64,000 bases of DNA. Origin: Bradyrhizobium sediminis. Its GTDB lineage: Bacteria; Pseudomonadota; Alphaproteobacteria; Rhizobiales; Xanthobacteraceae. The position numbers and the translations under genes are program-made. Under the pieces are notes generated by a model, which was not told where the DNA came from, searched no databases, and worked only from the letters and a program-made list of their open reading frames with translations. This document shows positions 1 to 64,000 of the stretch, in pieces. The stretch spans positions 4,400,001 through 4,464,000 of the forward strand of contig NZ_CP076135.1 of assembly GCF_018736105.1 (NCBI RefSeq), read 5' to 3'. Position 1 is the stretch's first letter, and every line of letters starts with the position of its first letter.

Positions 1-265
1 TCACGCCGTCGATCCGGTGCGGAACGATCATCGCCACCGCGCCGGCCTTCTCGGCATTTGCGGCGAACTCCCATCCGTCGCGCGCGCTGGCGAAACTCGA
101 GACGAAGCCGCCGCTCGGCGTTCCGCTCAGCGCCACGAACAAACTTCCGGGCTTCACCAGCCGGCTGTCCTGGGTGACGAAGTCAATGCTGGCTTCGGGA
201 AAGGTGCCGGACACGCCCAGTGCCCGGGCCACTTCGGCAATCGTCCATAACGGCGCTGCGCTCAT
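1..265 (-). CDS. murF: UDP-N-acetylmuramoyl-tripeptide--D-alanyl-D-alanine ligase, N-terminal part
   Basis: Only the first 88 residues are in the window; the gene continues beyond base 1. The peptide starts MSAAPLWTIAEVARALG and includes FVTQDSRLVKPGSLFVAL, typical of the MurF N-terminal domain that binds the UDP-MurNAc-tripeptide. The enzyme adds D-Ala-D-Ala to the peptidoglycan precursor in the cytoplasm. The ATG (265-263) overlaps the murE TGA by 4 bp, so the two are translationally coupled. Its place directly after murE in a dcw cluster supports the identity. The ATP-binding centre lies outside the window. Confidence 0.9.
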   Translation of the reverse strand, partial: MSAAPLWTIAEVARALGVSGTFPEASIDFVTQDSRLVKPGSLFVALSGTPSGGFVSSFASARDGWEFAANAEKAGAVAMIVPHRIDGV

Positions 266-1722
266 GCCACCCTCGAGGCCAGCGCGGATGCAACCGCGTC
301 GTGGTCGTTGAACGGCAAGGTATTGTCGCCGACGATCTGTCCGGTCTCGTGGCCCTTGCCGGCGATCAGCAGCGCATCGCCCGGCTGCAGCGCCGCTATC
401 GCTGATCGGATCGCCTCGGCGCGGTCGCCGATTTCGCTGGCGCCCGTGGCGGCGCTCAAGATAGCGGCGCGGATCGCCGCCGGATTTTCGCTGCGCGGGT
501 TGTCGTCGGTGACGATGACGCTGTCGGCATTGCCGGCGGCTATCGCACCCATCAAGGGCCGCTTGCCGGCGTCGCGGTCACCGCCGGCGCCGAACACCAC
601 CACCAGCCGGCGTTTGGCATAGGGCCGCAGCGCCTGCAGCGCCTTGGCCAATGCATCCGGCTTGTGCGCGTAATCGACGAAGATCGGCGCGCCGTTGCGC
701 TCGGCGACCCGCTCCAGCCGGCCTTTTGCGCCTTCGAGCAGTTCGAGCGAGGCGAATACCGCTTTGGGCTCGCTGCCGGTGCCGATCGCGAGCCCGGCGG
801 ACACCAGCGCGTTCTCGATCTGGAATGCGCCGACCAGCGGCAGCCGCACCGGATATCGGCGCCCGCGATGTTCGAGTATCAGCTGCTGCGCAAAGCCGTC
901 GATGTCAGCCCCGGCCAGGCGAATGCCATCGCTTGCGCCGTCGCCCTTGCTGCCGACCGCGACGATGCGCAAGCCCCGCGCGCGCGCGGCGTCGATGACG
1001 TCCTGCGAGCAATCATGATCAGCCGAGATCACCGCGGCGCCGCCGGGCGCGACCAGATCGCGGAACAGCCGCAGCTTGGCATTGAGGTAATGGGCGACGT
1101 CGGGATGATAATCCATGTGGTCGCGCGAGAGATTGGTGAAGCCGCCGGCGGCGATGCGCACGCCGTCGAGCCGGTATTGATCGAGCCCGTGCGAGGAGGC
1201 CTCGAACGCCAGATGGGTGACGCCGTCGCCCGCGATTTCGTCGAGCTGGCGATGCAGCGCAATCGGATCCGGCGTCGTCAGCGAGCCGTAGACGGTGCGC
1301 TTCGGCGACACCAGCCCGATGGTGCCGATGCTGGCGGATTCATGACCGAGCCGCTGCCAGATCTGCCGGGTGAAGGCGGCCACCGACGTCTTGCCGCTGG
1401 TGCCGGTGACCGCGGCGATGGTCGCAGGCTGCCGGGAAAAGAATTTCGCCGCTGATAGCGCCAGCGCACGGCGCGGGTTCGGCGTCATGACGAAGGGCAC
1501 ACCGATGCCATCCGGCGGCGGATGATCGCCCGCGACCGCCACGGCGCCGGCAGAGATCGCCGCATCGATGAAACGCGCGCCGTCGGTCTTGCTGCCGGCG
1601 AGCGCAAAGAACAGGTCGCCGGGCTTGACCGCGCGGCTGTCCACCGCAAGCCCCGACACCGCGACCGCGTCCGCCTGCGGGGGAAGCGTGGCGTCGTCGC
1701 TGAACAAGTCGCGAAGTCTCAT
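262..1722 (-). CDS. murE: UDP-MurNAc-L-Ala-D-Glu:meso-diaminopimelate ligase MurE
   Basis: 486 residues, normal for MurE. It adds meso-diaminopimelate to UDP-MurNAc-dipeptide in the cytoplasm. The N-terminal UDP-binding domain (about 1-95) contains LAVDSRAVKPGDLFFAL. The Mur-ligase P-loop GTSGKT is at residues 107-112, and DHMDYH lies in the central domain. The C-terminal domain has DNPR at 407-410, the signature that selects meso-DAP over lysine, and KGHE near 458. It lies 107 bp after ftsI and overlaps murF by 4 bp, so it belongs to the same minus-strand dcw operon. Confidence 0.96.
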   Translation of the reverse strand: MRLRDLFSDDATLPPQADAVAVSGLAVDSRAVKPGDLFFALAGSKTDGARFIDAAISAGAVAVAGDHPPPDGIGVPFVMTPNPRRALALSAAKFFSRQPATIAAVTGTSGKTSVAAFTRQIWQRLGHESASIGTIGLVSPKRTVYGSLTTPDPIALHRQLDEIAGDGVTHLAFEASSHGLDQYRLDGVRIAAGGFTNLSRDHMDYHPDVAHYLNAKLRLFRDLVAPGGAAVISADHDCSQDVIDAARARGLRIVAVGSKGDGASDGIRLAGADIDGFAQQLILEHRGRRYPVRLPLVGAFQIENALVSAGLAIGTGSEPKAVFASLELLEGAKGRLERVAERNGAPIFVDYAHKPDALAKALQALRPYAKRRLVVVFGAGGDRDAGKRPLMGAIAAGNADSVIVTDDNPRSENPAAIRAAILSAATGASEIGDRAEAIRSAIAALQPGDALLIAGKGHETGQIVGDNTLPFNDHDAVASALASRVA

Positions 1723-1829
1723 GATGTTCCAGTCCGGCCGGCCTTGGCGCCGCTTATCGGTTTGAAGTCTCTAAAGGAATTCGCGGCACCCACGGCAGGA
1801 ACTTCAAACCGGCGACAATGATATACGCC

Positions 1830-3578
1830 TTACTGGCTTCCCCTGGATGCCGCAAGAATAAGGCGCTCGGACGGCGGCAGATCGAACCGCGGCTCGACCC
1901 CCAGCAGCGGCGCAATGCGGGCGATCACCTTGCCGCCGGTCGGCACTGCGTTCCAGCCCGAGGTGATGAAGCCGTGGGTTTCCGGCAGCGGCTTCGGCTC
2001 GTCCAGCATCACCAGCACCTGGAACTGCGGATTGTCGGCCGGCATGATCGCGGTGAAGGAGTTCAGCACCTGCTTCTTGGAATAACGGCCGCCAACGACC
2101 TTTTCCGAGGTGCCGGTCTTGCCGCCGATATAGTAGCCCTTGACGTCGGCCTGCTTGGCCGTTCCGATTTCGGCGTTGAGCCGCATCAGATAGCGCATCT
2201 TGTCTGATGTCTCCGACTTGAGCACCTTCTTGGCGATCGCCCTGGCTTCCGCTTCCGACCGCTTGAGGAAGGTCGGCGGGATCAAATAGCCGCCGTTCAT
2301 GACGGCATTGATGCCCATCACCGCCTGCAGCGGCGCGACCGCGATGCCGTGACCGAAGGCGATGGTGATGGTGTTGAGTTCGCTCCAGCGCTTCGGCACG
2401 ATCGGCGAAGCGCTTTCGGGCAGTTCGGTGCGCAGCCGGTCGAGCTGGCCGAGTTTCTTCAGGAACGCCTTGTGCGCCTCGACGCCCTGCGCCAGCGCGA
2501 TCCGCGCCGCGCCGACGTTGGAGGAGAAGGTGAACACTTCCGACAGCGAGATCGAGCGGCCCAGCGGATGGGTGTCGTGAATGGTGAATTTGCCGTAGTG
2601 CAGCGCGCCGCGCGCATCGAACGGCGTATTCAGGTTGGCCTTGCCGGAATCCAGCGCCATCGCCAGCGTCAGCGCCTTGAAGGTCGAGCCCATCTCATAG
2701 ACGCCGGTGGTCAGCCGGTTGATGCGATCGGGGTCATGCGCTTCCTTCGGATTGTTCGGATCGAAGTCGGGCAGCGACACCATCGCCACGATCTCGCCGG
2801 TCTTGACGTTGGAGACGAGGCCGGAGGCCGCCTTGGCCTTGTATTTGTCCTTGGCCTTCAGGAGTTCGTCGCGCAGCGCGTGCTCGACGCGCAGGTCGAT
2901 CGACAATTCCACCGGCCGCTGCAGCCGGTCGGTGGCGAAGCCGGCGCGATGCAGATCGGCCAGGCCGTTGTTGTCGAGCCATTTCTCCATCCCGGCGATG
3001 CCCTGGTTGTCGATGTTGACCAGGCCGATCAGATGCGCCACCTCGGCGCCGGTGGGGTACACCCGCTTGTTCTCGCGCAGGAAGCCGATGCCGGGAATGC
3101 CGAGGCGGTGAATTTGCTGCTGCTGCTTCGGCGTGATTTCGCGCTTCAGCCAGACGAAGCCCTTTTTCGACGACAGCCGTTCACGCACTTCGCCGGTGTC
3201 GAGATCCGGCAGCGTCGCGGTGAGGAGTTCGATCGCCTCGTCCTTGTCGATGATCCGGCGCGGCTCGCCGAACAGGCTCGGCGACTTGACGTCGGTGGCG
3301 AGCACCTCGCCGTTGCGGTCGACGATGTCCGGCCGCGCGGTGGCGATGGCGTCCTGCGCCGCGGTGCGGCGCGCGGCGTGATTGTCGGCGCCGATCGCGA
3401 ACATGACGAGCCGGCCGCCGATGACGGCGTAGATCGCCGCGAACGCCAGGATGGCCAGTCCGACACGGGCGCGCGCCTTGGCGGCGCGGTCGACATTGCG
3501 CCCGTACAGCAGGCTGCGGATCAGCCGTTGCCGCCACGGTTCCGTGGGCTTGACGGTGTTGGGCGCGGAACCGGTCAT
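1830..3578 (-). CDS. ftsI: Peptidoglycan D,D-transpeptidase FtsI (PBP3)
   Basis: 582 residues counted from the ATG that overlaps the ftsL stop by 4 bp; that coupling decides the start (MTGSAPNTVK) although the frame is open further upstream. One membrane segment spans about 40-62, followed by a PBP-dimer domain with RPDIVDRNGEVLA. The transpeptidase domain shows the three penicillin-binding motifs: STFK (catalytic Ser298, Lys301), SSN (352-354) and KTGT (487-490). It is the septal class B PBP that cross-links peptidoglycan with FtsW in the divisome. It sits between ftsL and murE. Confidence 0.96.
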   Translation of the reverse strand: MTGSAPNTVKPTEPWRQRLIRSLLYGRNVDRAAKARARVGLAILAFAAIYAVIGGRLVMFAIGADNHAARRTAAQDAIATARPDIVDRNGEVLATDVKSPSLFGEPRRIIDKDEAIELLTATLPDLDTGEVRERLSSKKGFVWLKREITPKQQQQIHRLGIPGIGFLRENKRVYPTGAEVAHLIGLVNIDNQGIAGMEKWLDNNGLADLHRAGFATDRLQRPVELSIDLRVEHALRDELLKAKDKYKAKAASGLVSNVKTGEIVAMVSLPDFDPNNPKEAHDPDRINRLTTGVYEMGSTFKALTLAMALDSGKANLNTPFDARGALHYGKFTIHDTHPLGRSISLSEVFTFSSNVGAARIALAQGVEAHKAFLKKLGQLDRLRTELPESASPIVPKRWSELNTITIAFGHGIAVAPLQAVMGINAVMNGGYLIPPTFLKRSEAEARAIAKKVLKSETSDKMRYLMRLNAEIGTAKQADVKGYYIGGKTGTSEKVVGGRYSKKQVLNSFTAIMPADNPQFQVLVMLDEPKPLPETHGFITSGWNAVPTGGKVIARIAPLLGVEPRFDLPPSERLILAASRGSQ

Positions 3579-3967
3579 CGCCGATCCTCCGGCGCCGGCA
3601 CCGAACCCGTCACTACGGAAGCATCGGCCGCGGCATCGATGGTCTCGAGCATCGCCCCGATCGGATCGGGATCGCCCGGCTTGAAGAAGCGCGGCGGCCG
3701 CTCGGGCAGGTTCTTCAATGAATCGTATTGGGTTGCGGTGACCGGTTTCAGTCCCAGGTGACGCTCGGCGAGGCCCTGCAGCCGCAGCGGCGAGTCCAGC
3801 TTGGCCCATTCCGCCCGCAAGCCTGCGATGGCGTCGCGCTGCTCGCGGATTTCCGCATGCAGCCGCAGCACGCGCTCGGTACGCGAAGTCGATTCCATCT
3901 TGATCCGGTAGACATAGGCGGCGGCGAACACCAGAGCGGCGATCACGAGGAGATGGATGATCCGCAT
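3575..3967 (-). CDS. ftsL: Cell division protein FtsL
   Basis: 130-residue bitopic protein. It has a very short cytoplasmic end, a membrane helix at about residues 4-20, and then a charged, coiled-coil-like stretch (about 25-65) as expected for FtsL, which forms the FtsB/FtsL scaffold of the divisome. FtsL sequences diverge strongly, so the call rests on topology and position: 2 bp after the rsmH stop and overlapping ftsI by 4 bp. The C-terminal tail from about residue 85 (ERPPRFFKPGDPDPIG) is proline-rich and longer than in enterobacteria. Confidence 0.85.
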   Translation of the reverse strand: MRIIHLLVIAALVFAAAYVYRIKMESTSRTERVLRLHAEIREQRDAIAGLRAEWAKLDSPLRLQGLAERHLGLKPVTATQYDSLKNLPERPPRFFKPGDPDPIGAMLETIDAAADASVVTGSVPAPEDRR

Positions 3968-3969
3968 GG

Positions 3970-4965
3970 TCAGCCTCCCCTCATCACGTCATCGAGAACA
4001 GGCCATGCCGGCAATGCCGCGCCGGCATGCGCAGGTGCGGCGGTGCGCTCGGCCGCGCGCAGCTTTGCCGAGCGCGCGCGCGGGTTGGCGGCAATCTCCT
4101 CGTCGTCGGCCGTGACCGGACGCTTGGTCAGAATGACGAAGCTCGGCGCGGCCTGGTTGACCTCGGGCAGATGCCGCGATCCGCCGCCGGCCCTGGCACG
4201 CTCGACCAGGAAGTTCTTGACGATGCGGTCTTCCAGCGAATGGAACGACACCACCACCAGCCGGCCGCCCGGCTTCAGTACCTGCTCGGCCGCCGACAGC
4301 GCCAGATGCAGTTCGTCGAGCTCCTCGTTGACGAAAATCCGCAGCGCCTGGAATGTCCGGGTGGCCGGGTGGATTTCGCCCGGCTTCGACCGCACCACCT
4401 TCGAGACGACGTCGGCCAGCGCGCGGGTGGTCGTAATCGGCGCTTCCTTGCGCGCGGCGACGATGGCCCTGGCGACGGCGCGGGAGTGACGCTCTTCGCC
4501 GAAGATGTAGATGATATTGGCGAGATCGGCCTCGGACGCTTTGGCGACCACGTCGGCCGCGCTCGGCCCGTCATGGCCCATCCGCATGTCGAGCGGGCCG
4601 CCGAGGCGAAACGAAAAGCCGCGCTCGGCCTGGTCGAGCTGCATCGAGGACACCCCGACGTCCATCACCACGCCGTCGACCGCGGCGGCGCCCTGCGCGG
4701 CGCAGATTTCGGCGAGATTGGAGAAGCGGTCCTCGACCAGCGTGAGCCGGCCGTCGGATCGATCCACCAGATCGAAGCCGCCCGCAATGGCCGTGCGGTC
4801 GCGATCGATGCCGATGACGCGGGTTCCGGCGACGTCGAGGATCGCCCGGCTATAGCCGCCGGCCCCGAAGGTGGCGTCGACATAGATGCCGCCGTCGCGC
4901 GGGGCGAGCATCTCGATCGCCTGGCGGCCGAGCACGGGGATATGACGCGGGCCAGCCGGATTCAT
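3970..4965 (-). CDS. rsmH: 16S rRNA (cytosine(1402)-N(4))-methyltransferase RsmH (MraW)
   Basis: 331 residues from the chosen ATG ([17 protein letters not shown]), where homology to RsmH begins; a longer in-frame extension upstream looks non-coding. [10 protein letters not shown] (30-39) is the SAM-binding motif, and [18 protein letters not shown] and [14 protein letters not shown] are family signatures. The enzyme methylates N4 of C1402 in 16S rRNA in the decoding centre. It is the first gene of the dcw cluster here; no mraZ precedes it. The stop is 2 bp from the ftsL start. Confidence 0.95.
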
Positions 4966-5575
4966 GCCCCGGCTCCGGGCACGATCCGGGGGAAGTTGCG
5001 GAAACTGGACGCGAACAGGCCCATTGCGCCTCAAATCCCTGCGCTTCGCCGGACTTTTCGTCTCGAAAGGCGGCGTTCGATCAAAAAGCCCGTGCGAGGC
5101 ACGATTGCCGATCCCGCGTGTCCCCCATCGCAAGCCCGGATTTCCCGATGGAATTTGCTGGGCTGCCATGGGATTTCGAGCGTCAAAGAGGGCCTCGGCC
5201 GTCCCCCAAAACCGGTTCGGCTCTTCACCACTTAGTAACGTCAGCTAGCGTTAAGAAAGCGTTGAAGGATTGGGGAGGATTTGGGTCGCGGGCAAGCCGC
5301 GCGTCCGCCCCTCGCCGCGACAACAGTCCATTGCCGGGAACCGGACGGCCGGTGATGCTTCCCGCACACACTCGGCCAAAATGCGAAGCGGCGAGGCGCT
5401 GCCCGATTGCGCTGAGGACATCGTAAAGGAATAGTAAACGAGGTCGTCCTGAAAACGCGCCATTGCCGTTCTCCTGCCCGGTTTGAGCCTTCCTATGTCG
5501 CTCGGTTCGTTCGCACCGCCTGTTGGAATTGATTCGAGGCGTCGCGCCGTCCCGTTGCCCAAGGCCAACGCCAGT
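4966..5575. other. Divergent intergenic region between rsmH and the amidase gene, no mraZ
   Basis: About 610 bp separate two divergently transcribed cell-wall genes, so promoters for the dcw operon and the amidase should lie here. I see no MraZ-like reading frame on either strand and no clear array of TGGGN MraZ boxes. An interrupted inverted repeat, TAACG-N8-CGTTA, is at 5236-5253. Short open frames present are arginine-rich and look like chance. Confidence 0.5.
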
Positions 5576-6358
5576 ATGAAGACATTCACCCCGGATTCCT
5601 CGATCGCCTCCGACGTGATCCCGTCGGCGAATTACGGCGAGCGGAACAAGGGCCGCCTGCCCGACATGATCGTGCTGCACTACACCGGCATGCCCGATGT
5701 CGAAGGCGCGATCGCGCAGCTGTGCACGGCGGGCACCGACGTATCGGCGCACTATATCGTGCTGGAAGACGGCCGCATCGTGCAGTGCGTGCCGGAGGCC
5801 AAGCGCGCCTGGCATGCCGGCGCGGCGTCCTGGGCCGGCGAAGAAGACATCAATTCCTGTTCGATCGGCGTCGAGATCGTCAATCGCGGCCACGACTGGG
5901 GCTACCCGGATTTTCCGCTGCGCCAGATCGCCGCCGTGATCGCGCTGTGCCGGGGCATCATGCTCCGCCGCAAGGTGCCGTCGCATCGCGTGCTCGCCCA
6001 TTCCGATGTCGCCCCCTCCCGCAAGAAAGACCCGGGCGAGAAATTTCCCTGGCATTCGCTGGCCAATTCGGGCGTCGGGCACTGGGTGCAGCCGGCGCCG
6101 ATCGTGCGCGGCGAAGCGATGAAACTCGGCAGCATCGGCGACGACGTGCTCGGCCTGCAGCGGGCGCTGGCCAAATACGGCTACGGCATCCCGACCCATG
6201 GAAAATACGACGGCGCCACCATGGAAGTGGTCGCCGCGTTCCAGCGCCATTTCCGCCCTGCCCGCGTCGACGGCGTCGCCGATCATTCGACGCTGGTTAC
6301 CTTGCAGGCGCTGCTCGAGAGCCTGCCGGCCGAGGCCGTGGCCGTCGCGGCACGGTAA
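5576..6358 (+). CDS. N-acetylmuramoyl-L-alanine amidase, AmiD-type with peptidoglycan-binding domain
   Basis: 260 residues from ATG 5576; an in-frame ATG at 5483 would add 31 residues lacking family features. The Amidase_2 fold covers about 20-170: the zinc-ligand region LHYTG, then SAHYIVLEDG, AWHAG, SIGVEIVN and HSDVAPSRKKDPGEKFPW, where late His and Lys/Asp residues complete the centre. A PG_binding_1 domain follows at about 185-245 (GSIGDDVLGLQRALAKYGY). It cleaves the MurNAc to L-Ala bond and probably recycles or remodels peptidoglycan. I see no signal peptide. It is divergent from the dcw cluster, which fits a wall role. Confidence 0.88.
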   Translation: MKTFTPDSSIASDVIPSANYGERNKGRLPDMIVLHYTGMPDVEGAIAQLCTAGTDVSAHYIVLEDGRIVQCVPEAKRAWHAGAASWAGEEDINSCSIGVEIVNRGHDWGYPDFPLRQIAAVIALCRGIMLRRKVPSHRVLAHSDVAPSRKKDPGEKFPWHSLANSGVGHWVQPAPIVRGEAMKLGSIGDDVLGLQRALAKYGYGIPTHGKYDGATMEVVAAFQRHFRPARVDGVADHSTLVTLQALLESLPAEAVAVAAR

Positions 6359-6382
6359 CATCGGGACAATTCGGCCCGGCCA

Positions 6383-6396
6383 TTGACTTTCATCAA
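6383..6396 (+). promoter_or_regulatory. FixK/FNR-type box TTGA-N6-TCAA
   Basis: TTGACTTTCATCAA is a perfect 14-bp match to the FixK/FNR consensus (TTGA-N6-TCAA). It lies 57 bp before the ATG of the hemerythrin-linked metal ATPase and 24 bp after the amidase stop. In Bradyrhizobium, FixK2 activates genes at low oxygen through such boxes. The distance fits an activator site roughly 40 bp upstream of a start point, though no start point is mapped. Confidence 0.65.
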
Positions 6397-6453
6397 GTGC
6401 GACCGGCGCGTTTTCGGCGACAAGCCGCCATGGCTTGAGCAGGAAATGGATCG

Positions 6454-8742
6454 ATGTCGTTTGAGCGCGTTCTGCGATCGGCGCTGGTTGCGATCGCCAT
6501 CGCGGGCCTGACGGCGGGAATTCTCGCCGCGCTGGCCGGCCGCACCGACCTTGCCGATCTCTGCTGGACGCTGGCGACCGTACCCGTGGTGGCGGGACTG
6601 GCGGTCTCGATCGTGCGAGATTTTCTGGCGGGCCGGTTCGGCGTCGATGCCATCGCGCTGGTGTCGATGAGCGCCGCGCTGGCGCTCGGCCAGCCGCTGG
6701 CCGGCGCCGTGGTCGCGCTGATGTATTCCGGCGGCAATGTGCTCGAGGATATCGCGGTTGCCCGCGCCGAGCATGATCTGCGTTCGCTGGTCGATCGCGC
6801 GCCGCGCGAGGCCCACCGCTGCGTCGATGGCCGAATCGAGGAAGTGGCGGTCGGCACGGTGGCGGTCGGCGACCGGCTGCTGGTGCGGGCTGGCGAAGTC
6901 GTTCCGGTCGACGGCGTCGTCAGTTCGGTCACCGCTGTCGTCGACGAGTCGGCGCTGACCGGCGAGCCGATCCCGGTGGCCAAAACGCGTAGCGCGGCCA
7001 TCCTCTCCGGCGCGCTGAACGCCGGCGAGACCTTTGAAATGACGGTCACGGCGGTCGCCGGCGACAGCACCTATGCCGGCATCGTGAGGCTGGTGACCGC
7101 GGCGCAGACCGCGAAAGCGCCGTTCGTGCGGCTGGCCGACCGCTATGCGCTGGTATTCCTGCCGGTAACGCTGGCGCTGGCGCTCGTCGCCTGGCTGATC
7201 TCGGGCGATCTGCTGCGCAGCCTCGCAGTGCTGGTGGCGGCGACGCCGTGTCCGCTGATTCTGGCGGCTCCCGTCGCCTTCATCGCCGGCGTGGCCCGGG
7301 CGGCGCGGCGCGGCATCCTGGTCAAGGGCGGCGGCCCGCTGGAGGCGCTGGCGCGCTCCCACACCGTATTGTTCGACAAGACCGGGACGCTGACGGTCGG
7401 CGGCGCGCGATTGCTTTCCGTCGAAGTCGCGCCGGGCGAAACCGCCGAAGAGGTATTGCTGCTCGGCGCCTCGCTCGAACAGGCGTCGCATCATGTGATC
7501 GCGGGCGCCATCGTGCAGGCCGGCACCGAGCGCGGCCTGCATCTCAAGCTGCCCGAACAGGTCAGGGAGGCCATGGGCTCGGGCCTGCACGGCGTGATCG
7601 AGGGACGGCGCGTCAGCGCGGGTTCGCGCGAAATGATCCTTGCAGGCTCGCAAGTCGCCGAATGGGCAACGCGCGCGATCCGGCGCGCCTCGTGGCGATC
7701 GGCGCTGATCGTTTTCGTCGCGGTCGAGGGACGGCCGATCGGCGCATTGCTGCTCGCCGACGAACTGCGTTCCGACACGCCGCGGGCGATCCGGCTGCTG
7801 CGCGAGGCCGGCATTGCCCGCATCGTCATGGTCACCGGCGACCGCGCCGGCGCCGCGCAGGCGATCGGCGCAGCGCTCGATCTCGACTCGGTGCTGGCCG
7901 AGCGCGTGCCCTCCGACAAGGTCGACGCGGTGCGCTCCGAGCAGCGACTCAATCCGACCATCATGGTCGGCGATGGCATCAACGACGCGCCGGCGCTGGC
8001 CGCGGCCGACGTCGGGATCGCACTCGGCGCCCGCGGCGCCAGCGCGTCGTCGGAAGCCGCCGACGTGGTGATCCTGGCCGACCGGCTCGACCGGGTCGGC
8101 GAGGCGATCGAGATCGCGCAACGCGCGCGGCGGATCGCCATCGAAAGCATCGTCGCAGGCATGGCGCTGTCGACGCTCGCCATGCTGGCGGCGACCTTGG
8201 GCTGGCTGCTGCCGGTTCCGGCCGCCATCGTCCAGGAGGTGATCGATGTCGCCGTGATCCTCAACGCGCTGCGCGCCCTCAACCCGGGTCGCGGCCGCGC
8301 CGGCGGAAGCATGACCGCTGCGGCCGGACACGAGCTGCATCGCAGTCACCTCGAGCTGATCGGCAATCTCGACCGGCTGCGATCGATCGTCGACGAGCTC
8401 GACGATGCCAGCCCGGAGCGCGCCGCCGTCATCATCGCCGAGGCCAACAAACTGGTTCAGGACCAGGTGGTCGCCCACGAGCGCGACGACGAGGGCCAAG
8501 TCTATCCGCAGCTCGCCACGGTCTTGCGGGAAAGCCACGGCCTCTCGGCGATGAGCCGCGCGCACCGCGAGATCCTGCATCTCGCCCGCCTGCTCGCCCG
8601 CGTCGCCGAGGACCTGCCGACCGAGAAGGTCGACCGCTATCTCGTCCGCGACGCCCAGCGCCTGATCGAGGCGGTGGAGACGCTGGTGCGCCTGCACACC
8701 GCGCAGGAAGAAGACATCTACGAGGCGGTCGCGGCGCGCTAG
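6454..8742 (+). CDS. P1B-5-type heavy-metal ATPase with C-terminal hemerythrin domain (Nia-like)
   Basis: 762 residues. P-type ATPase core: DESALTGEPIPV in the actuator domain, TPCPL at 264-268 in the metal-binding membrane helix, phosphorylated Asp308 in DKTGTLT, and MVGDGINDAPALA in the hinge. TPC replaces CPC or SPC, which marks the P1B-5 subgroup. No N-terminal Cys-type metal domain is present. Residues from about 625 to 762 form a hemerythrin-like helical domain (HELHRSHLELIGNL, VVAHERDDEG, SRAHREILHLARL, RLHTAQEEDIYEAV) with the expected His/Glu ligands for a diiron site. Known members include Nia of Sinorhizobium (Ni/Fe export). The hemerythrin domain probably senses oxygen or iron. 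A FixK box lies upstream. Confidence 0.9.
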   Translation: MSFERVLRSALVAIAIAGLTAGILAALAGRTDLADLCWTLATVPVVAGLAVSIVRDFLAGRFGVDAIALVSMSAALALGQPLAGAVVALMYSGGNVLEDIAVARAEHDLRSLVDRAPREAHRCVDGRIEEVAVGTVAVGDRLLVRAGEVVPVDGVVSSVTAVVDESALTGEPIPVAKTRSAAILSGALNAGETFEMTVTAVAGDSTYAGIVRLVTAAQTAKAPFVRLADRYALVFLPVTLALALVAWLISGDLLRSLAVLVAATPCPLILAAPVAFIAGVARAARRGILVKGGGPLEALARSHTVLFDKTGTLTVGGARLLSVEVAPGETAEEVLLLGASLEQASHHVIAGAIVQAGTERGLHLKLPEQVREAMGSGLHGVIEGRRVSAGSREMILAGSQVAEWATRAIRRASWRSALIVFVAVEGRPIGALLLADELRSDTPRAIRLLREAGIARIVMVTGDRAGAAQAIGAALDLDSVLAERVPSDKVDAVRSEQRLNPTIMVGDGINDAPALAAADVGIALGARGASASSEAADVVILADRLDRVGEAIEIAQRARRIAIESIVAGMALSTLAMLAATLGWLLPVPAAIVQEVIDVAVILNALRALNPGRGRAGGSMTAAAGHELHRSHLELIGNLDRLRSIVDELDDASPERAAVIIAEANKLVQDQVVAHERDDEGQVYPQLATVLRESHGLSAMSRAHREILHLARLLARVAEDLPTEKVDRYLVRDAQRLIEAVETLVRLHTAQEEDIYEAVAAR

Positions 8743-8999
8743 GCAACCCCAAACCAAAAATATCGAAAACAACCCCATGCAAAGTAACCGGCAGCATCGC
8801 GCAGGGCATGGCTGGAGCAAAGACGGCGGACTACGTTACCGCCGGTCCGCCCTACACCCCAATAAAGAGTGAACTCTAGGCCTCCCGGCATCCCTGACAA
8901 CGGCGAAAGCACCGAGCAACATCTTCAGGATGGAATATTTTGACCGCCACCGGGGCCGCTATGAGCTTGACGCGGCGGCCTCGAGCCCCCATCACAAGG
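8743..8999. other. Intergenic region before rnpB
   Basis: No convincing gene. A 31-codon frame starting at 8777 has no family resemblance that I recognise. The rnpB promoter should be near the right end; TTGACG at 8967-8972 is a possible -35 element 17 bp before CATCAC, which is a poor -10. Confidence 0.35.
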
Positions 9000-9418
9000 G
9001 TGTCAGTCGGCCGGACGGCCGCTCCTGCTACGGTCGAAAGGCTGCGGGAGAGGAAAGTCCGGGCTCCATCGACATACGGTGCCGGATAACGTCCGGCGGG
9101 GGCGACCCCAGGGACAGTGCCACAGAGAACGAACCGCCTCCTCTCCGGAGGAGGTAAGGGTGAAAAGGTGCGGTAAGAGCGCACCGCGGGTCCGGCAACG
9201 GAACCGGCATGGCAAACCACACCGGGAGCAAAACCGAATAGGGACGGCAACGCGGGATGTTCGCGAAAGCGATAACTCCGCAGGGCGATGTCAGGCTCGC
9301 CGTCCGGGTAGGTTGCTCGAGGCAACGTGCAAACGTTGTCCCAGAGGAATGGCCGTCACGTACCGCTTGCGCAAGCAGGCGGTGCCCTACAGAACCCGGC
9401 TTACAGGCTGGCTGATGC
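9000..9418 (+). ncRNA. rnpB: RNase P RNA (type A), M1 RNA
   Basis: Catalytic RNA that removes 5' leaders from tRNA precursors. The universally conserved block GAGGAAAGTCCGGGCTCC is at 9050-9067, and the partner 3' block ACAGAACCCGGCTTACAG is at 9390-9407; together they form P4. The ends are set by the P1 helix: GTGTCAGTCGGCC (9000-9012) pairs with GGCTGGCTGATGC (9406-9418) using G-U wobbles. About 419 nt is normal for alphaproteobacteria. Ends are accurate to a few bases. Confidence 0.93.
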
Positions 9419-9461
9419 TTCTAACGAAAGCGTTTTCGAAGAAAACGCGTCTGCTGAGAAT

Positions 9462-9498
9462 GAGGGGTTCGGCGTAACGCGCCGGACCCCTCGCCATT
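9462..9498 (+). terminator. Hairpin downstream of rnpB
   Basis: GAGGGGTTCGGCG (9462-9474) pairs with CGCCGGACCCCTC (9480-9492), 13 bp with one wobble, then GCCATTTATG. A second hairpin, GCGTTTTC-GAA-GAAAACGC, is at 9430-9448. The U-tract is weak, so termination is an inference from position. Confidence 0.55.
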
Positions 9499-9523
9499 TA
9501 TGCGTGGTTTGAGTTTCCGGGAA

Positions 9524-9632
9524 CCTCATCCTGAGGAGCCCGCCGCAGGCGGGCGTCTCGAAGGATGGCGGCACGGTATGGACTCGCGGCCGTCCTTCGA
9601 GACGCTTGCTTCGCAAGCTCCTCAGGATGAGG
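9524..9632. repeat. Paired palindromic (REP-like) repeat, inverted copies
   Basis: Two copies of one repeat in opposite orientation: CCTCATCCTGAGGAGC...GTCTCGAAGGATGG (9524-9568) and CGTCCTTCGAGACGC...GCTCCTCAGGATGAGG (9591-9632). The same family recurs at 43251, 43369 and 43715. Arms are conserved while central loops vary. Such bipartite elements are scattered in intergenic DNA of Bradyrhizobium-like genomes. Confidence 0.85.
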
Positions 9633-9655
9633 TCTGTATCGCTGCAGCGCCTGCA

Positions 9656-10531
9656 CTAATCCCGCTTGAACCGGTAGTCGAACCGCGTTCCATCCGCCTT
9701 CAGCCATCCCGCCGTCGGCGCCGGGAAGTGGACCGGCAGGATCAGCGTATCGGTGTCGGCCACCTCGGCGAAAAATTTGCGGCGCGAGACCGCCGACTGC
9801 TTCGCATCCCAGTCCACGCCCGGCGACCAGTCGGGCTCGCGACACTGGATCGCGTGGTGCATCAGGTCGCCCGCCACCACCGCGCGCTGGCCGCGGGAGA
9901 AGATGTTGACGCAGCAATGGCAGGGCGAGTGCCCCGGCGTCGGCGTCAGCGTGATGGTGTCGTCGAGCGCGTAATCGTCGTCGACCAGCAGCGCCTGGCC
10001 GGCTTCCACGACGGGCAGGCAGTTGTCGCGGAACACGGTGCCGGGCGGATTGGCGCCGCGCGCATGCTCCGCCTCCCAGGCCGCATACTCCTTCTTGTGA
10101 AAGACGTATTTCGCGTTCGGGAACGTCGGCACCCAGCGCCCGTCGCGCAGGATGGTGTTCCAGCCGGTATGATCGATGTGAAGATGGGTGCAGAACACAT
10201 AGTCCACATCATCGTAACTCACCCCGAGCGCGAACAGCTCGTTGCGCCAGCGCTCCTTGCCCGGAAAGTCGAACGGCGGCGGATGCCCCTTGTCCTCGCC
10301 GGTGCAGGTGTCGACCAGGATGGTGTGGCGCGGCGTGCGGACCACGAAGGTCTGGTAGGTGATGACCATCCTTCCCGACGCCGCGTCGAACACCTCCGGC
10401 TCCATGGAAGACAGATGGCGCTTGAAGACGGCGTCATCATAGGCCGGGAAGAAATCCTGCGGCCGCCGCCACGGGCCTTCACGTTCGATCACCGCGTCGA
10501 TGGTGATGTCGCCGATCCGGATCTGCTTCAT
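9656..10531 (-). CDS. Metallo-beta-lactamase-fold hydrolase
   Basis: 291 residues. The metal-binding motif THLHIDHTGW gives His116, His118, Asp120 and His121; later ligands are in PGHSPCHC (His about 207) and VVAGDLMH (Asp), with a final His in PVHFPAP. This is the MBL hydrolase type related to AHL lactonases and N-acyl hydrolases. The substrate cannot be told from sequence. There is no signal peptide, so it should be cytoplasmic. The start codon abuts the TAA stop of the upstream alpha/beta hydrolase gene, which indicates one transcript and perhaps a joint ester or lactone catabolic role. Confidence 0.85.
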   Translation of the reverse strand: MKQIRIGDITIDAVIEREGPWRRPQDFFPAYDDAVFKRHLSSMEPEVFDAASGRMVITYQTFVVRTPRHTILVDTCTGEDKGHPPPFDFPGKERWRNELFALGVSYDDVDYVFCTHLHIDHTGWNTILRDGRWVPTFPNAKYVFHKKEYAAWEAEHARGANPPGTVFRDNCLPVVEAGQALLVDDDYALDDTITLTPTPGHSPCHCCVNIFSRGQRAVVAGDLMHHAIQCREPDWSPGVDWDAKQSAVSRRKFFAEVADTDTLILPVHFPAPTAGWLKADGTRFDYRFKRD

Positions 10532-11245
10532 TTACCTCTGCCCCTCGACGATCTTCTGCAGCAGCGACATCAGCGCTTCCGGCGCGGTGACGTTGGGCGA
10601 ATGGCTGGCATCGATCTCCTCATAGCGCCAGGCGGGATCGGCCTTGGCCATCTTCGCAAACCGGCCGAAAGTATCCGCCGGCGTGATCCGCGTGGCGTAG
10701 ATGTAACTGCGGGGCAACGTCAGCGCGCCGCCATGCAGCTTGAGTTTCGTCTCGAAACATTTGACCGGCATATTGACGCGGCGCTCGGTCAGCCATTCGA
10801 GATCGGCTTGCGGCGTATCCGGCGGCGTCGGATTGGGCGGCACCCGCCAGCCGTCGCCGGATTTCGCAAGCTCCGTCATCGGCGCCCGCGCCACTTCGTT
10901 CAGGTCGAGCAGCGATTGCCCGTCGCCGGGCACGAAGGCATCGATGTAGATCAGCTGCGTGACGCGGTCGCGCGCGCGGTCGGCGACGCCGGTGGCGACC
11001 ATGCCGCCATAGCTGTGGCCGACCAGCACGATGTCGCGCAGGTCTTCATACTTGATGACGTTCAGGACGTCCTGAATGTGGGTTTCGAGATCGATCGACG
11101 GGTTGGCCAGATGCGCGCGCTCGCCAAGGCCGGTATAGGTCGGCGTCAGCAGGCGATGACCTGCCGCGGCCATCAATGGATGCATCTTCTTCCACGCCCA
11201 TCCTGCCGACCACGCGCCGTGGCAGACGAGAAAAGTTGCTCCCAT
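10532..11245 (-). CDS. Alpha/beta hydrolase (esterase-like)
   Basis: 237 residues from ATG 11245, chosen because AAGGAA sits at good distance and the fold begins at once (ATFLVCHGAWSAGWAW). The nucleophile elbow is GHSYGG with Ser78; the oxyanion region is HGAW near residue 10; the catalytic His is probably in DASHSPNVT. It resembles small esterases of the EstC/hydroxynitrile-lyase-like group. Substrate unknown. Its TAA stop directly touches the ATG of the downstream MBL hydrolase, so the two are co-translated. Confidence 0.85.
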   Translation of the reverse strand: MGATFLVCHGAWSAGWAWKKMHPLMAAAGHRLLTPTYTGLGERAHLANPSIDLETHIQDVLNVIKYEDLRDIVLVGHSYGGMVATGVADRARDRVTQLIYIDAFVPGDGQSLLDLNEVARAPMTELAKSGDGWRVPPNPTPPDTPQADLEWLTERRVNMPVKCFETKLKLHGGALTLPRSYIYATRITPADTFGRFAKMAKADPAWRYEEIDASHSPNVTAPEALMSLLQKIVEGQR

Positions 11246-11433
11246 GATGTTTTTCCTTGTTGGGCAGTGCGGCAATGGCGGTTTGGCGATACTAGCGAGC
11301 CCTCGCGTGATGTAAACGTCACCCGCAAATTCGGAAAATAATCATTCCGGGGCGCGATCGCCGCGATGCATGCCCGCCATGCGGGCGCGCCCGGGCGCTG
11401 TACGCGCGCCGTCAAACTCGCTACCTCTCGCAG

Positions 11434-12357
11434 ATGTCCTCCACCTCACGCACCCTCACCTCTCCTGCGCTGCCGCGCGAGCATCTCGGCCTGGTGCTGG
11501 GCTTTGTCGGCATGGCGATCTTCGGCGGCACGCTGCCCGCGACCCGCATCGCGGTGTCCGCGATCGATCCGCTCGCCATGACCGCGCTGCGCACCGCGAT
11601 TGCCGGATTGTGTTCGCTGGCGCTGCTGGTCGTGTTGCGCCGGCCGCCGCCGCCGCGCCGGCTGTGGCCGCAACTGGCGATCGCGATGATTTGCGTCAGC
11701 ATCGCCTTTCCGTTCCTGATGGCGCTCGGGGTGCAGACCGTCGACGCCTCGCATGGCGGGGTGGTGCTGGGGATTCTCCCGATTGCCACCGCGCTGGTCG
11801 CCGTCGTCATTACCCACGAGCGCCCAAGGCCGCTGTTCTGGATCGCGTCGATGGCGGGTGCTGCGCTGGTGATTGCGTTCGCGTTGCGCCAGGGCGGCGG
11901 CACGTTCTCGGCCGGCGACCTCTTTCTGTTCGCGGCGGTGGCCGTATCCGCGATCGGTTACGCCTTCTCCGGCAGGCTGACGGCGCAGATGCCGGGCTGG
12001 GAGGTCATCAGCTGGGTGCTGGTGATGGCGCTGCCGATCTCGCTGCCGGCGGCGGCGCTGACGATGCCCGCCGATATCGGCCAGATCGCGCTGAAACCAT
12101 GGCTGTCGCTGCTGTACGTCGCGCTGTTCTCGCAATGGATCGGGTTCTTCGCCTGGAATGCCGGCATGGCGATGGGCGGCATCGCGCGGGTGTCGCAGGT
12201 GCAATTGCTGCAGCCGTTCGTCACCTTCGCGCTGGCGGCGTTCTTCAACGACGAGACCATCACGCTGCAGATCCTGCTGTTCGCAGCCGCCGTGGTGGCG
12301 ACGGTGGCGATCAGCACGCGCACCCGAAGCCGCCCGGCCCCGGTCGTTCAGGGCTGA
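11434..12357 (+). CDS. EamA/DMT-family transporter
   Basis: 307 residues with about ten hydrophobic helices arranged as two EamA repeats (about 20-145 and 160-295). LGFVGMAIFGGTLPATRIAV at the first helix and LQPFVTFALAAFFNDETITL in the second repeat are typical of drug/metabolite exporters in the inner membrane. The substrate is not predictable. The 3' end overlaps by 10 bp the end of the convergent O-antigen-ligase-like gene. The divergent partner is the alpha/beta hydrolase. Confidence 0.85.
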   Translation: MSSTSRTLTSPALPREHLGLVLGFVGMAIFGGTLPATRIAVSAIDPLAMTALRTAIAGLCSLALLVVLRRPPPPRRLWPQLAIAMICVSIAFPFLMALGVQTVDASHGGVVLGILPIATALVAVVITHERPRPLFWIASMAGAALVIAFALRQGGGTFSAGDLFLFAAVAVSAIGYAFSGRLTAQMPGWEVISWVLVMALPISLPAAALTMPADIGQIALKPWLSLLYVALFSQWIGFFAWNAGMAMGGIARVSQVQLLQPFVTFALAAFFNDETITLQILLFAAAVVATVAISTRTRSRPAPVVQG

Positions 12358-13658
12358 CCCGGGGCCCTGGTTGCGGCTTCGCGCCGCGCGCCGAGCACCA
12401 TGCCGCCGGCGACGCCGACGCCCAGCACATATATCCAGCCTTCGCTGAAATCGAAAAGATGTGAATTGAACAGCGAGGTGAAGATATTCTGCACCACCAC
12501 CAGGAGGCCGATCCACGCCGCCAGGCCCTCGCCGCGGAACAGCAGCAAATGGACCAGCCACATCGCGTAGAGCACGGCGACACCGACCGCTCCCCATTGC
12601 ACCGCCACGTTCAGGGTCTGGTTGTGCGGGTTGGCGACGATGATGGCACGCGCGCCGACCTCGCCGATCGCGGCCTGCTCGAACAGCCCGCGCGTCGAGC
12701 CGGTGCCATGGCCGATCACGGGGGCCGCGGCGAAGAACTGCAGCGATCTCTGCCAGTACAGTAGCCGCGAACCGATGCCGGACTCGTCATTCTGGATCGC
12801 CGTGAGCCGGTAATCGGTAAAGAACTTCGAGACGGTCGCGCGCAGCTGGGGAGATATGTTCCAGACCACGGCTGCAAGCAGTGCAACGGCGCACAAGGCG
12901 GCAACCGCCGTTCGCCATCTCAGATGCAGCAGCGCGAATATCGCCAGCATGACCGGCATCGTCACCAGCGCCGTTCGCGAAATCACCACGAACATCATGT
13001 TGGCGAGGAAGCTCAGGGCGATCGCCGCTACCACCGCCGCCAGCCAAATTCGGTTGGTTCGCAGCAAAGTCAGGACCGGATAGGCTAGCGCCAGCGCGCA
13101 CAGCACGAATTCCTGGCTCTGGGCGATGTAGTTCTTGACGACAATCCCGCTGGCGGGGGCATAGGGGCCGCGTGAAAAATAGGGCTTGAGCGAGAGATCC
13201 GGATCGAAGGCGACCAGCCACGACCCCAGCATCAACAGCGCGCACGATGCCAGAAAGGCAATGAAAACCCATGCGCCACGGGGCGAGCGTTCGAAATGAT
13301 AGAACAGTAACGGCAGCACCAGCAGTTTCACGGTCGGGCCGACCGCATACAGCCGCGCACTCCAGGATGCCTCCGACCACAGCGTGCCGGCGAGCGCCAG
13401 CGCAAACATCGCGATCGGCAGCACGGAGACCGGACGCAGCAGCGACCGCAGCAGGGCGCGCGGTTCGATGGTGGGAACCAGCGCGGCGATCCAGAGCGCC
13501 GCAGCGATCACCACACCGGTGGTCGACCAGGGCAACAGGATCGCGATCAGAACCGTCAGCAGATCGATGTTGAAGATCCGCGCCGCCGGATCGTGCCATG
13601 CGGAAAGAACCAGCGAAAGGCCGGACCGGCCGGGCTGTGTTCTTGCGGCTTCAGCCAT
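12348..13658 (-). CDS. O-antigen ligase/polymerase-like membrane protein, copy 2
   Basis: 436 residues from ATG 13658 (MAEAARTQPGRSGLSL), preceded by AAGGAAC. About ten to twelve membrane helices surround a periplasmic loop containing GIGSRLLYWQRSLQFFAAAP, GHGTGSTRGLFEQA and ANPHNQTLNVAVQWG; the PHNQ block is typical of the Wzy_C/WaaL family (PF04932). These enzymes ligate or polymerise polysaccharide on the periplasmic face. The gene is a close paralogue of the upstream gene and overlaps it by 8 bp, so it arose by tandem duplication. No other polysaccharide gene is adjacent, so the substrate is unknown. Confidence 0.82.
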   Translation of the reverse strand: MAEAARTQPGRSGLSLVLSAWHDPAARIFNIDLLTVLIAILLPWSTTGVVIAAALWIAALVPTIEPRALLRSLLRPVSVLPIAMFALALAGTLWSEASWSARLYAVGPTVKLLVLPLLFYHFERSPRGAWVFIAFLASCALLMLGSWLVAFDPDLSLKPYFSRGPYAPASGIVVKNYIAQSQEFVLCALALAYPVLTLLRTNRIWLAAVVAAIALSFLANMMFVVISRTALVTMPVMLAIFALLHLRWRTAVAALCAVALLAAVVWNISPQLRATVSKFFTDYRLTAIQNDESGIGSRLLYWQRSLQFFAAAPVIGHGTGSTRGLFEQAAIGEVGARAIIVANPHNQTLNVAVQWGAVGVAVLYAMWLVHLLLFRGEGLAAWIGLLVVVQNIFTSLFNSHLFDFSEGWIYVLGVGVAGGMVLGARREAATRAPGQP

Positions 13659-14973
13659 CCCTGGTTCCTTGCGGGCCGGAGACAGCGGCGAAGGCCGTCG
13701 TTCCGGCATCGCGCCGCGCGCCGAGCACCATGCCGCCGGCGACGCCGACGCCCAGCACGTACATCCAGCCTTCGTGAAAATCGAACAGATGCGAATTGAA
13801 CAGCGAGGTGAAGATGTTCTGCACCACCACCAGCAGGCCGATCCATGCCGCCAGGCCCTCGCCGCGAAACAGCACGAAGTGCCGCCACCACATCGCATAG
13901 AGCACGATGACCCCGAGCATGCCCCATTGGATCGCGACGTGCAGGGTCTGATTGTGCGGATTGCTGACGACCTGACTGCCGGCCAGCACCTTGGGTCCGG
14001 TCGCGGCCTGCTCGAACAGCCCCCGCGTCGATCCGGTCCCGTGCCCGATCACCGGGGCCTCGGCGATGAAGCGCAGCGACTTCTGCCAGAATTCAAGCCG
14101 CAACCCGATCGAGGTCGGCTGATCCAGTTCCTTGTAGATCCGGTAATCCCTCAGGAACGTCGTGGTGGTCCACTGCAACTGGGGCGACATCGTCCACGCC
14201 AGGCCGACGATGGCGACAGCGGCGCCTGATATCGCGAGGCTGGTGCGCCATTTCAAATGCAGCAGCGCGAATACCGCGAGCATGATCGGCATGGTCACCA
14301 GCGCGGTGCGCGAAACCACGACGAACATCATGTTCGCCAGCAGGCTGAGCGAAACCGCCGCGAGCAGCACCGCAAGCCGGATCCGGTTGGCTCGCAGCAA
14401 GGTCATGATCGGATAGGCCAGCGCCACCGCGCACAGCGCGAATTCCTGGCTTTGATCGATGTAGTTCTTGACGAAGATCCCCCGCATCTCGGCGTTGGGC
14501 TTGAGCGTGAGGCTGGGCTCGAAAGCGACCGCCCAGGACACCAGCATCAGAAGCGTGCAGGAGACGAGGAAGGCGATGAACACCCATGCGCCGCGGGACG
14601 AGCGTTCGAAATGATAGAGCAGCAGCGGCAGCACCAGCAGTTTTGCGGCGGGGCCGACCGCATAGAGGCGCGCGCCCCAGGCTGCTTCCGACCACAGGGT
14701 TCCGGCGAGCGCCAGCGCAAAGATCGCGATCGGCAGCGCGGAGACCGGCCGCATCAGCGAGCGCCAGAAGGCGCGCAACTCGATGGCGGGAACCAGCGCG
14801 ATCAGCCAGAGCACCGCGGCAATCGCCACGCCGGAGGTCGACCACGGCAGCAGCACCGCGATCAGCACCGTCAGCAGATCGACGCTGAGGATCCACGCCG
14901 CCGGGCTGAACCGGGCGGGAAGAACCAGCGCAAGCCTGGACCGGCCCGGCTCTCGTCTTGCAGCTTCAATCAT
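13651..14973 (-). CDS. O-antigen ligase/polymerase-like membrane protein, copy 1
   Basis: 440 residues from ATG 14973 (MIEAARREPGRSRLAL); this start aligns with the start of the downstream paralogue. The proteins align along their whole length, with PWSTSGVAIAAVLW, GTLWSEAAWGARLYAVGP, VVSRTALVTMPIMLAVFALLH and GHGTGSTRGLFEQA nearly the same in both, and PHNQTLH in the periplasmic loop. The central loop after the SRTALVTMP helix is the most diverged part. It is the first gene of the pair; a MATE exporter lies 107 bp further upstream in the same direction. Confidence 0.82.
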   Translation of the reverse strand: MIEAARREPGRSRLALVLPARFSPAAWILSVDLLTVLIAVLLPWSTSGVAIAAVLWLIALVPAIELRAFWRSLMRPVSALPIAIFALALAGTLWSEAAWGARLYAVGPAAKLLVLPLLLYHFERSSRGAWVFIAFLVSCTLLMLVSWAVAFEPSLTLKPNAEMRGIFVKNYIDQSQEFALCAVALAYPIMTLLRANRIRLAVLLAAVSLSLLANMMFVVVSRTALVTMPIMLAVFALLHLKWRTSLAISGAAVAIVGLAWTMSPQLQWTTTTFLRDYRIYKELDQPTSIGLRLEFWQKSLRFIAEAPVIGHGTGSTRGLFEQAATGPKVLAGSQVVSNPHNQTLHVAIQWGMLGVIVLYAMWWRHFVLFRGEGLAAWIGLLVVVQNIFTSLFNSHLFDFHEGWMYVLGVGVAGGMVLGARRDAGTTAFAAVSGPQGTRDG

Positions 14974-15080
14974 CCCCGGTTCCCTGGCGCGCCCGACACG
15001 GCTCACGCATACCTAGCTCATGCGGTCGACGCGCCGCAATGGCGCAGCAACCCTATTCCGCGGCCGAAACGCGGGTGAAG

Positions 15081-16427
15081 TCATTGCAGTACCGGTCCCA
15101 GCCGCTTCCTGAACTCCAGGCGCAGCAACCACAAACTCAACCCCGCCTGAAGCGTCGTCGTGGCAATCGACAAATACCAGGCGTGCTCGATCCGGAAACC
15201 GGGCATCGCGGACAGCCAGATCAGCGGCAGCGTATTGGTCAGCAGCCGTGCGCCGGAGCTGAACAGCACCGGCCTGGTGTTGCCCAGTCCCTGAAACATG
15301 CTCGAGCAAACGAAATTCACCCCTTGCGCGACATTGTTCAGCGAGACCATGCGCAGGAACAGCGCACCGACCGCGATCGTCGCCGCGTCTTCGGTAAAGC
15401 CGCCGAGGAAGAACTCCGGCCGCCATTGCGCAATCATCATGAAGCCGATCATCACAGCGGTGACCAATAGCAAGACCGTCTTGAACGTCCTTCTCACACG
15501 CTCACCGTTACCAGCGCCAAAATTCTGTCCGGCGATGGCGCCAGCCGCCAAGGCAATCGATATCCCCGGCATATGAATGAGGCCCAACAGGCGTGAGCCA
15601 ATGCTGAAGCCCGCCTGAGCCGCGGCGCCGAAATGCCGCAACGCAAAATAGATCACCGCCATATTGAGGAATATGATGGCGAACTCGCCTCCGGCAGGCA
15701 GCCCGATGCCCAGTATGCGCTTCCATTGCGCCAATTGCGGACGCCATAACGCGCTGTTGATGGCAACGTAGTGCTCGTAGCGGTGGAAATAGATCCACAT
15801 CATCGCCACGCCGATCGCGACCGCGATCGTGCTCGCCAGACCGGCGCCGGCAACGCCCAACGCCAGACCTGTGCCCCAGCCCGAGATCAGAATCGGCGCA
15901 AGCAGCATATTGATGATCACCGTGACGGCCTGCACGATCACGGTGGGACGCACGATGCCGGTGCCGCGCAACGCAGAGCCCATCACCAGCGCGACAAATT
16001 GCAGCGCCAGCGCCGGCACGAACCAGACCAGATAGGTGGTGCCCGCCTCGATCACGGCCTCGTCAACGGCAACCGACCGCATGTAGCTGCGCGCCAGCAT
16101 GCATCCTGCAACCATCGTAAACAGGGCCCCTGCCGCCGATAGCCCCAGCGACTGATTGAATATCAGATTGGCATCGGCCCGGTCCTTGCGTCCGACGGCC
16201 TGCGAAATCAGCGACACGGCGCCGACGCTCAGAATTTGAGTCAGCGCGTTGATCAGGAAGCCGACATTGCCTGCGGCGCCGACGCCTGCAATCGCAGCGT
16301 CACCGAGGCCCGCGACAAAATACAAATCGATCAACCCGCACAGCATCATCAAGATCATGCCGACGAAAATCTGCGGAGCCATCACCGCGATGTGGCTCAC
16401 GATCGAGCCCTGGCTCAAGTCCTTCAT
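15081..16427 (-). CDS. MATE-family multidrug/metabolite exporter
   Basis: 448 residues from ATG 16427, chosen because GAGG sits 8 bp upstream and MKDLSQGSIVSHIAVMAPQI is a normal MATE start; a GTG at 16490 would add 21 residues. Twelve helices in two six-helix bundles. Family signs include LCGLIDLYFVAGLGDAAIAGVG in the first helices, SALRGTGIVRPTV, and in the second half SIGSRLLGLIHMPGISIALA and AGQNFGAGN. It exports compounds by Na+ or H+ antiport across the inner membrane. It points the same way as the O-antigen-ligase-like genes but the 107-bp gap leaves co-transcription open. Confidence 0.88.
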   Translation of the reverse strand: MKDLSQGSIVSHIAVMAPQIFVGMILMMLCGLIDLYFVAGLGDAAIAGVGAAGNVGFLINALTQILSVGAVSLISQAVGRKDRADANLIFNQSLGLSAAGALFTMVAGCMLARSYMRSVAVDEAVIEAGTTYLVWFVPALALQFVALVMGSALRGTGIVRPTVIVQAVTVIINMLLAPILISGWGTGLALGVAGAGLASTIAVAIGVAMMWIYFHRYEHYVAINSALWRPQLAQWKRILGIGLPAGGEFAIIFLNMAVIYFALRHFGAAAQAGFSIGSRLLGLIHMPGISIALAAGAIAGQNFGAGNGERVRRTFKTVLLLVTAVMIGFMMIAQWRPEFFLGGFTEDAATIAVGALFLRMVSLNNVAQGVNFVCSSMFQGLGNTRPVLFSSGARLLTNTLPLIWLSAMPGFRIEHAWYLSIATTTLQAGLSLWLLRLEFRKRLGPVLQ

Positions 16428-16742
16428 GGGGTCGGCCTCATCCGGCTGCGCGCGGGCGCGGGCCGGCTCCGTTTTGGCGCGCGACGGCACCGGGCCGAAC
16501 GCGCGTCGTTGAAAAAAGTCGGTACAGACGGGGAAGTTAGCGGAACCGGGTGGTCAGGCCCGATCGATGCTGGCGGCGTTGGCCCTCAGAGGGCCACGCG
16601 GGCATCCGGAAAACGCTTCGGACGCGAGGACGCGATCTGCGAATACATCGAAATCATGCAAATCCTCCCCGGTTCGAGCGACAATGTGCTGCATATAAAT
16701 GCATCCTGTGGTTTTGGCAACATGACAAGCGCGCGATCGCGC
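16428..16742. other. Intergenic region between the MATE gene and the emrB-like gene
   Basis: 315 bp, both flanking genes on the minus strand. It should hold the MATE promoter and the end of the emrAB transcript. I found no hairpin followed by a U-tract, no known repeat and no plausible small gene. Confidence 0.4.
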
Positions 16743-18329
16743 TCAATGCCCGGGCTCCGACAGAACGCCGGCAGGCTTGTTCAGGAATGCGACCATCACG
16801 GTGAGACCGAAATAGAACACCGTCAGCATCAGGAAGGCGTCGCCGAATCCCATCACCACGGCCTGGCGATGCACGATCTGTGACAGTTGTTTCATCGCCA
16901 TCAGCGAGGCGTCGCCCATGCCCTGCAGGCGCTGGGTGAACATGTTGAGGGTTTCGGTCGCGGTGGCATTGCCCCAGGTCACCCTCTCGTGCAATCGCGC
17001 GATGTGCAGGTCGGTGCGCTGGTTCAGCACCGAGTTGATGACCGCCAGGCCCACCGCGCCGCCGAGGTTGCGCGTCAGGTTGAACAGGCCCGAGGCGTTC
17101 TTCACCCGCTCCGGCGCCAGCGTCCCCAGCGAGATGGTGTTGGTCGGCACCATCGCGAACATCATGCCGATGCCGCGCAGGACCTGCGGCACCAGGAGCT
17201 CGTAGAAATCGTAGTCGCGGGTGATCCAGGTCATCTGAAAGGAACCGAGCGCGAAGATGACGAGGCCGATGGCGATGATCAGGCGCATGTCGATCCGCTG
17301 CATCAGCCGGCCGACGATCGGCGCGGTCAGGAACATGGCGGCGCCGGACACGAACATGGTCTCGCCGATCATCAGCGCGCTGTAGCCGCGCACCTCGGCG
17401 AGATAACGCGGATACATGTAAGTCAGGCCGTAAAGGCCGATGCCGACGCAGAACGAGATCAGGCAGCCGATACCGAAATTGCGGTCGCCGAACGTCCTGA
17501 TATCGACGATCGGCTCGTCGACCGTCAGCACGCGCCAGAAGAAGGCGATCGCGGAGACCGCGCAGATCGTGGCGCAGACCGCGACCGAGGTATCCTGCAG
17601 CCACTCATATTGCGGACCCTCCTCCAGCACGTATTCGAGCGAGCCGAGAAAGCCCGCCATGAAGACCAGGCCCCACCAGTCGAACCGCTCCAGCAGCTTG
17701 AAGTTCGGCTGGTCGAAATCGACCAGCGCCAGCACGCCGACGGTGATGCCGATGCCCGGCACGATGTTGATGAAGAACAGCCAGTGCCAGGACAGCCAGT
17801 CGGTGATGATGCCGCCGACCGTCGGGCCGACGGTCGGCGCCAGCGTGGCGACCAGGCCGATGATCGGGCCGACGATGTAGAATTTGGCGCGCGGAAACAC
17901 CGTATAGGCCGAGGCGAACACGGTCGGGATCATGCCGGCGCCGAGAAAGCCCTGGATCGCGCGCCACAGGATCATCTGTTCGATGGTCGAGGCGAAGCCG
18001 CACAGGAAGCTCGCGATGGTGAAGCCGGAGGCGGAAATCGCAAACAGCAGCCTGGTGCCGAACGCCCGCGACAGGAATCCGGACAGGGGAATCGCGATCA
18101 CCTCGGCGATCAGATACGAGGTCTGGACCCACGACACTTCGGATGAGCTGGCCGACAGGCCGGCCTGGATTTCGGCGAGCGAGGCCGAGACGATCTGGAT
18201 GTCCAGGATCGACATAAACATCCCGAACACCATGATGAGAAACGCAAACAGCCGCCGCGGCGGGATGCGCTCGTCCGGCACCGCGGGGGCGCTCATCATC
18301 GAAGGCGGGGCGGTGGTGGCGTCAGCCAT
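16743..18329 (-). CDS. DHA2-family MFS drug exporter (EmrB-like)
   Basis: 528 residues, 14 predicted helices, the DHA2 topology of EmrB. Helix 1 carries MVFGMFMSILDIQIVSASLAEIQAGLS, close to the EmrB motif; helix 4-5 has GFLGAGMIPTVFASAY; GPTVGGIITDWLSWHWLFFINIVPG is motif C of the 14-helix family. It forms a tripartite pump with the membrane-fusion protein encoded 62 bp upstream and an outer-membrane channel not seen here. The divergent TetR gene and the operator at 19817 suggest induction by a toxic compound. Confidence 0.92.
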   Translation of the reverse strand: MADATTAPPSMMSAPAVPDERIPPRRLFAFLIMVFGMFMSILDIQIVSASLAEIQAGLSASSSEVSWVQTSYLIAEVIAIPLSGFLSRAFGTRLLFAISASGFTIASFLCGFASTIEQMILWRAIQGFLGAGMIPTVFASAYTVFPRAKFYIVGPIIGLVATLAPTVGPTVGGIITDWLSWHWLFFINIVPGIGITVGVLALVDFDQPNFKLLERFDWWGLVFMAGFLGSLEYVLEEGPQYEWLQDTSVAVCATICAVSAIAFFWRVLTVDEPIVDIRTFGDRNFGIGCLISFCVGIGLYGLTYMYPRYLAEVRGYSALMIGETMFVSGAAMFLTAPIVGRLMQRIDMRLIIAIGLVIFALGSFQMTWITRDYDFYELLVPQVLRGIGMMFAMVPTNTISLGTLAPERVKNASGLFNLTRNLGGAVGLAVINSVLNQRTDLHIARLHERVTWGNATATETLNMFTQRLQGMGDASLMAMKQLSQIVHRQAVVMGFGDAFLMLTVFYFGLTVMVAFLNKPAGVLSEPGH

Positions 18330-18391
18330 GGTCTAACCGGGTCAGGGACGGGCTCGTTCGGATCGGGCAAGCCGCCCGAAACGAAAGGAAA

Positions 18392-19735
18392 TCATTTCGG
18401 ATGAACCATGGCCGGCGCATCGAGATCGGCCTCGCTGTCGGCGTCCACCGCGCCCTCGCGGGTATCGACGGTCGTGTAGACCGACATGCCCGCGCGCAAC
18501 AGGTTCTGTCTTGCGACGTCCTTCGGCACCCGAATGCGCACCGGCAGCCGCTGCACGATCTTGGTGAAGTTGCCGGTGGCGTTGTCCGGCGGCAGCAGCG
18601 TGAACACCGAGCCCGCCGCGGGCGAGATGCTGTCGACGAAGCCTGCGAACTTGCGATGGCCGTAGGCGTCGACCGAGATCCTGACCGGCTGGCCCGGACG
18701 AATGCGCTTGAGCTGCGTCTCCTTGTAATTGGCATCGATGAAGACGTCGTTGAGCGGCACCAGATTGCCGAGCCGCTGTCCGGCCTGGACGAAGTCGCCG
18801 GTGTTGACGAGACGGTTGGAGAAGGTGCCGTCGACCGGCGCGCGCACATTGGTGAAGTCGAGATCGCGCTGGGCCTTGGCGAGCGACGCCTGCAATTCCA
18901 TGAGCTGCGCGCGGGCCTCGGCCTGCTGCGCCCTGGTGACCTCGACATTGTCGCGCGCCGCGTCATAGGCGGCCTGCGCCGACTTAACCGCCGCCACGCC
19001 CTGGTCGCGTCCGGCTTCCGACACTTCGAAGGTGGCGCGCGAGGCGAAGCCCTTCGTGCTCAGCGCCTGCTGGCGCTCGAAATCGAGACCGGCCCGCTTC
19101 AGCACGGCTTCGGCCGAGGCGAGCTGCGCCTTGGACTGTTCGGCGGCGCTTTCCAGTGCCGTGACCTGGCGGCCGATGCGGTCGATGGTGGCCTGCTGGG
19201 TCGCTATCCTGGAACGCGCGGCGTCAACCGCGATGCGATAATCGCCGTCGTCGATCCTGAAGATCACATCGCCGGTCCGCACCACCACATTGTCGCCGGG
19301 AAGGATCGCCGCGATGTGTCCGGACACCCGTGCGCCGAGCATGGTGTTGTTGGCGCGCACATAGGCGTCGTCGGTCGAGACGTAGAAGCGTCCGACCAGG
19401 ACGAAATAGACGCCGTAGCCGGCCGCGGCGAGCGCAAGCAGCGCGAGCACGCCCATCAGCACCAGCTTGCGCTTGCCCGATGGCGGCGCTGCTGCTTCCG
19501 GCGCGCCGGCCGGCTTTGCGCCGGCAGGACTCGTGGTGGCAGGACTCGTGGTGGCAGGGCTTGTGATGGAAGGACTCGCGGGCGCTTCCGCGGGGCGGCG
19601 CGCCACAGGCTCTCCTGGAATATGAGACCGATGCGGTTCGGCCGGAGCGGCAGAGGCGTCGCGCGCGAATTCGTCTTCCGCCACGTCCGGCTCGGAACGA
19701 AGGATGCGTGCGGCCTGGTCTCTCGCTGCGGCCAT
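18392..19735 (-). CDS. HlyD/EmrA-type membrane-fusion protein
   Basis: 447 residues from ATG 19735, preceded by GGGGAGG at 6 bp. A cytoplasmic N-terminal stretch of about 90 residues is low-complexity (repeats of SPATT, then AGAKPAGAPEAAAPP); the DNA there has a short tandem duplication. One membrane helix follows (about 92-112), then GRFYVSTDDAYVRANNTMLGARVSGHIA, the EmrA biotinyl-lipoyl entry. A coiled-coil hairpin spans about 185-315, and RAPVDGTFSNRLVNTGDFVQAG closes the lipoyl domain. It links the EmrB-like pump to the outer membrane. The long Pro/Thr-rich N-terminus is unusual for EmrA. Confidence 0.92.
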   Translation of the reverse strand: MAAARDQAARILRSEPDVAEDEFARDASAAPAEPHRSHIPGEPVARRPAEAPASPSITSPATTSPATTSPAGAKPAGAPEAAAPPSGKRKLVLMGVLALLALAAAGYGVYFVLVGRFYVSTDDAYVRANNTMLGARVSGHIAAILPGDNVVVRTGDVIFRIDDGDYRIAVDAARSRIATQQATIDRIGRQVTALESAAEQSKAQLASAEAVLKRAGLDFERQQALSTKGFASRATFEVSEAGRDQGVAAVKSAQAAYDAARDNVEVTRAQQAEARAQLMELQASLAKAQRDLDFTNVRAPVDGTFSNRLVNTGDFVQAGQRLGNLVPLNDVFIDANYKETQLKRIRPGQPVRISVDAYGHRKFAGFVDSISPAAGSVFTLLPPDNATGNFTKIVQRLPVRIRVPKDVARQNLLRAGMSVYTTVDTREGAVDADSEADLDAPAMVHPK

Positions 19736-19816
19736 GAAGGCCTCCCCAACTGCAATGCTGCGATGCGGGCACGGCAAAAAAACCGGCCCTGCCGTCCCGC
19801 CACCGTTCAAGTATCA

Positions 19817-19847
19817 TTGACCGAACGGTTCGGTCAAGGTATATAAT
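19817..19847. promoter_or_regulatory. TetR-type operator overlapping divergent promoters
   Basis: A perfect 21-bp palindrome with a single central base (19817-19837): arms TTGACCGAAC and GTTCGGTCAA. On the plus strand TTGACC also serves as a -35 element 17 bp before TATATA (19840); a perfect TATAAT is at 19842-19847. On the minus strand the other arm also reads TTGACC. It lies 81 bp before the emrA-like ATG and 83 bp before the tetR ATG, so one repressor could block both. Confidence 0.8.
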
Positions 19848-19920
19848 TCCTCAGACCATACAATGCGGTTCCCCTCCCCGGCCCAATCTGGGCGAGAATC
19901 TTTCCGGAAAAGCTAAACCA

Positions 19921-20562
19921 ATGGTTGCAGCAAAGCCCACTCCGCTCCACCCCGTCGGCGACGAGGACTCCTCGAAGCGGCGCCAGATTGTCGACGGCGC
20001 GCGCAAGGTGTTCCTGGATCTCGGCTTCGACGGCGCCAGCATGGGCGAAATCGCCCGCTCGGCCGGCGTGTCCAAGGGCACGCTCTATGTCTACTTCGCC
20101 GACAAGAGCCGGCTGTTCGAAGCCATCGTCGAGGAGGAATCGCTCGCGCAGGGCAGGATCGCGTTCAACTTCGACCCCGAACGGGACGTCACCACCACGC
20201 TGATGGATTTCGGCCAGGCCTACATCCAGTTGCTGTGCCGGCCCGGCGGCGGATCGGCCACGCGCACGGTGATGGCGATCGCCGAGCGGATGCCGGAGGT
20301 CGGCCGGCGCTTCTACGACAACGTGGTGTCGCTCACCATCGCCAAACTCGCCGCCTATCTCGAGGTTCACGTCACATCCGGCGATCTCGAAATCGGGGAC
20401 TGCCAGCTCGCGGCGACGCAGTTCATGCAGCTGTGCCAGGCCTCGCTGTTCATGCCGTTCCTGTTTCAGGCGGCGCCGGCGCCTACCGCCGAGCGCATCG
20501 CCGAAGTGGTCGGCAGCGCGACGCGGATGTTCCTGGCGGGGTATCAGAAGAAGCGGGATTGA
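19921..20562 (+). CDS. TetR/AcrR-family repressor of the divergent efflux system
   Basis: 213 residues. Residues 18-65 form the TetR DNA-binding domain: RRQIVDGARKVFLDLGFDGASM, then GEIARSAGVSKGTLYVYFADKSRLF, the classic helix-turn-helix signature. The C-terminal ligand domain (about 70-205) resembles the AcrR C-terminal family. By position and by the palindrome in the shared promoter region, it should repress the EmrAB-like genes and itself. The inducer is unknown. Confidence 0.9.
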   Translation: MVAAKPTPLHPVGDEDSSKRRQIVDGARKVFLDLGFDGASMGEIARSAGVSKGTLYVYFADKSRLFEAIVEEESLAQGRIAFNFDPERDVTTTLMDFGQAYIQLLCRPGGGSATRTVMAIAERMPEVGRRFYDNVVSLTIAKLAAYLEVHVTSGDLEIGDCQLAATQFMQLCQASLFMPFLFQAAPAPTAERIAEVVGSATRMFLAGYQKKRD

Positions 20563-20605
20563 GTTTTTCGGCACGACGCAACGCCGCCCCTACACAAATC
20601 CGTTA

Positions 20606-20632
20606 TTTGACACTTCGTCTCATTTTGTCAAA
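20606..20632 (+). promoter_or_regulatory. Candidate TetR operator, inverted repeat TTTGACA-N13-TGTCAAA
   Basis: TTTGACA (20606-20612) and TGTCAAA (20626-20632) form a perfect inverted repeat 27 bp long, ending 8 bp before the ATG of the second tetR gene. The first arm doubles as a -35 element (TTGACA). There is no ribosome-binding site between it and the ATG, so the message may be leaderless or nearly so. Autorepression is an inference. Confidence 0.55.
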
Positions 20633-20640
20633 ATCGTCAA

Positions 20641-21330
20641 ATGAAGCCGCGCGACCGCATTCTCGATGCCGCCATGGCCGTGTTCCGCCGGCACGGGTTC
20701 CGGCGTTCGTCGATCGAGCAGGCGGCCGAGGCCGCGGGGCTGACGCGGCAGGCGCTCTACCACCACTTCGAATCCAAGGAAGCGCTGTTCCGCGCCGTAA
20801 TCGAGCGGGTGCATGAGGATGCGCTGGCTGCCGAGATCGCGGCGGTAAACGCTGCGGAAAAGGCCGGCGGCAGCCTTGCCGACGTTCTCTTCGCCGGGAT
20901 CAGCGCCCGATTGCAGCAGTTCATCGCCTCGTTCGACGGCTCGCCGCATATCGAGGAGCTGTTTTCCGAACACCTCTTGCAGGCGCGCGATCTCTATCAG
21001 AAATATGCCGGGCTTTACGTCGCGCAGGGTGCGGCGACGATTGAACGGGTTTGCCGCAGGCAACGCCTCGCGCTGGCCAAGGGCATGACGCCCGAGGGGC
21101 TTGCCCGCTGCGTCGAGATGGCGATCAACGGCGCCAAATCCGCCAATCCCGGGATGCAGCCGGCCGACGCTTTCTTGCGCGATCTCACCGTCATGGCGCG
21201 GACGCTGATCGCCGGCGCCGTCGTGTCCTTGCCGAAATCGCGGCCGGCAAGGCCTGCCGCGAAGAAAGCACCGCCAAAGAAAGCACTGCCGAAAAAATCC
21301 GCGCCGAAAAGACCTGGAGGTCGAACATGA
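20641..21330 (+). CDS. TetR/AcrR-family regulator with lysine-rich tail
   Basis: 229 residues. The N-terminal helix-turn-helix is clear (RDRILDAAMAVFRRHGFRRSSIEQAAEAAGLTRQ followed by ALYHHFESKEALFRAVIE). The ligand domain runs to about residue 195. The last 30 residues are a basic, alanine/proline/lysine tail (KKAPPKKALPKKSAPKRPGG) that resembles non-specific DNA-binding tails. Its TGA overlaps the ATG of the molybdenum oxidoreductase gene, so regulator and enzyme are made from one message; it probably controls this operon. Confidence 0.88.
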   Translation: MKPRDRILDAAMAVFRRHGFRRSSIEQAAEAAGLTRQALYHHFESKEALFRAVIERVHEDALAAEIAAVNAAEKAGGSLADVLFAGISARLQQFIASFDGSPHIEELFSEHLLQARDLYQKYAGLYVAQGAATIERVCRRQRLALAKGMTPEGLARCVEMAINGAKSANPGMQPADAFLRDLTVMARTLIAGAVVSLPKSRPARPAAKKAPPKKALPKKSAPKRPGGRT

Positions 21331-24017
21331 GCACCATGACCATCAATGGCCGCCTCGCCGCCCTGCCCGACGATCCCGACGCGCTGCTGGTCGACGTCAT
21401 CCGGGACGATCTCGATCTCACCGGCACCAAGCTGGCATGCGGGTCCGGGGTTTGCGGCGCCTGCACCGTGCTGGTCGACGGCGCGCCGGTCGCGAGCTGC
21501 CTGTTGCCGGCGCGATCAGCGGCGGGCAAGGCGGTGACGACGGTAGAGGCAATCGGCGCAGGTACGCTGCACCCGGTGCAGAAAGCCTTCATGGCGCACG
21601 ACGCCCTGCAATGCGGGTTCTGCACGCCGGGCTTCATCGTCGAGGCCGCCGCGTTTTGCGACCGCTGGCGCGCGGCGAAGGGAACCGCGGAGCCGTCGCG
21701 CGAGGAAATCGGCGCGGCGCTGTCGGGGCATCTGTGCCGCTGCGGCGCCTATGAAGGCATTTTCAACGCGGTGGCCGCGGCCTGCATGGGCCAGTTCGAC
21801 GGCAATGAATTCGCTTCGCCGCGCGTCGAGGCGCGCGCCAAGGTGACGGGAACAGCCAAATACACCGTCGATATCCGCCATGACGGGCAGCAGGAGGGCG
21901 TCATCCTTCGTTCGCAGCTCGCGCATGCCCGCATCGCCGAACTCGATCTCGCGCCGGCGCGCGCGCTCGCAGGCGTCAGCGCCGCGGTTTCGCTGCTCGG
22001 CGACGACCGCATCGTCCGCTATGTCGGCGCTCCCATCGCCGCGGTCGCCGCGAAGGATCGCAAGACCGCGCTCGCCGCCATCGCCGCCATCCGGCTCACG
22101 AGCGAAGCGCTGCCGTCGGTGATCGGGCTCGATGCCGCGCGCCAGAGCGACGCGCCGGTGGTGTTCGAAAAATCGGCCCGCAAGAAAGCCGGCGACGTTT
22201 CCGAAGGCGCCGGAGGACCGGCGCCCTGGAACCGCAACATTCGCGGACCGTCCGCGGCGTTCTCGAACAAGGCCGGCAAGGCGCGGAGCTGGATCGCGGC
22301 CGCGCGCGAGGACGAGAACCCGCTGCTGGTCGAAGCAACCTTCCGCACCGGCACGCAGTCGCATGCCTGCCTCGAGCCTCACGCCGCCGTCGCGCGTTTC
22401 GACGGCGACAGCCTCACCGTGCACGTTTCCACGCAAGCGGTATTCCATCTGATGGAGATGATCGCCAAACGCTACAAGCTCTCCAACGACAAGGTCCGCG
22501 TCATCGCCGATCATGTCGGCGGCGGGTTCGGGTCGAAGGCGAGCCTCGGCACCGAAACCATTGCCGCGATCGAGCTGGCGCGCGAGGCCAAGGCGCCGGT
22601 CAGGATCGCCTATGACCGCCACGAAGAACTCTCCGTCACCGGCTACCGGCCGGCGGCGGAACTGAAGATCGCGTTGCTGCCCTCCGAGCAAGGCGGCCTC
22701 AAGGCGCTGTCGCTCACCGCCTATGCCGATACGGGTGCGGCGACCAATTCGACGATGGCCGCACTCGCCCGCCTGATCTACCCGGCGGAAGCCAAGGCGC
22801 TTTCCGACTACGACGTCATCAGCAACCTGCCGCCCGGCTCGCCGTTTCGCGGTCCCGGCGGGCCGCCGATGGCGTTCGCGCTGGAACAGGCGATTGATGA
22901 GGCGGCGTTGCGGATGAAGGTCGATCCGATCGCATTGCGCCAACGCTGGGATCCGAATCCGAATCGCCAGCGACTTTATGATTGGGCGGCCGAGCTCGAC
23001 GTCTGGCGCGGCATGAAGAGCGCGCCACCGCAGACCGGCCGCTACCGCCGCGGCGTCGGCGTCGCGAGCGGCTACTGGCTCTATCTCTGGCAGCCCGGCG
23101 TGAAGATCGAGGTCGCGGTCCAAAGCGGGCGCATCGTCGCCAGCACGTCGACGCAGGACATCGGCCAGGGCAGCCGCACCGTGATCGCCAACGCGGTCGC
23201 GGATGCGTTCGGGCTCGAGCCGCATGAGGTCGAGGTCAGAATCGGCGATTCCAAACTGCCGGAAGGCCCCGGCGCCGGCGGCAGCCGCTCGACGGCTTCG
23301 GTGATTCCGCCGACGCTGCTCGCGGTGCAGAAGCTGAAGGAGGCGATCGAGCGCAGCGCGACGCGCAAGCCGGTCCGCGGCTCCAACGCGCCGTGGCGGG
23401 AAATGATCGCGGCCGCGCCCGATCTCAGCGCCTCGGCGGTGCGCCCCGAGGATTCCAGGCCGACGGCTCCCGGGGTGCGCTCGCCGCTGAAGGACGCCGG
23501 CTTCATGGGCCTGGTGTTCAGCTGGATGATGCGGCGCTTTTCCAACATCGCAGTCGGCGCCGGCGTGCCGAGTTCGGTGCAGGTGATCGAGGTGGAGGTC
23601 GACACCTGGCTCGGCCATGTCCGCGTGCTCAACGTCCATACCGGCATCGCGGTCGGCAAGATCGCCGCCCCGGCGCTGGCGCGCAGCCAGGCGGCGGGCT
23701 CGGTGATCCAGGGCCTCGGCTATGCGCTCTATGAAGCGCGCGAGACCGACCCGCGCAGCGGCAACATCCTCTCCGCCGGGATGGAGGACTACCGCATCCC
23801 CGGTATATCAGACACGCCCGGGATCGACGTGCACTTCGACGAGCATGGCTTCGACCACGTGCTCGGCGGCAGCGTCGGCATCGGCGAGGTCGCCACCGTG
23901 CCGACATCGCCGGCGCTGGCCAACGCCATCCGCAACGCCACCGGCGTCCGGCTGACGGAGATTCCGATCCGGCCCGATCGTCTGATCGCCGCATTGAAAG
24001 GGAGGGCCGCCGCATGA
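21327..24017 (+). CDS. Fused [2Fe-2S]/molybdopterin hydroxylase of the xanthine dehydrogenase family
   Basis: 896 residues. Residues 1-155 are a complete iron-sulfur subunit: plant-type cluster ligands Cys38, Cys43, Cys46, Cys58, then Cys96/Cys99 (QCGFCTPG) and Cys137/Cys139 (CRCGAYEG). From about 165 the molybdopterin-cytosine-dinucleotide large subunit follows (ARAKVTGTAKYTVDIRHDG, HVGGGFGSKASLGTE, PFRGPGGPPMAFALEQ, QDIGQGSRT). The catalytic Glu is Glu854 in GIGEVATVPTSPA. The enzyme hydroxylates a carbon of an aldehyde or N-heterocycle; the substrate is unknown. In most relatives these are separate subunits. GGAGG precedes the ATG, which overlaps tetR by 4 bp; the FAD gene follows with a 4-bp overlap. 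Confidence 0.9.
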   Translation: MSTMTINGRLAALPDDPDALLVDVIRDDLDLTGTKLACGSGVCGACTVLVDGAPVASCLLPARSAAGKAVTTVEAIGAGTLHPVQKAFMAHDALQCGFCTPGFIVEAAAFCDRWRAAKGTAEPSREEIGAALSGHLCRCGAYEGIFNAVAAACMGQFDGNEFASPRVEARAKVTGTAKYTVDIRHDGQQEGVILRSQLAHARIAELDLAPARALAGVSAAVSLLGDDRIVRYVGAPIAAVAAKDRKTALAAIAAIRLTSEALPSVIGLDAARQSDAPVVFEKSARKKAGDVSEGAGGPAPWNRNIRGPSAAFSNKAGKARSWIAAAREDENPLLVEATFRTGTQSHACLEPHAAVARFDGDSLTVHVSTQAVFHLMEMIAKRYKLSNDKVRVIADHVGGGFGSKASLGTETIAAIELAREAKAPVRIAYDRHEELSVTGYRPAAELKIALLPSEQGGLKALSLTAYADTGAATNSTMAALARLIYPAEAKALSDYDVISNLPPGSPFRGPGGPPMAFALEQAIDEAALRMKVDPIALRQRWDPNPNRQRLYDWAAELDVWRGMKSAPPQTGRYRRGVGVASGYWLYLWQPGVKIEVAVQSGRIVASTSTQDIGQGSRTVIANAVADAFGLEPHEVEVRIGDSKLPEGPGAGGSRSTASVIPPTLLAVQKLKEAIERSATRKPVRGSNAPWREMIAAAPDLSASAVRPEDSRPTAPGVRSPLKDAGFMGLVFSWMMRRFSNIAVGAGVPSSVQVIEVEVDTWLGHVRVLNVHTGIAVGKIAAPALARSQAAGSVIQGLGYALYEARETDPRSGNILSAGMEDYRIPGISDTPGIDVHFDEHGFDHVLGGSVGIGEVATVPTSPALANAIRNATGVRLTEIPIRPDRLIAALKGRAAA

Positions 24018-24937
24018 CCACCGCAGCCATCACCGTCTCCGGCGCGGCCGAATTCCGCGCCGCCGGCACCGACCTTTCCGAACGGCGGCGCAGCGGCGTC
24101 TCGACCGGACCGCTGATCGATATCGCCGCCTCGCCCGATACGATCGGAATCGACTGGGGCGCCGACGGCGCCGCGCGCATCGGCGCGTTCACCACCATCG
24201 CCGCGATCGCCGCCGACGCACGGCTTGCGCAGGCCTATCCGGGCATCGCGGCTGCAGCACTCGGTCTTGCCACGCCGCAGATCCGCCACCTCGCCACGCT
24301 CGGCGGCAATCTCGCCCAGCGCTCGCGCTGCTGGTATTTCCGCGATCCGCATATCGCCTGCCTCAAGAAGGGCGGCAGCGATTGCCCGGCGCGATCGGGC
24401 AATCACCTCTACGGCGTCGCCTTCGATCTCGGCCCCTGCGTGGCGCCGCATCCCTCGACCATGGCGGCCGCCCTGCTCGCCTATGACGCAAGGATCGTCA
24501 CCGATCAGAGAAACTTGCTTTCGATCGCCGATCTATTGGGTGACGGCTCCAATGGCGCTGCCGATCATGCACTCGCGTCGGGCGAAATGATCCGCAATGT
24601 CGAGCTTGCGCCGCCGGTCAGCGGCGAACGCGCGTTCTACAAGCGCGCCATCAGCCGCAGCCATGCGGAGTGGCCGCTGGCCGAAGTGTGCGCCCGCGCC
24701 GTCGTCACCGGCGGCGCGTTCCAGTTGATCCGCATCAGTGCCGGCGGCATCGCACCGGTGCCGCTTCGCCTCGCGGCGGCGGAGGCCGCGCTGCAGGGCC
24801 AACCGGCGACTGCGGCCGTGATCGCGGAGGCGGCCAGGCAGGCGACATCAGGCGCCAGACCGTTGCCGATGACCGCATACAAGCTCGATCTGCTGGAAGG
24901 CGTCGTGCACGACCTGCTGCAGCGGCTGGCGGCGTAG
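24014..24937 (+). CDS. FAD subunit of the molybdenum hydroxylase, PaoB-type with extra [4Fe-4S] cysteines
   Basis: 307 residues, FAD-binding domain of molybdopterin dehydrogenases plus the CO-dehydrogenase-flavoprotein C-terminal domain. TLGGNLAQRSRCWYFRD is the FAD loop; four cysteines, 106, 116, 124 and 142, lie in an insertion like that of E. coli PaoB, where they hold a [4Fe-4S] cluster. The lead-in of about 25 residues is shorter than usual, so the FAD-binding edge may be trimmed. It passes electrons from the fused Mo/Fe-S protein to an acceptor. The start overlaps the large-subunit stop by 4 bp. Confidence 0.85.
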   Translation: MTTAAITVSGAAEFRAAGTDLSERRRSGVSTGPLIDIAASPDTIGIDWGADGAARIGAFTTIAAIAADARLAQAYPGIAAAALGLATPQIRHLATLGGNLAQRSRCWYFRDPHIACLKKGGSDCPARSGNHLYGVAFDLGPCVAPHPSTMAAALLAYDARIVTDQRNLLSIADLLGDGSNGAADHALASGEMIRNVELAPPVSGERAFYKRAISRSHAEWPLAEVCARAVVTGGAFQLIRISAGGIAPVPLRLAAAEAALQGQPATAAVIAEAARQATSGARPLPMTAYKLDLLEGVVHDLLQRLAA

Positions 24938-24970
24938 AGGAAACGGCGCGCAACGGACGACCCCGCCGGA

Positions 24971-25348
24971 TCACCCGATCCGGTGCATGGCGCAGATCTT
25001 GTTGCCGTCGAGATCGCGCAGATAGGCGAGATAGAGTTTGCCGGCGGGACCTTCGCGCACGCCCGGCGGGTCCTCGCAGGTCTTGCCGCCATTGGCGATA
25101 CCGGCGGCGTGGAAGGCGTCGGCCTGCTCGGGCGAGCCGGCGGCAAAGCCGATGGTGCCGCCATTGGCCGGGGTCGCAGGCTTGCCGTCGATCGGCAACG
25201 ACACCGAAAACACGCCGGTCTTGGTGCGGTAGAAAACGCGATGGCGGTCGACCCGTCCCGGTGGAACGCCGAGGGTGCCGAGCAGGGCGTCATAGAACGA
25301 CTTGGCCTTTTCCAGGTCGTTGGTGCCGATCATCACATGCGAAAACAT
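24971..25348 (-). CDS. VOC-family (glyoxalase/bleomycin-resistance fold) protein
   Basis: 125 residues. Starts MFSHVMIGTNDLEKAKSFYDALLG and ends AYLRDLDGNKICAMHRIG, the two characteristic ends of a VOC domain with beta-alpha-beta-beta-beta halves. Possible metal ligands are His4, the His/Arg stretch near 35 and the late Asp/Asn segment. Function is not assignable: lactoylglutathione-lyase-like, dioxygenase-like or binding protein. It is transcribed toward the FAD subunit gene and divergent from the acyl-CoA dehydrogenases. Confidence 0.8.
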   Translation of the reverse strand: MFSHVMIGTNDLEKAKSFYDALLGTLGVPPGRVDRHRVFYRTKTGVFSVSLPIDGKPATPANGGTIGFAAGSPEQADAFHAAGIANGGKTCEDPPGVREGPAGKLYLAYLRDLDGNKICAMHRIG

Positions 25349-25572
25349 ACCGCTACTTTCCTCCCGATGTTGGCCGAACGATCGAAGCCGCCGGCCCTTG
25401 ATTGTCTCTGGGGAATGAACGCTAGCAGCGCCGGCCGGGATACGGAAGCGCCGCGGTCCGGTTTTTCCCGCCGGCGGCGCGAGTTTCGCCTGTTGCGATT
25501 GCGCCGGATCGAAAGTCCCGTTATCGGACGTGGGTACGAAGAAAAAGAAAAGTGCCGGGAGGGCGACGACAG

Positions 25573-26763
25573 ATGAGCGAGCTTGACGAATTCCGCCGCA
25601 CGGTAGAGGCGTGGTTTCGCGACAACCGGCCGCCGGAGCCGGATTTCCTGCTGCCTGAATCCTTCATGGAAGTCGGCTCCGACGCGCAGTTCGAATTCCT
25701 GCGCAACTGGCAACGCAAGATCTATGACGCGGGCTACCTCGGCATGGCCTGGCCGCGCGAATATGGCGGCGGCGGCAAGCCGCAAATCTATCAGGACATC
25801 GTCAACGCCGAGATGGCGCGGCAGAAGGTGCCGTTCGTGCCCAACACCATCGGCCTCAACTGGGCCGGCCCGCTGATCCTGGCGATGGGCACCGAGGAGG
25901 CAAAGAAGCGCTACATCAAGGGCATCCTCAACGCCGACGACATCTGGTGCCAGGGATTTTCCGAGCCGGACCAGGGCTCCGACCTCGCCAACAGCCAGCT
26001 CGCGGCCAAACGCGACGGCAACGACTACGTGCTGAACGGTTCGAAGATCTGGACCAGCCTCGGCAGCTACGCCAAATACATGATCCTGCTGGCGCGGACC
26101 AATCCGCAGCAGCCGCGCTACGACGGCCTCTCGTTCTTCCTGGTGCCGATGCAGACGCCAGGCATCGAGCCGCGGCCGATCAAGAAGCTGACCGGCGAGT
26201 ACGGTTTCACCCAGACCTTCTTCACCGACGCGCGGATTCCAGCCGAGTGCCTGATGGGCAAGGAAGGCGAAGGCTGGAAGATCGCGATGCTGACGCTGAC
26301 CTTCGAGCGTGGCGTCACCGGCGGGCAGGCCGGCGGCATCAGCCGGGTCGCGCCCGGCCTCAATGACGTGGTCGAGCTGGCGCGCCGCTCCCGGCGCGAC
26401 GGCGCCCCGGCGCTGCAGGATCCCGCGATCCGCGACCAGATCGTCCGCTTCATGATCGAGGACCAGGGCGACCGGCTGTGCGCCAAACGCGGCGAGATCG
26501 CGGCGTTGTGCAGCGAGCGGCCGAACGCGATCGGGCTTTCCGTCAAGCTGCGCGTCAGCGAGCACCGGCGGCGGCTGATGCAATTCGCGCTGTCGCTGCA
26601 GGGGGCGAACGCGGTGCGCTTCGTCGGCGACAGCAGCGCGATCGACGGCGGTAAGTGGCAGCGCGGCTATTTCAACGCGTTCTCGTCCACGATCGGCGGC
26701 GGCACCAGCCAGATCCAGGCCAACATCGTCGGCGAGCGAGTGCTCGGCCTGCCCAAGGATTGA
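25573..26763 (+). CDS. Acyl-CoA dehydrogenase family protein (subunit 1 of a pair)
   Basis: 396 residues from ATG 25573, preceded by GGGAGGG; an earlier in-frame ATG at 25552 lacks a good site. N-terminal helical domain (about 1-120), then CQGFSEPDQGSDLANSQLAA, the FAD/acyl-CoA-binding signature, and C-terminal IGGGTSQIQANIVGERVLGL, the dimer/FAD contact. It oxidises an acyl-CoA to an enoyl-CoA with electron-transfer flavoprotein. The adjoining second gene starts 14 bp later; such unequal pairs act as heterotetramers in sterol or long side-chain degradation (FadE26/FadE27-like), which is an inference here. Confidence 0.9.
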   Translation: MSELDEFRRTVEAWFRDNRPPEPDFLLPESFMEVGSDAQFEFLRNWQRKIYDAGYLGMAWPREYGGGGKPQIYQDIVNAEMARQKVPFVPNTIGLNWAGPLILAMGTEEAKKRYIKGILNADDIWCQGFSEPDQGSDLANSQLAAKRDGNDYVLNGSKIWTSLGSYAKYMILLARTNPQQPRYDGLSFFLVPMQTPGIEPRPIKKLTGEYGFTQTFFTDARIPAECLMGKEGEGWKIAMLTLTFERGVTGGQAGGISRVAPGLNDVVELARRSRRDGAPALQDPAIRDQIVRFMIEDQGDRLCAKRGEIAALCSERPNAIGLSVKLRVSEHRRRLMQFALSLQGANAVRFVGDSSAIDGGKWQRGYFNAFSSTIGGGTSQIQANIVGERVLGLPKD

Positions 26764-26777
26764 TGAGGATTGATGCG

Positions 26778-27911
26778 ATGGCGCAGCTGAGCAACACCAT
26801 CACCTTCACCGACGAGCAGGCCATGCTGCTCGACATCGCGACCAATTTCTTCCGCGAGAAAAGCTCGATCGCGACCGTGCGCCGGCAAATCGCCTCGGAG
26901 TCCGGGTTCGACCGCGAACTCTGGGGCGAGATCGCCGAACTCGGCTGGCTCGGCATTGCGGTGCCGGAGCGCTTCGGCGGCAGCGAGCTCTCGCTCGCTG
27001 ACGTCACGGCGATCGCCGAGCCGATGGGCCGTCACCTCGCCGGCACGCCGTTGATCTCCACGCAGCTGTTCATTCAGGCGCTGCTGGCCGGCGGCAGCGA
27101 ACAACAGCAGCGCGAGCTGCTGCCGAAGATCTGCAGTGGTGCGATCGGCACGGTGGCGTTGTTCGAAAGCGACGGCGACTGGAACCTCGAACATATCGGG
27201 AGCCAGGCCGTGATCGCGGCCGATGCGGCGCGGTTGAGCGGCGCCAAGACGCTGGTCTGCGACGCTGCGGTGGCGGATTTCGTTCTGGTGTCGGTCGCGC
27301 TGGATGGCGCGCCCGCGCTCGCAATCGTGAAGGCAGCCGATCTGCCGCGCGAGCGCAGGACACGCGAGACGGTGATCGACGAGACCCGCCGCGCCTGGCG
27401 CCTCGAGCTCGACGGCGTCAGCGTTGCCGTCTCCTCGCTGATGACTGGCGACAAGGCGCGCGCCGCGCTCAAGGCTATCCGCGATGCGGCGCTGCTGTTC
27501 GCAGCGGCCGAGGCCGCAGGCGGCATTGCCGGCGCGCTGGAGACGACCGTCGAATATCTCAACACGCGATCGGCGTTCGGGCGAAAGATCGGCAGCTATC
27601 AGTCGCTCAAGCACACCTGCGCCGAGATCCTGGTCGGACTGGAGCGCACGCGCTCGCACGTCTATCACGCAGCCTCCCTGCTCGCCGCCGGCGAGGACGC
27701 CGAGGTCGCGCTGCGGATGGCGAAGGTCGAGGCGGGAGACAGTTTCGTTTTCGCCGGCGACCGGGCCGTGCAGTTTCACGGCGGCTTCGGCTTCACCTAC
27801 GATTGCGACGCGCAGCTCTATCTGCGCCGCGCGCTCTGGCTGCAATATGCCTTCGGCGACGCGACCCATCACCGGCGGCGGCTCGCCGAGCTGCTGCTGC
27901 CGGCCGGCTAG
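26778..27911 (+). CDS. Acyl-CoA dehydrogenase family protein (subunit 2 of a pair)
   Basis: 377 residues from ATG 26778 with GAGG 9 bp upstream; an ATG at 26763 overlapping the previous stop is the alternative. The N-terminal domain contains FTDEQAMLLDIATNFFREKS and LGWLGIAVPERFGGSELSL. The FAD signature block is degenerate compared with subunit 1 (ALFESDGDWNLEHIG), while C-terminal YLNTRSAFGRKIGSYQSLKHTCAEI and FHGGFGFTYDCDAQLYLRR are typical. This pattern of one canonical and one diverged partner is known for heteromeric acyl-CoA dehydrogenases. Confidence 0.88.
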   Translation: MAQLSNTITFTDEQAMLLDIATNFFREKSSIATVRRQIASESGFDRELWGEIAELGWLGIAVPERFGGSELSLADVTAIAEPMGRHLAGTPLISTQLFIQALLAGGSEQQQRELLPKICSGAIGTVALFESDGDWNLEHIGSQAVIAADAARLSGAKTLVCDAAVADFVLVSVALDGAPALAIVKAADLPRERRTRETVIDETRRAWRLELDGVSVAVSSLMTGDKARAALKAIRDAALLFAAAEAAGGIAGALETTVEYLNTRSAFGRKIGSYQSLKHTCAEILVGLERTRSHVYHAASLLAAGEDAEVALRMAKVEAGDSFVFAGDRAVQFHGGFGFTYDCDAQLYLRRALWLQYAFGDATHHRRRLAELLLPAG

Positions 27912-27966
27912 AGCCCTTTCCTTTCCGTTCCGATTGAATCGGAACGGGGCTCTATCTTTTGTTTTG
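27909..27966 (+). terminator. Terminator after the acyl-CoA dehydrogenase pair
   Basis: TAGAGCCC (27909-27916) pairs with GGGCTCTA (27947-27954), enclosing CGTTCCGATT-GA-ATCGGAACG; the long stem is followed by TCTTTTGTTTTG. The stem begins within the gene's own TAG stop. Confidence 0.75.
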
Positions 27967-28016
27967 ACGCGTTTTCTTCACGCGAACCGGTATCTTCGCT
28001 TGAAAACGCTCTAGGT
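27962..28016. repeat. Interspersed repeat typical of Bradyrhizobium-like intergenic DNA
   Basis: TTTTGACGCGTTTTCTTCAC, then GCGAACCGGTATCTTCGCTTG and AAAACGCTCTAG. I recognise this as a common short interspersed repeat of Bradyrhizobium genomes. GCGTTTTC and GAAAACGC near its ends are complementary. The DNA from 28017 to 28249 holds a perfect hairpin, CCCGTAG-TT-CTACGGG, near 28140 and nothing else I can name. Confidence 0.6.
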
Positions 28017-28249
28017 ACGGGCCTCGAGGCGATCGACACGAAAGCCGCTCCTTGGGGGCGGCTTCGCGATTCAACCCTGACGTTTGCGGACCGGGCGGAG
28101 ACCACCAATGCTGGCTTTGCGCTCCGGCCATCGGCGCTCCCGTAGTTCTACGGGCTCACCAAAAGATCTTCCCGGGCGCAGAATTCCGCCCCAATCCCTC
28201 TCTCTCTAGCGGGCTCTAGCGGGCGAGTAAGCGTATGAGGGGATTGCAC

Positions 28250-28432
28250 ATGGCTTCCAAACGAACCGACATCGTTATCGAGAGAATCATCGCATCCTGC
28301 GATGGCAACTTGCATGGCGCGCTCGAGGCTCTGTTGCTGGTCAACGAGCATCTGGAAGCCGAGCTCTATCGGCTCTATGCGGCTGTTTCGCTCGCCGATC
28401 AGATGGACCGCCAACCCAAGACTGTTCATTAG
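28250..28432 (+). CDS. Small conserved-looking protein of unknown function (60 aa)
   Basis: 60 residues from ATG 28250; GAGGGG lies 7 bp upstream, which favours it over ATG 28235. The sequence MASKRTDIVIERIIASCDGN, then LHGALEALLLVNEHLEAELYRLYAAV, is amphipathic and helical, without membrane segment or signal. One cysteine (Cys17). I recognise no named family. It stands alone, convergent with the LapA-like gene. Clean site, balanced composition and helix pattern support a real gene. Confidence 0.6.
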   Translation: MASKRTDIVIERIIASCDGNLHGALEALLLVNEHLEAELYRLYAAVSLADQMDRQPKTVH

Positions 28433-28476
28433 GATCAGGCGCATCCCTTCGGCATCGGCCCCCGGGCCCCGAATGG

Positions 28477-28692
28477 CTAAGATCGTACGCCCTCGAATGC
28501 ACGGCGCATCAGTGCCCACAGGCTGCCGCCGGTGATCATGCCGAGCAGATAGATGATCGCGACCAGGAACGCGTGAGGAGCGCTGATCCTGAAGCTGAGA
28601 AAAGAAACCGTCACGCTCTGAAAATTCTGTACGGCAAAAATCAGCGCTGCGACGACGAGGATAGTTATCACAGCCATATTGACCCAACGCAT
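28477..28692 (-). CDS. LapA-domain small inner-membrane protein
   Basis: 71 residues from ATG 28692, with AGGAGGAGG upstream. Two membrane helices (about 5-23 and 40-62) with AVQNFQSVTVSFLSF between them, the pattern of LapA/YciS (PF06305), in which N-Q-x-V-x-V-x-F follows the first helix. In E. coli LapA acts with LapB in lipopolysaccharide assembly; here no lapB is adjacent, so only the family is supported. It starts 20 bp after the stop of the PPOX-fold gene, so the two may share a transcript. Confidence 0.75.
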   Translation of the reverse strand: MRWVNMAVITILVVAALIFAVQNFQSVTVSFLSFRISAPHAFLVAIIYLLGMITGGSLWALMRRAFEGVRS

Positions 28693-28712
28693 GTCGAACC
28701 TCCTCCTTGAAG

Positions 28713-29318
28713 TCACCCCTTGAAGGTCGGTTGCCGCGGGTGCACGCAGTCCTTGAAGCTGTCGAAGCCCTTCCACGCGGGCTCGGGCGGATCGCATCCC
28801 GATCGCGGCGCGTAGATCGAAGGATCGATCAACTGCATGTCCGGGATATAGCGCGGACAATTCGGAAAGATCACGCGCGCCATGACACGGACGATCAGCT
28901 GGGCGCCGACAGTGCGGGCGAGCAGCGGATCCTGGCGGCTCACCGTCGCCGTGCCGTTGACGCGCAGCCGCTGCGGCTTTCCATGCATGGCGATGAACAG
29001 CAGGCCGACGTCGGCATTGACCAGAATGTTGCCCAGGCTCTTGAACATGCCGTTACCGTCGTAGTCGGGGAACGCGAGTTCGGACGGCCCCGTGACGGCG
29101 ACGAACCCCGGCATGCCGCCCTTGAAGGAGCAATCGGGCCGCCCCCCGGCGTCTGCGGTGGCAAGAAAGAAATACGGCGCGCTCTCGATAAACGCGCGGT
29201 CGTCGGGCGTGAATTCCTTGCGGGCGAACTGTTCCAGGCGGTCGGAAATGCGGCGGCTGTCGAATTGATCCTGCAGTCGGCGATTGCCCTCGTGAAACAT
29301 GATGCTGTCGGCCATCAT
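28713..29318 (-). CDS. Pyridoxamine 5'-phosphate oxidase-fold flavin-binding protein
   Basis: 201 residues; GAGGAG precedes the ATG. FIESAPYFFLATADAGGRPDCSFKGGMPGFVAVTG is the split-barrel FMN-binding start, and ILVNADVGLLFIAMHGKPQRLRVNGTATV is the second half of the barrel. Related proteins reduce or bind F420, FMN or heme and are often stress-linked; no function can be fixed. The C-terminal 55 residues contain three cysteines (in FPNCPRYIPD, RSGCDPPEPAW and KDCVHPRQ) beyond the normal barrel, perhaps a metal site. Confidence 0.78.
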   Translation of the reverse strand: MMADSIMFHEGNRRLQDQFDSRRISDRLEQFARKEFTPDDRAFIESAPYFFLATADAGGRPDCSFKGGMPGFVAVTGPSELAFPDYDGNGMFKSLGNILVNADVGLLFIAMHGKPQRLRVNGTATVSRQDPLLARTVGAQLIVRVMARVIFPNCPRYIPDMQLIDPSIYAPRSGCDPPEPAWKGFDSFKDCVHPRQPTFKG

Positions 29319-29411
29319 CCCACTCCTCGGTCACGATGCGGTTGGGCTGCGTATTCGTAATCTCCCTGGCGCGAGTGTAGCACGGATTGCGGCGCGACGG
29401 ACCTCGCGCGC

Positions 29412-30599
29412 CTAGTCGTCCATGAACTCGTCTTCTTCGTTGACCTTTTCGCTGGCCTTGCGCCGGTGCGTCAGGGTCTTGCGGCCGCCGAGCGAGCCGG
29501 TCACGTAGGGTTCGCGCGACGCGTAGGGGTTGCGCATCCCGGCCCGGCCCGCGATCTCCTCGCCGGAGACAGCGGCCGGCTGGCAAATGATGCGGCGGCT
29601 GGCGCGGCGCATCAGGTCGACGTGGATGTGATCGTAGTGATAGACGTTGGAGCCCGGCGCCAGCACGGTGTTGAATTGCTGGCAGGCGGCGGCCTGGATG
29701 TCGCGCAGAAAGCCCTGCTCTTCCGGCATGCCCTTCCAGCCGTTCTTCACCGTCACCGTCCGCCCGTCGGCGAGCGTGAAGGCGGCGATATCGAGCGCAT
29801 TGCCGAAGGCGTGCTCGGAAATATGCGCGCGCGAATTGCCGTTCATGCCGCGGCAGGAATAGGCGGAGATCTGCTTGATCTCGACCACGCGGGTGCCGAA
29901 CCAGCGCAATGCCGCGGGCTGCACGGAATCGGCGAGCCAGCGGTCGAGCGCCGAGACGATCGGGCAGGCCAGCGTCGCGGCAGGCTTCATCGAGACGGGG
30001 CCGAAACCGGCAACGGAATTGCCCTGCGCCGGCCCGAGCCGCGGCAGAGCCGGCGGCGCGCCGGAGCGTTCCGAGTAAGGCGCCGAATAGCGATCGCGCT
30101 GCGGATAGGCCCGCCCCGGCGCGCCCTCGGCCGGCAGGTCGATATCGTCCTCCTCGCGCGCGACGCCGGGAGGGGCGAGCGAAATCGGTCCGCCTGCAGC
30201 CGCGCCATAGCCCGGCTGCCGCATCGGTTCAACGGGATAAGAGGAGGCGCGGGCCGGCGGGAGCGGCTGCTGCGCGACCGGTTGCTGCGAGACCGGCCAG
30301 CGCGGCTGGTTTCCGATACTGCCGGGCGGCCGCAGGTCGTCGGCGAAACCGAAGCTGCCGCTGCTTTCGCCGAGCGCGGCCACCTTGAGCGGATATTCCG
30401 CCCCGCAAGCGCCTGGGCCGGAAATCGGGCTGATCCGGACCAGTTCGGGGGTTTCCTTCACTGCGCCTGACTTCAGGCACGCGATTTCGGCCTCGGCCCG
30501 CCACGGTTCACGCTCCGCGGAAAAAAATCCACGGCCGCAGCCCGCCAACGAAACAAGGACGAAGGAGCCGACGAGATACAAACGAACTCCGCGCGTCAT
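29412..30599 (-). CDS. Extensin-like C-terminal domain lipoprotein
   Basis: 395 residues. A lipobox (LAGC, Cys21) follows a signal peptide, so it should be a membrane-anchored lipoprotein. A region of about 110 residues (80-190) is proline/glutamine-rich and probably disordered. The C-terminal domain (about 205-350) is the bacterial extensin-like family: MNGNSRAHISEHAFGNALDIAAF and YHYDHIHVDLM carry SEHAxGxAxD and HxDHxH motifs, which resemble the zinc site of D,D-/L,D-peptidases of the VanY/MepA type. Function is inferred as envelope peptidase or binding protein. The last 30 residues are basic then acidic. Confidence 0.78.
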   Translation of the reverse strand: MTRGVRLYLVGSFVLVSLAGCGRGFFSAEREPWRAEAEIACLKSGAVKETPELVRISPISGPGACGAEYPLKVAALGESSGSFGFADDLRPPGSIGNQPRWPVSQQPVAQQPLPPARASSYPVEPMRQPGYGAAAGGPISLAPPGVAREEDDIDLPAEGAPGRAYPQRDRYSAPYSERSGAPPALPRLGPAQGNSVAGFGPVSMKPAATLACPIVSALDRWLADSVQPAALRWFGTRVVEIKQISAYSCRGMNGNSRAHISEHAFGNALDIAAFTLADGRTVTVKNGWKGMPEEQGFLRDIQAAACQQFNTVLAPGSNVYHYDHIHVDLMRRASRRIICQPAAVSGEEIAGRAGMRNPYASREPYVTGSLGGRKTLTHRRKASEKVNEEDEFMDD

Positions 30600-30789
30600 G
30601 CGGCGAACTTCAACGAATTTATTTAAGGACTCTTCAATGCGTTGTTTTTACGAGTCTTTAACCACGTTGACGGCGGTGCAGCATCGCAGCGGATGACGCG
30701 AGCGACAGCAAAGCTGACTTTTTCCATCCGGAACGGTTTGCTAGCTTGCTCGCTAGAGCGGGCAGTGACGTGAAACAGGGAGATTTCTC

Positions 30790-30873
30790 GTGACTCTGGT
30801 CAACCGAATGAGCGTTGTGACCGCATATGTCGTAATCGCCTTCGTCGGCGCCATCGTGCTTGGGATGTTCTAG
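30790..30873 (+). CDS. 27-residue single-span membrane peptide
   Basis: GTG start at 30790 with GGGAGA 8 bp upstream, stop TAG at 30871. The peptide is MTLVNRMSVVTAYVVIAFVG, then AIVLGMF: a short positive head and one hydrophobic helix. A strong intrinsic terminator follows at 30901-30940, as for an autonomous transcript. No named family recognised. Such peptides usually regulate membrane enzymes. Evidence is the ribosome-binding site, the composition and the terminator. Confidence 0.6.
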   Translation: MTLVNRMSVVTAYVVIAFVGAIVLGMF

Positions 30874-30900
30874 GGCCCGGCACCACACCGGAATTTCGAG

Positions 30901-30940
30901 CGCCCGGCGGCCTGGATCGATCCAGCCGCCGGGCGTTTTC
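30901..30940 (+). terminator. Strong intrinsic terminator
   Basis: CGCCCGGCGGCCTGGATC (30901-30918) pairs with GATCCAGCCGCCGGGCG (30919-30935), a near-perfect 17-bp stem, followed by TTTTC. It ends the transcript of the 27-residue peptide and, in the other direction, lies just after the DUF2147 gene stop. Confidence 0.85.
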
Positions 30941-30975
30941 ATGGGCGGCCGATCACCGCCGATCGAGCATGGCCG

Positions 30976-31839
30976 TTACGACCGCGGCTGCGGCGCTATC
31001 TGCCGTGAGGTCATCAGCCGTTCCGTGTTGCCGCCGATCCGGGTCCAGACGTTGCCGGAACAGTAGAACCGCCCCAGCGCGCAGGCTTCGACCCGAAGCG
31101 AGTTCGCGCCCTTCAAGGCCATGGTGCCGTAATAGGTATCGCCGCTGTCATGGCTGTAGACGCTGCCGGTCCATTGCGAGTCGGTCTTCGGCTTCATGTT
31201 GACCAGCACCGCTTCGCCCTTATCGTTCGACGGTGAATGGATCGCATAGCCGCACAGCGCGCGGCCGCAGCGTTCGATGCGAATGGTTCCCTTGCTGCCT
31301 TCGCTCTGCCAGTCGCCGAGCGGCGTATCGGCCGGTTCGTCTTCCATCCGATGCGAGGCTTTCTGAACCTGCGGCGCGGGTTCCGGTCTGGGCGGTGCGG
31401 CCTCGGCCGGCCGCTCGACCGGCGGCAGCGGCGGCAGCGCGGCCGGCGGAAGCACCGTTGCCGGCGCACCGGCCGGAGGCGGCGCGGCGACTGGCTGTGT
31501 CGCGGCGGCGGCCGGTTTGAAAACCGCCGGCGGCGGCGCGGCAGCGGCGGGTGCAACAGGGGAATTGCTCGCAGGCGGAACGGCCTGCGCCGGTACCGGT
31601 GCCGCCGCGGTGACCGTCGTGACCGGCGCGGCAGCCTCGCGCTCGTCGTCATCGAGGTCGCGCCAGCGGCGCGTTTCCTGGATGCCGGGGATCGAGAGCG
31701 TGACGCATGAGGTGGAATGGCAATGCCGGGGCGCCTCGATGCGGATGCGGTGTCCGCCGACGACGAAGGACAGCGAATTGCCGGCATCCGCGGATGAACT
31801 CAGCGCCATCAGCACAACGAGAAACCAGAATCGTTTCAT
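30976..31839 (-). CDS. DUF2147-domain envelope protein, paralogue A
   Basis: 287 residues with a signal peptide (about 1-19, cut after SADA). An N-terminal motif region (GNSLSFVVGGHRIRIEAPRH, Cys39, Cys45) is followed by a roughly 120-residue Ala/Pro linker, then the DUF2147 domain (about 175-275): TPLGDWQSEGSKGTIRIERCG, LCGYAI, VLVNMKP, WTGSVYSHDSGDTYYG, LRVEACALGRFYC. DUF2147 proteins are small periplasmic beta proteins of unknown role. The gene is divergent from a paralogue at 32022, with two CRP-like sites between. Confidence 0.8.
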   Translation of the reverse strand: MKRFWFLVVLMALSSSADAGNSLSFVVGGHRIRIEAPRHCHSTSCVTLSIPGIQETRRWRDLDDDEREAAAPVTTVTAAAPVPAQAVPPASNSPVAPAAAAPPPAVFKPAAAATQPVAAPPPAGAPATVLPPAALPPLPPVERPAEAAPPRPEPAPQVQKASHRMEDEPADTPLGDWQSEGSKGTIRIERCGRALCGYAIHSPSNDKGEAVLVNMKPKTDSQWTGSVYSHDSGDTYYGTMALKGANSLRVEACALGRFYCSGNVWTRIGGNTERLMTSRQIAPQPRS

Positions 31840-31891
31840 CGGAGCCTCCCGGGTTTGGCGCGAAACTTAATCGCCGGGAAGCGGCGCTGAA

Positions 31892-31955
31892 TGTGACTTG
31901 AATCACCGTGCCGCAGCGCACCGCGTAACCGCCTCGTTGGGTGACCCGCATCACA
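31892..31955. promoter_or_regulatory. Two CRP-like sites GTGA-N6-TCAC
   Basis: Site 1 (31892-31907) reads TGTGACTTGAATCACC and site 2 (31940-31955) GGTGACCCGCATCACA. Both have perfect GTGA and TCAC arms with a 6-bp spacer, the CRP-family consensus, and their centres are 48 bp apart. They lie 53 bp and 67 bp from the start codons of the two divergent DUF2147 genes. Which CRP/FNR-family protein binds is unknown. Confidence 0.6.
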
Positions 31956-32021
31956 GAACCGCGCCCCCGGCCCGGCATAGGGTCCACGGCAAGTTCACCA
32001 GCCCGCTTTCAGGAGGCTCAC

Positions 32022-32768
32022 ATGAAGAAGCTTTATGTTCTCGCCGCGCTGCTGATGGCCACCAGCTCGGCCCATGCCGGCAATTCGATTTCCTTCCAGA
32101 TCGAGGGACACCGCATCCGCATCGAGGCGCCGCGCAATTGCGACTCGCTGTCCTGCATCCAGATCTCGGCGCCGAGCCTTTCCGGCTCCTCCTTCGGCGG
32201 CTTCAAGGGCTTCAAGTCGAAGAACTCCAGCGATGACGATGTCGTCGCCGAGCCGGCACCGAAGGCGGCGCCCGCCCCTGCTCCCGCCGTTCAGGCGATT
32301 GCGCCCCAGTCCGCGGCGCCCGTGACCAACTCCGCCGCCGCCGTCAGCCCCGCGCCCGCCGCGCCGACGACGGTTGCGACCGCTTCGCCCGCGCCGTCGG
32401 TCGGCTTCGATACGCCCGCTCCGGCAGCGGCCCCGGCCGCAGCGCCGCAGCCCGCTCCCGTCGCCGCCGCGCCGGCTGCCGCCCCGACCACGCCGCTCGG
32501 CATCTGGGCGACCGAAGAAAACAAGGGCAACGTCCGCATCGAGGAATGCGGGCAGAATCTGTGCGGCTATGCCGTGAAGACCGGCGAGAAGATCCTGATC
32601 AACATGAAGCCGTCGAACTCGAAATGGACCGGCAAGATCCACGACCCCGACAGCGGCCGCAATTACGACTCGACGATCGCGATGAAGGGAACCAACGCAT
32701 TGCGGGTTCAGGGCTGCGCCTTTGGCGGCATGTTCTGCGGCGGCCAGACTTGGAAGCGCGTCAGCTGA
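32022..32768 (+). CDS. DUF2147-domain envelope protein, paralogue B
   Basis: 248 residues from ATG 32022, with AGGAGG 5 bp upstream. Signal peptide (about 1-19). The mature N-terminus GNSISFQIEGHRIRIEAPRN with Cys39 and Cys45 matches paralogue A almost residue for residue, then an Ala/Pro-rich linker (about 75-160) and the DUF2147 domain (TPLGIWATEENKGNVRIEECG, LCGYAV, ILINMKP, WTGKIHDPDSGRNYDSTIAM). Both domains have conserved cysteines likely to form disulfides in the periplasm. A short FGGFKGFKSKNS stretch is unique to this copy. Confidence 0.8.
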   Translation: MKKLYVLAALLMATSSAHAGNSISFQIEGHRIRIEAPRNCDSLSCIQISAPSLSGSSFGGFKGFKSKNSSDDDVVAEPAPKAAPAPAPAVQAIAPQSAAPVTNSAAAVSPAPAAPTTVATASPAPSVGFDTPAPAAAPAAAPQPAPVAAAPAAAPTTPLGIWATEENKGNVRIEECGQNLCGYAVKTGEKILINMKPSNSKWTGKIHDPDSGRNYDSTIAMKGTNALRVQGCAFGGMFCGGQTWKRVS

Positions 32769-32781
32769 AGCCATCGTTACT

Positions 32782-32822
32782 CGTCATTCCGGGGCGCGCG
32801 AAAGCGCGAACCCGGAATGACG
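32782..32822. repeat. Short palindromic repeat
   Basis: CGTCATTCCGGG (32782-32793) is complementary to the end CCCGGAATGACG (32811-32822), with GCGCGCGAAAGCGCG as a second stem between. It follows the paralogue B stop and resembles widespread alphaproteobacterial REP elements. TTAACGG is repeated directly after it. Confidence 0.75.
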
Positions 32823-32842
32823 GTTAACGGTTAACGGACGCG

Positions 32843-32905
32843 ATGAAACAAATCTCAAGGCGACGAAACCAATTTGTGCGTTCGACGCAAACGTCCTGAA
32901 ACGGT
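32843..32905 (+). promoter_or_regulatory. Upstream element shared with the L,D-transpeptidase gene, copy 1
   Basis: Contains GAAAC at 32845, 32865 and 32898, spacing 20 and 33 bp. The 63-bp block aligns without gaps to 42361-42423, about 46 of 63 identical by eye, including ATGAAACAA, GAAACCA, GCAAACGTC and TGAAACGGT. It ends 74 bp before the ATG of the Cys-rich protein gene. It may be a shared promoter/operator or a transcribed leader. Confidence 0.55.
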
Positions 32906-32979
32906 CGCCGTGTAGCTTCTTCACAACGAGGCGCCCGGGACCGGCGCGTGACTCGGGGCGCAGACCAAGGGGACATTCA

Positions 32980-33300
32980 ATGACTTTCACGGGTTCGAAT
33001 ACGCGCGGCTGCAAATTGCTGATCGCGACCACACTGGCGTTCGGCATGCTGACCACGGCGTCGCTTGCCCACACGCCGGAGCAGGAACAGATGTGCACCG
33101 GCGACGCGATGCGGCTGTGCAACTCGGAAATTCCCGACGTCGGCCGCATCACCGCCTGCATGATCCGGCAGCGCGCCTTGCTCAGCGAAGGCTGCAAGGC
33201 GGTGTTCCAGAAGGAGACGCCCGCGGCGGCCACTCCCGTGAAATATACGACGTCAAAACCCGCCAAGCCGGTCAATCTGGTGCCGGCCCGGGTGAAGTAG
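32980..33300 (+). CDS. Secreted protein with Cys-rich repeat-like motif
   Basis: 106 residues. Signal peptide 1-30 (cut near SLAHTPEQ). The mature part holds four cysteines: EQEQMCTGDAMRLCNSEIPD and ITACMIRQRALLSEGCKAVF, which look like one Cys-rich repeat of the GLG1 type (C-x6-C, x9-12, C, x10-12, C). The tail is Pro/Lys-rich. Likely a small periplasmic disulfide-bonded protein; function unknown. A terminator follows at 33331. The upstream DNA shares an element with the L,D-transpeptidase gene. Confidence 0.75.
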   Translation: MTFTGSNTRGCKLLIATTLAFGMLTTASLAHTPEQEQMCTGDAMRLCNSEIPDVGRITACMIRQRALLSEGCKAVFQKETPAAATPVKYTTSKPAKPVNLVPARVK

Positions 33301-33330
33301 CCGGCGCCATCGAATCGCAAAATCAATCAG

Positions 33331-33360
33331 AGAGCCCGCCGGTTGCTCCGGCGGGCTCTT
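33331..33360 (+). terminator. Intrinsic terminator after the Cys-rich protein gene
   Basis: AGAGCCCGCCGG (33331-33342) and CCGGCGGGCTCT (33348-33359) form a perfect 12-bp stem with a 5-nt loop. The following T-tract is short (TTG). Confidence 0.75.
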
Positions 33361-33483
33361 GCTCGTGGCCATTCATCCACGATCGTTCACCCGCCATTCA
33401 GCCGCGCCGGTCTTTCAATGAGCCGGCTGTTCAATCGACAGACGTCCTGTATCCTTCTTCTGCATCTCCCGCCGGAATCCATC

Positions 33484-34605
33484 GTGATCGTGCATCGTTT
33501 CCTGGTTGCCAGCTGGCTGCTCTGTTGTCTCGCGCCGGCCGCCACGCCGGCTGCCGCAGCCGAAACCGGATCGATCAGGCTGGCGCAGGCGGCGCAACCG
33601 GCGCAGGTACAGCCGGCACAAACACCCGCCGCTGCCGCGCCCGGTGCCGCCGCCGACGCGCAAGCCGTGGAGGAGCCGATCGGCAATGTCGCAACGGTGA
33701 CCGGCAACGCCTCCGTGACGCGGAACGACAAGGCGATCCCGCTGAAGGTCAAGGACGACATTTATCTCAACGACGTGGTGCAGACCGCGGCGAATTCCTC
33801 GCTCGGCATCACCTTCAACGACGCCACCACCTTCAATCTCACCGCCAATGCAAAGATCACGATCGACGGCTTCGTCTTTGAAGACGGCGGCAAGAACAAC
33901 GCCGCGCTGTTCGACGTCGCCAGGGGCACGGTGGCGTTCGTCGCCGCCTCCGTCGCCAAGACCGGCGACATGAAAATATCGACGCCATCAGCGACGCTCG
34001 GCATTCGCGGCACCACGGGACTGGTCGAGGTGCCGGAAGGTGCAGCCGCCAGCAGCCCAAACAACGTCGCGGTCAAGCTCTATCCCGATGCCGACGGCAG
34101 GGTCGGACGCATCGAGGTCAATGACCGCGCCGGCCTCCGGCTCGGCTTTCTGACCCAAGGCGCCAGCGGCTTCACCATCCGCCCGGGTTCAGGCGGCGCG
34201 CGCTTTGCCGCCGTGCCGCTGGTGATTTCGTCGCAGCAGCTGCTGCGCGATCAAGGCTTCGTGCGTCAGGTCCACTCGACGCAGAATTTCGGCCGCCGGG
34301 TCATCACCGAGCAGCGCGCCTTCCGCCGCGCCAATCCGGGACTGCTCAATCCGAACCGGCCCAACCGTTTCGGTCAGCCCGGAGTGCTGCGGCCGAACGG
34401 GCCGCAACGCCAGAACAACCTGAACCGCCCCGGACTGCAGCAACAGCCGGGCCTGCCGAACCGGCAAGGATTGCGGCAGCGGACGGGTTCGCCGGCGCAG
34501 CCGGGCGTGCAGGGTCAACCCGGATTGCTGAACCGGCCCTTGCTGCAGCAGCGCCGGCCGGCCGCATTGCCGCCGAAGCGGCTCCCGAGGCAGATCATCC
34601 GCTAG
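33484..34605 (+). CDS. Secreted FecR-domain protein with Pro/Asn/Gln-rich tail
   Basis: 373 residues if the GTG at 33484 is used; it has GGAA 8 bp upstream and is followed directly by a signal peptide (IVHRFLVASWLLCCLAPAAT). ATG 33418 is the alternative. After an Ala/Gln-rich stretch, residues about 70-200 form the FecR fold: IGNVATVTGNASVTRNDKA, NDVVQTAANSSLGITFNDAT, and ISTPSATLGIRGTTGLVEV. The last 100 residues are repetitive (NRPGLQQQPGLPNRQGLRQ). Secreted FecR proteins lack the sigma-regulator membrane part and probably bind something at the surface. I see no partner sigma factor. Confidence 0.75.
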   Translation: MIVHRFLVASWLLCCLAPAATPAAAAETGSIRLAQAAQPAQVQPAQTPAAAAPGAAADAQAVEEPIGNVATVTGNASVTRNDKAIPLKVKDDIYLNDVVQTAANSSLGITFNDATTFNLTANAKITIDGFVFEDGGKNNAALFDVARGTVAFVAASVAKTGDMKISTPSATLGIRGTTGLVEVPEGAAASSPNNVAVKLYPDADGRVGRIEVNDRAGLRLGFLTQGASGFTIRPGSGGARFAAVPLVISSQQLLRDQGFVRQVHSTQNFGRRVITEQRAFRRANPGLLNPNRPNRFGQPGVLRPNGPQRQNNLNRPGLQQQPGLPNRQGLRQRTGSPAQPGVQGQPGLLNRPLLQQRRPAALPPKRLPRQIIR

Positions 34606-34644
34606 GATCGAACCGCAATTGGAGCAGACCGCTTTACGACCGGA

Positions 34645-35310
34645 TCAGGCCGCGCGCCGCAGCCAGTCCCGCAGCTTCTGCACCAGGCTTCGCCGCCCCT
34701 GCGTTGGCATCCTGGCTTCAGCGACATCGCACGCGACAATCGGGCGCTGCTCCTGCCCGATCGCCGGGGTCGCCGGATCGGGCGGCGGCGGAGCCGATAC
34801 CGGTATCGCAAGCGAAGGCCGGGGCACCGCAACCTGCCGGGCGCTGCGCTTTTCGAGCACCGGCTGCTTTGGCTTGGGCCGCCGGGCGATCCGGGCCAGC
34901 GCGGCCGCCTCCAGCGCGAGCGGACCGACATTGGCAAGGAATGCGCGTTCATAGCCGCGCGAGAGGCGCTCGACGGCGGCGTCGAGCGGCAGCCAGTCGA
35001 CCGCCTTCACATCGTTCATCAGCTCGTGGACCTGCCCGCCGTCCGCTTCCATGCGCCAGTAGTGCACGACCTTGGAACGACCGCCGGACTCATAGACCAG
35101 CGTGCCCAGAAATTCGTGCACGGCAACGTCATGCCCGGTTTCTTCCAGCACCTCGCGCTCGGCGGCGGCGCGCGCCGTTTCACCGTCGTCGAGCTTGCCC
35201 TTGGGAAGCACCCATTCGTTACGCTTGCGCAGACGCACTACCGCGACCAGCGGCGTTTCCTCCTGCCGCAGCACAATGCCTCCCGCCGCCAGCACCGGCG
35301 CCCGCGCCAT
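34645..35310 (-). CDS. Nudix hydrolase
   Basis: 221 residues. A full Nudix box runs from residue 38: GKLDDGETARAAAEREVLEE with catalytic Glu56/Glu57, flanked by EWVLPK and GTLVY. The remaining C-terminal 75 residues (Pro/Ala-rich then RRSLVQKLRDWLRRAA) are not part of the domain. KRNEWVLPKGKLD resembles diadenosine/diphosphoinositol polyphosphate hydrolases, but the substrate is open. It is convergent with the FecR gene and lies downstream of psd on the same strand, separated by 83 bp. Confidence 0.88.
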   Translation of the reverse strand: MARAPVLAAGGIVLRQEETPLVAVVRLRKRNEWVLPKGKLDDGETARAAAEREVLEETGHDVAVHEFLGTLVYESGGRSKVVHYWRMEADGGQVHELMNDVKAVDWLPLDAAVERLSRGYERAFLANVGPLALEAAALARIARRPKPKQPVLEKRSARQVAVPRPSLAIPVSAPPPPDPATPAIGQEQRPIVACDVAEARMPTQGRRSLVQKLRDWLRRAA

Positions 35311-35393
35311 TCCACATCCCCTGCCACGACCCTTGCCGCGTCCCCTGCAATCTCGAATCGGGTTTCGACCGCCCTACATAGAGGCGCACGGCG

Positions 35394-36311
35394 TCAAAAT
35401 CGAGATCGCACGGACGGCTTTCGAAACAGCGGCTGACCGGCGAAAATCCGCGCCGACTCCACGACATCATCGCAAAACTCGAAATCGCCGGGCGCCAGCA
35501 CGATGATCGTCGATCCGTGCTCGAACCAGCCGAGTTCGTCGCCCTTGCGAACGCTTGCATCGCAGGAGAACGCGGCCGGCCCCTTGGTCCGGGCGTTGAG
35601 GGTGACGTCGAGGAAATGCAGGCGGATACTGGCGACCAGGATGGCCGCCACCGGCACCAGCGTCAGGGCCTCTCCGGTCGCCAGCCGCGCCTGAAGCACC
35701 GCGCGTTCGTTCTTGCAAAACAGCCGTTCAAGGCGCTTCAGCGCAATCGGATTGACGTTCCATACGTCGCCATGGATGAAGGTGACCCGCTCGATCCGGC
35801 AATCGTGCGGCGCGTGGAAGCGATGGTACATGCTGGACATCAGACGCAGGGTGACGAAGCGCCCGTTGCGGTGCTGCTCCACCAGCGCAGGATCGCCGAG
35901 CAGGTCCAGAAGCGAGTAAGGCGCGCCCTTGATCTGAAACAGCTCGGCATCCTGAATCCGGCCGTGCGCGCCGATAATGGCGTCGCAGGGGCTGACCACG
36001 ACCGACGGGTCGGGATCGGGCGGCCGCAGCCCGGGGCGCAGCTCGCGGGTAAAGCAATCGTGCAGGCTCTTGAAGTGGGTCTTGCGCGCCTCGCTCAGAT
36101 CGAGATCGGAAAACAGCCGCCAGCATGCAATCGAGAGATCGCGGATCTGCGGCTGTTCGATCTTGCTGAACCAACCCATGAACCGGGTCAGCGCCGCCCG
36201 CGGGATGCGATTGGTCAAGAGGAAATTCAGGTCTTCCTGCTGTGTCAGGGCGGAGATCAGGCCCCGGATTGTCATGAATCTGTCAGCGGGACTGGTTAGC
36301 GCTGGTGGCAT
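35394..36311 (-). CDS. psd: Phosphatidylserine decarboxylase proenzyme, E. coli-type
   Basis: 305 residues from ATG 36311, with GAGG 7 bp upstream; an internal ATG at 36275 would give 293. It converts phosphatidylserine to phosphatidylethanolamine at the inner membrane. Features of the long (type I) enzyme: SPCDAIIGAHG (Asp110), SSMYHRFHAPHDC (His163, His166), FIHGDVWNVNP, and the self-cleavage motif HGST (265-268), in which Ser becomes the pyruvoyl group; E. coli has LGST. It may be a second psd beside the shorter rhizobial type. The start codon is head to head with that of the aminotransferase gene. Confidence 0.85.
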   Translation of the reverse strand: MPPALTSPADRFMTIRGLISALTQQEDLNFLLTNRIPRAALTRFMGWFSKIEQPQIRDLSIACWRLFSDLDLSEARKTHFKSLHDCFTRELRPGLRPPDPDPSVVVSPCDAIIGAHGRIQDAELFQIKGAPYSLLDLLGDPALVEQHRNGRFVTLRLMSSMYHRFHAPHDCRIERVTFIHGDVWNVNPIALKRLERLFCKNERAVLQARLATGEALTLVPVAAILVASIRLHFLDVTLNARTKGPAAFSCDASVRKGDELGWFEHGSTIIVLAPGDFEFCDDVVESARIFAGQPLFRKPSVRSRF

Positions 36312-37974
36312 GGATTCGCCTCTTCCGATTCTGGCCTTGTCCGCCGCCGCGATCACCGGCGCTGCGACCATCTTTCCCAAATTGCACGCCCGGCTGGCGT
36401 TGTCGCGGGCCAAGCATCGCTCGCTGACCGGACACTCCAAAATGTCCCGCCTGGTCGCGCGGCTGGTGCCGTTCTACGAATTCGACATCGACGACTTCTT
36501 TCGTTCCGATGGCGCCCCGTCCGAAATCGCGCTGCAGCGGCAGGACGGCTTCTTCAAACTCGCGGCGCTTTACAAGGAACGCTTCCCCAAGGGCCGGCAG
36601 ATGACGCTGCAGGCATCGGAAAGAATCTCCGATCTGCAATTCACCGAGGCCTACCGGGTGCCGTTCCAGTACAGCCGGCTGGTCCGGGAGCATCTCGGCA
36701 GCGGCGCCTTCATGGCGTCCTCGGCGGGGGTGACGCTCACCGACCTCGACGGCAATGTGTTCTACGACCTGACCGGTTCGTACGGCGTCAATATCTTCGG
36801 CAACGACTTCTACAAGGAATGCATTGCCGGGGCCGAGGCGCGCGCCCATGCGCTCGGCCCGGTGCTCGGTTCCTATCATCCCGTCATTACCGACAACGTC
36901 GCGCGGCTGTGCGCGATTTCGGGGCTCGACGAGGTCTCGTTCCACATGTCCGGCACCGAAGCTGTGATGCAGGCGGTGCGGCTTGCCCGCTATCACACCG
37001 GCCGCTCGCATCTGGTGCGCTTTGCCGGGGCCTATCACGGCTGGTGGGGCGACGTGCAGCCCGGCGTCGGCAATCCGATTTCGCCGCACGAGACCTATAC
37101 GCTCGCCGACATGTCGGAACGAACGCTGCATGTGCTGAAGACGCGGCGCGATATCGCCTGCGTGCTGGTCAATCCGCTGCAGGCGCTTCACCCCAACGCC
37201 AATGCGCACGCCGATTCCGCGCTGGTCGACAGCTCGCGAGCCGGTCATTTCGATCGTGCCGCCTATGGACAGTGGCTGAAAGCGCTGCGCGAAGTCTGCG
37301 CCGAGCGCGGCATTGTCCTTATCTTCGACGAGGTGTTCGTCGGCTTCAGGCTGGCCGCCGGCGGCGCGCAGGAATATTTCGGCGTGCGCGCCGACATGGT
37401 GACCTACGGCAAGAGTCTGGCGGGTGGGCTTCCCGTCGGCGTGGTCTGCGGCCGCAGGGACCTGATGCGGCGCTTCCGCGAGGATCGCCCGGTCGATGTC
37501 TGCTTCGCGCGCGGCACCTTCAATTCGCACCCCTACGTCATGACGGCGATGGACGAATTCCTCAACCGGCTCGCCGATCCAGCGTTCCGTTCGGTCTATG
37601 ACGGGCTCGACGACACCTGGGACGGGAGGGCGCGGCAGCTCAACGAAAGGCTGGCCGCGCAGGATCTGCCGGTCCGCCTCTCCAACCTGTCGTCGATCTG
37701 GATGGTGCAATATACCGAGCCGTCGCGCTATAACTGGATGCTTCAATACTATCTGCGGGCGGAAGGGCTCGCCCTGAGCTGGGTCGGGACCGGTCGCCTG
37801 ATTTTCAGCCTGAATTATACCGATGCGGATTTTGCGGAAGTGGCCGACCGGTTTGTTGCTGCGGCATCGAAGATGAAGCAGGACGGCTGGTGGCGGCATG
37901 CCGCCTCGCTCACCAACAAGAACATCCGCCGGCAGATCCTGAAGGAGATGATCACGCGAAGACGGCCGCAGTGA
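36310..37974 (+). CDS. Class-III aminotransferase (glutamate-1-semialdehyde-mutase-like) with hydrophobic N-terminus
   Basis: 554 residues from ATG 36310. A hydrophobic stretch (LPILALSAAAITGAATIF, about 5-22) could anchor it to the membrane; about 120 residues precede the aminotransferase core. Core motifs: YDLTGSYGVNIFG, SFHMSGTEAVMQAVRLARYH, GAYHGWWGD, IFDEVFVGFR, and the PLP lysine Lys368 in VTYGKSLAGGLPVG. It looks like the GSAM subgroup, but the added N-terminus and location beside psd argue against heme biosynthesis. The amino acceptor is unknown; an amino-lipid or amino-alcohol is a guess. Confidence 0.8.
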   Translation: MDSPLPILALSAAAITGAATIFPKLHARLALSRAKHRSLTGHSKMSRLVARLVPFYEFDIDDFFRSDGAPSEIALQRQDGFFKLAALYKERFPKGRQMTLQASERISDLQFTEAYRVPFQYSRLVREHLGSGAFMASSAGVTLTDLDGNVFYDLTGSYGVNIFGNDFYKECIAGAEARAHALGPVLGSYHPVITDNVARLCAISGLDEVSFHMSGTEAVMQAVRLARYHTGRSHLVRFAGAYHGWWGDVQPGVGNPISPHETYTLADMSERTLHVLKTRRDIACVLVNPLQALHPNANAHADSALVDSSRAGHFDRAAYGQWLKALREVCAERGIVLIFDEVFVGFRLAAGGAQEYFGVRADMVTYGKSLAGGLPVGVVCGRRDLMRRFREDRPVDVCFARGTFNSHPYVMTAMDEFLNRLADPAFRSVYDGLDDTWDGRARQLNERLAAQDLPVRLSNLSSIWMVQYTEPSRYNWMLQYYLRAEGLALSWVGTGRLIFSLNYTDADFAEVADRFVAAASKMKQDGWWRHAASLTNKNIRRQILKEMITRRRPQ

Positions 37975-38000
37975 AGGCGAGAGGCGGGATCTGTTGTCCT

Positions 38001-38130
38001 CCGTCACGGCCGGGCATAGCCGTCCAAAGGACGGCGTCGCTTCCGCTCGCCTATGACCCGGCCATCCACGTCTTCCTTGCCGCAATGCTGCCAAGACGTG
38101 GATGCCCGGCACGAGGCCGGGCATGGCGAA
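38001..38130. repeat. Palindromic repeat pair (intergenic)
   Basis: An interrupted inverted structure: GGCCGGGCATAG near 38008 and ATGACCCGGCC near 38053, then CATCCACGTCTTCC (38064-38077) opposite CAAGACGTGGATG (38092-38104) and GCCCGGCACGAGGCCGGGC (38105-38123). This type of mosaic repeat is common between Bradyrhizobium genes and fills the gap before the Mpo1-like gene. Confidence 0.65.
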
Positions 38131-38173
38131 GTCTTGTTGCACCGCAGCCTATCCCCTTGTCCGAATCAAGCAC

Positions 38174-38800
38174 TCAAGCGTGCTTTTCGACACCGTGATC
38201 AATTAGATCGTGGCCGGGATCGATCAACTCGCCCTTCATCAAGTACAGCGGCGACTTGTAATACAGCTTGAGGTCGCTGAACGGGTCGGTCAGGATCTTG
38301 GTCATCCAGACCAGGCCGGTCTCGACGTCGCGGATGAAGAACAGGTGCACGGTCCGGAACAGGAGGCCGCCGATCCCGATTGCCAGCCAGACCTTGGCGA
38401 CCTGCCGCATGAAGTCAGCCGGCGAATTCCATGGCGTAAAGACTCCGAACAGGGTCGGGTCGAGGAACAGCACCAGCGGCGAAAGCGCCCAGATCGCCAT
38501 CAACACGATCTTCCGGTTCAGATTGTAGCCGACCTTGATTTCCTCTTTGTAATCGTGGGTCGCCTGGTTGATATGATCGTAGCCCTTGGGCTCGAAGAAG
38601 AAATGCCCCGCCTGCCGGGTGGTCATCGAGACCAGCCAGCCGATCAGCGCGGCGGCGAGCGGATCGACGAACAGCATCGCATAGGCGATCAGAAAGCTGG
38701 CGGCGCTGACAAAGTGCAGGCTCTGATTGATGCGGCTGTGATGGTAGTAGCGATGGTCATCCCAGCGTTGCGTGCGCAATTGTTCGCGGAAGTTCTTCAT
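38174..38800 (-). CDS. Mpo1-like (DUF962-related) membrane protein
   Basis: 208 residues from ATG 38800, preceded by GGGGGAG. Four helices are predicted. Motifs YYHHSRINQSLHFVSAASFL and TRQAGHFFFEPKGYD resemble the DUF962/Mpo1 family, whose HxxxxNxxxH and GHxxxE residues bind iron in 2-hydroxy-fatty-acid dioxygenases. The C-terminal half (about 110-208) differs from short DUF962 proteins. Position next to pmtA and psd fits a lipid role. The substrate is unproven. Confidence 0.5.
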   Translation of the reverse strand: MKNFREQLRTQRWDDHRYYHHSRINQSLHFVSAASFLIAYAMLFVDPLAAALIGWLVSMTTRQAGHFFFEPKGYDHINQATHDYKEEIKVGYNLNRKIVLMAIWALSPLVLFLDPTLFGVFTPWNSPADFMRQVAKVWLAIGIGGLLFRTVHLFFIRDVETGLVWMTKILTDPFSDLKLYYKSPLYLMKGELIDPGHDLIDHGVEKHA

Positions 38801-38923
38801 CTTCTTCTCCCCCAAAATCAGTCGAGATATCGTTTACCGAGATTCGATGTCCGGGGCGTGACGACATCATAATGACATGTGACGTTTCGCCGGGCGGCGG
38901 TCGTTGGATGCCTGCCGACGCGC

Positions 38924-39610
38924 CTAGGCGGCGGCCGCAACCTCGGTCTTGCGAAAGCGGATCAGCGAGAAATGGCCGAGCGGCGGCACCGGGCGGCGTT
39001 CGACCAGTTCCATGCCGCGCGCGCCCGCCAGCCACTGCGCGTAGCGCGACCACGCGAATTCGGTGCGCCAGCCCAGTTGACGCACCACCGGCTGCAGCTG
39101 CTGCTCGATGAAGCGGCGTATCCCGGCATCGGCGCTGACGCGGCTCAGCAGGATGAGTTCGCCGCCGGGCCGCAGAACCCGGGCGAATTCGTCGAGCGCG
39201 GCTTCCGGGTTGGGCACCGCCGTCACGACATATTGCGCCATCACCACATCGAACGAGCAATCCGGAAATTCCAGCTTCTCGGCGTCCATGACCGCAAGAC
39301 CCTCGACATTCTCGAGGCGGAGATCGGCTACCCGCGCCTTCGCCTTGCGCAGCATGGCTTCCGAAATATCGGTGCCGAAGATACGAAGGTGAGAGGCATA
39401 TTGCGGCAACGAGATGCCGGTTCCGACGCCGACCTCGAGCACGCGGCCGCCGATGCCGTTGGTGGCGAGAATGGCGGCGCGCCGGCCCTTGCTGAACACC
39501 CCGCCAAACACGAGGTCATAGATCGGCGCCCAGCGGTCATAGGCCTGCTCGACCATCTCGCGGTCGAAGTCCAACTGCCTTGCACCGTCAAGCTTGATTA
39601 TTTCTGCCAT
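38924..39610 (-). CDS. pmtA: Phosphatidylethanolamine N-methyltransferase-like (PmtA family)
   Basis: 228 residues, class I SAM methyltransferase. The entry EQAYDRWAPIYDLVFGGVFSKGR is typical of the Rhodobacter/Bradyrhizobium PmtA type. The SAM motif is VLEVGVGTG (58-66), followed by GTDISEAML, DVVMAQYVVTAVPNPE and VLRPGGELILLSRV. It would methylate phosphatidylethanolamine toward phosphatidylcholine at the membrane. The start is 22 bp after the glycosyltransferase stop, so they form an operon. UbiE-like methyltransferases are the main alternative. Confidence 0.8.
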   Translation of the reverse strand: MAEIIKLDGARQLDFDREMVEQAYDRWAPIYDLVFGGVFSKGRRAAILATNGIGGRVLEVGVGTGISLPQYASHLRIFGTDISEAMLRKAKARVADLRLENVEGLAVMDAEKLEFPDCSFDVVMAQYVVTAVPNPEAALDEFARVLRPGGELILLSRVSADAGIRRFIEQQLQPVVRQLGWRTEFAWSRYAQWLAGARGMELVERRPVPPLGHFSLIRFRKTEVAAAA

Positions 39611-39632
39611 CGCTACTCTGCCTTTTTTCCGA

Positions 39633-40688
39633 TTAGCCCTGCACTGCGCTTCTGCTCGCCATGCGGCGGGCGGGCCGCAGCGAACGGCTCGGCTGCAATG
39701 CGCTCAGATTGCCGATGAACTGTCGCACGCTGTTTTCCCAGGAACGCTCCAGCGCAAAACGCCGGCATGCTTCGCGGGAAATGCTCAGCGCCCCGATGCA
39801 GGCGCGGCGAAGGTCGCTATCCAGAACGCCGACGGGGTGATCCGCGATCACGTCCAGCGGTCCTGTGACCGGAAACGCCGCAACCGGAGTGCCGCAGGCC
39901 AGCGCCTCGAGCTGAACGACGCCGAAGGTGTCGGTGAGGCTCGGAAAGACAAAGACGTCCGCCGCCGCCATATGCGAGGTCAAATCCGCGCCGGTCTTTT
40001 CGCCGAGAAACTTGGCCTTCGGATATCTGCGCTCCAGCACCGCCTTCTGCGGTCCGTCCCCGATCACCACCTTCGATCCGGGCAGGTTCAGCGCGAGAAA
40101 CGCCTCGAGGTTCTTCTCGACCGCGACGCGGCCGACGGTCATGAAAATGGGCCTCGGCAAATCAAGCTCGGCCGGATCGTCGGGTTTGAAGAGATCGGTG
40201 TCGACCCCGCGCGTCCAGTTGCCCAATTTCCGGAAACCTCTGGCGCCGAGTTCCTGCCTGAGCGACGAGGTCGCGACCATCGTCATCGACGCCGACGCGT
40301 GGAAGTGCCGCAGCACGGCGTAGCTGAGCCAAGCCGGAATGATCGAGCGCACCGCGATGTATTCCGGAAAGCGTGTCGTGTAAGAGGTCGTGAATGCCAG
40401 CCTGCGGCGCCGGCAATAGGCGCGGACCGCCCATCCGATCGGCCCCTCGGTCGCGATATGGATGGCGTCCGGCGATGCCGCCTCTATTCTGCGGGCAATC
40501 TCGCGCCGGTTCGGCACCGCTACCCGCAACCCCGGATAGGTCGGGACGGCAACGGACGGAAACCCGTCGGGGGTCAGGAAGTCGATTTCGGCGCCGAGCG
40601 CGGAAGCGCTGCGGGCCAATGAGGTCAGCGTCCTGACAACGCCGTTCACCTGCGGATGCCAAGCGTCGGTCGCAACTAGAATCCGCAT
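39633..40688 (-). CDS. GT4-family glycosyltransferase, glycolipid-type
   Basis: 351 residues from ATG 40688 (MRILVATDAWHPQVNGVVRT). N-terminal acceptor domain (about 1-165) with ATEGPIGWAVRAYCRR and TTSYTTRFPEY; C-terminal sugar-nucleotide domain with FMTVGRVAVEKNLEAFL, IGDGPQKAVLERRYP, and PSLTDTFGVVQLEALACGTPV, in which the usual first Glu of the EX7E motif is Asp. This type includes SqdX and diacylglycerol glycosyltransferases as well as mannosyltransferases. It is first of an operon with pmtA, so a membrane glycolipid is likely. Confidence 0.8.
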   Translation of the reverse strand: MRILVATDAWHPQVNGVVRTLTSLARSASALGAEIDFLTPDGFPSVAVPTYPGLRVAVPNRREIARRIEAASPDAIHIATEGPIGWAVRAYCRRRRLAFTTSYTTRFPEYIAVRSIIPAWLSYAVLRHFHASASMTMVATSSLRQELGARGFRKLGNWTRGVDTDLFKPDDPAELDLPRPIFMTVGRVAVEKNLEAFLALNLPGSKVVIGDGPQKAVLERRYPKAKFLGEKTGADLTSHMAAADVFVFPSLTDTFGVVQLEALACGTPVAAFPVTGPLDVIADHPVGVLDSDLRRACIGALSISREACRRFALERSWENSVRQFIGNLSALQPSRSLRPARRMASRSAVQG

Positions 40689-40752
40689 GAAGGGAACCTG
40701 AGAGCTAATGATTCTCAGTTGCGGACGTTCGGCCAAGGATATTTCAGGCGTG

Positions 40753-40782
40753 TGACGTCACCCCTTCAAGAGTATGACGTCA
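40753..40782. promoter_or_regulatory. Twin palindromes TGACGTCA, 22 bp apart
   Basis: TGACGTCA at 40753-40760 and 40775-40782; each extends to TGACGTCACCC, so they are direct repeats of 11 bp as well as palindromes. The 22-bp start-to-start spacing is two helical turns. They lie 65 bp from the glycosyltransferase ATG and 62 bp from the TAXI-gene ATG. The binding protein is unknown. Confidence 0.6.
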
Positions 40783-40843
40783 CCCGGCGCGGGGCCGTCT
40801 TTTTCGAGCCGCTCGCGGGTTTTTCGTGTAGCGTGGCACAACG

Positions 40844-42250
40844 ATGTCGTCATCAGAACTTGACAAAACGCCGGCCGCGGCTCCCCGGCGCCGCAAACGG
40901 CGCGATTATTCGCTGCTGGTGCTGGCGGCGGGCATCTTCCTGTTCGGCGCGGCCGCGGGCGGACTGTATTACGTGCTGCGCCCGGTCACCTTGCGCATCG
41001 CCGTCGGCCCGCCCGGCAGCGACGACCAGAAACTGGTGCAGGCGCTGGCGCAGACCTTCGCCCGCGACGCAAGTCCGGTGCGGCTGACGCCGATCACGAC
41101 GGAAGGCGCGGTCGAGAGCATCGCGCTGATGGCGGCGAAGAAGGCCGACCTCGCGGTCGCGCGCGGCGACCTGGACTTGCCGGCCGACGCCCAGTCGGTC
41201 GCCATCCTGCGCAAGAACGTGGTGGTGCTGTGGTCGGTTGCCGGCCATCCGCCCAAGGGCTCGAAGAAACCGCCGGCGCCGAAGATCAAGGAGATCGGCG
41301 ATCTCGCCGGACACCGCGTCGGCGTCATCGGCCGGACCAAGGCCAACGTCAACTTGCTGCGCGTGATCCTGACCGAATCCGGCGTCAACCCCGACAAGGT
41401 GACGGTCACCCAGTTCGCGACCAGCCAGATCGCCGAGATGGCGCGCGATCCCGCCATCGACGCGTTCATGGCGGTGGGGCCGCTCAACAGCAAGATCACC
41501 ACCGAAGCCATCGCCGCCACCGCGAAAGCGCGGGGCGAGCCGAAATTCCTGCCGATCGAGGTGTCGGAAGCGCTCGCCCAGAAACATCCGCTCTACGAAG
41601 CCGAGGAAATTCCCGGCAGCACCTTCAATACGTCGCCCGCGCGCCCCGAGGACAAGGTCGACACCGTCAGCGTCAACCATCTGATCGTCGCGCCGAAGGC
41701 GCTGTCGGAAACCGCGGTCGCCGCCTTCGTCCGGCAATTGTTCACGGTGCGCTCCTCGCTCGCCAGGGAAGTGCCGAGCGCTGCCAAGATCGAGAAGCCG
41801 GATACCGACAAGGACGCGGCCCTGCCCGCGCACCAGGGCGCGGCGGCCTTTATCGACGGCACCGAACGCACCTTCCTCGAGAAATATACCGACTACATCT
41901 GGGGCGCGATTCTGGTGCTCTCGGGGCTCGGCTCGGCCGGCGCCTGGCTGCGGCACTATCTGAAGCGGGACGAGAGGGAGCAGTACGACGAGCATCGCGA
42001 TCATCTGCTCGCCATCATTTCGAGGGTGCGGCTGGCGGATACACCCGACGAACTGGCGGCGCTGCAATCCGAGGCGGACCGCCTGCTGCGGGAAACGCTG
42101 GATTGCTACGACGACGGGGCGATCGAGGAAGGCGATCTGGCGGCCATCGGCCTCGTGCTCGACCAGTTCAACCATGCGGTGGCCGACCGCCGCGCCGCCA
42201 TCGGCCCGGCTTCCGAAGGCGCCGAACCGGCGCGCATGCGGGCGCTGTAG
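40844..42250 (+). CDS. Membrane-anchored TAXI-family substrate-binding protein
   Basis: 468 residues. An N-terminal anchor helix (about 24-45) replaces a cleavable signal. The TAXI solute-receptor domain (about 48-340) has LRIAVGPPGSDDQKLVQALA, LAGHRVGVIGRTKANVNLLR and ATSQIAEMARDPAIDAFMAVG. A second helix near 350-370 is followed by a charged cytoplasmic tail of about 95 residues (HRDHLLAIISRVRLADTPDELAALQ). TAXI receptors normally serve TRAP transporters, but no dctQM-like gene is near. The two anchors and tail suggest a sensor or receptor. Ligand unknown. Confidence 0.8.
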   Translation: MSSSELDKTPAAAPRRRKRRDYSLLVLAAGIFLFGAAAGGLYYVLRPVTLRIAVGPPGSDDQKLVQALAQTFARDASPVRLTPITTEGAVESIALMAAKKADLAVARGDLDLPADAQSVAILRKNVVVLWSVAGHPPKGSKKPPAPKIKEIGDLAGHRVGVIGRTKANVNLLRVILTESGVNPDKVTVTQFATSQIAEMARDPAIDAFMAVGPLNSKITTEAIAATAKARGEPKFLPIEVSEALAQKHPLYEAEEIPGSTFNTSPARPEDKVDTVSVNHLIVAPKALSETAVAAFVRQLFTVRSSLAREVPSAAKIEKPDTDKDAALPAHQGAAAFIDGTERTFLEKYTDYIWGAILVLSGLGSAGAWLRHYLKRDEREQYDEHRDHLLAIISRVRLADTPDELAALQSEADRLLRETLDCYDDGAIEEGDLAAIGLVLDQFNHAVADRRAAIGPASEGAEPARMRAL

Positions 42251-42360
42251 CCCGGCACTCGCCACCCCTAATAAATGCCTGAAACCAATCGATAAAAACT
42301 TACCGCTTGGGGTCGGGAAGGAATAACCCCAAGCCGGATTATGTCGTCGAAAGGCCGGCG

Positions 42361-42423
42361 ATGAAACAATTCTTACCGCGATGAAACCATTTTGGCGACA
42401 TTGTGCAAACGTCTTGAAACGGT
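42361..42423 (+). promoter_or_regulatory. Upstream element shared with the Cys-rich protein gene, copy 2
   Basis: GAAAC at 42363, 42383 and 42416, spacing 20 and 33 bp, the same as in copy 1 at 32843. It ends 66 bp before the L,D-transpeptidase ATG. An independent hairpin, GCTTGGGGT (42305-42313) with ACCCCAAGC (42326-42334), lies upstream and may end the TAXI transcript although no U-tract follows. Confidence 0.55.
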
Positions 42424-42489
42424 TGATCGGTACTGGTTTCCCCAACGACGCGCCAAAATGGCGCGCAAGGCGCAAACAGGGGACGACCG

Positions 42490-43173
42490 ATGTTCAACTC
42501 ATTCAGGCTGAATTCCCGCCTCGCAGCCGCCGTCGGCGCGCTGACGATCGGTGCTTTCGCATTTTCCGGCTCCGCCGCGGCCGCGCCGCTGCAGCTGTTT
42601 CCCTTCATCATGACCCCGCCGGTGCAAGCAGCGCCGCCGCCGGTGCAGGCCGCACCTTCCGACGATGAAGGCACCGTGGCCGAGTTGCCGGCGCGCCTGA
42701 AGCGCCAGATCGTCAGCTACGCCAGCCGCGAGGCGCCCGGCACCATCATCATCGATACCCCCAACACCTATCTCTATTACGTGCTGGGCGGCGGACGGGC
42801 GATCCGCTACGGCATCGGCGTCGGCCGCGACGGCTTCACCTGGTCCGGCGTGCAGACCATCAGCAAGAAGGCGGAATGGCCGGATTGGACTCCGCCCCCG
42901 GAGATGATCGCGCGCCAGCCCTACCTGCCGCGTCACATGGCCGGCGGCCCCGGCAATCCGCTCGGCGCCCGCGCCATGTATCTCGGCGGCACCATCTATC
43001 GCATCCACGGCACCAACGCGCCGCACACGATCGGCACCCACGTCTCCTCCGGCTGCCTGCGGCTGACCAATGAAGACGTCACCGACCTCTATTCGCGCGT
43101 CAACGTCGGCACCAAGGTGATCGTGCTGCCGATGGACCGCCGCGCCGACAATTCGATCGGCAAGCGGGGATGA
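42490..43173 (+). CDS. L,D-transpeptidase (YkuD domain)
   Basis: 227 residues with a signal peptide (about 1-32). Residues about 85-215 are the YkuD domain: GTIIIDTPNTYLYYVLGGGR, the catalytic block YRIHGTNAPHTIGTHVSSGC with His173 and Cys189, then RLTNEDVTDLYSRV. It cross-links meso-DAP residues or attaches proteins to peptidoglycan in the periplasm. A proline-rich linker (APPPVQAAPS) precedes the domain. A strong bidirectional terminator follows. Upstream it carries the 63-bp element shared with the secreted Cys-rich protein gene. Confidence 0.92.
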   Translation: MFNSFRLNSRLAAAVGALTIGAFAFSGSAAAAPLQLFPFIMTPPVQAAPPPVQAAPSDDEGTVAELPARLKRQIVSYASREAPGTIIIDTPNTYLYYVLGGGRAIRYGIGVGRDGFTWSGVQTISKKAEWPDWTPPPEMIARQPYLPRHMAGGPGNPLGARAMYLGGTIYRIHGTNAPHTIGTHVSSGCLRLTNEDVTDLYSRVNVGTKVIVLPMDRRADNSIGKRG

Positions 43174-43204
43174 ATCATTCAGCAACGATAGAGTTGATGA
43201 TTTG

Positions 43205-43233
43205 AAAAATGGCGCGGTCCCCGCGCCATTTTT
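43205..43233. terminator. Bidirectional intrinsic terminator
   Basis: AAAAATGGCGCGG (43205-43217) pairs with CCGCGCCATTTTT (43221-43233), a 13-bp stem with A and T tracts at either end, then GTTTTCG. It ends the L,D-transpeptidase transcript. Confidence 0.85.
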
Positions 43234-43250
43234 GTTTTCGCACACATCCC

Positions 43251-43297
43251 CTCATCCTTCGAGACGCCCGCCTGCGGGCGGGCTCCTCAGGATGAGG
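43251..43297. repeat. REP-like palindrome, copy near the GIY-YIG gene (1)
   Basis: CTCATCCTTCGAGACGC, then CCGCCTGCGGGCGGGC and TCCTCAGGATGAGG: same family as at 9591. The central stem is CCGCC-TGC-GGGCGG. Confidence 0.85.
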
Positions 43298-43368
43298 CCG
43301 CGATGGTCTGGCGGGCATCCTTTGAGAGCTGCCAACTCACTTCTTGAATTTGACACACCGGCAGTTAG

Positions 43369-43413
43369 CCTCATCCTGAGGAGCGGCGTCTTCGCCGCGT
43401 CTCGAAGGATGGG
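43369..43413. repeat. REP-like palindrome, copy near the GIY-YIG gene (2)
   Basis: CCTCATCCTGAGGAGC, then GGCGTCTTCGCCGC and GTCTCGAAGGATGGG, reversed relative to the copy at 43251. It ends 12 bp before the GIY-YIG ATG, so its purine-rich end lies where the ribosome-binding site should be. Confidence 0.85.
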
Positions 43414-43425
43414 GCGTGTACGGGA

Positions 43426-43758
43426 ATGACCGAGGGAGCGTGGCTCTACATTCTCAGATGTTCCGATGGAAGTTACTACATCGGCACCACCCGGACGTCG
43501 CTCGAGATCAGAATAGCCCAGCACAATAGCGGCACGTTCGAAGGCTACACTGCATCGCGCAGGCCGGTGGAACTGATTTTCTCGCAATGGTTCGATCGGA
43601 TCACGGATGCCATCGAGAATGAGCGCAAGCTGAAGAAATGGAGCCGCGCCAAGAAGGAAGCGTTCATCCGCGGCGACTTCGAATCGCTGCAGCAACTGGC
43701 AAAGCGCAAGTCAACTCATCCTTCGAGACGCCCGCCTGCGGCGGGCTCCTCAGGATGA
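43426..43758 (+). CDS. GIY-YIG nuclease-family protein (UvrC-like, YhbQ type)
   Basis: 110 residues. WLYILRCSDGSYYIGTT is the GIY-YIG motif (Tyr8, Tyr18), with Arg29 and His33 and the metal-binding Glu66 in AIENERKLKKWSRAKKEAFI. Domain ends near residue 92. Residues 97-110 (THPSRRPPAAGSSG) and the TGA stop are encoded by a REP-like repeat, and another copy abuts the start. Such small GIY-YIG proteins are probable endonucleases of uncertain role. The tail looks acquired by repeat insertion. Confidence 0.85.
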   Translation: MTEGAWLYILRCSDGSYYIGTTRTSLEIRIAQHNSGTFEGYTASRRPVELIFSQWFDRITDAIENERKLKKWSRAKKEAFIRGDFESLQQLAKRKSTHPSRRPPAAGSSG

Positions 43759-43760
43759 GG
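43715..43760. repeat. REP-like palindrome overlapping the 3' end of the GIY-YIG gene
   Basis: CTCATCCTTCGAGACGC, then CCGCCTGCGGCGGGC and TCCTCAGGATGAGG. It supplies the last 14 codons and the stop of the GIY-YIG frame. Confidence 0.85.
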
Positions 43761-43848
43761 GCTGGAGTGTCTGGCCGCCTATCCCCCCGCTCTGGCGCCT
43801 CCCCCGCCCGCCCTGTAGAATTATCAGCTGATTTGGTCCGGGGGGACG

Positions 43849-45417
43849 ATGCGGCTGCCGATAAGTCTGAAGACGATCCTGCTCGGGGTCGCGGTGGTCG
43901 CGGTCTCGTTTTTCGTCAGCCTGAAGATCATGGACTGGGTGGCGCCGCGCGGCACCTTCCGCCCGCCGGTGCTGGTCGAATTGCCGCCGCTGCCGCCGGC
44001 CCCGCGCTCCTCCCGCATCATCGCGCCGGTAGCGATCGCGCTGTCGGCGATTCGCGAAGCCGCCGATCGCGGCGCGCCGCGCAGCTTCGCCGGCAAGGCC
44101 GATAATCCGGTGTCGCAGATCCTGCAGAACGCCGATATCGGCTGGACCGCCTCGCGCGGGCCGATCACCGCGACCGGCGCCCAGGACCTGCTGTCGCTGG
44201 CCACGCCGCTGACGGGAACGCTGAATGTGACGGGCTCGCTGTCGGCGAAAGCGACCGGCGCAGTCGGCGACGCGCTCGGCGGCCTGCTCGGCGGCAATGT
44301 CGCGAAGCAGATCGGCAGCGTGAACATCAAGAACCTCAACGCCAGCGCCGAGATCAAAGGCAACGTCACCATCACCGCAAGGCCGAAGCTCGCCGCCGCC
44401 TGGCGGCTCGAGCCGAACCTCGCCGCGCAGGTCAATCTCGGCGACACCAGCCTCGTGGTGGCGGGCGCGCGCGTCAACGTTCCGGCACAGGTCAAGCCGC
44501 TGATCGACAAGACGGTAGCCGACCAGATCGCCGCGACCCAGGCGCGGATCCGCAACGATCCGGCGCTGGAGCAGAACGCGCGGGCGCAATGGGCCAAGGC
44601 CTGCCGCTCGATCCCGCTGCAAGGCACCGGCGCCACCTCGTCGCTGCCGGCGCTGTGGCTGGAGCTGCGGCCGACCCGGGCGATCGCCGCGCAGCCGCGC
44701 GTCGATGCCTCCGCGGTCACGCTGACGCTCGGCATCGAGGCGGAGACCCGCATCACCCCGGTGCAGACCAAGCCCAATTGTCCGTTCCCGGCGACCATCG
44801 CCATCATCCCGGCGACGCCCGGCGGGGTCAGCATCGGCGTGCCGATCGACATGCCGTTCACCGATCTCAACAAGCTGCTGGAGGCGCAGTTCGCCGGCAA
44901 GACCTTTCCCGAGGACGGCTCGGGCGCGGTCGACGTCACCGTCAAGCGCGCCAACGTCGCCGCCTCGGGCGACCGGCTCCTGATCTCGCTCCTGGTCAAC
45001 GCCAGGGAGAAGAAAAGCTTCTTCGGCTTCGGCGGCGAGGCCAACGTGCATATCTGGGGCAAGCCCGTGCTCGATCAGGCCAGGCAGACGCTGCGGCTGA
45101 CCGACATCGAACTTGCGGTCGAATCCGAAGCGGCGTTCGGGCTGCTCGGCGCCGCGGCGCGCGCGGCCATGCCGCATCTGCAGAAGGCGCTGGCCGACAA
45201 GGCGACGATCGACCTCAAGCCGTTCGCCAGCAATGCGCAGAAGAAGATCGCCGCCGTGATCGCGGACTTCCAGAAGAACGAGGACGGCGTGCGAGTGGCG
45301 GCCGAGATCTCGAGCCTGCGGCTCGCCGACATCGCCTTCGATTCCAAAACGCTGCGCGTGATCGCGGAGGCCGAAGGCGCAATCAACGTCTATCTCACGG
45401 CGCTGCCGGGACTGTGA
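43849..45417 (+). CDS. DUF4403-family membrane-anchored protein
   Basis: 522 residues. One membrane helix at about 7-26, then a large extracytoplasmic region with a DUF4403-like layout (PF14356): repeated beta-rich modules, for example NVTITARPKLAAAWRLEPNL, INVPAQVKPLIDKTVADQIA-like helices that close each module, and TIDLKPFASNAQKKIAAVIA near the end. These modules resemble lipid-binding SMP/TULIP-like folds, which is an inference. Function unknown. It precedes an ABC export operon by 109 bp and could be transcribed with it. Confidence 0.7.
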   Translation: MRLPISLKTILLGVAVVAVSFFVSLKIMDWVAPRGTFRPPVLVELPPLPPAPRSSRIIAPVAIALSAIREAADRGAPRSFAGKADNPVSQILQNADIGWTASRGPITATGAQDLLSLATPLTGTLNVTGSLSAKATGAVGDALGGLLGGNVAKQIGSVNIKNLNASAEIKGNVTITARPKLAAAWRLEPNLAAQVNLGDTSLVVAGARVNVPAQVKPLIDKTVADQIAATQARIRNDPALEQNARAQWAKACRSIPLQGTGATSSLPALWLELRPTRAIAAQPRVDASAVTLTLGIEAETRITPVQTKPNCPFPATIAIIPATPGGVSIGVPIDMPFTDLNKLLEAQFAGKTFPEDGSGAVDVTVKRANVAASGDRLLISLLVNAREKKSFFGFGGEANVHIWGKPVLDQARQTLRLTDIELAVESEAAFGLLGAAARAAMPHLQKALADKATIDLKPFASNAQKKIAAVIADFQKNEDGVRVAAEISSLRLADIAFDSKTLRVIAEAEGAINVYLTALPGL

Positions 45418-45526
45418 CGGGGCTGGCGCCGGGCGCCAGATTGACCTGTCTCAAACAGGGTACGGCGCAAGGCGCTACCTATCTTCGGCCGCTCGTTGAA
45501 GCGCGCACTGGCAGTAGCAGGACATC

Positions 45527-46267
45527 GTGGCGCTGAACCAACCCCGGCAGCAAGGCGAACCCCGTCGCTTGGTCTTTCAGGCCCGCGATCTGTCCAAGAC
45601 CTATGTCATGGGCGAAGTCGAGGTCCACGCCCTCAGGGACGTCAATCTCGACATCTATGAAGGCGAATTCGTCGTGCTGCTCGGGCCGTCCGGTTCGGGC
45701 AAGTCGACCTTGCTCAACATCCTCGGCGGGCTCGACGCCCCGACCGGCGGCCAGGCGCGCTGGCGCGACCATGACCTGGTCGGCGCCGACGACGCCGAAC
45801 TGACGCGCTACCGGCGCGAGCATGTCGGGTTCGTGTTTCAGTTCTACAATCTGATTCCGAGCCTGACCGTGCTCGAGAACGTGGCGCTGGTGAACGAGAT
45901 CGCCGACAAACCGCTCGATCCCCGGGAGGCACTGGCGCTGGTCGGCCTCGACAAAAGGCTCGATCATTTTCCCTCGCAGCTCTCCGGCGGCGAGCAGCAG
46001 CGTGTCGCGGTCGCCCGCGCCATCGTCAAATCGCCCGATGTGCTGTTGTGCGACGAGCCGACCGGCGCGCTCGATTTCGAGACCGGAAAGGTCGTGCTGG
46101 CCGCCATCGCGCGGGTCAACGAGCAACTCGGCACCACGACGATCATCATCACCCACAACGCGGCGATCGCAGGCATGGCGGATCGCGTTCTCCGTCTCGG
46201 CGGCGGACGCATCGTCGGCGAAGAGCGCAACGCGCGCCGGCTTTCGCCGGAAGAGGTGCGCTGGTGA
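45527..46267 (+). CDS. ABC transporter ATP-binding protein, LolD/MacB type
   Basis: 246 residues. Walker A GPSGSGKS (53-60), signature [14 protein letters not shown], Walker [13 protein letters not shown] and the His loop [29 protein letters not shown] is typical of the LolD/MacB/FtsE group that drives FtsX-type permeases. The TGA overlaps the permease GTG start by 4 bp. The membrane-fusion gene follows. The whole is a three-gene exporter of the DevBCA/MacAB kind; substrate not known. Confidence 0.92.
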
Positions 46268-48627
46268 CCCTGCTCGATCGCAAATTGCTGCGGGATATCC
46301 TGGCCATGCGCGGGCAGGTGACGACCATTGCGCTGGTGGTCGCCGCCGGCACGGCCGTCTTCATCGCCTCGATCTCGACCTACGATTCGCTGCGCGCCGG
46401 GCGCGACCGCTTCTACGCCGCCACGCGGTTTCCGCAGGTTTTCGTAACCCTCAAGCGGGCGCCGCTTTCGGTGGTGGCGCAGCTCAGGGAAATTCCGGGC
46501 GTGGCCGCGATCGAACCGCGGATCGTGCGCGACGTCATTCTGGACTGGCCCTCCGCCATCCTGCCGGTTTCGGCGCGGATGGTTTCGCTGACGCATGCCG
46601 GCGACGAGCCGCTGGCGCGGTTGCATGTGCGCCGAGGCACCCCGCCGGAGCCGGGCGACACCAGAACCGTCGCCATCAACGAGGCCTTTGCCGAGGCGAA
46701 TTCGGTCAAGCTCGGCACCGACGTGCCGGTCGTGCTGAACGGGCGTATCCAGAATTTTCGCGTCGCCGGCGTGGCGCTGTCGCCCGAATATGTCTATGCG
46801 GTGAAACCGGGGGTGCCGATCCCCGACGACCGCTTCTACGCCGTGCTCTGGGTCGACCGCAGCGCCGCCGAGGCCGCCTTCGACATGAAAGGCGCGTTCA
46901 ACGACGCCATCGTGTCGCTGACCCCGGGCAGCGACCCCAGGCAGGTGATCGACCAGCTCGACCGCCTGCTCGAGCCCTATGGTTCGGTCGGCGCCATCGC
47001 CAGGCGGGATCAGCCGTCCAATCGTTTCCTGGACGACGAGCTCAACCAGCAGAAGGTGATGTCGATCACCATCCCCATCATCTTCTTCGGGGTCGCCGCG
47101 TTCCTGCTCAACGTGGTGCTCGGAAGGCTGGTGACCGCGCAGCGCGAGCAGATCGCAGCCTTGAAGGCGCTCGGCTTTCCGACGACGCCGCTGGTGTTGC
47201 ACTATCTCAAGCTGGTCGCGGTCGTCGTTCTCTTCGGATCGGCGCTCGGCCTCGCCGGCGGCTACCTGTTCGGCGAGGCGATGGTGGCAAGCTATCACGG
47301 CTTCTTTCGCCTGCCGGCGCTGGTGTTCGAACCGACGCCATGGTCCGCGCTCGCCGGCTTCCTGATCAGCCTTGCGGCGGCGACGCTCGGCGTGGTGACG
47401 GCGCTGCGAAACGTCGTCGCGCTGGCGCCGGCGGTGGCGATGCGGCCGGCCGCACCGCGGCGTTTTCGCCGTTCGTGGATCGAGGCATTGCTGTCGGCGA
47501 AGGCGCTGACGCCGCGGCGGGTGCTGGCGATCCGCAATTTTGCCGGCCGTCCGCTGCGCAGCACATTCACGATCGTCGGCATCGCGCTCGCGGTGCCGAT
47601 GGTGGTGCTCGGCCTGTTCTGGCGCGACGCGATCGACCAGATGATTGAAGTCCAGTTCAACCTGGTCGAACGCGGCAACGCCGTGGTCACGTTCCCCCAT
47701 CCGCTCAACCGCACCGTGATCGGCGACCTCGCGCGCGAGCCCGGCGTGCTCGTCGCCGAAGGTCTGCGATTTGTCCCGGTCCGCCTGCGCGCGGGACATC
47801 GCAGCTACCTGACGTCGGTGATCGGCCTGCCGTTCAACGCCGGCCTGCGGCGCCCGCACGATGCGGCATTGCGTCCGATCGACGTGCCGCCCGATGGCAT
47901 CACCCTCACCCGCCGGCTGGCCGAACGGATCGAGGTCCGCCCCGGCGAAATCGTGACGATCGAGGTCATGGAGGGCCAGCGCCGCAAGATCGACCTGCCG
48001 GTCAGCGCCATCGTCGACGAGACGATCGGGATGTCGTCGTACATGGAGATCGACACGCTCAACCGCCTGACCGGTGAAGGCGCGGTGGTGTCGGCAGCGT
48101 CCCTGTTCGTGGAGCCGTCGGCGCTTCCGGCCCTGTCGCGGCGCTTCAAGGAACTGCCCGTCATCGAGTCGGTGGCGGTGAAGGCCTACACGCTGAGTTC
48201 GTTCCTGGAAAAGATCGCGGGCATCGTTCTCGTCAGCGCCGGCATCCTCACCGCCTTTGCGGTGATCGTCGCGGTGGGCGTGGTCTATAACAGCGCCCGC
48301 ATCGCCTTGCAGGAGCGCGCCTGGGAGCTCGCCAGCCTGCGCGTGCTCGGCTTCACCCGCGCCGAGGTGGCGCAGATCCTGTTCAGTCAATTCGCCGCCG
48401 AAATCGCGCTGGCGATTCCGATCGGGCTGGTGCTCTCCCAGAGCATCGTCACGCTGATCGCGCGGTTTCATTCCAACGAGAGCTTCCAGATTCCGGGCGT
48501 GGTGGGCGCGCGAACCTATGTGGTGGCGGTCGCCATTGTCGTGGCCACCGCCGCAGCCAGCGCATACATCGTACGCCGCCGGGTCGATCGTCTCGATCTG
48601 GTTGCGGTACTGAAGACGAGGGATTGA
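46264..48627 (+). CDS. FtsX-domain ABC permease (two-module)
   Basis: 787 residues from GTG 46264. After one membrane helix near 20-40 and an extracytoplasmic domain, the first FtsX module (about 265-390) has [20 protein letters not shown] and [19 protein letters not shown]; a second extracytoplasmic domain and a second FtsX module (about 655-780) with [20 protein letters not shown] and [20 protein letters not shown] follow. This duplicated layout is that of the large permeases related to YbbP/LolCE. It works by mechanotransmission with the ATPase upstream. Confidence 0.9.
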
Positions 48628-48629
48628 CG

Positions 48630-49823
48630 ATGCAGATCACGGCCGGTCGTGTGGGGTTGGCGCTGGGCGCACTGGCTGCGGCCGCGGGCATCGCCTGGTT
48701 TGTGATGCCGCAGCCGATCCCGGTCGAGACGGCGACCGTCAGCAAGGGACGCTTTGTCGCCAGTGTCGATGACGACGGCAAGACCCGCATCCGCCAGCGT
48801 TATGTGGTGGCAGCCCCGCTCGGCGGGCGCCTGACGCGCGTCCGATTGAAGGCGGGAGACCCGGTTGCCGCCGACGATGTCGTGGCCGCGATCCTGCCGC
48901 CGCCGGCGCCGCTGCTCGACCCGCGCAGCCGCCGCGAGGCCGAGGAACGGCTGGGCACCGCCGAGGCCGCGCTGGAGCGCAGCAAGGCTGCCGTCGAGCG
49001 CACGCAGGCCCAGGCCGAGCAGGCCAGGACCGAGCTCGATCGCACCCGCACGCTTGCCGGTCGCGGCGCATCGACCGTGCAGGCGCTGGAGCGCGCCGAA
49101 CTCGCGCAGCGGATCGCCGATCGCGACCTGCGGGCCGCGGAATTCCAGGATCATGCGGCGGGCCATGAAGTCGCCCAGGCCAAGGCGCTGCTCGGCCGCT
49201 ACAGGGATGGCGTGGACGCACCGACCGAACCCTGGAACGTCACGGCGCCGGTATCGGGCGTGGTGCTGAAGGTCTTGCAGGAGAGCGAGACGGTGGTGCA
49301 GTCGGGAATGCCGCTGATGGAAATCGGCGATCCGCGCGACCTCGAAATCGTGACCGACGTTCTCAGCACCGATGCGGTCGAAATTCGTCCCGGCGCCGAG
49401 GTTACGATCGAGCATTGGGGCGGGCCCGGCGTGCTTTCGGGGCGGGTGCGCCGGGTCGAGCCCGCGGCGTTCACCAAGGTGTCGACGCTCGGCGTCGAAG
49501 AGCAGCGGGTCAATGTGCTGATCGACGTGTTGTCGCCGCCGCAGCAATGGAACGGCCTCGGCGACGGCTATCAGGTGGACACGCGGATCACCGTGTTCAC
49601 GCAGGACGACATCGAGATCATCCCGGCCGGCGCCCTGTTCCGCCGCGGCGACAGCTGGAGCGTCTACGTCGCCGACGATGGACGCGCGCAACCGCGAACC
49701 ATCGAACTCGTGCGCCGCTCCCGCGGTTTTGCCGCAGTCAGGAAGGGGCTCGCCCAGGGCGAACGCGTGATCGTCTATCCCAGCGATCAGGTCAGCCCCG
49801 GCGTCCGGATCAGTTTGAAATGA
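48630..49823 (+). CDS. HlyD-type periplasmic adaptor of the ABC exporter
   Basis: 397 residues from ATG 48630, GAGGG 7 bp upstream; a TTG at 48624 overlapping the previous stop is possible. Signal anchor at about 8-28. Barrel-sandwich halves at LGGRLTRVRLKAGDPVAADDVVA and VTAPVSGVVLKVLQESETVV, a coiled-coil hairpin between (about 95-190), then beta-barrel EIGDPRDLEIVTDVLSTDAV. It links the FtsX permease to an outer-membrane factor, not encoded here. Confidence 0.9.
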   Translation: MQITAGRVGLALGALAAAAGIAWFVMPQPIPVETATVSKGRFVASVDDDGKTRIRQRYVVAAPLGGRLTRVRLKAGDPVAADDVVAAILPPPAPLLDPRSRREAEERLGTAEAALERSKAAVERTQAQAEQARTELDRTRTLAGRGASTVQALERAELAQRIADRDLRAAEFQDHAAGHEVAQAKALLGRYRDGVDAPTEPWNVTAPVSGVVLKVLQESETVVQSGMPLMEIGDPRDLEIVTDVLSTDAVEIRPGAEVTIEHWGGPGVLSGRVRRVEPAAFTKVSTLGVEEQRVNVLIDVLSPPQQWNGLGDGYQVDTRITVFTQDDIEIIPAGALFRRGDSWSVYVADDGRAQPRTIELVRRSRGFAAVRKGLAQGERVIVYPSDQVSPGVRISLK

Positions 49824-49884
49824 GAAACCTCGCCCCGCTTGCGGGACGAGGTCGGGCAAGCGGGCTCGCAGCTTGATCGCTGCA

Positions 49885-50097
49885 TCAGCCCTCGAACTTG
49901 AACGAGACTTTCAGCTTGGCGCGGTAGGCTTCGACCTTGCCCTTGGCGTCCAGTTGCAGATCGAGCTGGACGATTTCGGCAACACGGAGATCGCGCAGGG
50001 ATTTGCCGGCCCGGTTGACGGCCGCGGTGGCGGCCTTCTCCCAGGATTCCTTGCTGGTGCCGATCAGCTCGATGACCTTGTAGACGCTCTCAGCCAT
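49885..50097 (-). CDS. Dodecin-family protein lacking the flavin-stacking Trp
   Basis: 70 residues, full dodecin length: MAESVYKVIELIGTSKESWE, a helix KAATAAVNRAGKSLRDLR, and strands EIVQLDLQLDAKGKVEAYRA and KLKVSFKFEG. Dodecins form hollow dodecamers that store flavin. The Trp that stacks on flavin in canonical members (in -LRWVEV- or -VVWAEVV-) is replaced by Val39-Ala40 here (RDLRVAEIV). It is therefore a dodecin fold whose ligand may differ. It stands alone with PRC-barrel genes on the same strand upstream. Confidence 0.85.
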   Translation of the reverse strand: MAESVYKVIELIGTSKESWEKAATAAVNRAGKSLRDLRVAEIVQLDLQLDAKGKVEAYRAKLKVSFKFEG

Positions 50098-50328
50098 GTC
50101 GTCCTCCCGTTGATGTCAGGCAGGACGAAAGGGTGCTCCTGCCGCGCAGGCAGCCTAACATCGGGATACCGGCGCCGAAAGGATGCGCCGCACCATGCTT
50201 CCGTGCGCCGAGGCCGGCGCATCGAACCGCTGCAGAACAAGGCCGGGCGGCAGCGCTGCCGTCCGGCCATTTCGGATCATCGGCTCAAGGCGTTAAGGCG
50301 AGGGCCTTAAGGCATGGGCCTTGCCCGC

Positions 50329-50850
50329 TCAGATCGCATATTTGAACTCGGGCATCGCCTTCAGCGCATCTTTGGTGGCGCTGAACACGGCGTGATCCGG
50401 ATACCACGGGTTGGGCTTCGATGCGATCGGCGGAGGCGCGGTGCCGGTGGCGGCGCCCGTGGTCGTGGTCGACGACGGGCGGCTGCCCGGTGCGTTCGCG
50501 GCGCCGGTGTAGGCGACCGGCTCGTTGACGAACCTGATCTTGTCGAAGGGAACGGCGACCAGATGCTCGCCGACGCCGAGGAAGCCGCCGACGCCGAGCA
50601 CCACCGCCTTGATGTTCCCGCTCTTGTCGGTCAGGAGATCGTTGATCGAGCCGAGACTTTCATTGGCGTCGTTGTAGACCCTGAGCCCGACGAGCTTCGA
50701 GGCACGCCAGTTGCCCTGCATCGAAGTGTCCGACACCATCGACGGCGACGACTTGGCGCTGTCGGTGGTGGCGGTCGGGGTCTGCGCGAAAGCAACCGTC
50801 GCAAGCAATGCGGATCCGACCAGACCCGCCGTCATGAATCTTGCCAACAT
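50329..50850 (-). CDS. Secreted PRC-barrel-domain protein
   Basis: 173 residues with a signal peptide (about 1-22, cut at VAFAQ). Residues about 48-110 are the PRC barrel: WRASKLVGLRVYNDANESLG, INDLLTDKSGNIKAVVLGVG and GFLGVGEHLVAVPFDKIRF. A Ser/Thr/Gly-rich linker and a C-terminal segment (about 140-173) are extra. PRC barrels occur in photosynthetic reaction-centre H subunits and RimM; secreted versions probably bind envelope or RNA partners, function unknown. Confidence 0.85.
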   Translation of the reverse strand: MLARFMTAGLVGSALLATVAFAQTPTATTDSAKSSPSMVSDTSMQGNWRASKLVGLRVYNDANESLGSINDLLTDKSGNIKAVVLGVGGFLGVGEHLVAVPFDKIRFVNEPVAYTGAANAPGSRPSSTTTTGAATGTAPPPIASKPNPWYPDHAVFSATKDALKAMPEFKYAI

Positions 50851-51051
50851 CTGGGGTTCTCCCTGATTTGAAATCGATCGGGAGAAAACCCGCTACGCCT
50901 CCGGCCGTTCCGGAGGCCGGGCACATTTTCAACATCCACGATTGCAACATCCACGATGAAGGGCGATCGGTTCCGCGGAACACGTCACCACGGGCGCGGA
51001 CAGCTCGCGCTGCTGCGTTGCGGTTTTCAAGACACCAGGCTGCGAATGCGA

Positions 51052-51429
51052 TCAGAACGCGCCCCAGTACGGCGGTGTGCGATAATAGCGATGCAGCTCG
51101 GCTTCCTGCGAGCGGTCGCCCCAGTCGAAATCCTTGTCGGCGCGGAACGACGGCGCGCGCTTCAGCTCCTCGTCGTCGATATCGAGCTGGTAGGCCTCGA
51201 ACGTCGTATTGTAGGTGAGACGCTCCCACGGCAGCGGCAAGAGGCTGGTTCCCATGCCGAGGAACCCGCCGAAACTGAGGATGGCGTAGGCCACCTTGCC
51301 GGAAACCTTGTCGATCATCAGCCGCTCGATGTGGCCGATCCTGTCGCCGTTGGGCCGCCGCACCGCGGTGCCTTCGACCCGGTCGCTCGCAATCAACTGA
51401 TGTTGTTTGGTCATGACGTCGGTCATCAT
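51052..51429 (-). CDS. PRC-barrel-domain protein, cytoplasmic
   Basis: 125 residues, no signal. SDRVEGTAVRRPNGDRIGHI, ERLMIDKVSGKVAYAILSFG and GFLGMGTSLLPLPWERLTY make the barrel; YQLDIDDEELKRAPSFRADK and a Tyr-rich end follow, as in the H-subunit-like group. It is 201 bp upstream of the secreted PRC-barrel gene on the same strand, suggesting duplicated or co-regulated genes. In related bacteria such genes respond to general stress; this is inference. Confidence 0.85.
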   Translation of the reverse strand: MMTDVMTKQHQLIASDRVEGTAVRRPNGDRIGHIERLMIDKVSGKVAYAILSFGGFLGMGTSLLPLPWERLTYNTTFEAYQLDIDDEELKRAPSFRADKDFDWGDRSQEAELHRYYRTPPYWGAF

Positions 51430-51487
51430 CGTCCCTCCTTGGGTTGATGAAGGAGGAAACTAACGCAATGCCCTTCAACGAGTTCCG

Positions 51488-51691
51488 TCAGGCCGCCAGC
51501 GGGGTTTCCCGGTCCGACTGCGACGCATCGTAGAACGCCACCGCCTCGAAGCGGTAATTACAGGCCTTGCAGCGCCACAGATAGGAAATGCGGCGCGGAC
51601 CGTTTTCGATCCAGTCCGGGGCGGCGATCGGCTCGCCGCATTGGGCACAAGGATTTTCACGGGGCAGATAGCCGAACTCTCTTCGGGCCAT
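51488..51691 (-). CDS. Small zinc-ribbon protein
   Basis: 67 residues from ATG 51691 (AAGGGAG upstream); a longer in-frame extension to 51799 looks non-coding. CAQCGEP and WRCKACNYRFEAV give a C-x2-C...C-x2-C zinc ribbon. RREFGYLPRENP precedes it. No named family. Such proteins may bind nucleic acid or another protein. Confidence 0.7.
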   Translation of the reverse strand: MARREFGYLPRENPCAQCGEPIAAPDWIENGPRRISYLWRCKACNYRFEAVAFYDASQSDRETPLAA

Positions 51692-51841
51692 GCGCGTCTC
51701 CCTTGTCGTCTCTTGGTTTTGAGCTGGTGGTGGTGCTGGAAGTTGGACAGGATTGCTGCCGGATATTGACGCAAGCGGATTATAATTCTTGCCGCGCATT
51801 GCGTCTATTGCACGGCGAGACGCCGGAAATAATTTGAAGAT

Positions 51842-53332
51842 TTATTTCGCCTTCGGATCGACCGCCGGTTGCCTGCTGTGCACCGCACCTGATTTGCGGA
51901 GATGAATCGTGGCGATATCATCGCTGTAAATCTTCTGCCAGCCGTCGACATGGTCGAGCAATTTGCTCGCCGCACTTTGCGTACGCATCAGCGTCGCCTC
52001 GATGTTGTACGCTTCCAGCAGCCGGAACAGGTTTTCCGGTTCCATCAGGCCGGACGCCGCATTGTGGTCGACGAAAAATTTCTCGCCGTAGAGTTCGGTG
52101 CGGCCGTCGATGAAGGGCGCGACGCCGTTGGCGATCAGATAGCCGCCGAAATCGTAATCGTTGAACACGCGCGACAGTTTCAGTTGCTTCAGCGCAGCCA
52201 CCGCCGCGACCGGCGAGCCGCGGGTATGCGGCTCGAAGCGATGCACTGACGTCCAGGCGATCGTTGCCGCCAAGAGCGCGGCCGCGACACCGGCGAACAA
52301 TAGTCCGCGCATCGGCGCGGCGGTGGAAGGGGCCGTCGCCGCGCCGCCGATCTGCTTGCCCAGCGGCGCGGCGAGAACGAGCGGCGCCAGCAGCGCCAGG
52401 ATTTCGCTGGCGCGGCCTTGCGCGAGCGCCATGTGCACCAGTCCCAGCAGCAGCACGATGCGCACCGGCGGCAGTTTGATGCCGCGATAGAGTGCGAGCC
52501 CGGTGCCGAGCAGCAGGCAGACCTCGAGCGCGCCGAGGCTGCCGAAATCCGCCGGCTTCCATTCCATGATCAACGGCAGTGCGGCGCCGAGGCCGAGGAT
52601 CTTTTGCGACGCCAGCAGCGCATTCCAGCCATAGGGCGTGACGAAACTCGTCAGCAGCGCCGCCGCGCCGAACGCTGCCCAGCGCAGCGCCAGCGATTTG
52701 CGCAAGCGCGCTTCCGCGCTCCACACCGCGTCAAGCGCGATCGGCGCGATCAAGACCAGACCGAACACGAAGCCGCCATGCAGGTTGGCCCACAGCGCCA
52801 TCAGCGGCAGCAGCCGCAACGACGGCGCCGCGCGGCGGTCCGCCGCCGATATCATGCCGCAGACCCATGCCACCATGACCGGCAGCGCCAGCACATGCGG
52901 CCGCGCCAACAGATGCGGCACCGCCAGCGCCAGGCCTGCGGCGATGAACACCAGGGTGGTGCTTTCGCTCAAATGCCGGTTGAGGAATTTCGTTGATAGC
53001 GCGAAAGTCGCCGATATCGCTGATGCCGCCAGCACCACCGGCCCGCTCCAGCCGAACATCGCGAAGGCCTTGGCGTACATCACCTGCGCCAGCCACTGCG
53101 TCGAGATCCAGGGCTGGCCGCGCATGGTGAAGGAATAGACGTCGGTCTCCGGCACCGCGCGGTAGTCTGATATCCACTGCCCGACGGTGATCTGCCACAT
53201 CGTGTCGGGATCGATCAGCAGCCGGTTTCCGGCCAAAAGAAACAGCGCGTAGATGGCGACGCCGACCCATAACGGCAGCAAGCCGCGCAGGGGGTGCGCG
53301 GCCTCCGTGGTGTGGGCGACGGATAGGGTCAT
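51842..53332 (-). CDS. Multi-pass membrane protein, GT-C glycosyltransferase-like
   Basis: 496 residues with about ten helices and a C-terminal soluble part of about 110 residues. RLLIDPDTMWQITVGQWISD in the first extracytoplasmic loop carries an acidic D-x-D-T pattern, and ARPHVLALPVMVAW and WANLHGGFVFGL are conserved-looking elements seen in polyprenyl-phosphate-sugar-dependent GT-C enzymes. The soluble end has FNDYDFGGYLIANGVAPFID. Function is inferred from topology; I do not recognise a named family. It stands alone, divergent from the lytic transglycosylase. Confidence 0.55.
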   Translation of the reverse strand: MTLSVAHTTEAAHPLRGLLPLWVGVAIYALFLLAGNRLLIDPDTMWQITVGQWISDYRAVPETDVYSFTMRGQPWISTQWLAQVMYAKAFAMFGWSGPVVLAASAISATFALSTKFLNRHLSESTTLVFIAAGLALAVPHLLARPHVLALPVMVAWVCGMISAADRRAAPSLRLLPLMALWANLHGGFVFGLVLIAPIALDAVWSAEARLRKSLALRWAAFGAAALLTSFVTPYGWNALLASQKILGLGAALPLIMEWKPADFGSLGALEVCLLLGTGLALYRGIKLPPVRIVLLLGLVHMALAQGRASEILALLAPLVLAAPLGKQIGGAATAPSTAAPMRGLLFAGVAAALLAATIAWTSVHRFEPHTRGSPVAAVAALKQLKLSRVFNDYDFGGYLIANGVAPFIDGRTELYGEKFFVDHNAASGLMEPENLFRLLEAYNIEATLMRTQSAASKLLDHVDGWQKIYSDDIATIHLRKSGAVHSRQPAVDPKAK

Positions 53333-53520
53333 TGGCGCGGCCGGATTTTCGGACTTTTCCGGTCAATCGAAGCACGCCAGGGCATAATTCTTGGTAAATC
53401 CGGCCCGCCAAAGCATGGGCAATACGCCCGAGAAAGCCGGGATTTGGCCACATCCCTGCCCGGCGATTGCGGCAATGGAGGTGCCCAGCCCCCCATAACA
53501 GCACCGAGGCCCTTTTCCCG

Positions 53521-54051
53521 ATGAAACGTTTGCTGTCGCTCGCTTGCTTCGCCGCCATCGCCACACTGCCATTTTCGGAAAGCGCGCTGGCGCAGCGCGC
53601 CGAATACGATGCGCTGGTCGCGACCCACGCCAGCGCCAATGCGGTGCCGGAAGCGCTGGTGCATCGCGTGATCAAGCATGAGAGCCGCTACCAGCCGCAG
53701 CTGGTCGGGCGCGGCGGCACCATCGGGCTGATGCAGATCAAGCTCGCGACCGCGCGCGGCCTCGGCTACGGCGGCGACGCCGAAGGGCTGCGCGATCCCG
53801 CCACCAATCTGACCTATGGCGTGAAGTATCTCGCCGGCGCCTTTCGCGCCGCCAACGGCGACCACAACCGCGCCATGGCCTATTACGCCAGCGGCTATTA
53901 CCACGCCGCCAAGCGCCAGCGGCTGGAGCGCATCGCGGTTCAGGGGCAGGAGCCTTCCGGCAGTCCGATCGAGGTATCAGCCGGTCCGCCGCGGAAACAC
54001 GCGACCGGGAACTCCGCCGACGCCAAGGCACAGCGGGTTCCCGCGCGCTAG
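53521..54051 (+). CDS. Lytic transglycosylase (SLT domain)
   Basis: 176 residues from ATG 53521. Signal peptide 1-24 (cut near SALAQRAE). The SLT domain is compact: VPEALVHRVIKHESRYQPQ with catalytic Glu53, GRGGTIGLMQIKLATARGLG, NLTYGVKYLAGAFRAANGD, and AMAYYASGYYH. It cleaves MurNAc-GlcNAc bonds with 1,6-anhydro product. The Pro/Lys-rich tail (about 145-176) is extra. It lies 26 bp upstream of the thiamine operon promoter and has nothing to do with it functionally. Confidence 0.88.
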   Translation: MKRLLSLACFAAIATLPFSESALAQRAEYDALVATHASANAVPEALVHRVIKHESRYQPQLVGRGGTIGLMQIKLATARGLGYGGDAEGLRDPATNLTYGVKYLAGAFRAANGDHNRAMAYYASGYYHAAKRQRLERIAVQGQEPSGSPIEVSAGPPRKHATGNSADAKAQRVPAR

Positions 54052-54076
54052 ACCGGTGCAAACCGGCTGCGCAGCG

Positions 54077-54105
54077 TTGACACTCCCTGCCATCGGCCTA
54101 CATTA
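54077..54105 (+). promoter_or_regulatory. Promoter of the thiamine operon
   Basis: TTGACA at 54077-54082 is a perfect -35 element; 16 bp later TACATT (54099-54104) is a usable -10. It lies just before the TPP riboswitch. Confidence 0.6.
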
Positions 54106-54110
54106 GCCCC

Positions 54111-54222
54111 GTTCCGAGGGGAGCTCCGACGAGGAGCTGAGATACCGCACGCTCGAACCTGTTTTCAGGCGAGAGACCGCGGTGACCCTTTGAACCTGAT
54201 CCGGGTCATGCCGGCGAAGGGA
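54111..54222 (+). ncRNA. TPP riboswitch (THI element)
   Basis: The conserved halves are present: CCGAGGGGAGCTC...GAGCTGAGATACCGC (54114-54148) and ACCCTTTGAACCTGATCCGG (54185-54204), followed by GTCATGCCGGCGAAGGGA. The 3' side of P1 lies immediately before the thiO ATG at 54228, and AGGGACAGGG, the likely ribosome-binding site, overlaps it. TPP binding is therefore expected to block translation of thiO and lower the whole operon. Confidence 0.95.
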
Positions 54223-54227
54223 CAGGG

Positions 54228-55268
54228 ATGTACCAGAGTTCGAAAGCACAGCGCGGGCCGTCGCCCGTCGCGCCCGGGGGGGAATCCCCGGTTTCCATCA
54301 TCGGCGCCGGCATTGCCGGCGCCTGGCAGGCGCTGTTGTTCGCGCAGGCCGGCCACGACGTCACGCTGCACGAGCGCAGCGACGAGGCGATGATGCTCTC
54401 CACCAGCCACTGGGCCGGCGGCATGCTGGCGCCCTATTGCGAGAGCGAGGTCGCCGAACCCATCATCAGCCGGCTCGGCCTGAAATCGCTCGATCTGTGG
54501 CGCCGCGAATTGCCGGATACCCCGTTCAACGGCTCGCTGGTGGTGGCGCTGCCGCGCGAGCGCAACGATTTCGAACGCTTTGCCAGGCTCACGACAGGCC
54601 ACCAGCGGCTCGATGCGCGCGGCCTCGCCGAACTCGAACCCTCGCTGGAAGGCCGCTTCCGCGAAGCGCTGTACTTTGCCGACGAGGGCCATGTCGAGCC
54701 GCGCCGCGTGCTGCCGAAACTGCACGAGCGCATCATCGCCGCCGGCGGCACCATCAAGTTCAACAGCGAGCCTGAGCCCGCCGAGCTCGACGGTATCGTG
54801 ATCGATTGCCGCGGGCTTTCCGCGCGCGACACCCAGCCCGAGCTGCGCGGCGTCAAGGGCGAGCTGATCCTGATCGAAACCAGCGAGGTTCAACTGGCGC
54901 GCCCGGTGCGGCTGATCCATCCGCGCTGGCCGCTCTACGTGATCCCGCGCGAGGACAACCTGTTCATGCTGGGCGCGACCTCGATCGAGGCTGAGGACAC
55001 CGGCGTCAGCGTCCGCTCCGCGCTGGAATTGCTCGGCGCGGCCTATGCGGTGCACCCGGCGTTCGCCGAAGCGCGGATTCTCGAATTCGGCTCGGGCCTG
55101 CGCCCGGCGTTTCCCGACAATTTGCCGCGCATCGCGATCGACAAGAAGCATATCGCGGTCAACGGGCTCTATCGCCACGGCTTCCTGATCGCGCCGGCGC
55201 TGGCGGAACTGACGCTCAACTTCGTCGAACGCGGCCAGATCGACAACGAGGTGATGCGATGCGTGTGA
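54228..55268 (+). CDS. thiO: Glycine oxidase ThiO
   Basis: 346 residues. FAD-dependent D-amino-acid-oxidase fold: SIIGAGIAGAWQALLFAQAG (FAD motif GAGIAG 26-31), STSHWAGGMLAPYCESE, and C-terminal GLRPAFPDNLPRIAIDKKHI and GLYRHGFLIAPALAEL. It oxidises glycine to iminoacetate (dehydroglycine) for the thiazole ring, as expected in aerobic bacteria without ThiH. The ATG follows the riboswitch by 5 bp; the first 20 residues are probably flexible. It overlaps thiS by 10 bp. Confidence 0.95.
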   Translation: MYQSSKAQRGPSPVAPGGESPVSIIGAGIAGAWQALLFAQAGHDVTLHERSDEAMMLSTSHWAGGMLAPYCESEVAEPIISRLGLKSLDLWRRELPDTPFNGSLVVALPRERNDFERFARLTTGHQRLDARGLAELEPSLEGRFREALYFADEGHVEPRRVLPKLHERIIAAGGTIKFNSEPEPAELDGIVIDCRGLSARDTQPELRGVKGELILIETSEVQLARPVRLIHPRWPLYVIPREDNLFMLGATSIEAEDTGVSVRSALELLGAAYAVHPAFAEARILEFGSGLRPAFPDNLPRIAIDKKHIAVNGLYRHGFLIAPALAELTLNFVERGQIDNEVMRCV

Positions 55269-55456
55269 TCGTCAACGGCGAGGCGCGGGAAATTTCCTCG
55301 TCAAGCGTCGACGCGCTGCTCGCCGAACTCGAATATGAGGGCACCCATTTCGCGATCGCGCTGAACTACGACGTACTGCCGAAGAGCCGCTGGGCCGAGA
55401 CGCCGCTCAAGCACGGCGACGAAATCGAGATCATCACGCCGCGGCAGGGAGGGTGA
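55259..55456 (+). CDS. thiS: Sulfur carrier protein ThiS
   Basis: 65 residues, ubiquitin-like fold, ending in the essential GG (ITPRQGG) whose terminal glycine is thiocarboxylated to donate sulfur to the thiazole. MRVIVNGEAREISSSSVDAL is a normal start. It overlaps the end of thiO by 10 bp. Confidence 0.95.
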   Translation: MRVIVNGEAREISSSSVDALLAELEYEGTHFAIALNYDVLPKSRWAETPLKHGDEIEIITPRQGG

Positions 55457-55483
55457 GGATGGGTGCGCATCACACTCTACACC

Positions 55484-55604
55484 TGTCGTCCCTGCGAACG
55501 CAGGGACCCATAACCACAGGCCTTCGTGGTTACGAAAGGTTTCTACCACACTGCCACATTGAGAAGACACGGCGTATGGGTCCCCGCGTTCGCGGGGACG
55601 ACAG
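55484..55604. repeat. Inverted repeat inside the thi operon (between thiS and thiG)
   Basis: TGTCGTCCCTGCGAACGCAG (from 55484) and the complementary CGCGGGGACGACAG (to 55604), with TATGGGTCCC near 55575. Arms are about 28 bp; each arm is itself palindromic. A REP/BIME-like element inside a transcribed operon. Confidence 0.8.
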
Positions 55605-55625
55605 CTGCGTGTTGGGACGGCGATC

Positions 55626-56408
55626 ATGCTGAAATTCTACGACCGCGAATTCACCTCCCGCCTCCTGATCGGCAGCGCGCTGTATCCGTCGCCGGCGATC
55701 ATGCAGCAGGCGATCCGCAGCTCCGGCGCCAACATCGTCACGGTGTCGCTGCGGCGCGAATCCGCCGGCGGCAAGACCGGCGATGCGTTCTGGTCGCTGA
55801 TCCGCGAGCTCGATGTGACGGTGTTGCCGAACACCGCCGGCTGCCGCAGCGTGCGCGAGGCGGTGACCACGGCGAAGCTGGCGCGCGAACTGTTTGCGAC
55901 ATCATGGATCAAGCTGGAAGTGATCGCCGACAACGACACGCTGCAGCCCGACGTGGTTGGCCTGGTCGAGGCCGCCTCCATCCTGATCAAGGACGGCTTC
56001 GAGGTGTTTCCCTATTGCACCGAGGATCTCGGCGTCGCGATGCGGTTGGTCGATGCCGGCTGCAAGGTTGTGATGCCGTGGGCGGCGCCGATCGGCAGCG
56101 CCAGGGGCATCGTCAACCGCGATGCCTTAAAACTGCTGCGCGACCGCCTGCCCGACATCACGCTGGTGGTCGATGCCGGTTTGGGCGCGCCGTCGCATGC
56201 GGCGCAGGCGCTGGAACTCGGCTACGACGCCGTGCTCCTGAACACCGCGATTGCCAAAGCCGCCGACCCCGTCGCGATGGCGAACGCGTTTCGGCTCAGC
56301 ATCGAGGCAGGCCGCACTGCCTATCAAGCCGGGCTGATGGAAGCCCGCGACTTCGCCTCCCCTTCCACTCCTGTCGTTGGGACCCCGTTCTGGCATGCCG
56401 TATCCTGA
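55626..56408 (+). CDS. thiG: Thiazole synthase ThiG
   Basis: 260 residues. Starts [20 protein letters not shown]; the Schiff-base lysine is Lys96 in [17 protein letters not shown], and [16 protein letters not shown] and [20 protein letters not shown] build the phosphate site of the TIM barrel. It joins DXP, dehydroglycine and ThiS thiocarboxylate. The last 14 bp overlap thiE. Confidence 0.96.
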
Positions 56409-57003
56409 TCGATTTTATCCCGTCGTCGACAGCGTCGCCTGGGTGGCGCGGCTGGCGCTGCTCGGCGTCGGCACCATTCAACTGCGCGCCAAGGAGCTGA
56501 ACGATGCCGACGCGCTGCAGATCGTGCGCGACGCGCTGGAGGTGATCAAGGGCACGCCGGCGAGGCTGGTGGTCAACGACTACTGGCGCGCGGCGATCAC
56601 GGCGGGCGCCAGGCATCTGCATCTCGGCCAGGAGGACCTTGTCGATGCCGACCTCAAGGCGATCCGCGCAGCCGGCCTGACGCTCGGCATCTCCACCCAT
56701 GACGACGAGGAACTCGAAACCGCGCTGCGCGCCAAACCCGATTACGTCGCGCTCGGGCCGATCTTCCCGACCACGCTGAAATCGATGCGCTTCGCGCCGC
56801 AGGGCATTCCGAAAATCACCGAATGGAAGAAACGCATCGGCAACATCCCGCTGGTCGCGATCGGCGGCATCAAGCTCGAACACGCCGCCGAGATTTTCAA
56901 AGCCGGCGCTGACTCCATCGCCGTCGTCAGCGACGTCACCCAGAACGCCGACCCCGACGCCCGGGTGCGCGCGTGGCTCGGACTGAACGCGGAGGCGGCG
57001 TGA
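56395..57003 (+). CDS. thiE: Thiamine-phosphate synthase ThiE
   Basis: 202 residues from ATG 56395, inside the thiG end. Core features: [73 protein letters not shown] and [18 protein letters not shown]. It couples HMP-PP with thiazole phosphate. The start MPYPDRFYP lacks about ten residues seen in some homologues, yet keeps all motifs. Confidence 0.93.
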
Positions 57004-57042
57004 TGAGACTTACGAAATCGCCCACTGCCGAAACAAACACCG

Positions 57043-57147
57043 TTGTCATCGCCCGGCTTGACCGGGCGACCCAGTATTCCAGAGACGGTCGTGTTCAACC
57101 GAGAAGCCGCGGCGTACTGGATCGCCCGGTCAAGCCGGGCGACGACA
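57043..57147. repeat. Inverted repeat inside the thi operon (between thiE and thiC)
   Basis: TTGTCATCGCCCGGCTTGAC (from 57043), then CGGGCGACCCAGTA (to 57076); complementary TACTGGATCGCCCGGTCAAG (from 57115) to GGGCGACGACA (57147). It is another REP-type pair with arms of about 33 bp. Confidence 0.8.
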
Positions 57148-57218
57148 CTCTTATTGGGGTGGGCGCCTTGGCTGCGCTCGCAATAACGAAAACGACAACA
57201 AGAATCACAGGAGGATAG

Positions 57219-59171
<1,953 letters not shown>

Positions 59172-59228
59172 CCTACCACACTCTCCTCGTCATTGCCGGG
59201 CTTGACCCGGGCATCCATCGGAAATGCG

Positions 59229-59264
59229 AAAGGCCGGGCGAAAGCTCGGCCTTTGTTGTTTGGT
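59229..59264 (+). terminator. Terminator of the thi operon
   Basis: AAAGGCCGGGC (59229-59239), loop GAAA, GCTCGGCCTTT (59244-59254), followed by GTTGTTTGG. Eleven-base-pair stem with one G-U wobble. The preceding 59188-59221 is part of a REP-like element (CGTCATTGCCGGGCTTGACC). Confidence 0.8.
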
Positions 59265-59331
59265 GACTCGCAACAGCACCACACCTCTCGGACGCATGTC
59301 TGCTGTTTGAAATTCGAAACAAAACTGCCAC

Positions 59332-59447
59332 GACGTCATTGCCTGCGACAAACGCAGAGCGTTTGCGCAAGGGAGCGCTTGCGACGAAGCAATCCATGTC
59401 TCAGCAAGCGGTGAAATGGATTGCTTCGCTTCGCTCGCAATGACGTT
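59332..59447. repeat. REP-type mosaic repeat
   Basis: CGACGTCATTGCCTGCGAC (from 59331) and complementary CGCAATGACGTTG (to 59447) enclose AAGCAATCCATG and CATTTCACC-type arms (GGATTGCTTCG). A further 100 bp up to the next gene hold no feature I can name. Confidence 0.65.
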
Positions 59448-59555
59448 GATAGAGTCTGGTAGCCCGGATGGAGCGCTTGCGAAATCCGGAGCGGCTCAAC
59501 ACGCCATCCCGGAGTACGCCATCAAGCGGCGCTTCTCAACGCCCCAAACGTCCGC

Positions 59556-61178
59556 CTACTCGCCCCACGCCGCGAACGCCTCGTTGAAGGCGCGTTCGCC
59601 GGGGGCGCCCTTTTCGATGGCGATGATGGCGCGGCGCTGGTTGACGTAGACCAGCGGCACGTCGAACCAGGAGCGCTCCTTCAGGAGCTGCAGGTTGCGC
59701 GAGCGCTCGGAATCGACGTTGGACAGGCCGACCAGGAAGAAGCCGTCGGTGACCTTGACGGCCAGCGCCGACAGCGGCGTGCCGCGCGCCTGCTCGTTGG
59801 ATTTCATCAGGATGCCCGGCACGTTGCCGACGCCGCCGCCGGTGAAATCCTGCGGCAGGATGAACGTCAGCTCCGCGGTATGGCTGGCCGGCAGCGAGGT
59901 GTCGGTGTTGCGGCGGAACGACATCGTCATCTTGAACTTGCGGTCGGGGATTTCGATGTCGGCGCGCACCGCGATATCGGCCTTCTGATTGCCGGACGCC
60001 TTGATCGGTTCGGTGCGCCAGATCACCGAGCCGACATATTGCTTGCCCTTGGGATCGGACGGATCCTCGTCATACAGCACCACCCGCTGCGCCACCGGGG
60101 CGAGCTGATCCGATGACGACGGCTGGCCGACACGATCGGGAATCTTCGGCTTCGACAGCGACGTCGAGGGATCCTTCGGGGCTTCGACCACGGCGGGCTG
60201 CGACTTGAACAGTCCGCTGACCGCCGTCACCAGCGACTTGCCCCACAGGATGCCGGCGCCGACCAGGATCAGGACCACGCCGACCGCGATCGCGCTCTTG
60301 AACGGAAACACCGTGCCTGACCGGACGCGCCTCTTCGGCTCGCGATCCTGGCCGATCCGGGTGCGCGCGGCGGGCGCCTGCGGCGGCGGCGCGTAGCGCT
60401 CGGCCTCCTCGACGGATTCGTCATAGGAATAGGGCGCGTCGGGATCGGCGCCGCGGTTCTCCATGCTCGGCTCGAGCCGGTCGAATTCCGGCGAGGGCGA
60501 AGGCACGTTGGCATAGGTCTTTCGCGCGGCGCGGCTGGCCTGCGCGGCGGCGCGGCCGAGATCGTCGGCATCGGCGGCGATGTCGCGGAAGCCGCGCATG
60601 CCCGGCGCCTGCGGGATGGCGCTGTCGGAACCGCGGCGCGGCGCGCCCGGCCGTTCCCGGGTCGGCGGCAGCTGCGGGTCCTGCATCGAGACCTGCGGTT
60701 GCGGCGGCTGCGGACGCGGCAGCGGCGGGGCGGCGTCGGGGCGCGAGCCGCGCGGGGCGCGGTCGTCCTGGCCGAGCGGCGGCCGTTCGTTGCGGGCCGG
60801 CGGCTGCCCGGGGGGACGCGGCCGCGGCGGTGGCTGCTGCGGCTGGGCGGTGGCCGGTGGCGCCGGTTCGGCCGGCCGCGCTGCGGGGCGGGTGGTGGCG
60901 CGGAAGGAATCGCCGGCGCGGCCCCCGTCGCCGCCGCGGGCGCTGCGCGAGGCGTCGCGGGCGCGCTGGGCGGCTTCGGATTCGACCTTGCGCACGGCCT
61001 CTTCCAGCGACAGCCGCTCGCGGGTGATTTCGGATTCGCTCAACGGCGGCTGCACGCTGCGCAGCTGCGCGATCAGCGCGGTGCGCGCCCGCTCATACAG
61101 CGCGCGGCGGCTCTCGCCGGGAGCACTGGGATCCAGTCCGGCGATGGCGCGGGCGATCAGCGGGTAGTAATCAGCCAT
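59556..61178 (-). CDS. Proline-rich single-span membrane protein of unknown function
   Basis: 540 residues. N-terminal 80 residues are helical (MADYYPLIARAIAGLDPSAP, ALYERARTALIAQLRS, RERLSLEEAVRKVESEAAQR); residues 85-300 are Pro/Arg/Gln-rich and disordered. One membrane helix is at about 300-320 (SAIAVGVVLILVGAGILWG). The C-terminal 210 residues look folded: VVLYDEDPSDPKGKQYVGSV, KFKMTMSFRRNTDTSLPASH, AELTFILPQDFTGGGVGNVP and SWFDVPLVYVNQRRAIIAIE. I recognise no domain. It is 37 bp downstream of purA on the same strand, so probably in one operon. Confidence 0.75.
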   Translation of the reverse strand: MADYYPLIARAIAGLDPSAPGESRRALYERARTALIAQLRSVQPPLSESEITRERLSLEEAVRKVESEAAQRARDASRSARGGDGGRAGDSFRATTRPAARPAEPAPPATAQPQQPPPRPRPPGQPPARNERPPLGQDDRAPRGSRPDAAPPLPRPQPPQPQVSMQDPQLPPTRERPGAPRRGSDSAIPQAPGMRGFRDIAADADDLGRAAAQASRAARKTYANVPSPSPEFDRLEPSMENRGADPDAPYSYDESVEEAERYAPPPQAPAARTRIGQDREPKRRVRSGTVFPFKSAIAVGVVLILVGAGILWGKSLVTAVSGLFKSQPAVVEAPKDPSTSLSKPKIPDRVGQPSSSDQLAPVAQRVVLYDEDPSDPKGKQYVGSVIWRTEPIKASGNQKADIAVRADIEIPDRKFKMTMSFRRNTDTSLPASHTAELTFILPQDFTGGGVGNVPGILMKSNEQARGTPLSALAVKVTDGFFLVGLSNVDSERSRNLQLLKERSWFDVPLVYVNQRRAIIAIEKGAPGERAFNEAFAAWGE

Positions 61179-61215
61179 TTGTACTCAACAATGCGGACTT
61201 CCCGGTAATATCTCG

Positions 61216-62508
61216 TTAAGCCTCGAACGGGTTCTGTACCAGAATAGTATCTTCGCGTTCCGGGCTGGTGGAAAGCAAGGCGATTGGACAACCCACCAAT
61301 TCCTCGACCCGGCGGACATATTTGATGGCCTGGGCCGGCAAATCCGCCCAGGAACGGGCATTGGCGGTCGGTTCCTTCCAGCCTTCGATGGTCTCGTAGA
61401 CCGGCACCACCCGGGCCTGGGCGCCCTCGCCCGCCGGCAGATGGTCGATCTCCTTACCATCCAGCATATAACCGGTGCAGACCTCGATGGCGTCGAAACC
61501 GTCGAGAATATCCAGCTTGGTCAGCGCCAGTCCGTTGATGCCGCAGGTCCGCACGGTCTGGCGCACCAGCACCGCGTCGAACCAGCCGCAGCGCCGCGGC
61601 CGGCCGGTATTGGTGCCGAACTCGCGGCCGCGCTCGCCGATCCGGCGGCCGATCTCGTTGTCCTGTTCGGTCGGAAACGGCCCCTGCCCGACCCGGGTCG
61701 TATAGGCCTTGCAGATCCCGAGCACGTAGCCGACCGCCGACGGCCCCATACCGGTACCGGTCGCCGCCTGCGCCGCCACGGTGTTGGACGAGGTGACGTA
61801 GGGGTAGGTGCCGTGATCGACGTCCAGCAGCGCACCCTGCGCGCCCTCGAACAGGATGCGCTTGCCCTCGCGGCGTTTCTGGTCGAGCAGCCGCCACACC
61901 GTCTCGGCATAGGGCAGAAGCTGCGGCGCCAGCGCGCTCAACTCCTTCAGGATGCCGGCTCCGTCGATCTCTTCCAGCTTGAGCCCGCGGCGCAGCGCGT
62001 TGTGATGCGCCAGGAGCCGGTCGATCTTGTGCGGCAGCGTATCGAGATCGGCGAGGTCCATCAGCCGGATGGCGCGGCGCCCGACCTTGTCTTCATAGGC
62101 CGGACCGATGCCGCGCCGCGTGGTGCCGATCGCGGTCAGGGCCGAAGCGGATTCGCGGATCGAATCGAGGTCGCGATGCAGCGGCAGGATCAGCGTGACG
62201 TTCTCGGCGATGCGCAGATTGTCCGGGCTGATGGCGACGCCCTGGCCCTTGAGTTTCGTCACTTCATCGAGGAAGGCCTGCGGGTCGAACACCACGCCGT
62301 TGCCGATCACCGCGAGCTTCGACGGCCGCAGCACGCCGGAGGGCAACAGCGCCAGCTTGTAGGTGATGCCGTTGATGACGAGGGTATGGCCGGCATTGTG
62401 GCCGCCCTGGAAGCGCACGACGATATCGGCCTGCTCCGACAACCAGTCGACAATCTTGCCCTTCCCTTCGTCACCCCATTGGGCGCCGACGACGACGACA
62501 TTGGCCAT
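61216..62508 (-). CDS. purA: Adenylosuccinate synthetase
   Basis: 430 residues. [20 protein letters not shown] (P-loop GDEGKGK, 12-18), [50 protein letters not shown] and [19 protein letters not shown] are standard. It condenses IMP and aspartate using GTP for AMP synthesis. ATG at 62508 with downstream SAM-free start. Confidence 0.97.
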
Positions 62509-62571
62509 TTCGTAAGTTATCCCTCTGCAACTCGCTTCGTTGGAGCACGATCTCCGGGCAACCGGCCGGCT

Positions 62572-62612
62572 TGTCCCGAAGGAAACCGGTCCCGCTTTTC
62601 CGGATCATGCTC
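62572..62612. repeat. Bradyrhizobium-type interspersed repeat
   Basis: GAAACCGGTCCCGCTTTTCC (62582-62601) GGATCATGCTCGCGC: on the minus strand this is GAGCATGATCCGGAAAAGCG GGACCGGTTTCC, one of the commonest short repeats of Bradyrhizobium genomes. It lies between purA and the Nramp gene, in the purA promoter region (62509-62816). Confidence 0.7.
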
Positions 62613-62816
62613 GCGCGTACGCCCCCAGCTAAAACACGGCCGGGGCCGCTCGCATGCGAGGCACCCCATCGGATAAAGGAAGCAGGTGATCTAGGCAAGC
62701 AAGAACGGGCCCTCGGGGCCGGGTTAGAAGGGCCTCAACCCATTGATATCCCCTGAAAATTTGTGGCCGCACGATGGCGGCCGTCCAGCGCGGCGACGGC
62801 CGGGTGCGGCACGCCT

Positions 62817-64000
62817 CTAACGCAGCATGAAAAACCCCAGTGACGCCGCGGCCATCACCGCGGTCGCGGCCCAGCCCCAGACCGCCATCGACCGCGATAC
62901 CGTCAACCGCCCCATCACCCGCGGGTTGCGGACGATCAGCATCATCACCGCCATCAGGGGTGCTGCCAGCACGCCATTGACGACCGCCGCCCAATACAGC
63001 GCCTTCACCGGATCGAGTCCGACGAAATTGAGCGCGGCGCCGAGCAGCGTGGCCACCGCGATGGTCGCATAGAAGGCGCGGGCGTCGTTGGGGCGGGCAT
63101 CGAGGCTTTCGGTCCAGCCGAACACCTCGCTGACCGCATAGGCCGCCGAACCCGCCAGTACCGGCACCGCCAAGAGGCCGGTGCCGATGATCCCCAGAGC
63201 GAACAGCGCGAAGGCGAATTCGCCGGCGATCGGGCGCAGCGCCTCGGCGGCCTGCGCCGAGGTGGCGATATCGGTAATTCCGTGCGCGTGCAGCGTCGCG
63301 GCGGTGGCGAACACGATCGCCAGCGACACCAGCGAACTGAACGCCATCCCGGTGATGGTATCGATGCGGATGCGGGCGAGCTCCGGCCCCGCCGTCTTCG
63401 GCGCCACGCACAGCGGCTTGGCGTGGTGGCGGTGCTGCTCCTCGACTTCCTGCCCGGCCTGCCAGAAAAACAGATAGGGGCTGATGGTGGTGCCGAGAAT
63501 CGCCACCATCGCCATCGCGGAAGCGCCGGTGAGGTCGATGGCCGGAATGAGCAGCGATTTCACCGCAGCCATCCACGGCACGTCGGCCACGAACACGACG
63601 GCGACATAGGAGAACAGCGAAAGCGTTCCCCATTTCAGCACCGCGGCATAGCGCGGATAGCTGAGCCAGACCTCGAGCACGATGCAGACGACGCCGAACA
63701 GCAGGGTGTAGAGGTGCTCCGGCCCGCCGATCAGCAGCTGAAGCGCCGCCCCCATCGCGCCGAGATCGGCGCCGAGGTTGATGATGTTGGCGACCAGCAG
63801 CAGCGTCACGACCAGCCGCAACAGCCACGGCGGGTAATGTCGCCGCAGATTGTGCGCGATGCCGCGTCCGCTGACGCTGCCGATCCGGGCGGCGACCTCC
63901 TGGATCACCACCATCAGCGGAAAACTGAGCACGAACGTCCACGCCAGCCCGAAGCCGAACTGCGCGCCGATCTGGCTGTGGGTGGCGATCCCGCTGGGAT
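62817..64000 (-). CDS. Nramp-related divalent-metal transporter, N-terminus truncated by window
   Basis: About 394 residues visible; the 5' end is beyond 64000. The first visible motif is (D)PSGIATHSQIGAQFG, equivalent to the Nramp helix-1 DPGN motif, followed by FPLMVVIQEVAARIG. In helix 6 the classical MPH region reads ISPYLFFWQAGQEVEE, without the metal-selecting Met and His. About nine helices follow to the C-terminus. It belongs to the Nramp superfamily in a subgroup with non-standard metal ligands; metal unknown. Transcription runs from right to left. Confidence 0.85.
   Translation of the reverse strand, partial: PSGIATHSQIGAQFGFGLAWTFVLSFPLMVVIQEVAARIGSVSGRGIAHNLRRHYPPWLLRLVVTLLLVANIINLGADLGAMGAALQLLIGGPEHLYTLLFGVVCIVLEVWLSYPRYAAVLKWGTLSLFSYVAVVFVADVPWMAAVKSLLIPAIDLTGASAMAMVAILGTTISPYLFFWQAGQEVEEQHRHHAKPLCVAPKTAGPELARIRIDTITGMAFSSLVSLAIVFATAATLHAHGITDIATSAQAAEALRPIAGEFAFALFALGIIGTGLLAVPVLAGSAAYAVSEVFGWTESLDARPNDARAFYATIAVATLLGAALNFVGLDPVKALYWAAVVNGVLAAPLMAVMMLIVRNPRVMGRLTVSRSMAVWGWAATAVMAAASLGFFMLR

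Follow-up and report, generated by a model that had tools for sequence, protein, structure and literature searches.

The closest described system is the promoter of ecfQ (bll1028) in Bradyrhizobium japonicum and its relatives. According to the available parts of Masloboeva et al., 2012 (PMC3420878), this promoter carries GAAAC boxes at −26, −59 and −80, an inverted repeat TGTTTC-N17-GAAACA, and the −35 and −10 sequences GCAGAC and TAACAAT, whose 20 nt spacing was called 'unusually long'. The transcription start of ecfQ was mapped, and the gene was induced 34.8-fold by H2O2. In the same parts of the paper, the element is described for six ecfQ-type genes and its regulator is given as 'yet unidentified', the response regulator at the ecfQ locus is named Bll1029, and the genes lowered in an ecfQ mutant have no common upstream motif, a separate regulator being favoured. 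The ecfQ peaks are low in the available part of a start-site paper on B. japonicum (PMC4842269).

Regulators of the alphaproteobacterial envelope have also been described, here cited from the available parts of the respective papers. CenR of Rhodobacter sphaeroides recognises TGA-N8-TGA, and a putative L,D-transpeptidase gene is among the genes whose activation by CenR is predicted (PMC9275681). The site reported for ChvI is either GCC-N8-GCC or TTGC-N3-GCAA, and that of LdtR, which activates ldtP of Liberibacter, is the 18 nt sequence ATATTCCTTGTATTTTAA (PMC3999280). Parts of PMC10746171, PMC9561847, PMC3687685, PMC9731502 and PMC9491525 were drawn on as well.

Two copies of the element in one window

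The analysed window is a stretch of 64,000 nt from Bradyrhizobium sediminis, in which the original prediction had pointed out two similar blocks with three GAAAC motifs at a common spacing. Both the gap-free alignment and the spacing were borne out. Positions 32843-32905 and 42361-42423 are identical at 46/63, and GAAAC starts at 32845, 32865 and 32898 in copy 1 and at 42363, 42383 and 42416 in copy 2, which places the second and third boxes at +20 and +53 from box 1 in both blocks. Copy 2 aside, the next-best ungapped 63-mer of the window matches copy 1 at 29 positions on the + strand and at 31 on the − strand, and GAAAC-N15-GAAAC is found in the window at the two copies only. We also used a 113-position profile derived from 67 of 117 distinct elements, after exclusion of near-duplicates, copies from the own genome, elements that scored under 21 and ecfQ copies above 18. 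This profile scored the window copies at 68.6 and 68.2 bits (E about 1e-20), the following match in the window reaching 9 bits. We have strong confidence in the reading of the two blocks as copies of a single conserved operator that belongs to a regulon. Their parts and target genes are as follows.

32845..32849, + strand: copy 1 box 1, GAAAC, equivalent to ecfQ box −80 (sequence, profile match)
32865..32869, + strand: copy 1 box 2, GAAAC, equivalent to ecfQ box −59 (sequence, profile match)
32887..32892, + strand: copy 1 GCAAAC, overlapping the 11-bp upstream partner of box 3, at the position of the published ecfQ −35 GCAGAC (sequence, partner spacing, available part of PMC3420878)
32898..32902, + strand: copy 1 box 3, GAAAC, equivalent to ecfQ box −26 (sequence)
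32913..32918, + strand: copy 1 predicted −10, TAGCTT, 15 bp past the start of box 3 (conserved position, analogy with the mapped ecfQ promoter)
32980..33300, + strand: copy 1 target gene, for a protein of 106 aa that has 5 Cys, no Pfam family and what by eye is an apparent signal sequence (orthologues with the element in five named Bradyrhizobium records)
42341..42348, − strand: copy 2 partial inverted box ATGTCGTC, matching 6/8, at the usual −22 from box 1 (sequence)
42363..42367, + strand: copy 2 box 1, GAAAC (sequence)
42383..42387, + strand: copy 2 box 2, GAAAC (sequence)
42405..42410, + strand: copy 2 GCAAAC, at the −35 position, overlapping the 11-bp partner of box 3 (sequence, partner spacing)
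42416..42420, + strand: copy 2 box 3, GAAAC (sequence)
42431..42436, + strand: copy 2 predicted −10, TACTGG (sequence, conserved position)
42490..43173, + strand: copy 2 target gene, 227-aa L,D-transpeptidase, YkuD, PF03734, E 1.9e-24 (Pfam; element kept at 25/30 best-matching loci)

Both window copies share with the published ecfQ element the −26/−59/−80 box spacing and a −10 beginning with TA at a fixed distance from box 3. They differ from it in the outer repeat: TGTTTC-N17-GAAACA is found in neither, as copy 1 has no outer arm and the arm of copy 2 matches at 6/8. The copy upstream of the sigma factor gene in the same genome (C1:675698-675755) is the published element itself. Since the same boxes were published in 2012 for the ecfQ promoter, the element is not wholly unknown. 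What is new, as far as the open-licence PMC papers go, is that the element marks a regulon beyond ecfQ-type genes, a reading that we regard as strong. The present work adds to that of Masloboeva et al. four other gene families, both window genes included, and a candidate regulator. The available parts of the papers give no expression value for the window target genes.

A known envelope regulator (CenR, ChvI/BvrR or LdtR) might read the element, given that LdtR activates an L,D-transpeptidase gene and CenR is predicted to do so. The blocks were compared with the sites reported for CenR, ChvI and LdtR. TGA-N8-TGA is absent from both blocks, where TGA spacings are 53 in copy 1 and 20 and 33 in copy 2, and on reading neither block contains GCC, TTGC-N3-GCAA or an 18 nt sequence like ATATTCCTTGTATTTTAA. 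As the reported sites are not in the blocks, CenR, ChvI and the MarR-type regulator LdtR were rejected as readers. The CenKR regulon, as far as described in the available part of PMC9275681, resembles the present one in its OmpR-family regulator and its mainly exported or envelope targets including a putative L,D-transpeptidase, but differs in its TGA-N8-TGA site and its larger size, with 31 transcription units carrying the motif. Similarly, LdtR-ldtP of Liberibacter and Sinorhizobium shares the transcriptional activation of an L,D-transpeptidase gene but has a different 18 nt site, which the present blocks lack (PMC3999280, available part). The exact GAAAC pattern, moreover, has no convincing match outside the family, where an order-wide scan returned 2/286 genomes (G229 and G312), both without inner conservation and taken as chance. 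It is thus very unlikely that a known envelope regulator of this kind reads the element. In a wide look outside the family, a weak match upstream of a different ECF gene (G050) was also taken as chance.

Two features were noted beside copy 1. Immediately before it, at 32822-32836, the sequence forms a short direct repeat, GGTTAACGGTTAACGG, at the place of the inverted GTTTCGTC box of many other elements. The divergent neighbours at 30976-31839 (− strand) and 31941-32768 (+ strand) have similar exported-looking products, an apparent duplication.

Architecture of the element

The boxes of the predicted three-GAAAC motif are real, but the conserved unit is longer, roughly GACGAAACAATTCT-N4/5-GCGAYGAAACCATTTT-N10-GCRRACNTCCNGAAAC-N10-TA, and this longer core is common to all four copies of the literal pattern in the own genome. 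Boxes and spacing are conserved far above the flanks. Among the 117 distinct elements, at least one of which is a doubtful member (L012, opposite strand), gap 1 is 20 bp (74) or 21 bp (43) and gap 2 is 33 bp (105) or 32 bp (12). The TA of the −10 lies 15-16 bp past the start of box 3, with T in 109/115 and A in 108/115 elements. Because the third GAAAC falls between the published −35 and −10 positions of ecfQ, part of the block is core promoter.

Further upstream, the element is often opened by the inverted GTTTCGTC, which is partly kept in copy 2 and absent from copy 1. At a cut-off of 7/8, this outer arm stands at −22 in 39/50 ecfQ elements and 15/19 secr51-121 elements, and in 0/7 cysrich and 0/25 ldt elements, two ldt elements having it at −21. 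By these counts, the inverted box is common in the regulon but not general. On the promoter side, a GCGAAAC-like 7-mer lies 11 bp upstream of box 3 with a mean of 3.90/7 matches against 1.84 expected, which is the best among offsets of 7-15 bp; offset 9 is second best (3.40), and in all six classes offset 11 exceeds its neighbours 10 and 12. A consistent partner at 11 bp is lacking for boxes 1 and 2, with the exception of GAAAC 11 bp upstream of box 1 in 8/25 ldt elements.

OmpR/PhoB-type operators have tandem half-sites spaced by 10-11 bp, and in the pho-box promoter layout, a tandem 11-bp site ends 10 bp before the −10. The proximal pair of the present element, a direct repeat of 11 bp that stops 10 bp short of the −10, may correspond to such a site, and the candidate reader has a receiver and a Trans_reg_C domain. 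In contrast, the distal boxes of the element are solitary, at distances of 20-21 and 32-33 bp, many elements carry an inverted outer box, and the absence of a consistent tandem partner at boxes 1 and 2 is unusual for OmpR-type sites.

Target genes and distribution

In the genome-wide scan suggested with the original prediction, GAAAC-N15-GAAAC-N28-GAAAC was found four times in the own genome of 5,450,494 bp and its reversed-pattern control 0 times, as this control was in every pattern scan where it was used (own genome, genus, family, order). The copies beyond the window are the following.

C1:675698-675755, minus strand: copy before an ECF sigma factor gene (pattern scan)
C1:2572122-2572179: copy before a gene for a small exported-looking protein (pattern scan)

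We take this ECF gene for ecfQ (bll1028), judging by its length, its element and the response regulator encoded next to it. Searching the own genome with the profile gave five strong sites of 68-82 bits, located upstream of the genes for the Cys-containing protein, the L,D-transpeptidase, a 53-aa/136-aa exported pair, an 85-aa exported protein and EcfQ, of which the site before the 85-aa gene is additional to the four literal copies. At these sites, box 1 lies about 120-135 bp ahead of the start codon. The products were classed as exported by visual inspection of their N-termini. Pfam gave no family, and NCBIfam nothing above cut-off, for the 106-, 51- and 136-residue queries, the second of which is two residues short of the own 53-aa peptide. 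Two weaker sites follow at 31.7 and 28.6 bits. The weaker sites, listed in genome order as C1:3164327-3164382 and C1:4289107-4289197, retain boxes 2 and 3 before small ORFs, with box 1 degenerate or missing. The ORF behind the 31.7-bit site has a Met from which an exported-looking protein of 65 aa would start, and another small ORF lies behind the 28.6-bit site. Both are possible further members of the regulon.

The same downstream genes recur in other genomes, namely those for a 203-aa ECF sigma factor, a peptide (~51-61 aa) with a protein of ~121-136 aa behind it, the L,D-transpeptidase, the 106-aa Cys protein and an 84-85-aa protein. Between 4 and 8 sites at E 1e-6 or better are present in each of the 21 genus genomes searched, some of which had supplied profile elements. 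With up to two mismatches, the core is present in 33/60 genomes, consisting of 32/36 of the same genus, own genome included, and 1/24 other-family genomes. The element is kept upstream of 25/30 best-matching ldt loci (again counting the own one) and of the Cys-protein gene in 5/5 loci from named Bradyrhizobium records. Where it is present, the upstream regions of orthologues score 21-25, against a maximum of 16 in 2947 random window stretches.

The two similar blocks in one window might also be remnants of a dispersed repeat or mobile element that lie near genes by chance. A repeat without relation to gene starts did not appear, however, in that the five strong own-genome sites all precede genes. 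The conservation of boxes and spacing well above the flanks and the few copies ahead of the same gene families across genera likewise argue against this origin, which is hardly credible; among the sites inspected, none lay inside a gene or had conserved ends. As the element stands ahead of the same genes in the own and other genomes, the predicted 'operator of an unknown envelope regulon' fits with changes: the regulon is small and its targets are mostly exported or cell-wall proteins, but the element is partly published, a sigma factor gene is included, and the block is partly core promoter.

Two observations concern the small targets. Small exported-looking proteins with a C...WP...CL signature recur, alone or ahead of a transpeptidase gene (L054-L057, L150, L221, L222, L223). 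On the minus strand of L153 (G103), a second element lies just after ecfQ and before a 62-aa exported-looking ORF, so that ecfQ is flanked by two elements.

The response regulator beside ecfQ as a candidate reader

Directly before ecfQ are encoded a HAMP/HATPase kinase-like protein, a receiver-DUF3369-kinase protein and an OmpR-type regulator with receiver and Trans_reg_C domains (Pfam). The regulator gene adjoins ecfQ in 16 of 17 ecfQ-like loci read (57-100% identity), most of which were chosen for having the element; in the exception, G003, it is on another contig. Conversely, ecfQ is next to the regulator in 28 of the 30 regulator loci returned, and all 28 have a recognisable element between the two genes, sometimes with a degenerate box 1, as judged by eye on the best windows. 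Of 20 further stretches, 12 contain an ecfQ-like gene (57-82% identity), always with an element of varying completeness upstream of it; in G177, the ecfQ-like gene lies about 2.8 kb from the regulator. In three other genera (G085, G087 and G094; g51, g53 and g60), ecfQ is not beside the regulator, and within about 1-3 kb of the regulator the element heads a gene for a small exported-looking protein followed by a transpeptidase homologue with 48-55% identity to that of the window. Thus, element-bearing targets of two kinds are found near the regulator.

An autoregulated ECF sigma promoter, read by EcfQ itself or by a class-33 paralogue, could explain why an ecfQ gene bears the element, and ECF sigma genes are often autoregulated. 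This reading is disfavoured by G141 and G078, which have the element and no close ecfQ, just a 58%-identical paralogue, and by the differing paralogue promoters, in which, by eye, the GAAAC array is absent and another pattern, TCGAACC..CCGACCAA, is found. Neither is the box spacing of the −35/−10 type, and Masloboeva et al., who saw no shared motif upstream of the genes lowered in the ecfQ mutant, favoured a separate regulator (PMC3420878, available part). We give EcfQ as the reader very little weight. In the class-33 ECF paralogue promoters (L123-L127, L129-L134), several have TCGAACC ... CCGACCAA just before the gene, by eye, which may be an autoregulated ECF33 promoter.

Co-occurrence was computed for this one regulator family, with a match at E 1e-80 or better counted as regulator-positive (51/149 family genomes). 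The exact core is present in 36/149 family genomes, 35 of which are among the 51 regulator-positive ones. Much of this co-occurrence stems from the ecfQ promoter adjoining the regulator gene. When the 61 exact-pattern sites were divided by hand into linked and unlinked ones from their coordinates, unlinked sites were found in 22/51 regulator-positive versus 0/98 regulator-negative genomes (Fisher 1.4e-12, shared ancestry ignored). The even comparison is that of the pattern scans, as the more lenient look for elements near the regulator gene covered regulator-positive genomes only. With mismatches allowed, an unlinked site also comes up in one genome that is regulator-negative, G078, in which a well-kept element precedes the gene for an 84-aa exported-looking protein, regulator matches are just 35-38% identical, and no close ecfQ is found. 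In G119, the regulator is split in two frames and the ecfQ element is kept. Four genomes (G076, G110, G112 and G136) have a regulator match of about 72-78% identity with no element found near it, and of the 5/30 ldt loci that lack the element, four are in regulator-positive genomes. Recent loss, paralogues or another reader could account for these cases, and because of them the regulator assignment stays moderate: the OmpR-family regulator beside ecfQ is, with moderate confidence, the candidate reader of the element, on the basis of linkage and co-occurrence.

The operator of the same regulon could instead be read by an unlinked factor, for example an oxidative stress regulator of the AraC, LysR or MerR type, the two-component genes being mere neighbours of one target. 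The element without regulator in G078 would fit such a factor, and so would the distal boxes, which resemble single extended asymmetric sites 20-21 bp apart. The layout of these boxes recalls AraC/XylS direct repeats, and the 20 nt −35/−10 spacing of ecfQ recalls MerR promoters, in which −35 and −10 are separated by 19-20 bp with a palindrome in between. On the other hand, the response regulator gene is linked to element-bearing targets in two arrangements, and unlinked sites are confined to regulator-positive genomes in the exact-pattern scan. We consider an unlinked reader rather unlikely, although the case against it is weak, as the look at other regulators covered the inspected locus neighbourhoods only.

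We therefore lean, by somewhat better than an even chance, towards an activator-dependent promoter element that governs a small regulon of exported and cell-wall proteins together with EcfQ and is read by the ecfQ-adjacent OmpR-family regulator. From the element, its conservation, the gene set and the linkage and co-occurrence of the regulator, we infer its binding, activation, phosphorylation route and signal as follows. The kinase proteins encoded just before the regulator would phosphorylate it (presumably Bll1029 in B. japonicum), and the phosphorylated regulator would bind the GAAAC boxes, which would lie on one helix face at 0, about 2 and about 5 turns. The proximal tandem site, formed by box 3 and its partner 11 bp upstream and ending 10 bp before the −10, may take up a dimer that replaces a good −35 and recruits RNA polymerase; a regulator standing in for the −35 would explain the 'unusually long' spacer of ecfQ. 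Boxes 1 and 2, often with the inverted outer box, might increase occupancy. In this way, EcfQ would be increased jointly with the transpeptidase and a number of small exported proteins by a single signal, which is probably oxidative damage or damage to the envelope.

Control of this ECF factor may be transcriptional and part of periplasm repair, with a multi-kinase phosphorelay of Bradyrhizobium and its relatives, made up of the HAMP/HATPase kinase-like protein, the receiver/DUF3369/kinase hybrid and the OmpR-type regulator, turning on an ECF sigma factor without an adjacent anti-sigma factor gene, a wall-crosslinking enzyme and uncharacterised exported proteins through single GAAAC boxes on the same face; we put this wider picture at slightly below an even chance. 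The 2012 study left the oxidative-stress regulator of ecfQ open, and the present work names a single candidate next door and supplies other member promoters beyond ecfQ. The gene set suggests that the response includes cell-wall crosslinking and uncharacterised exported proteins. The switch is probably, though not certainly, the neighbouring two-component system, as judged from linkage and co-occurrence. If so, agriculturally important nitrogen fixers and their relatives would have a new envelope and oxidative stress regulon.

A palindromic dispersed repeat, CTCATCCTTCGAGACGC...CTCAGGATGAGG, is located at 43250-43420 of the window, behind the transpeptidase gene, and recurs upstream of ecfQ in the stretch that separates it from the regulator gene (G000 C1).
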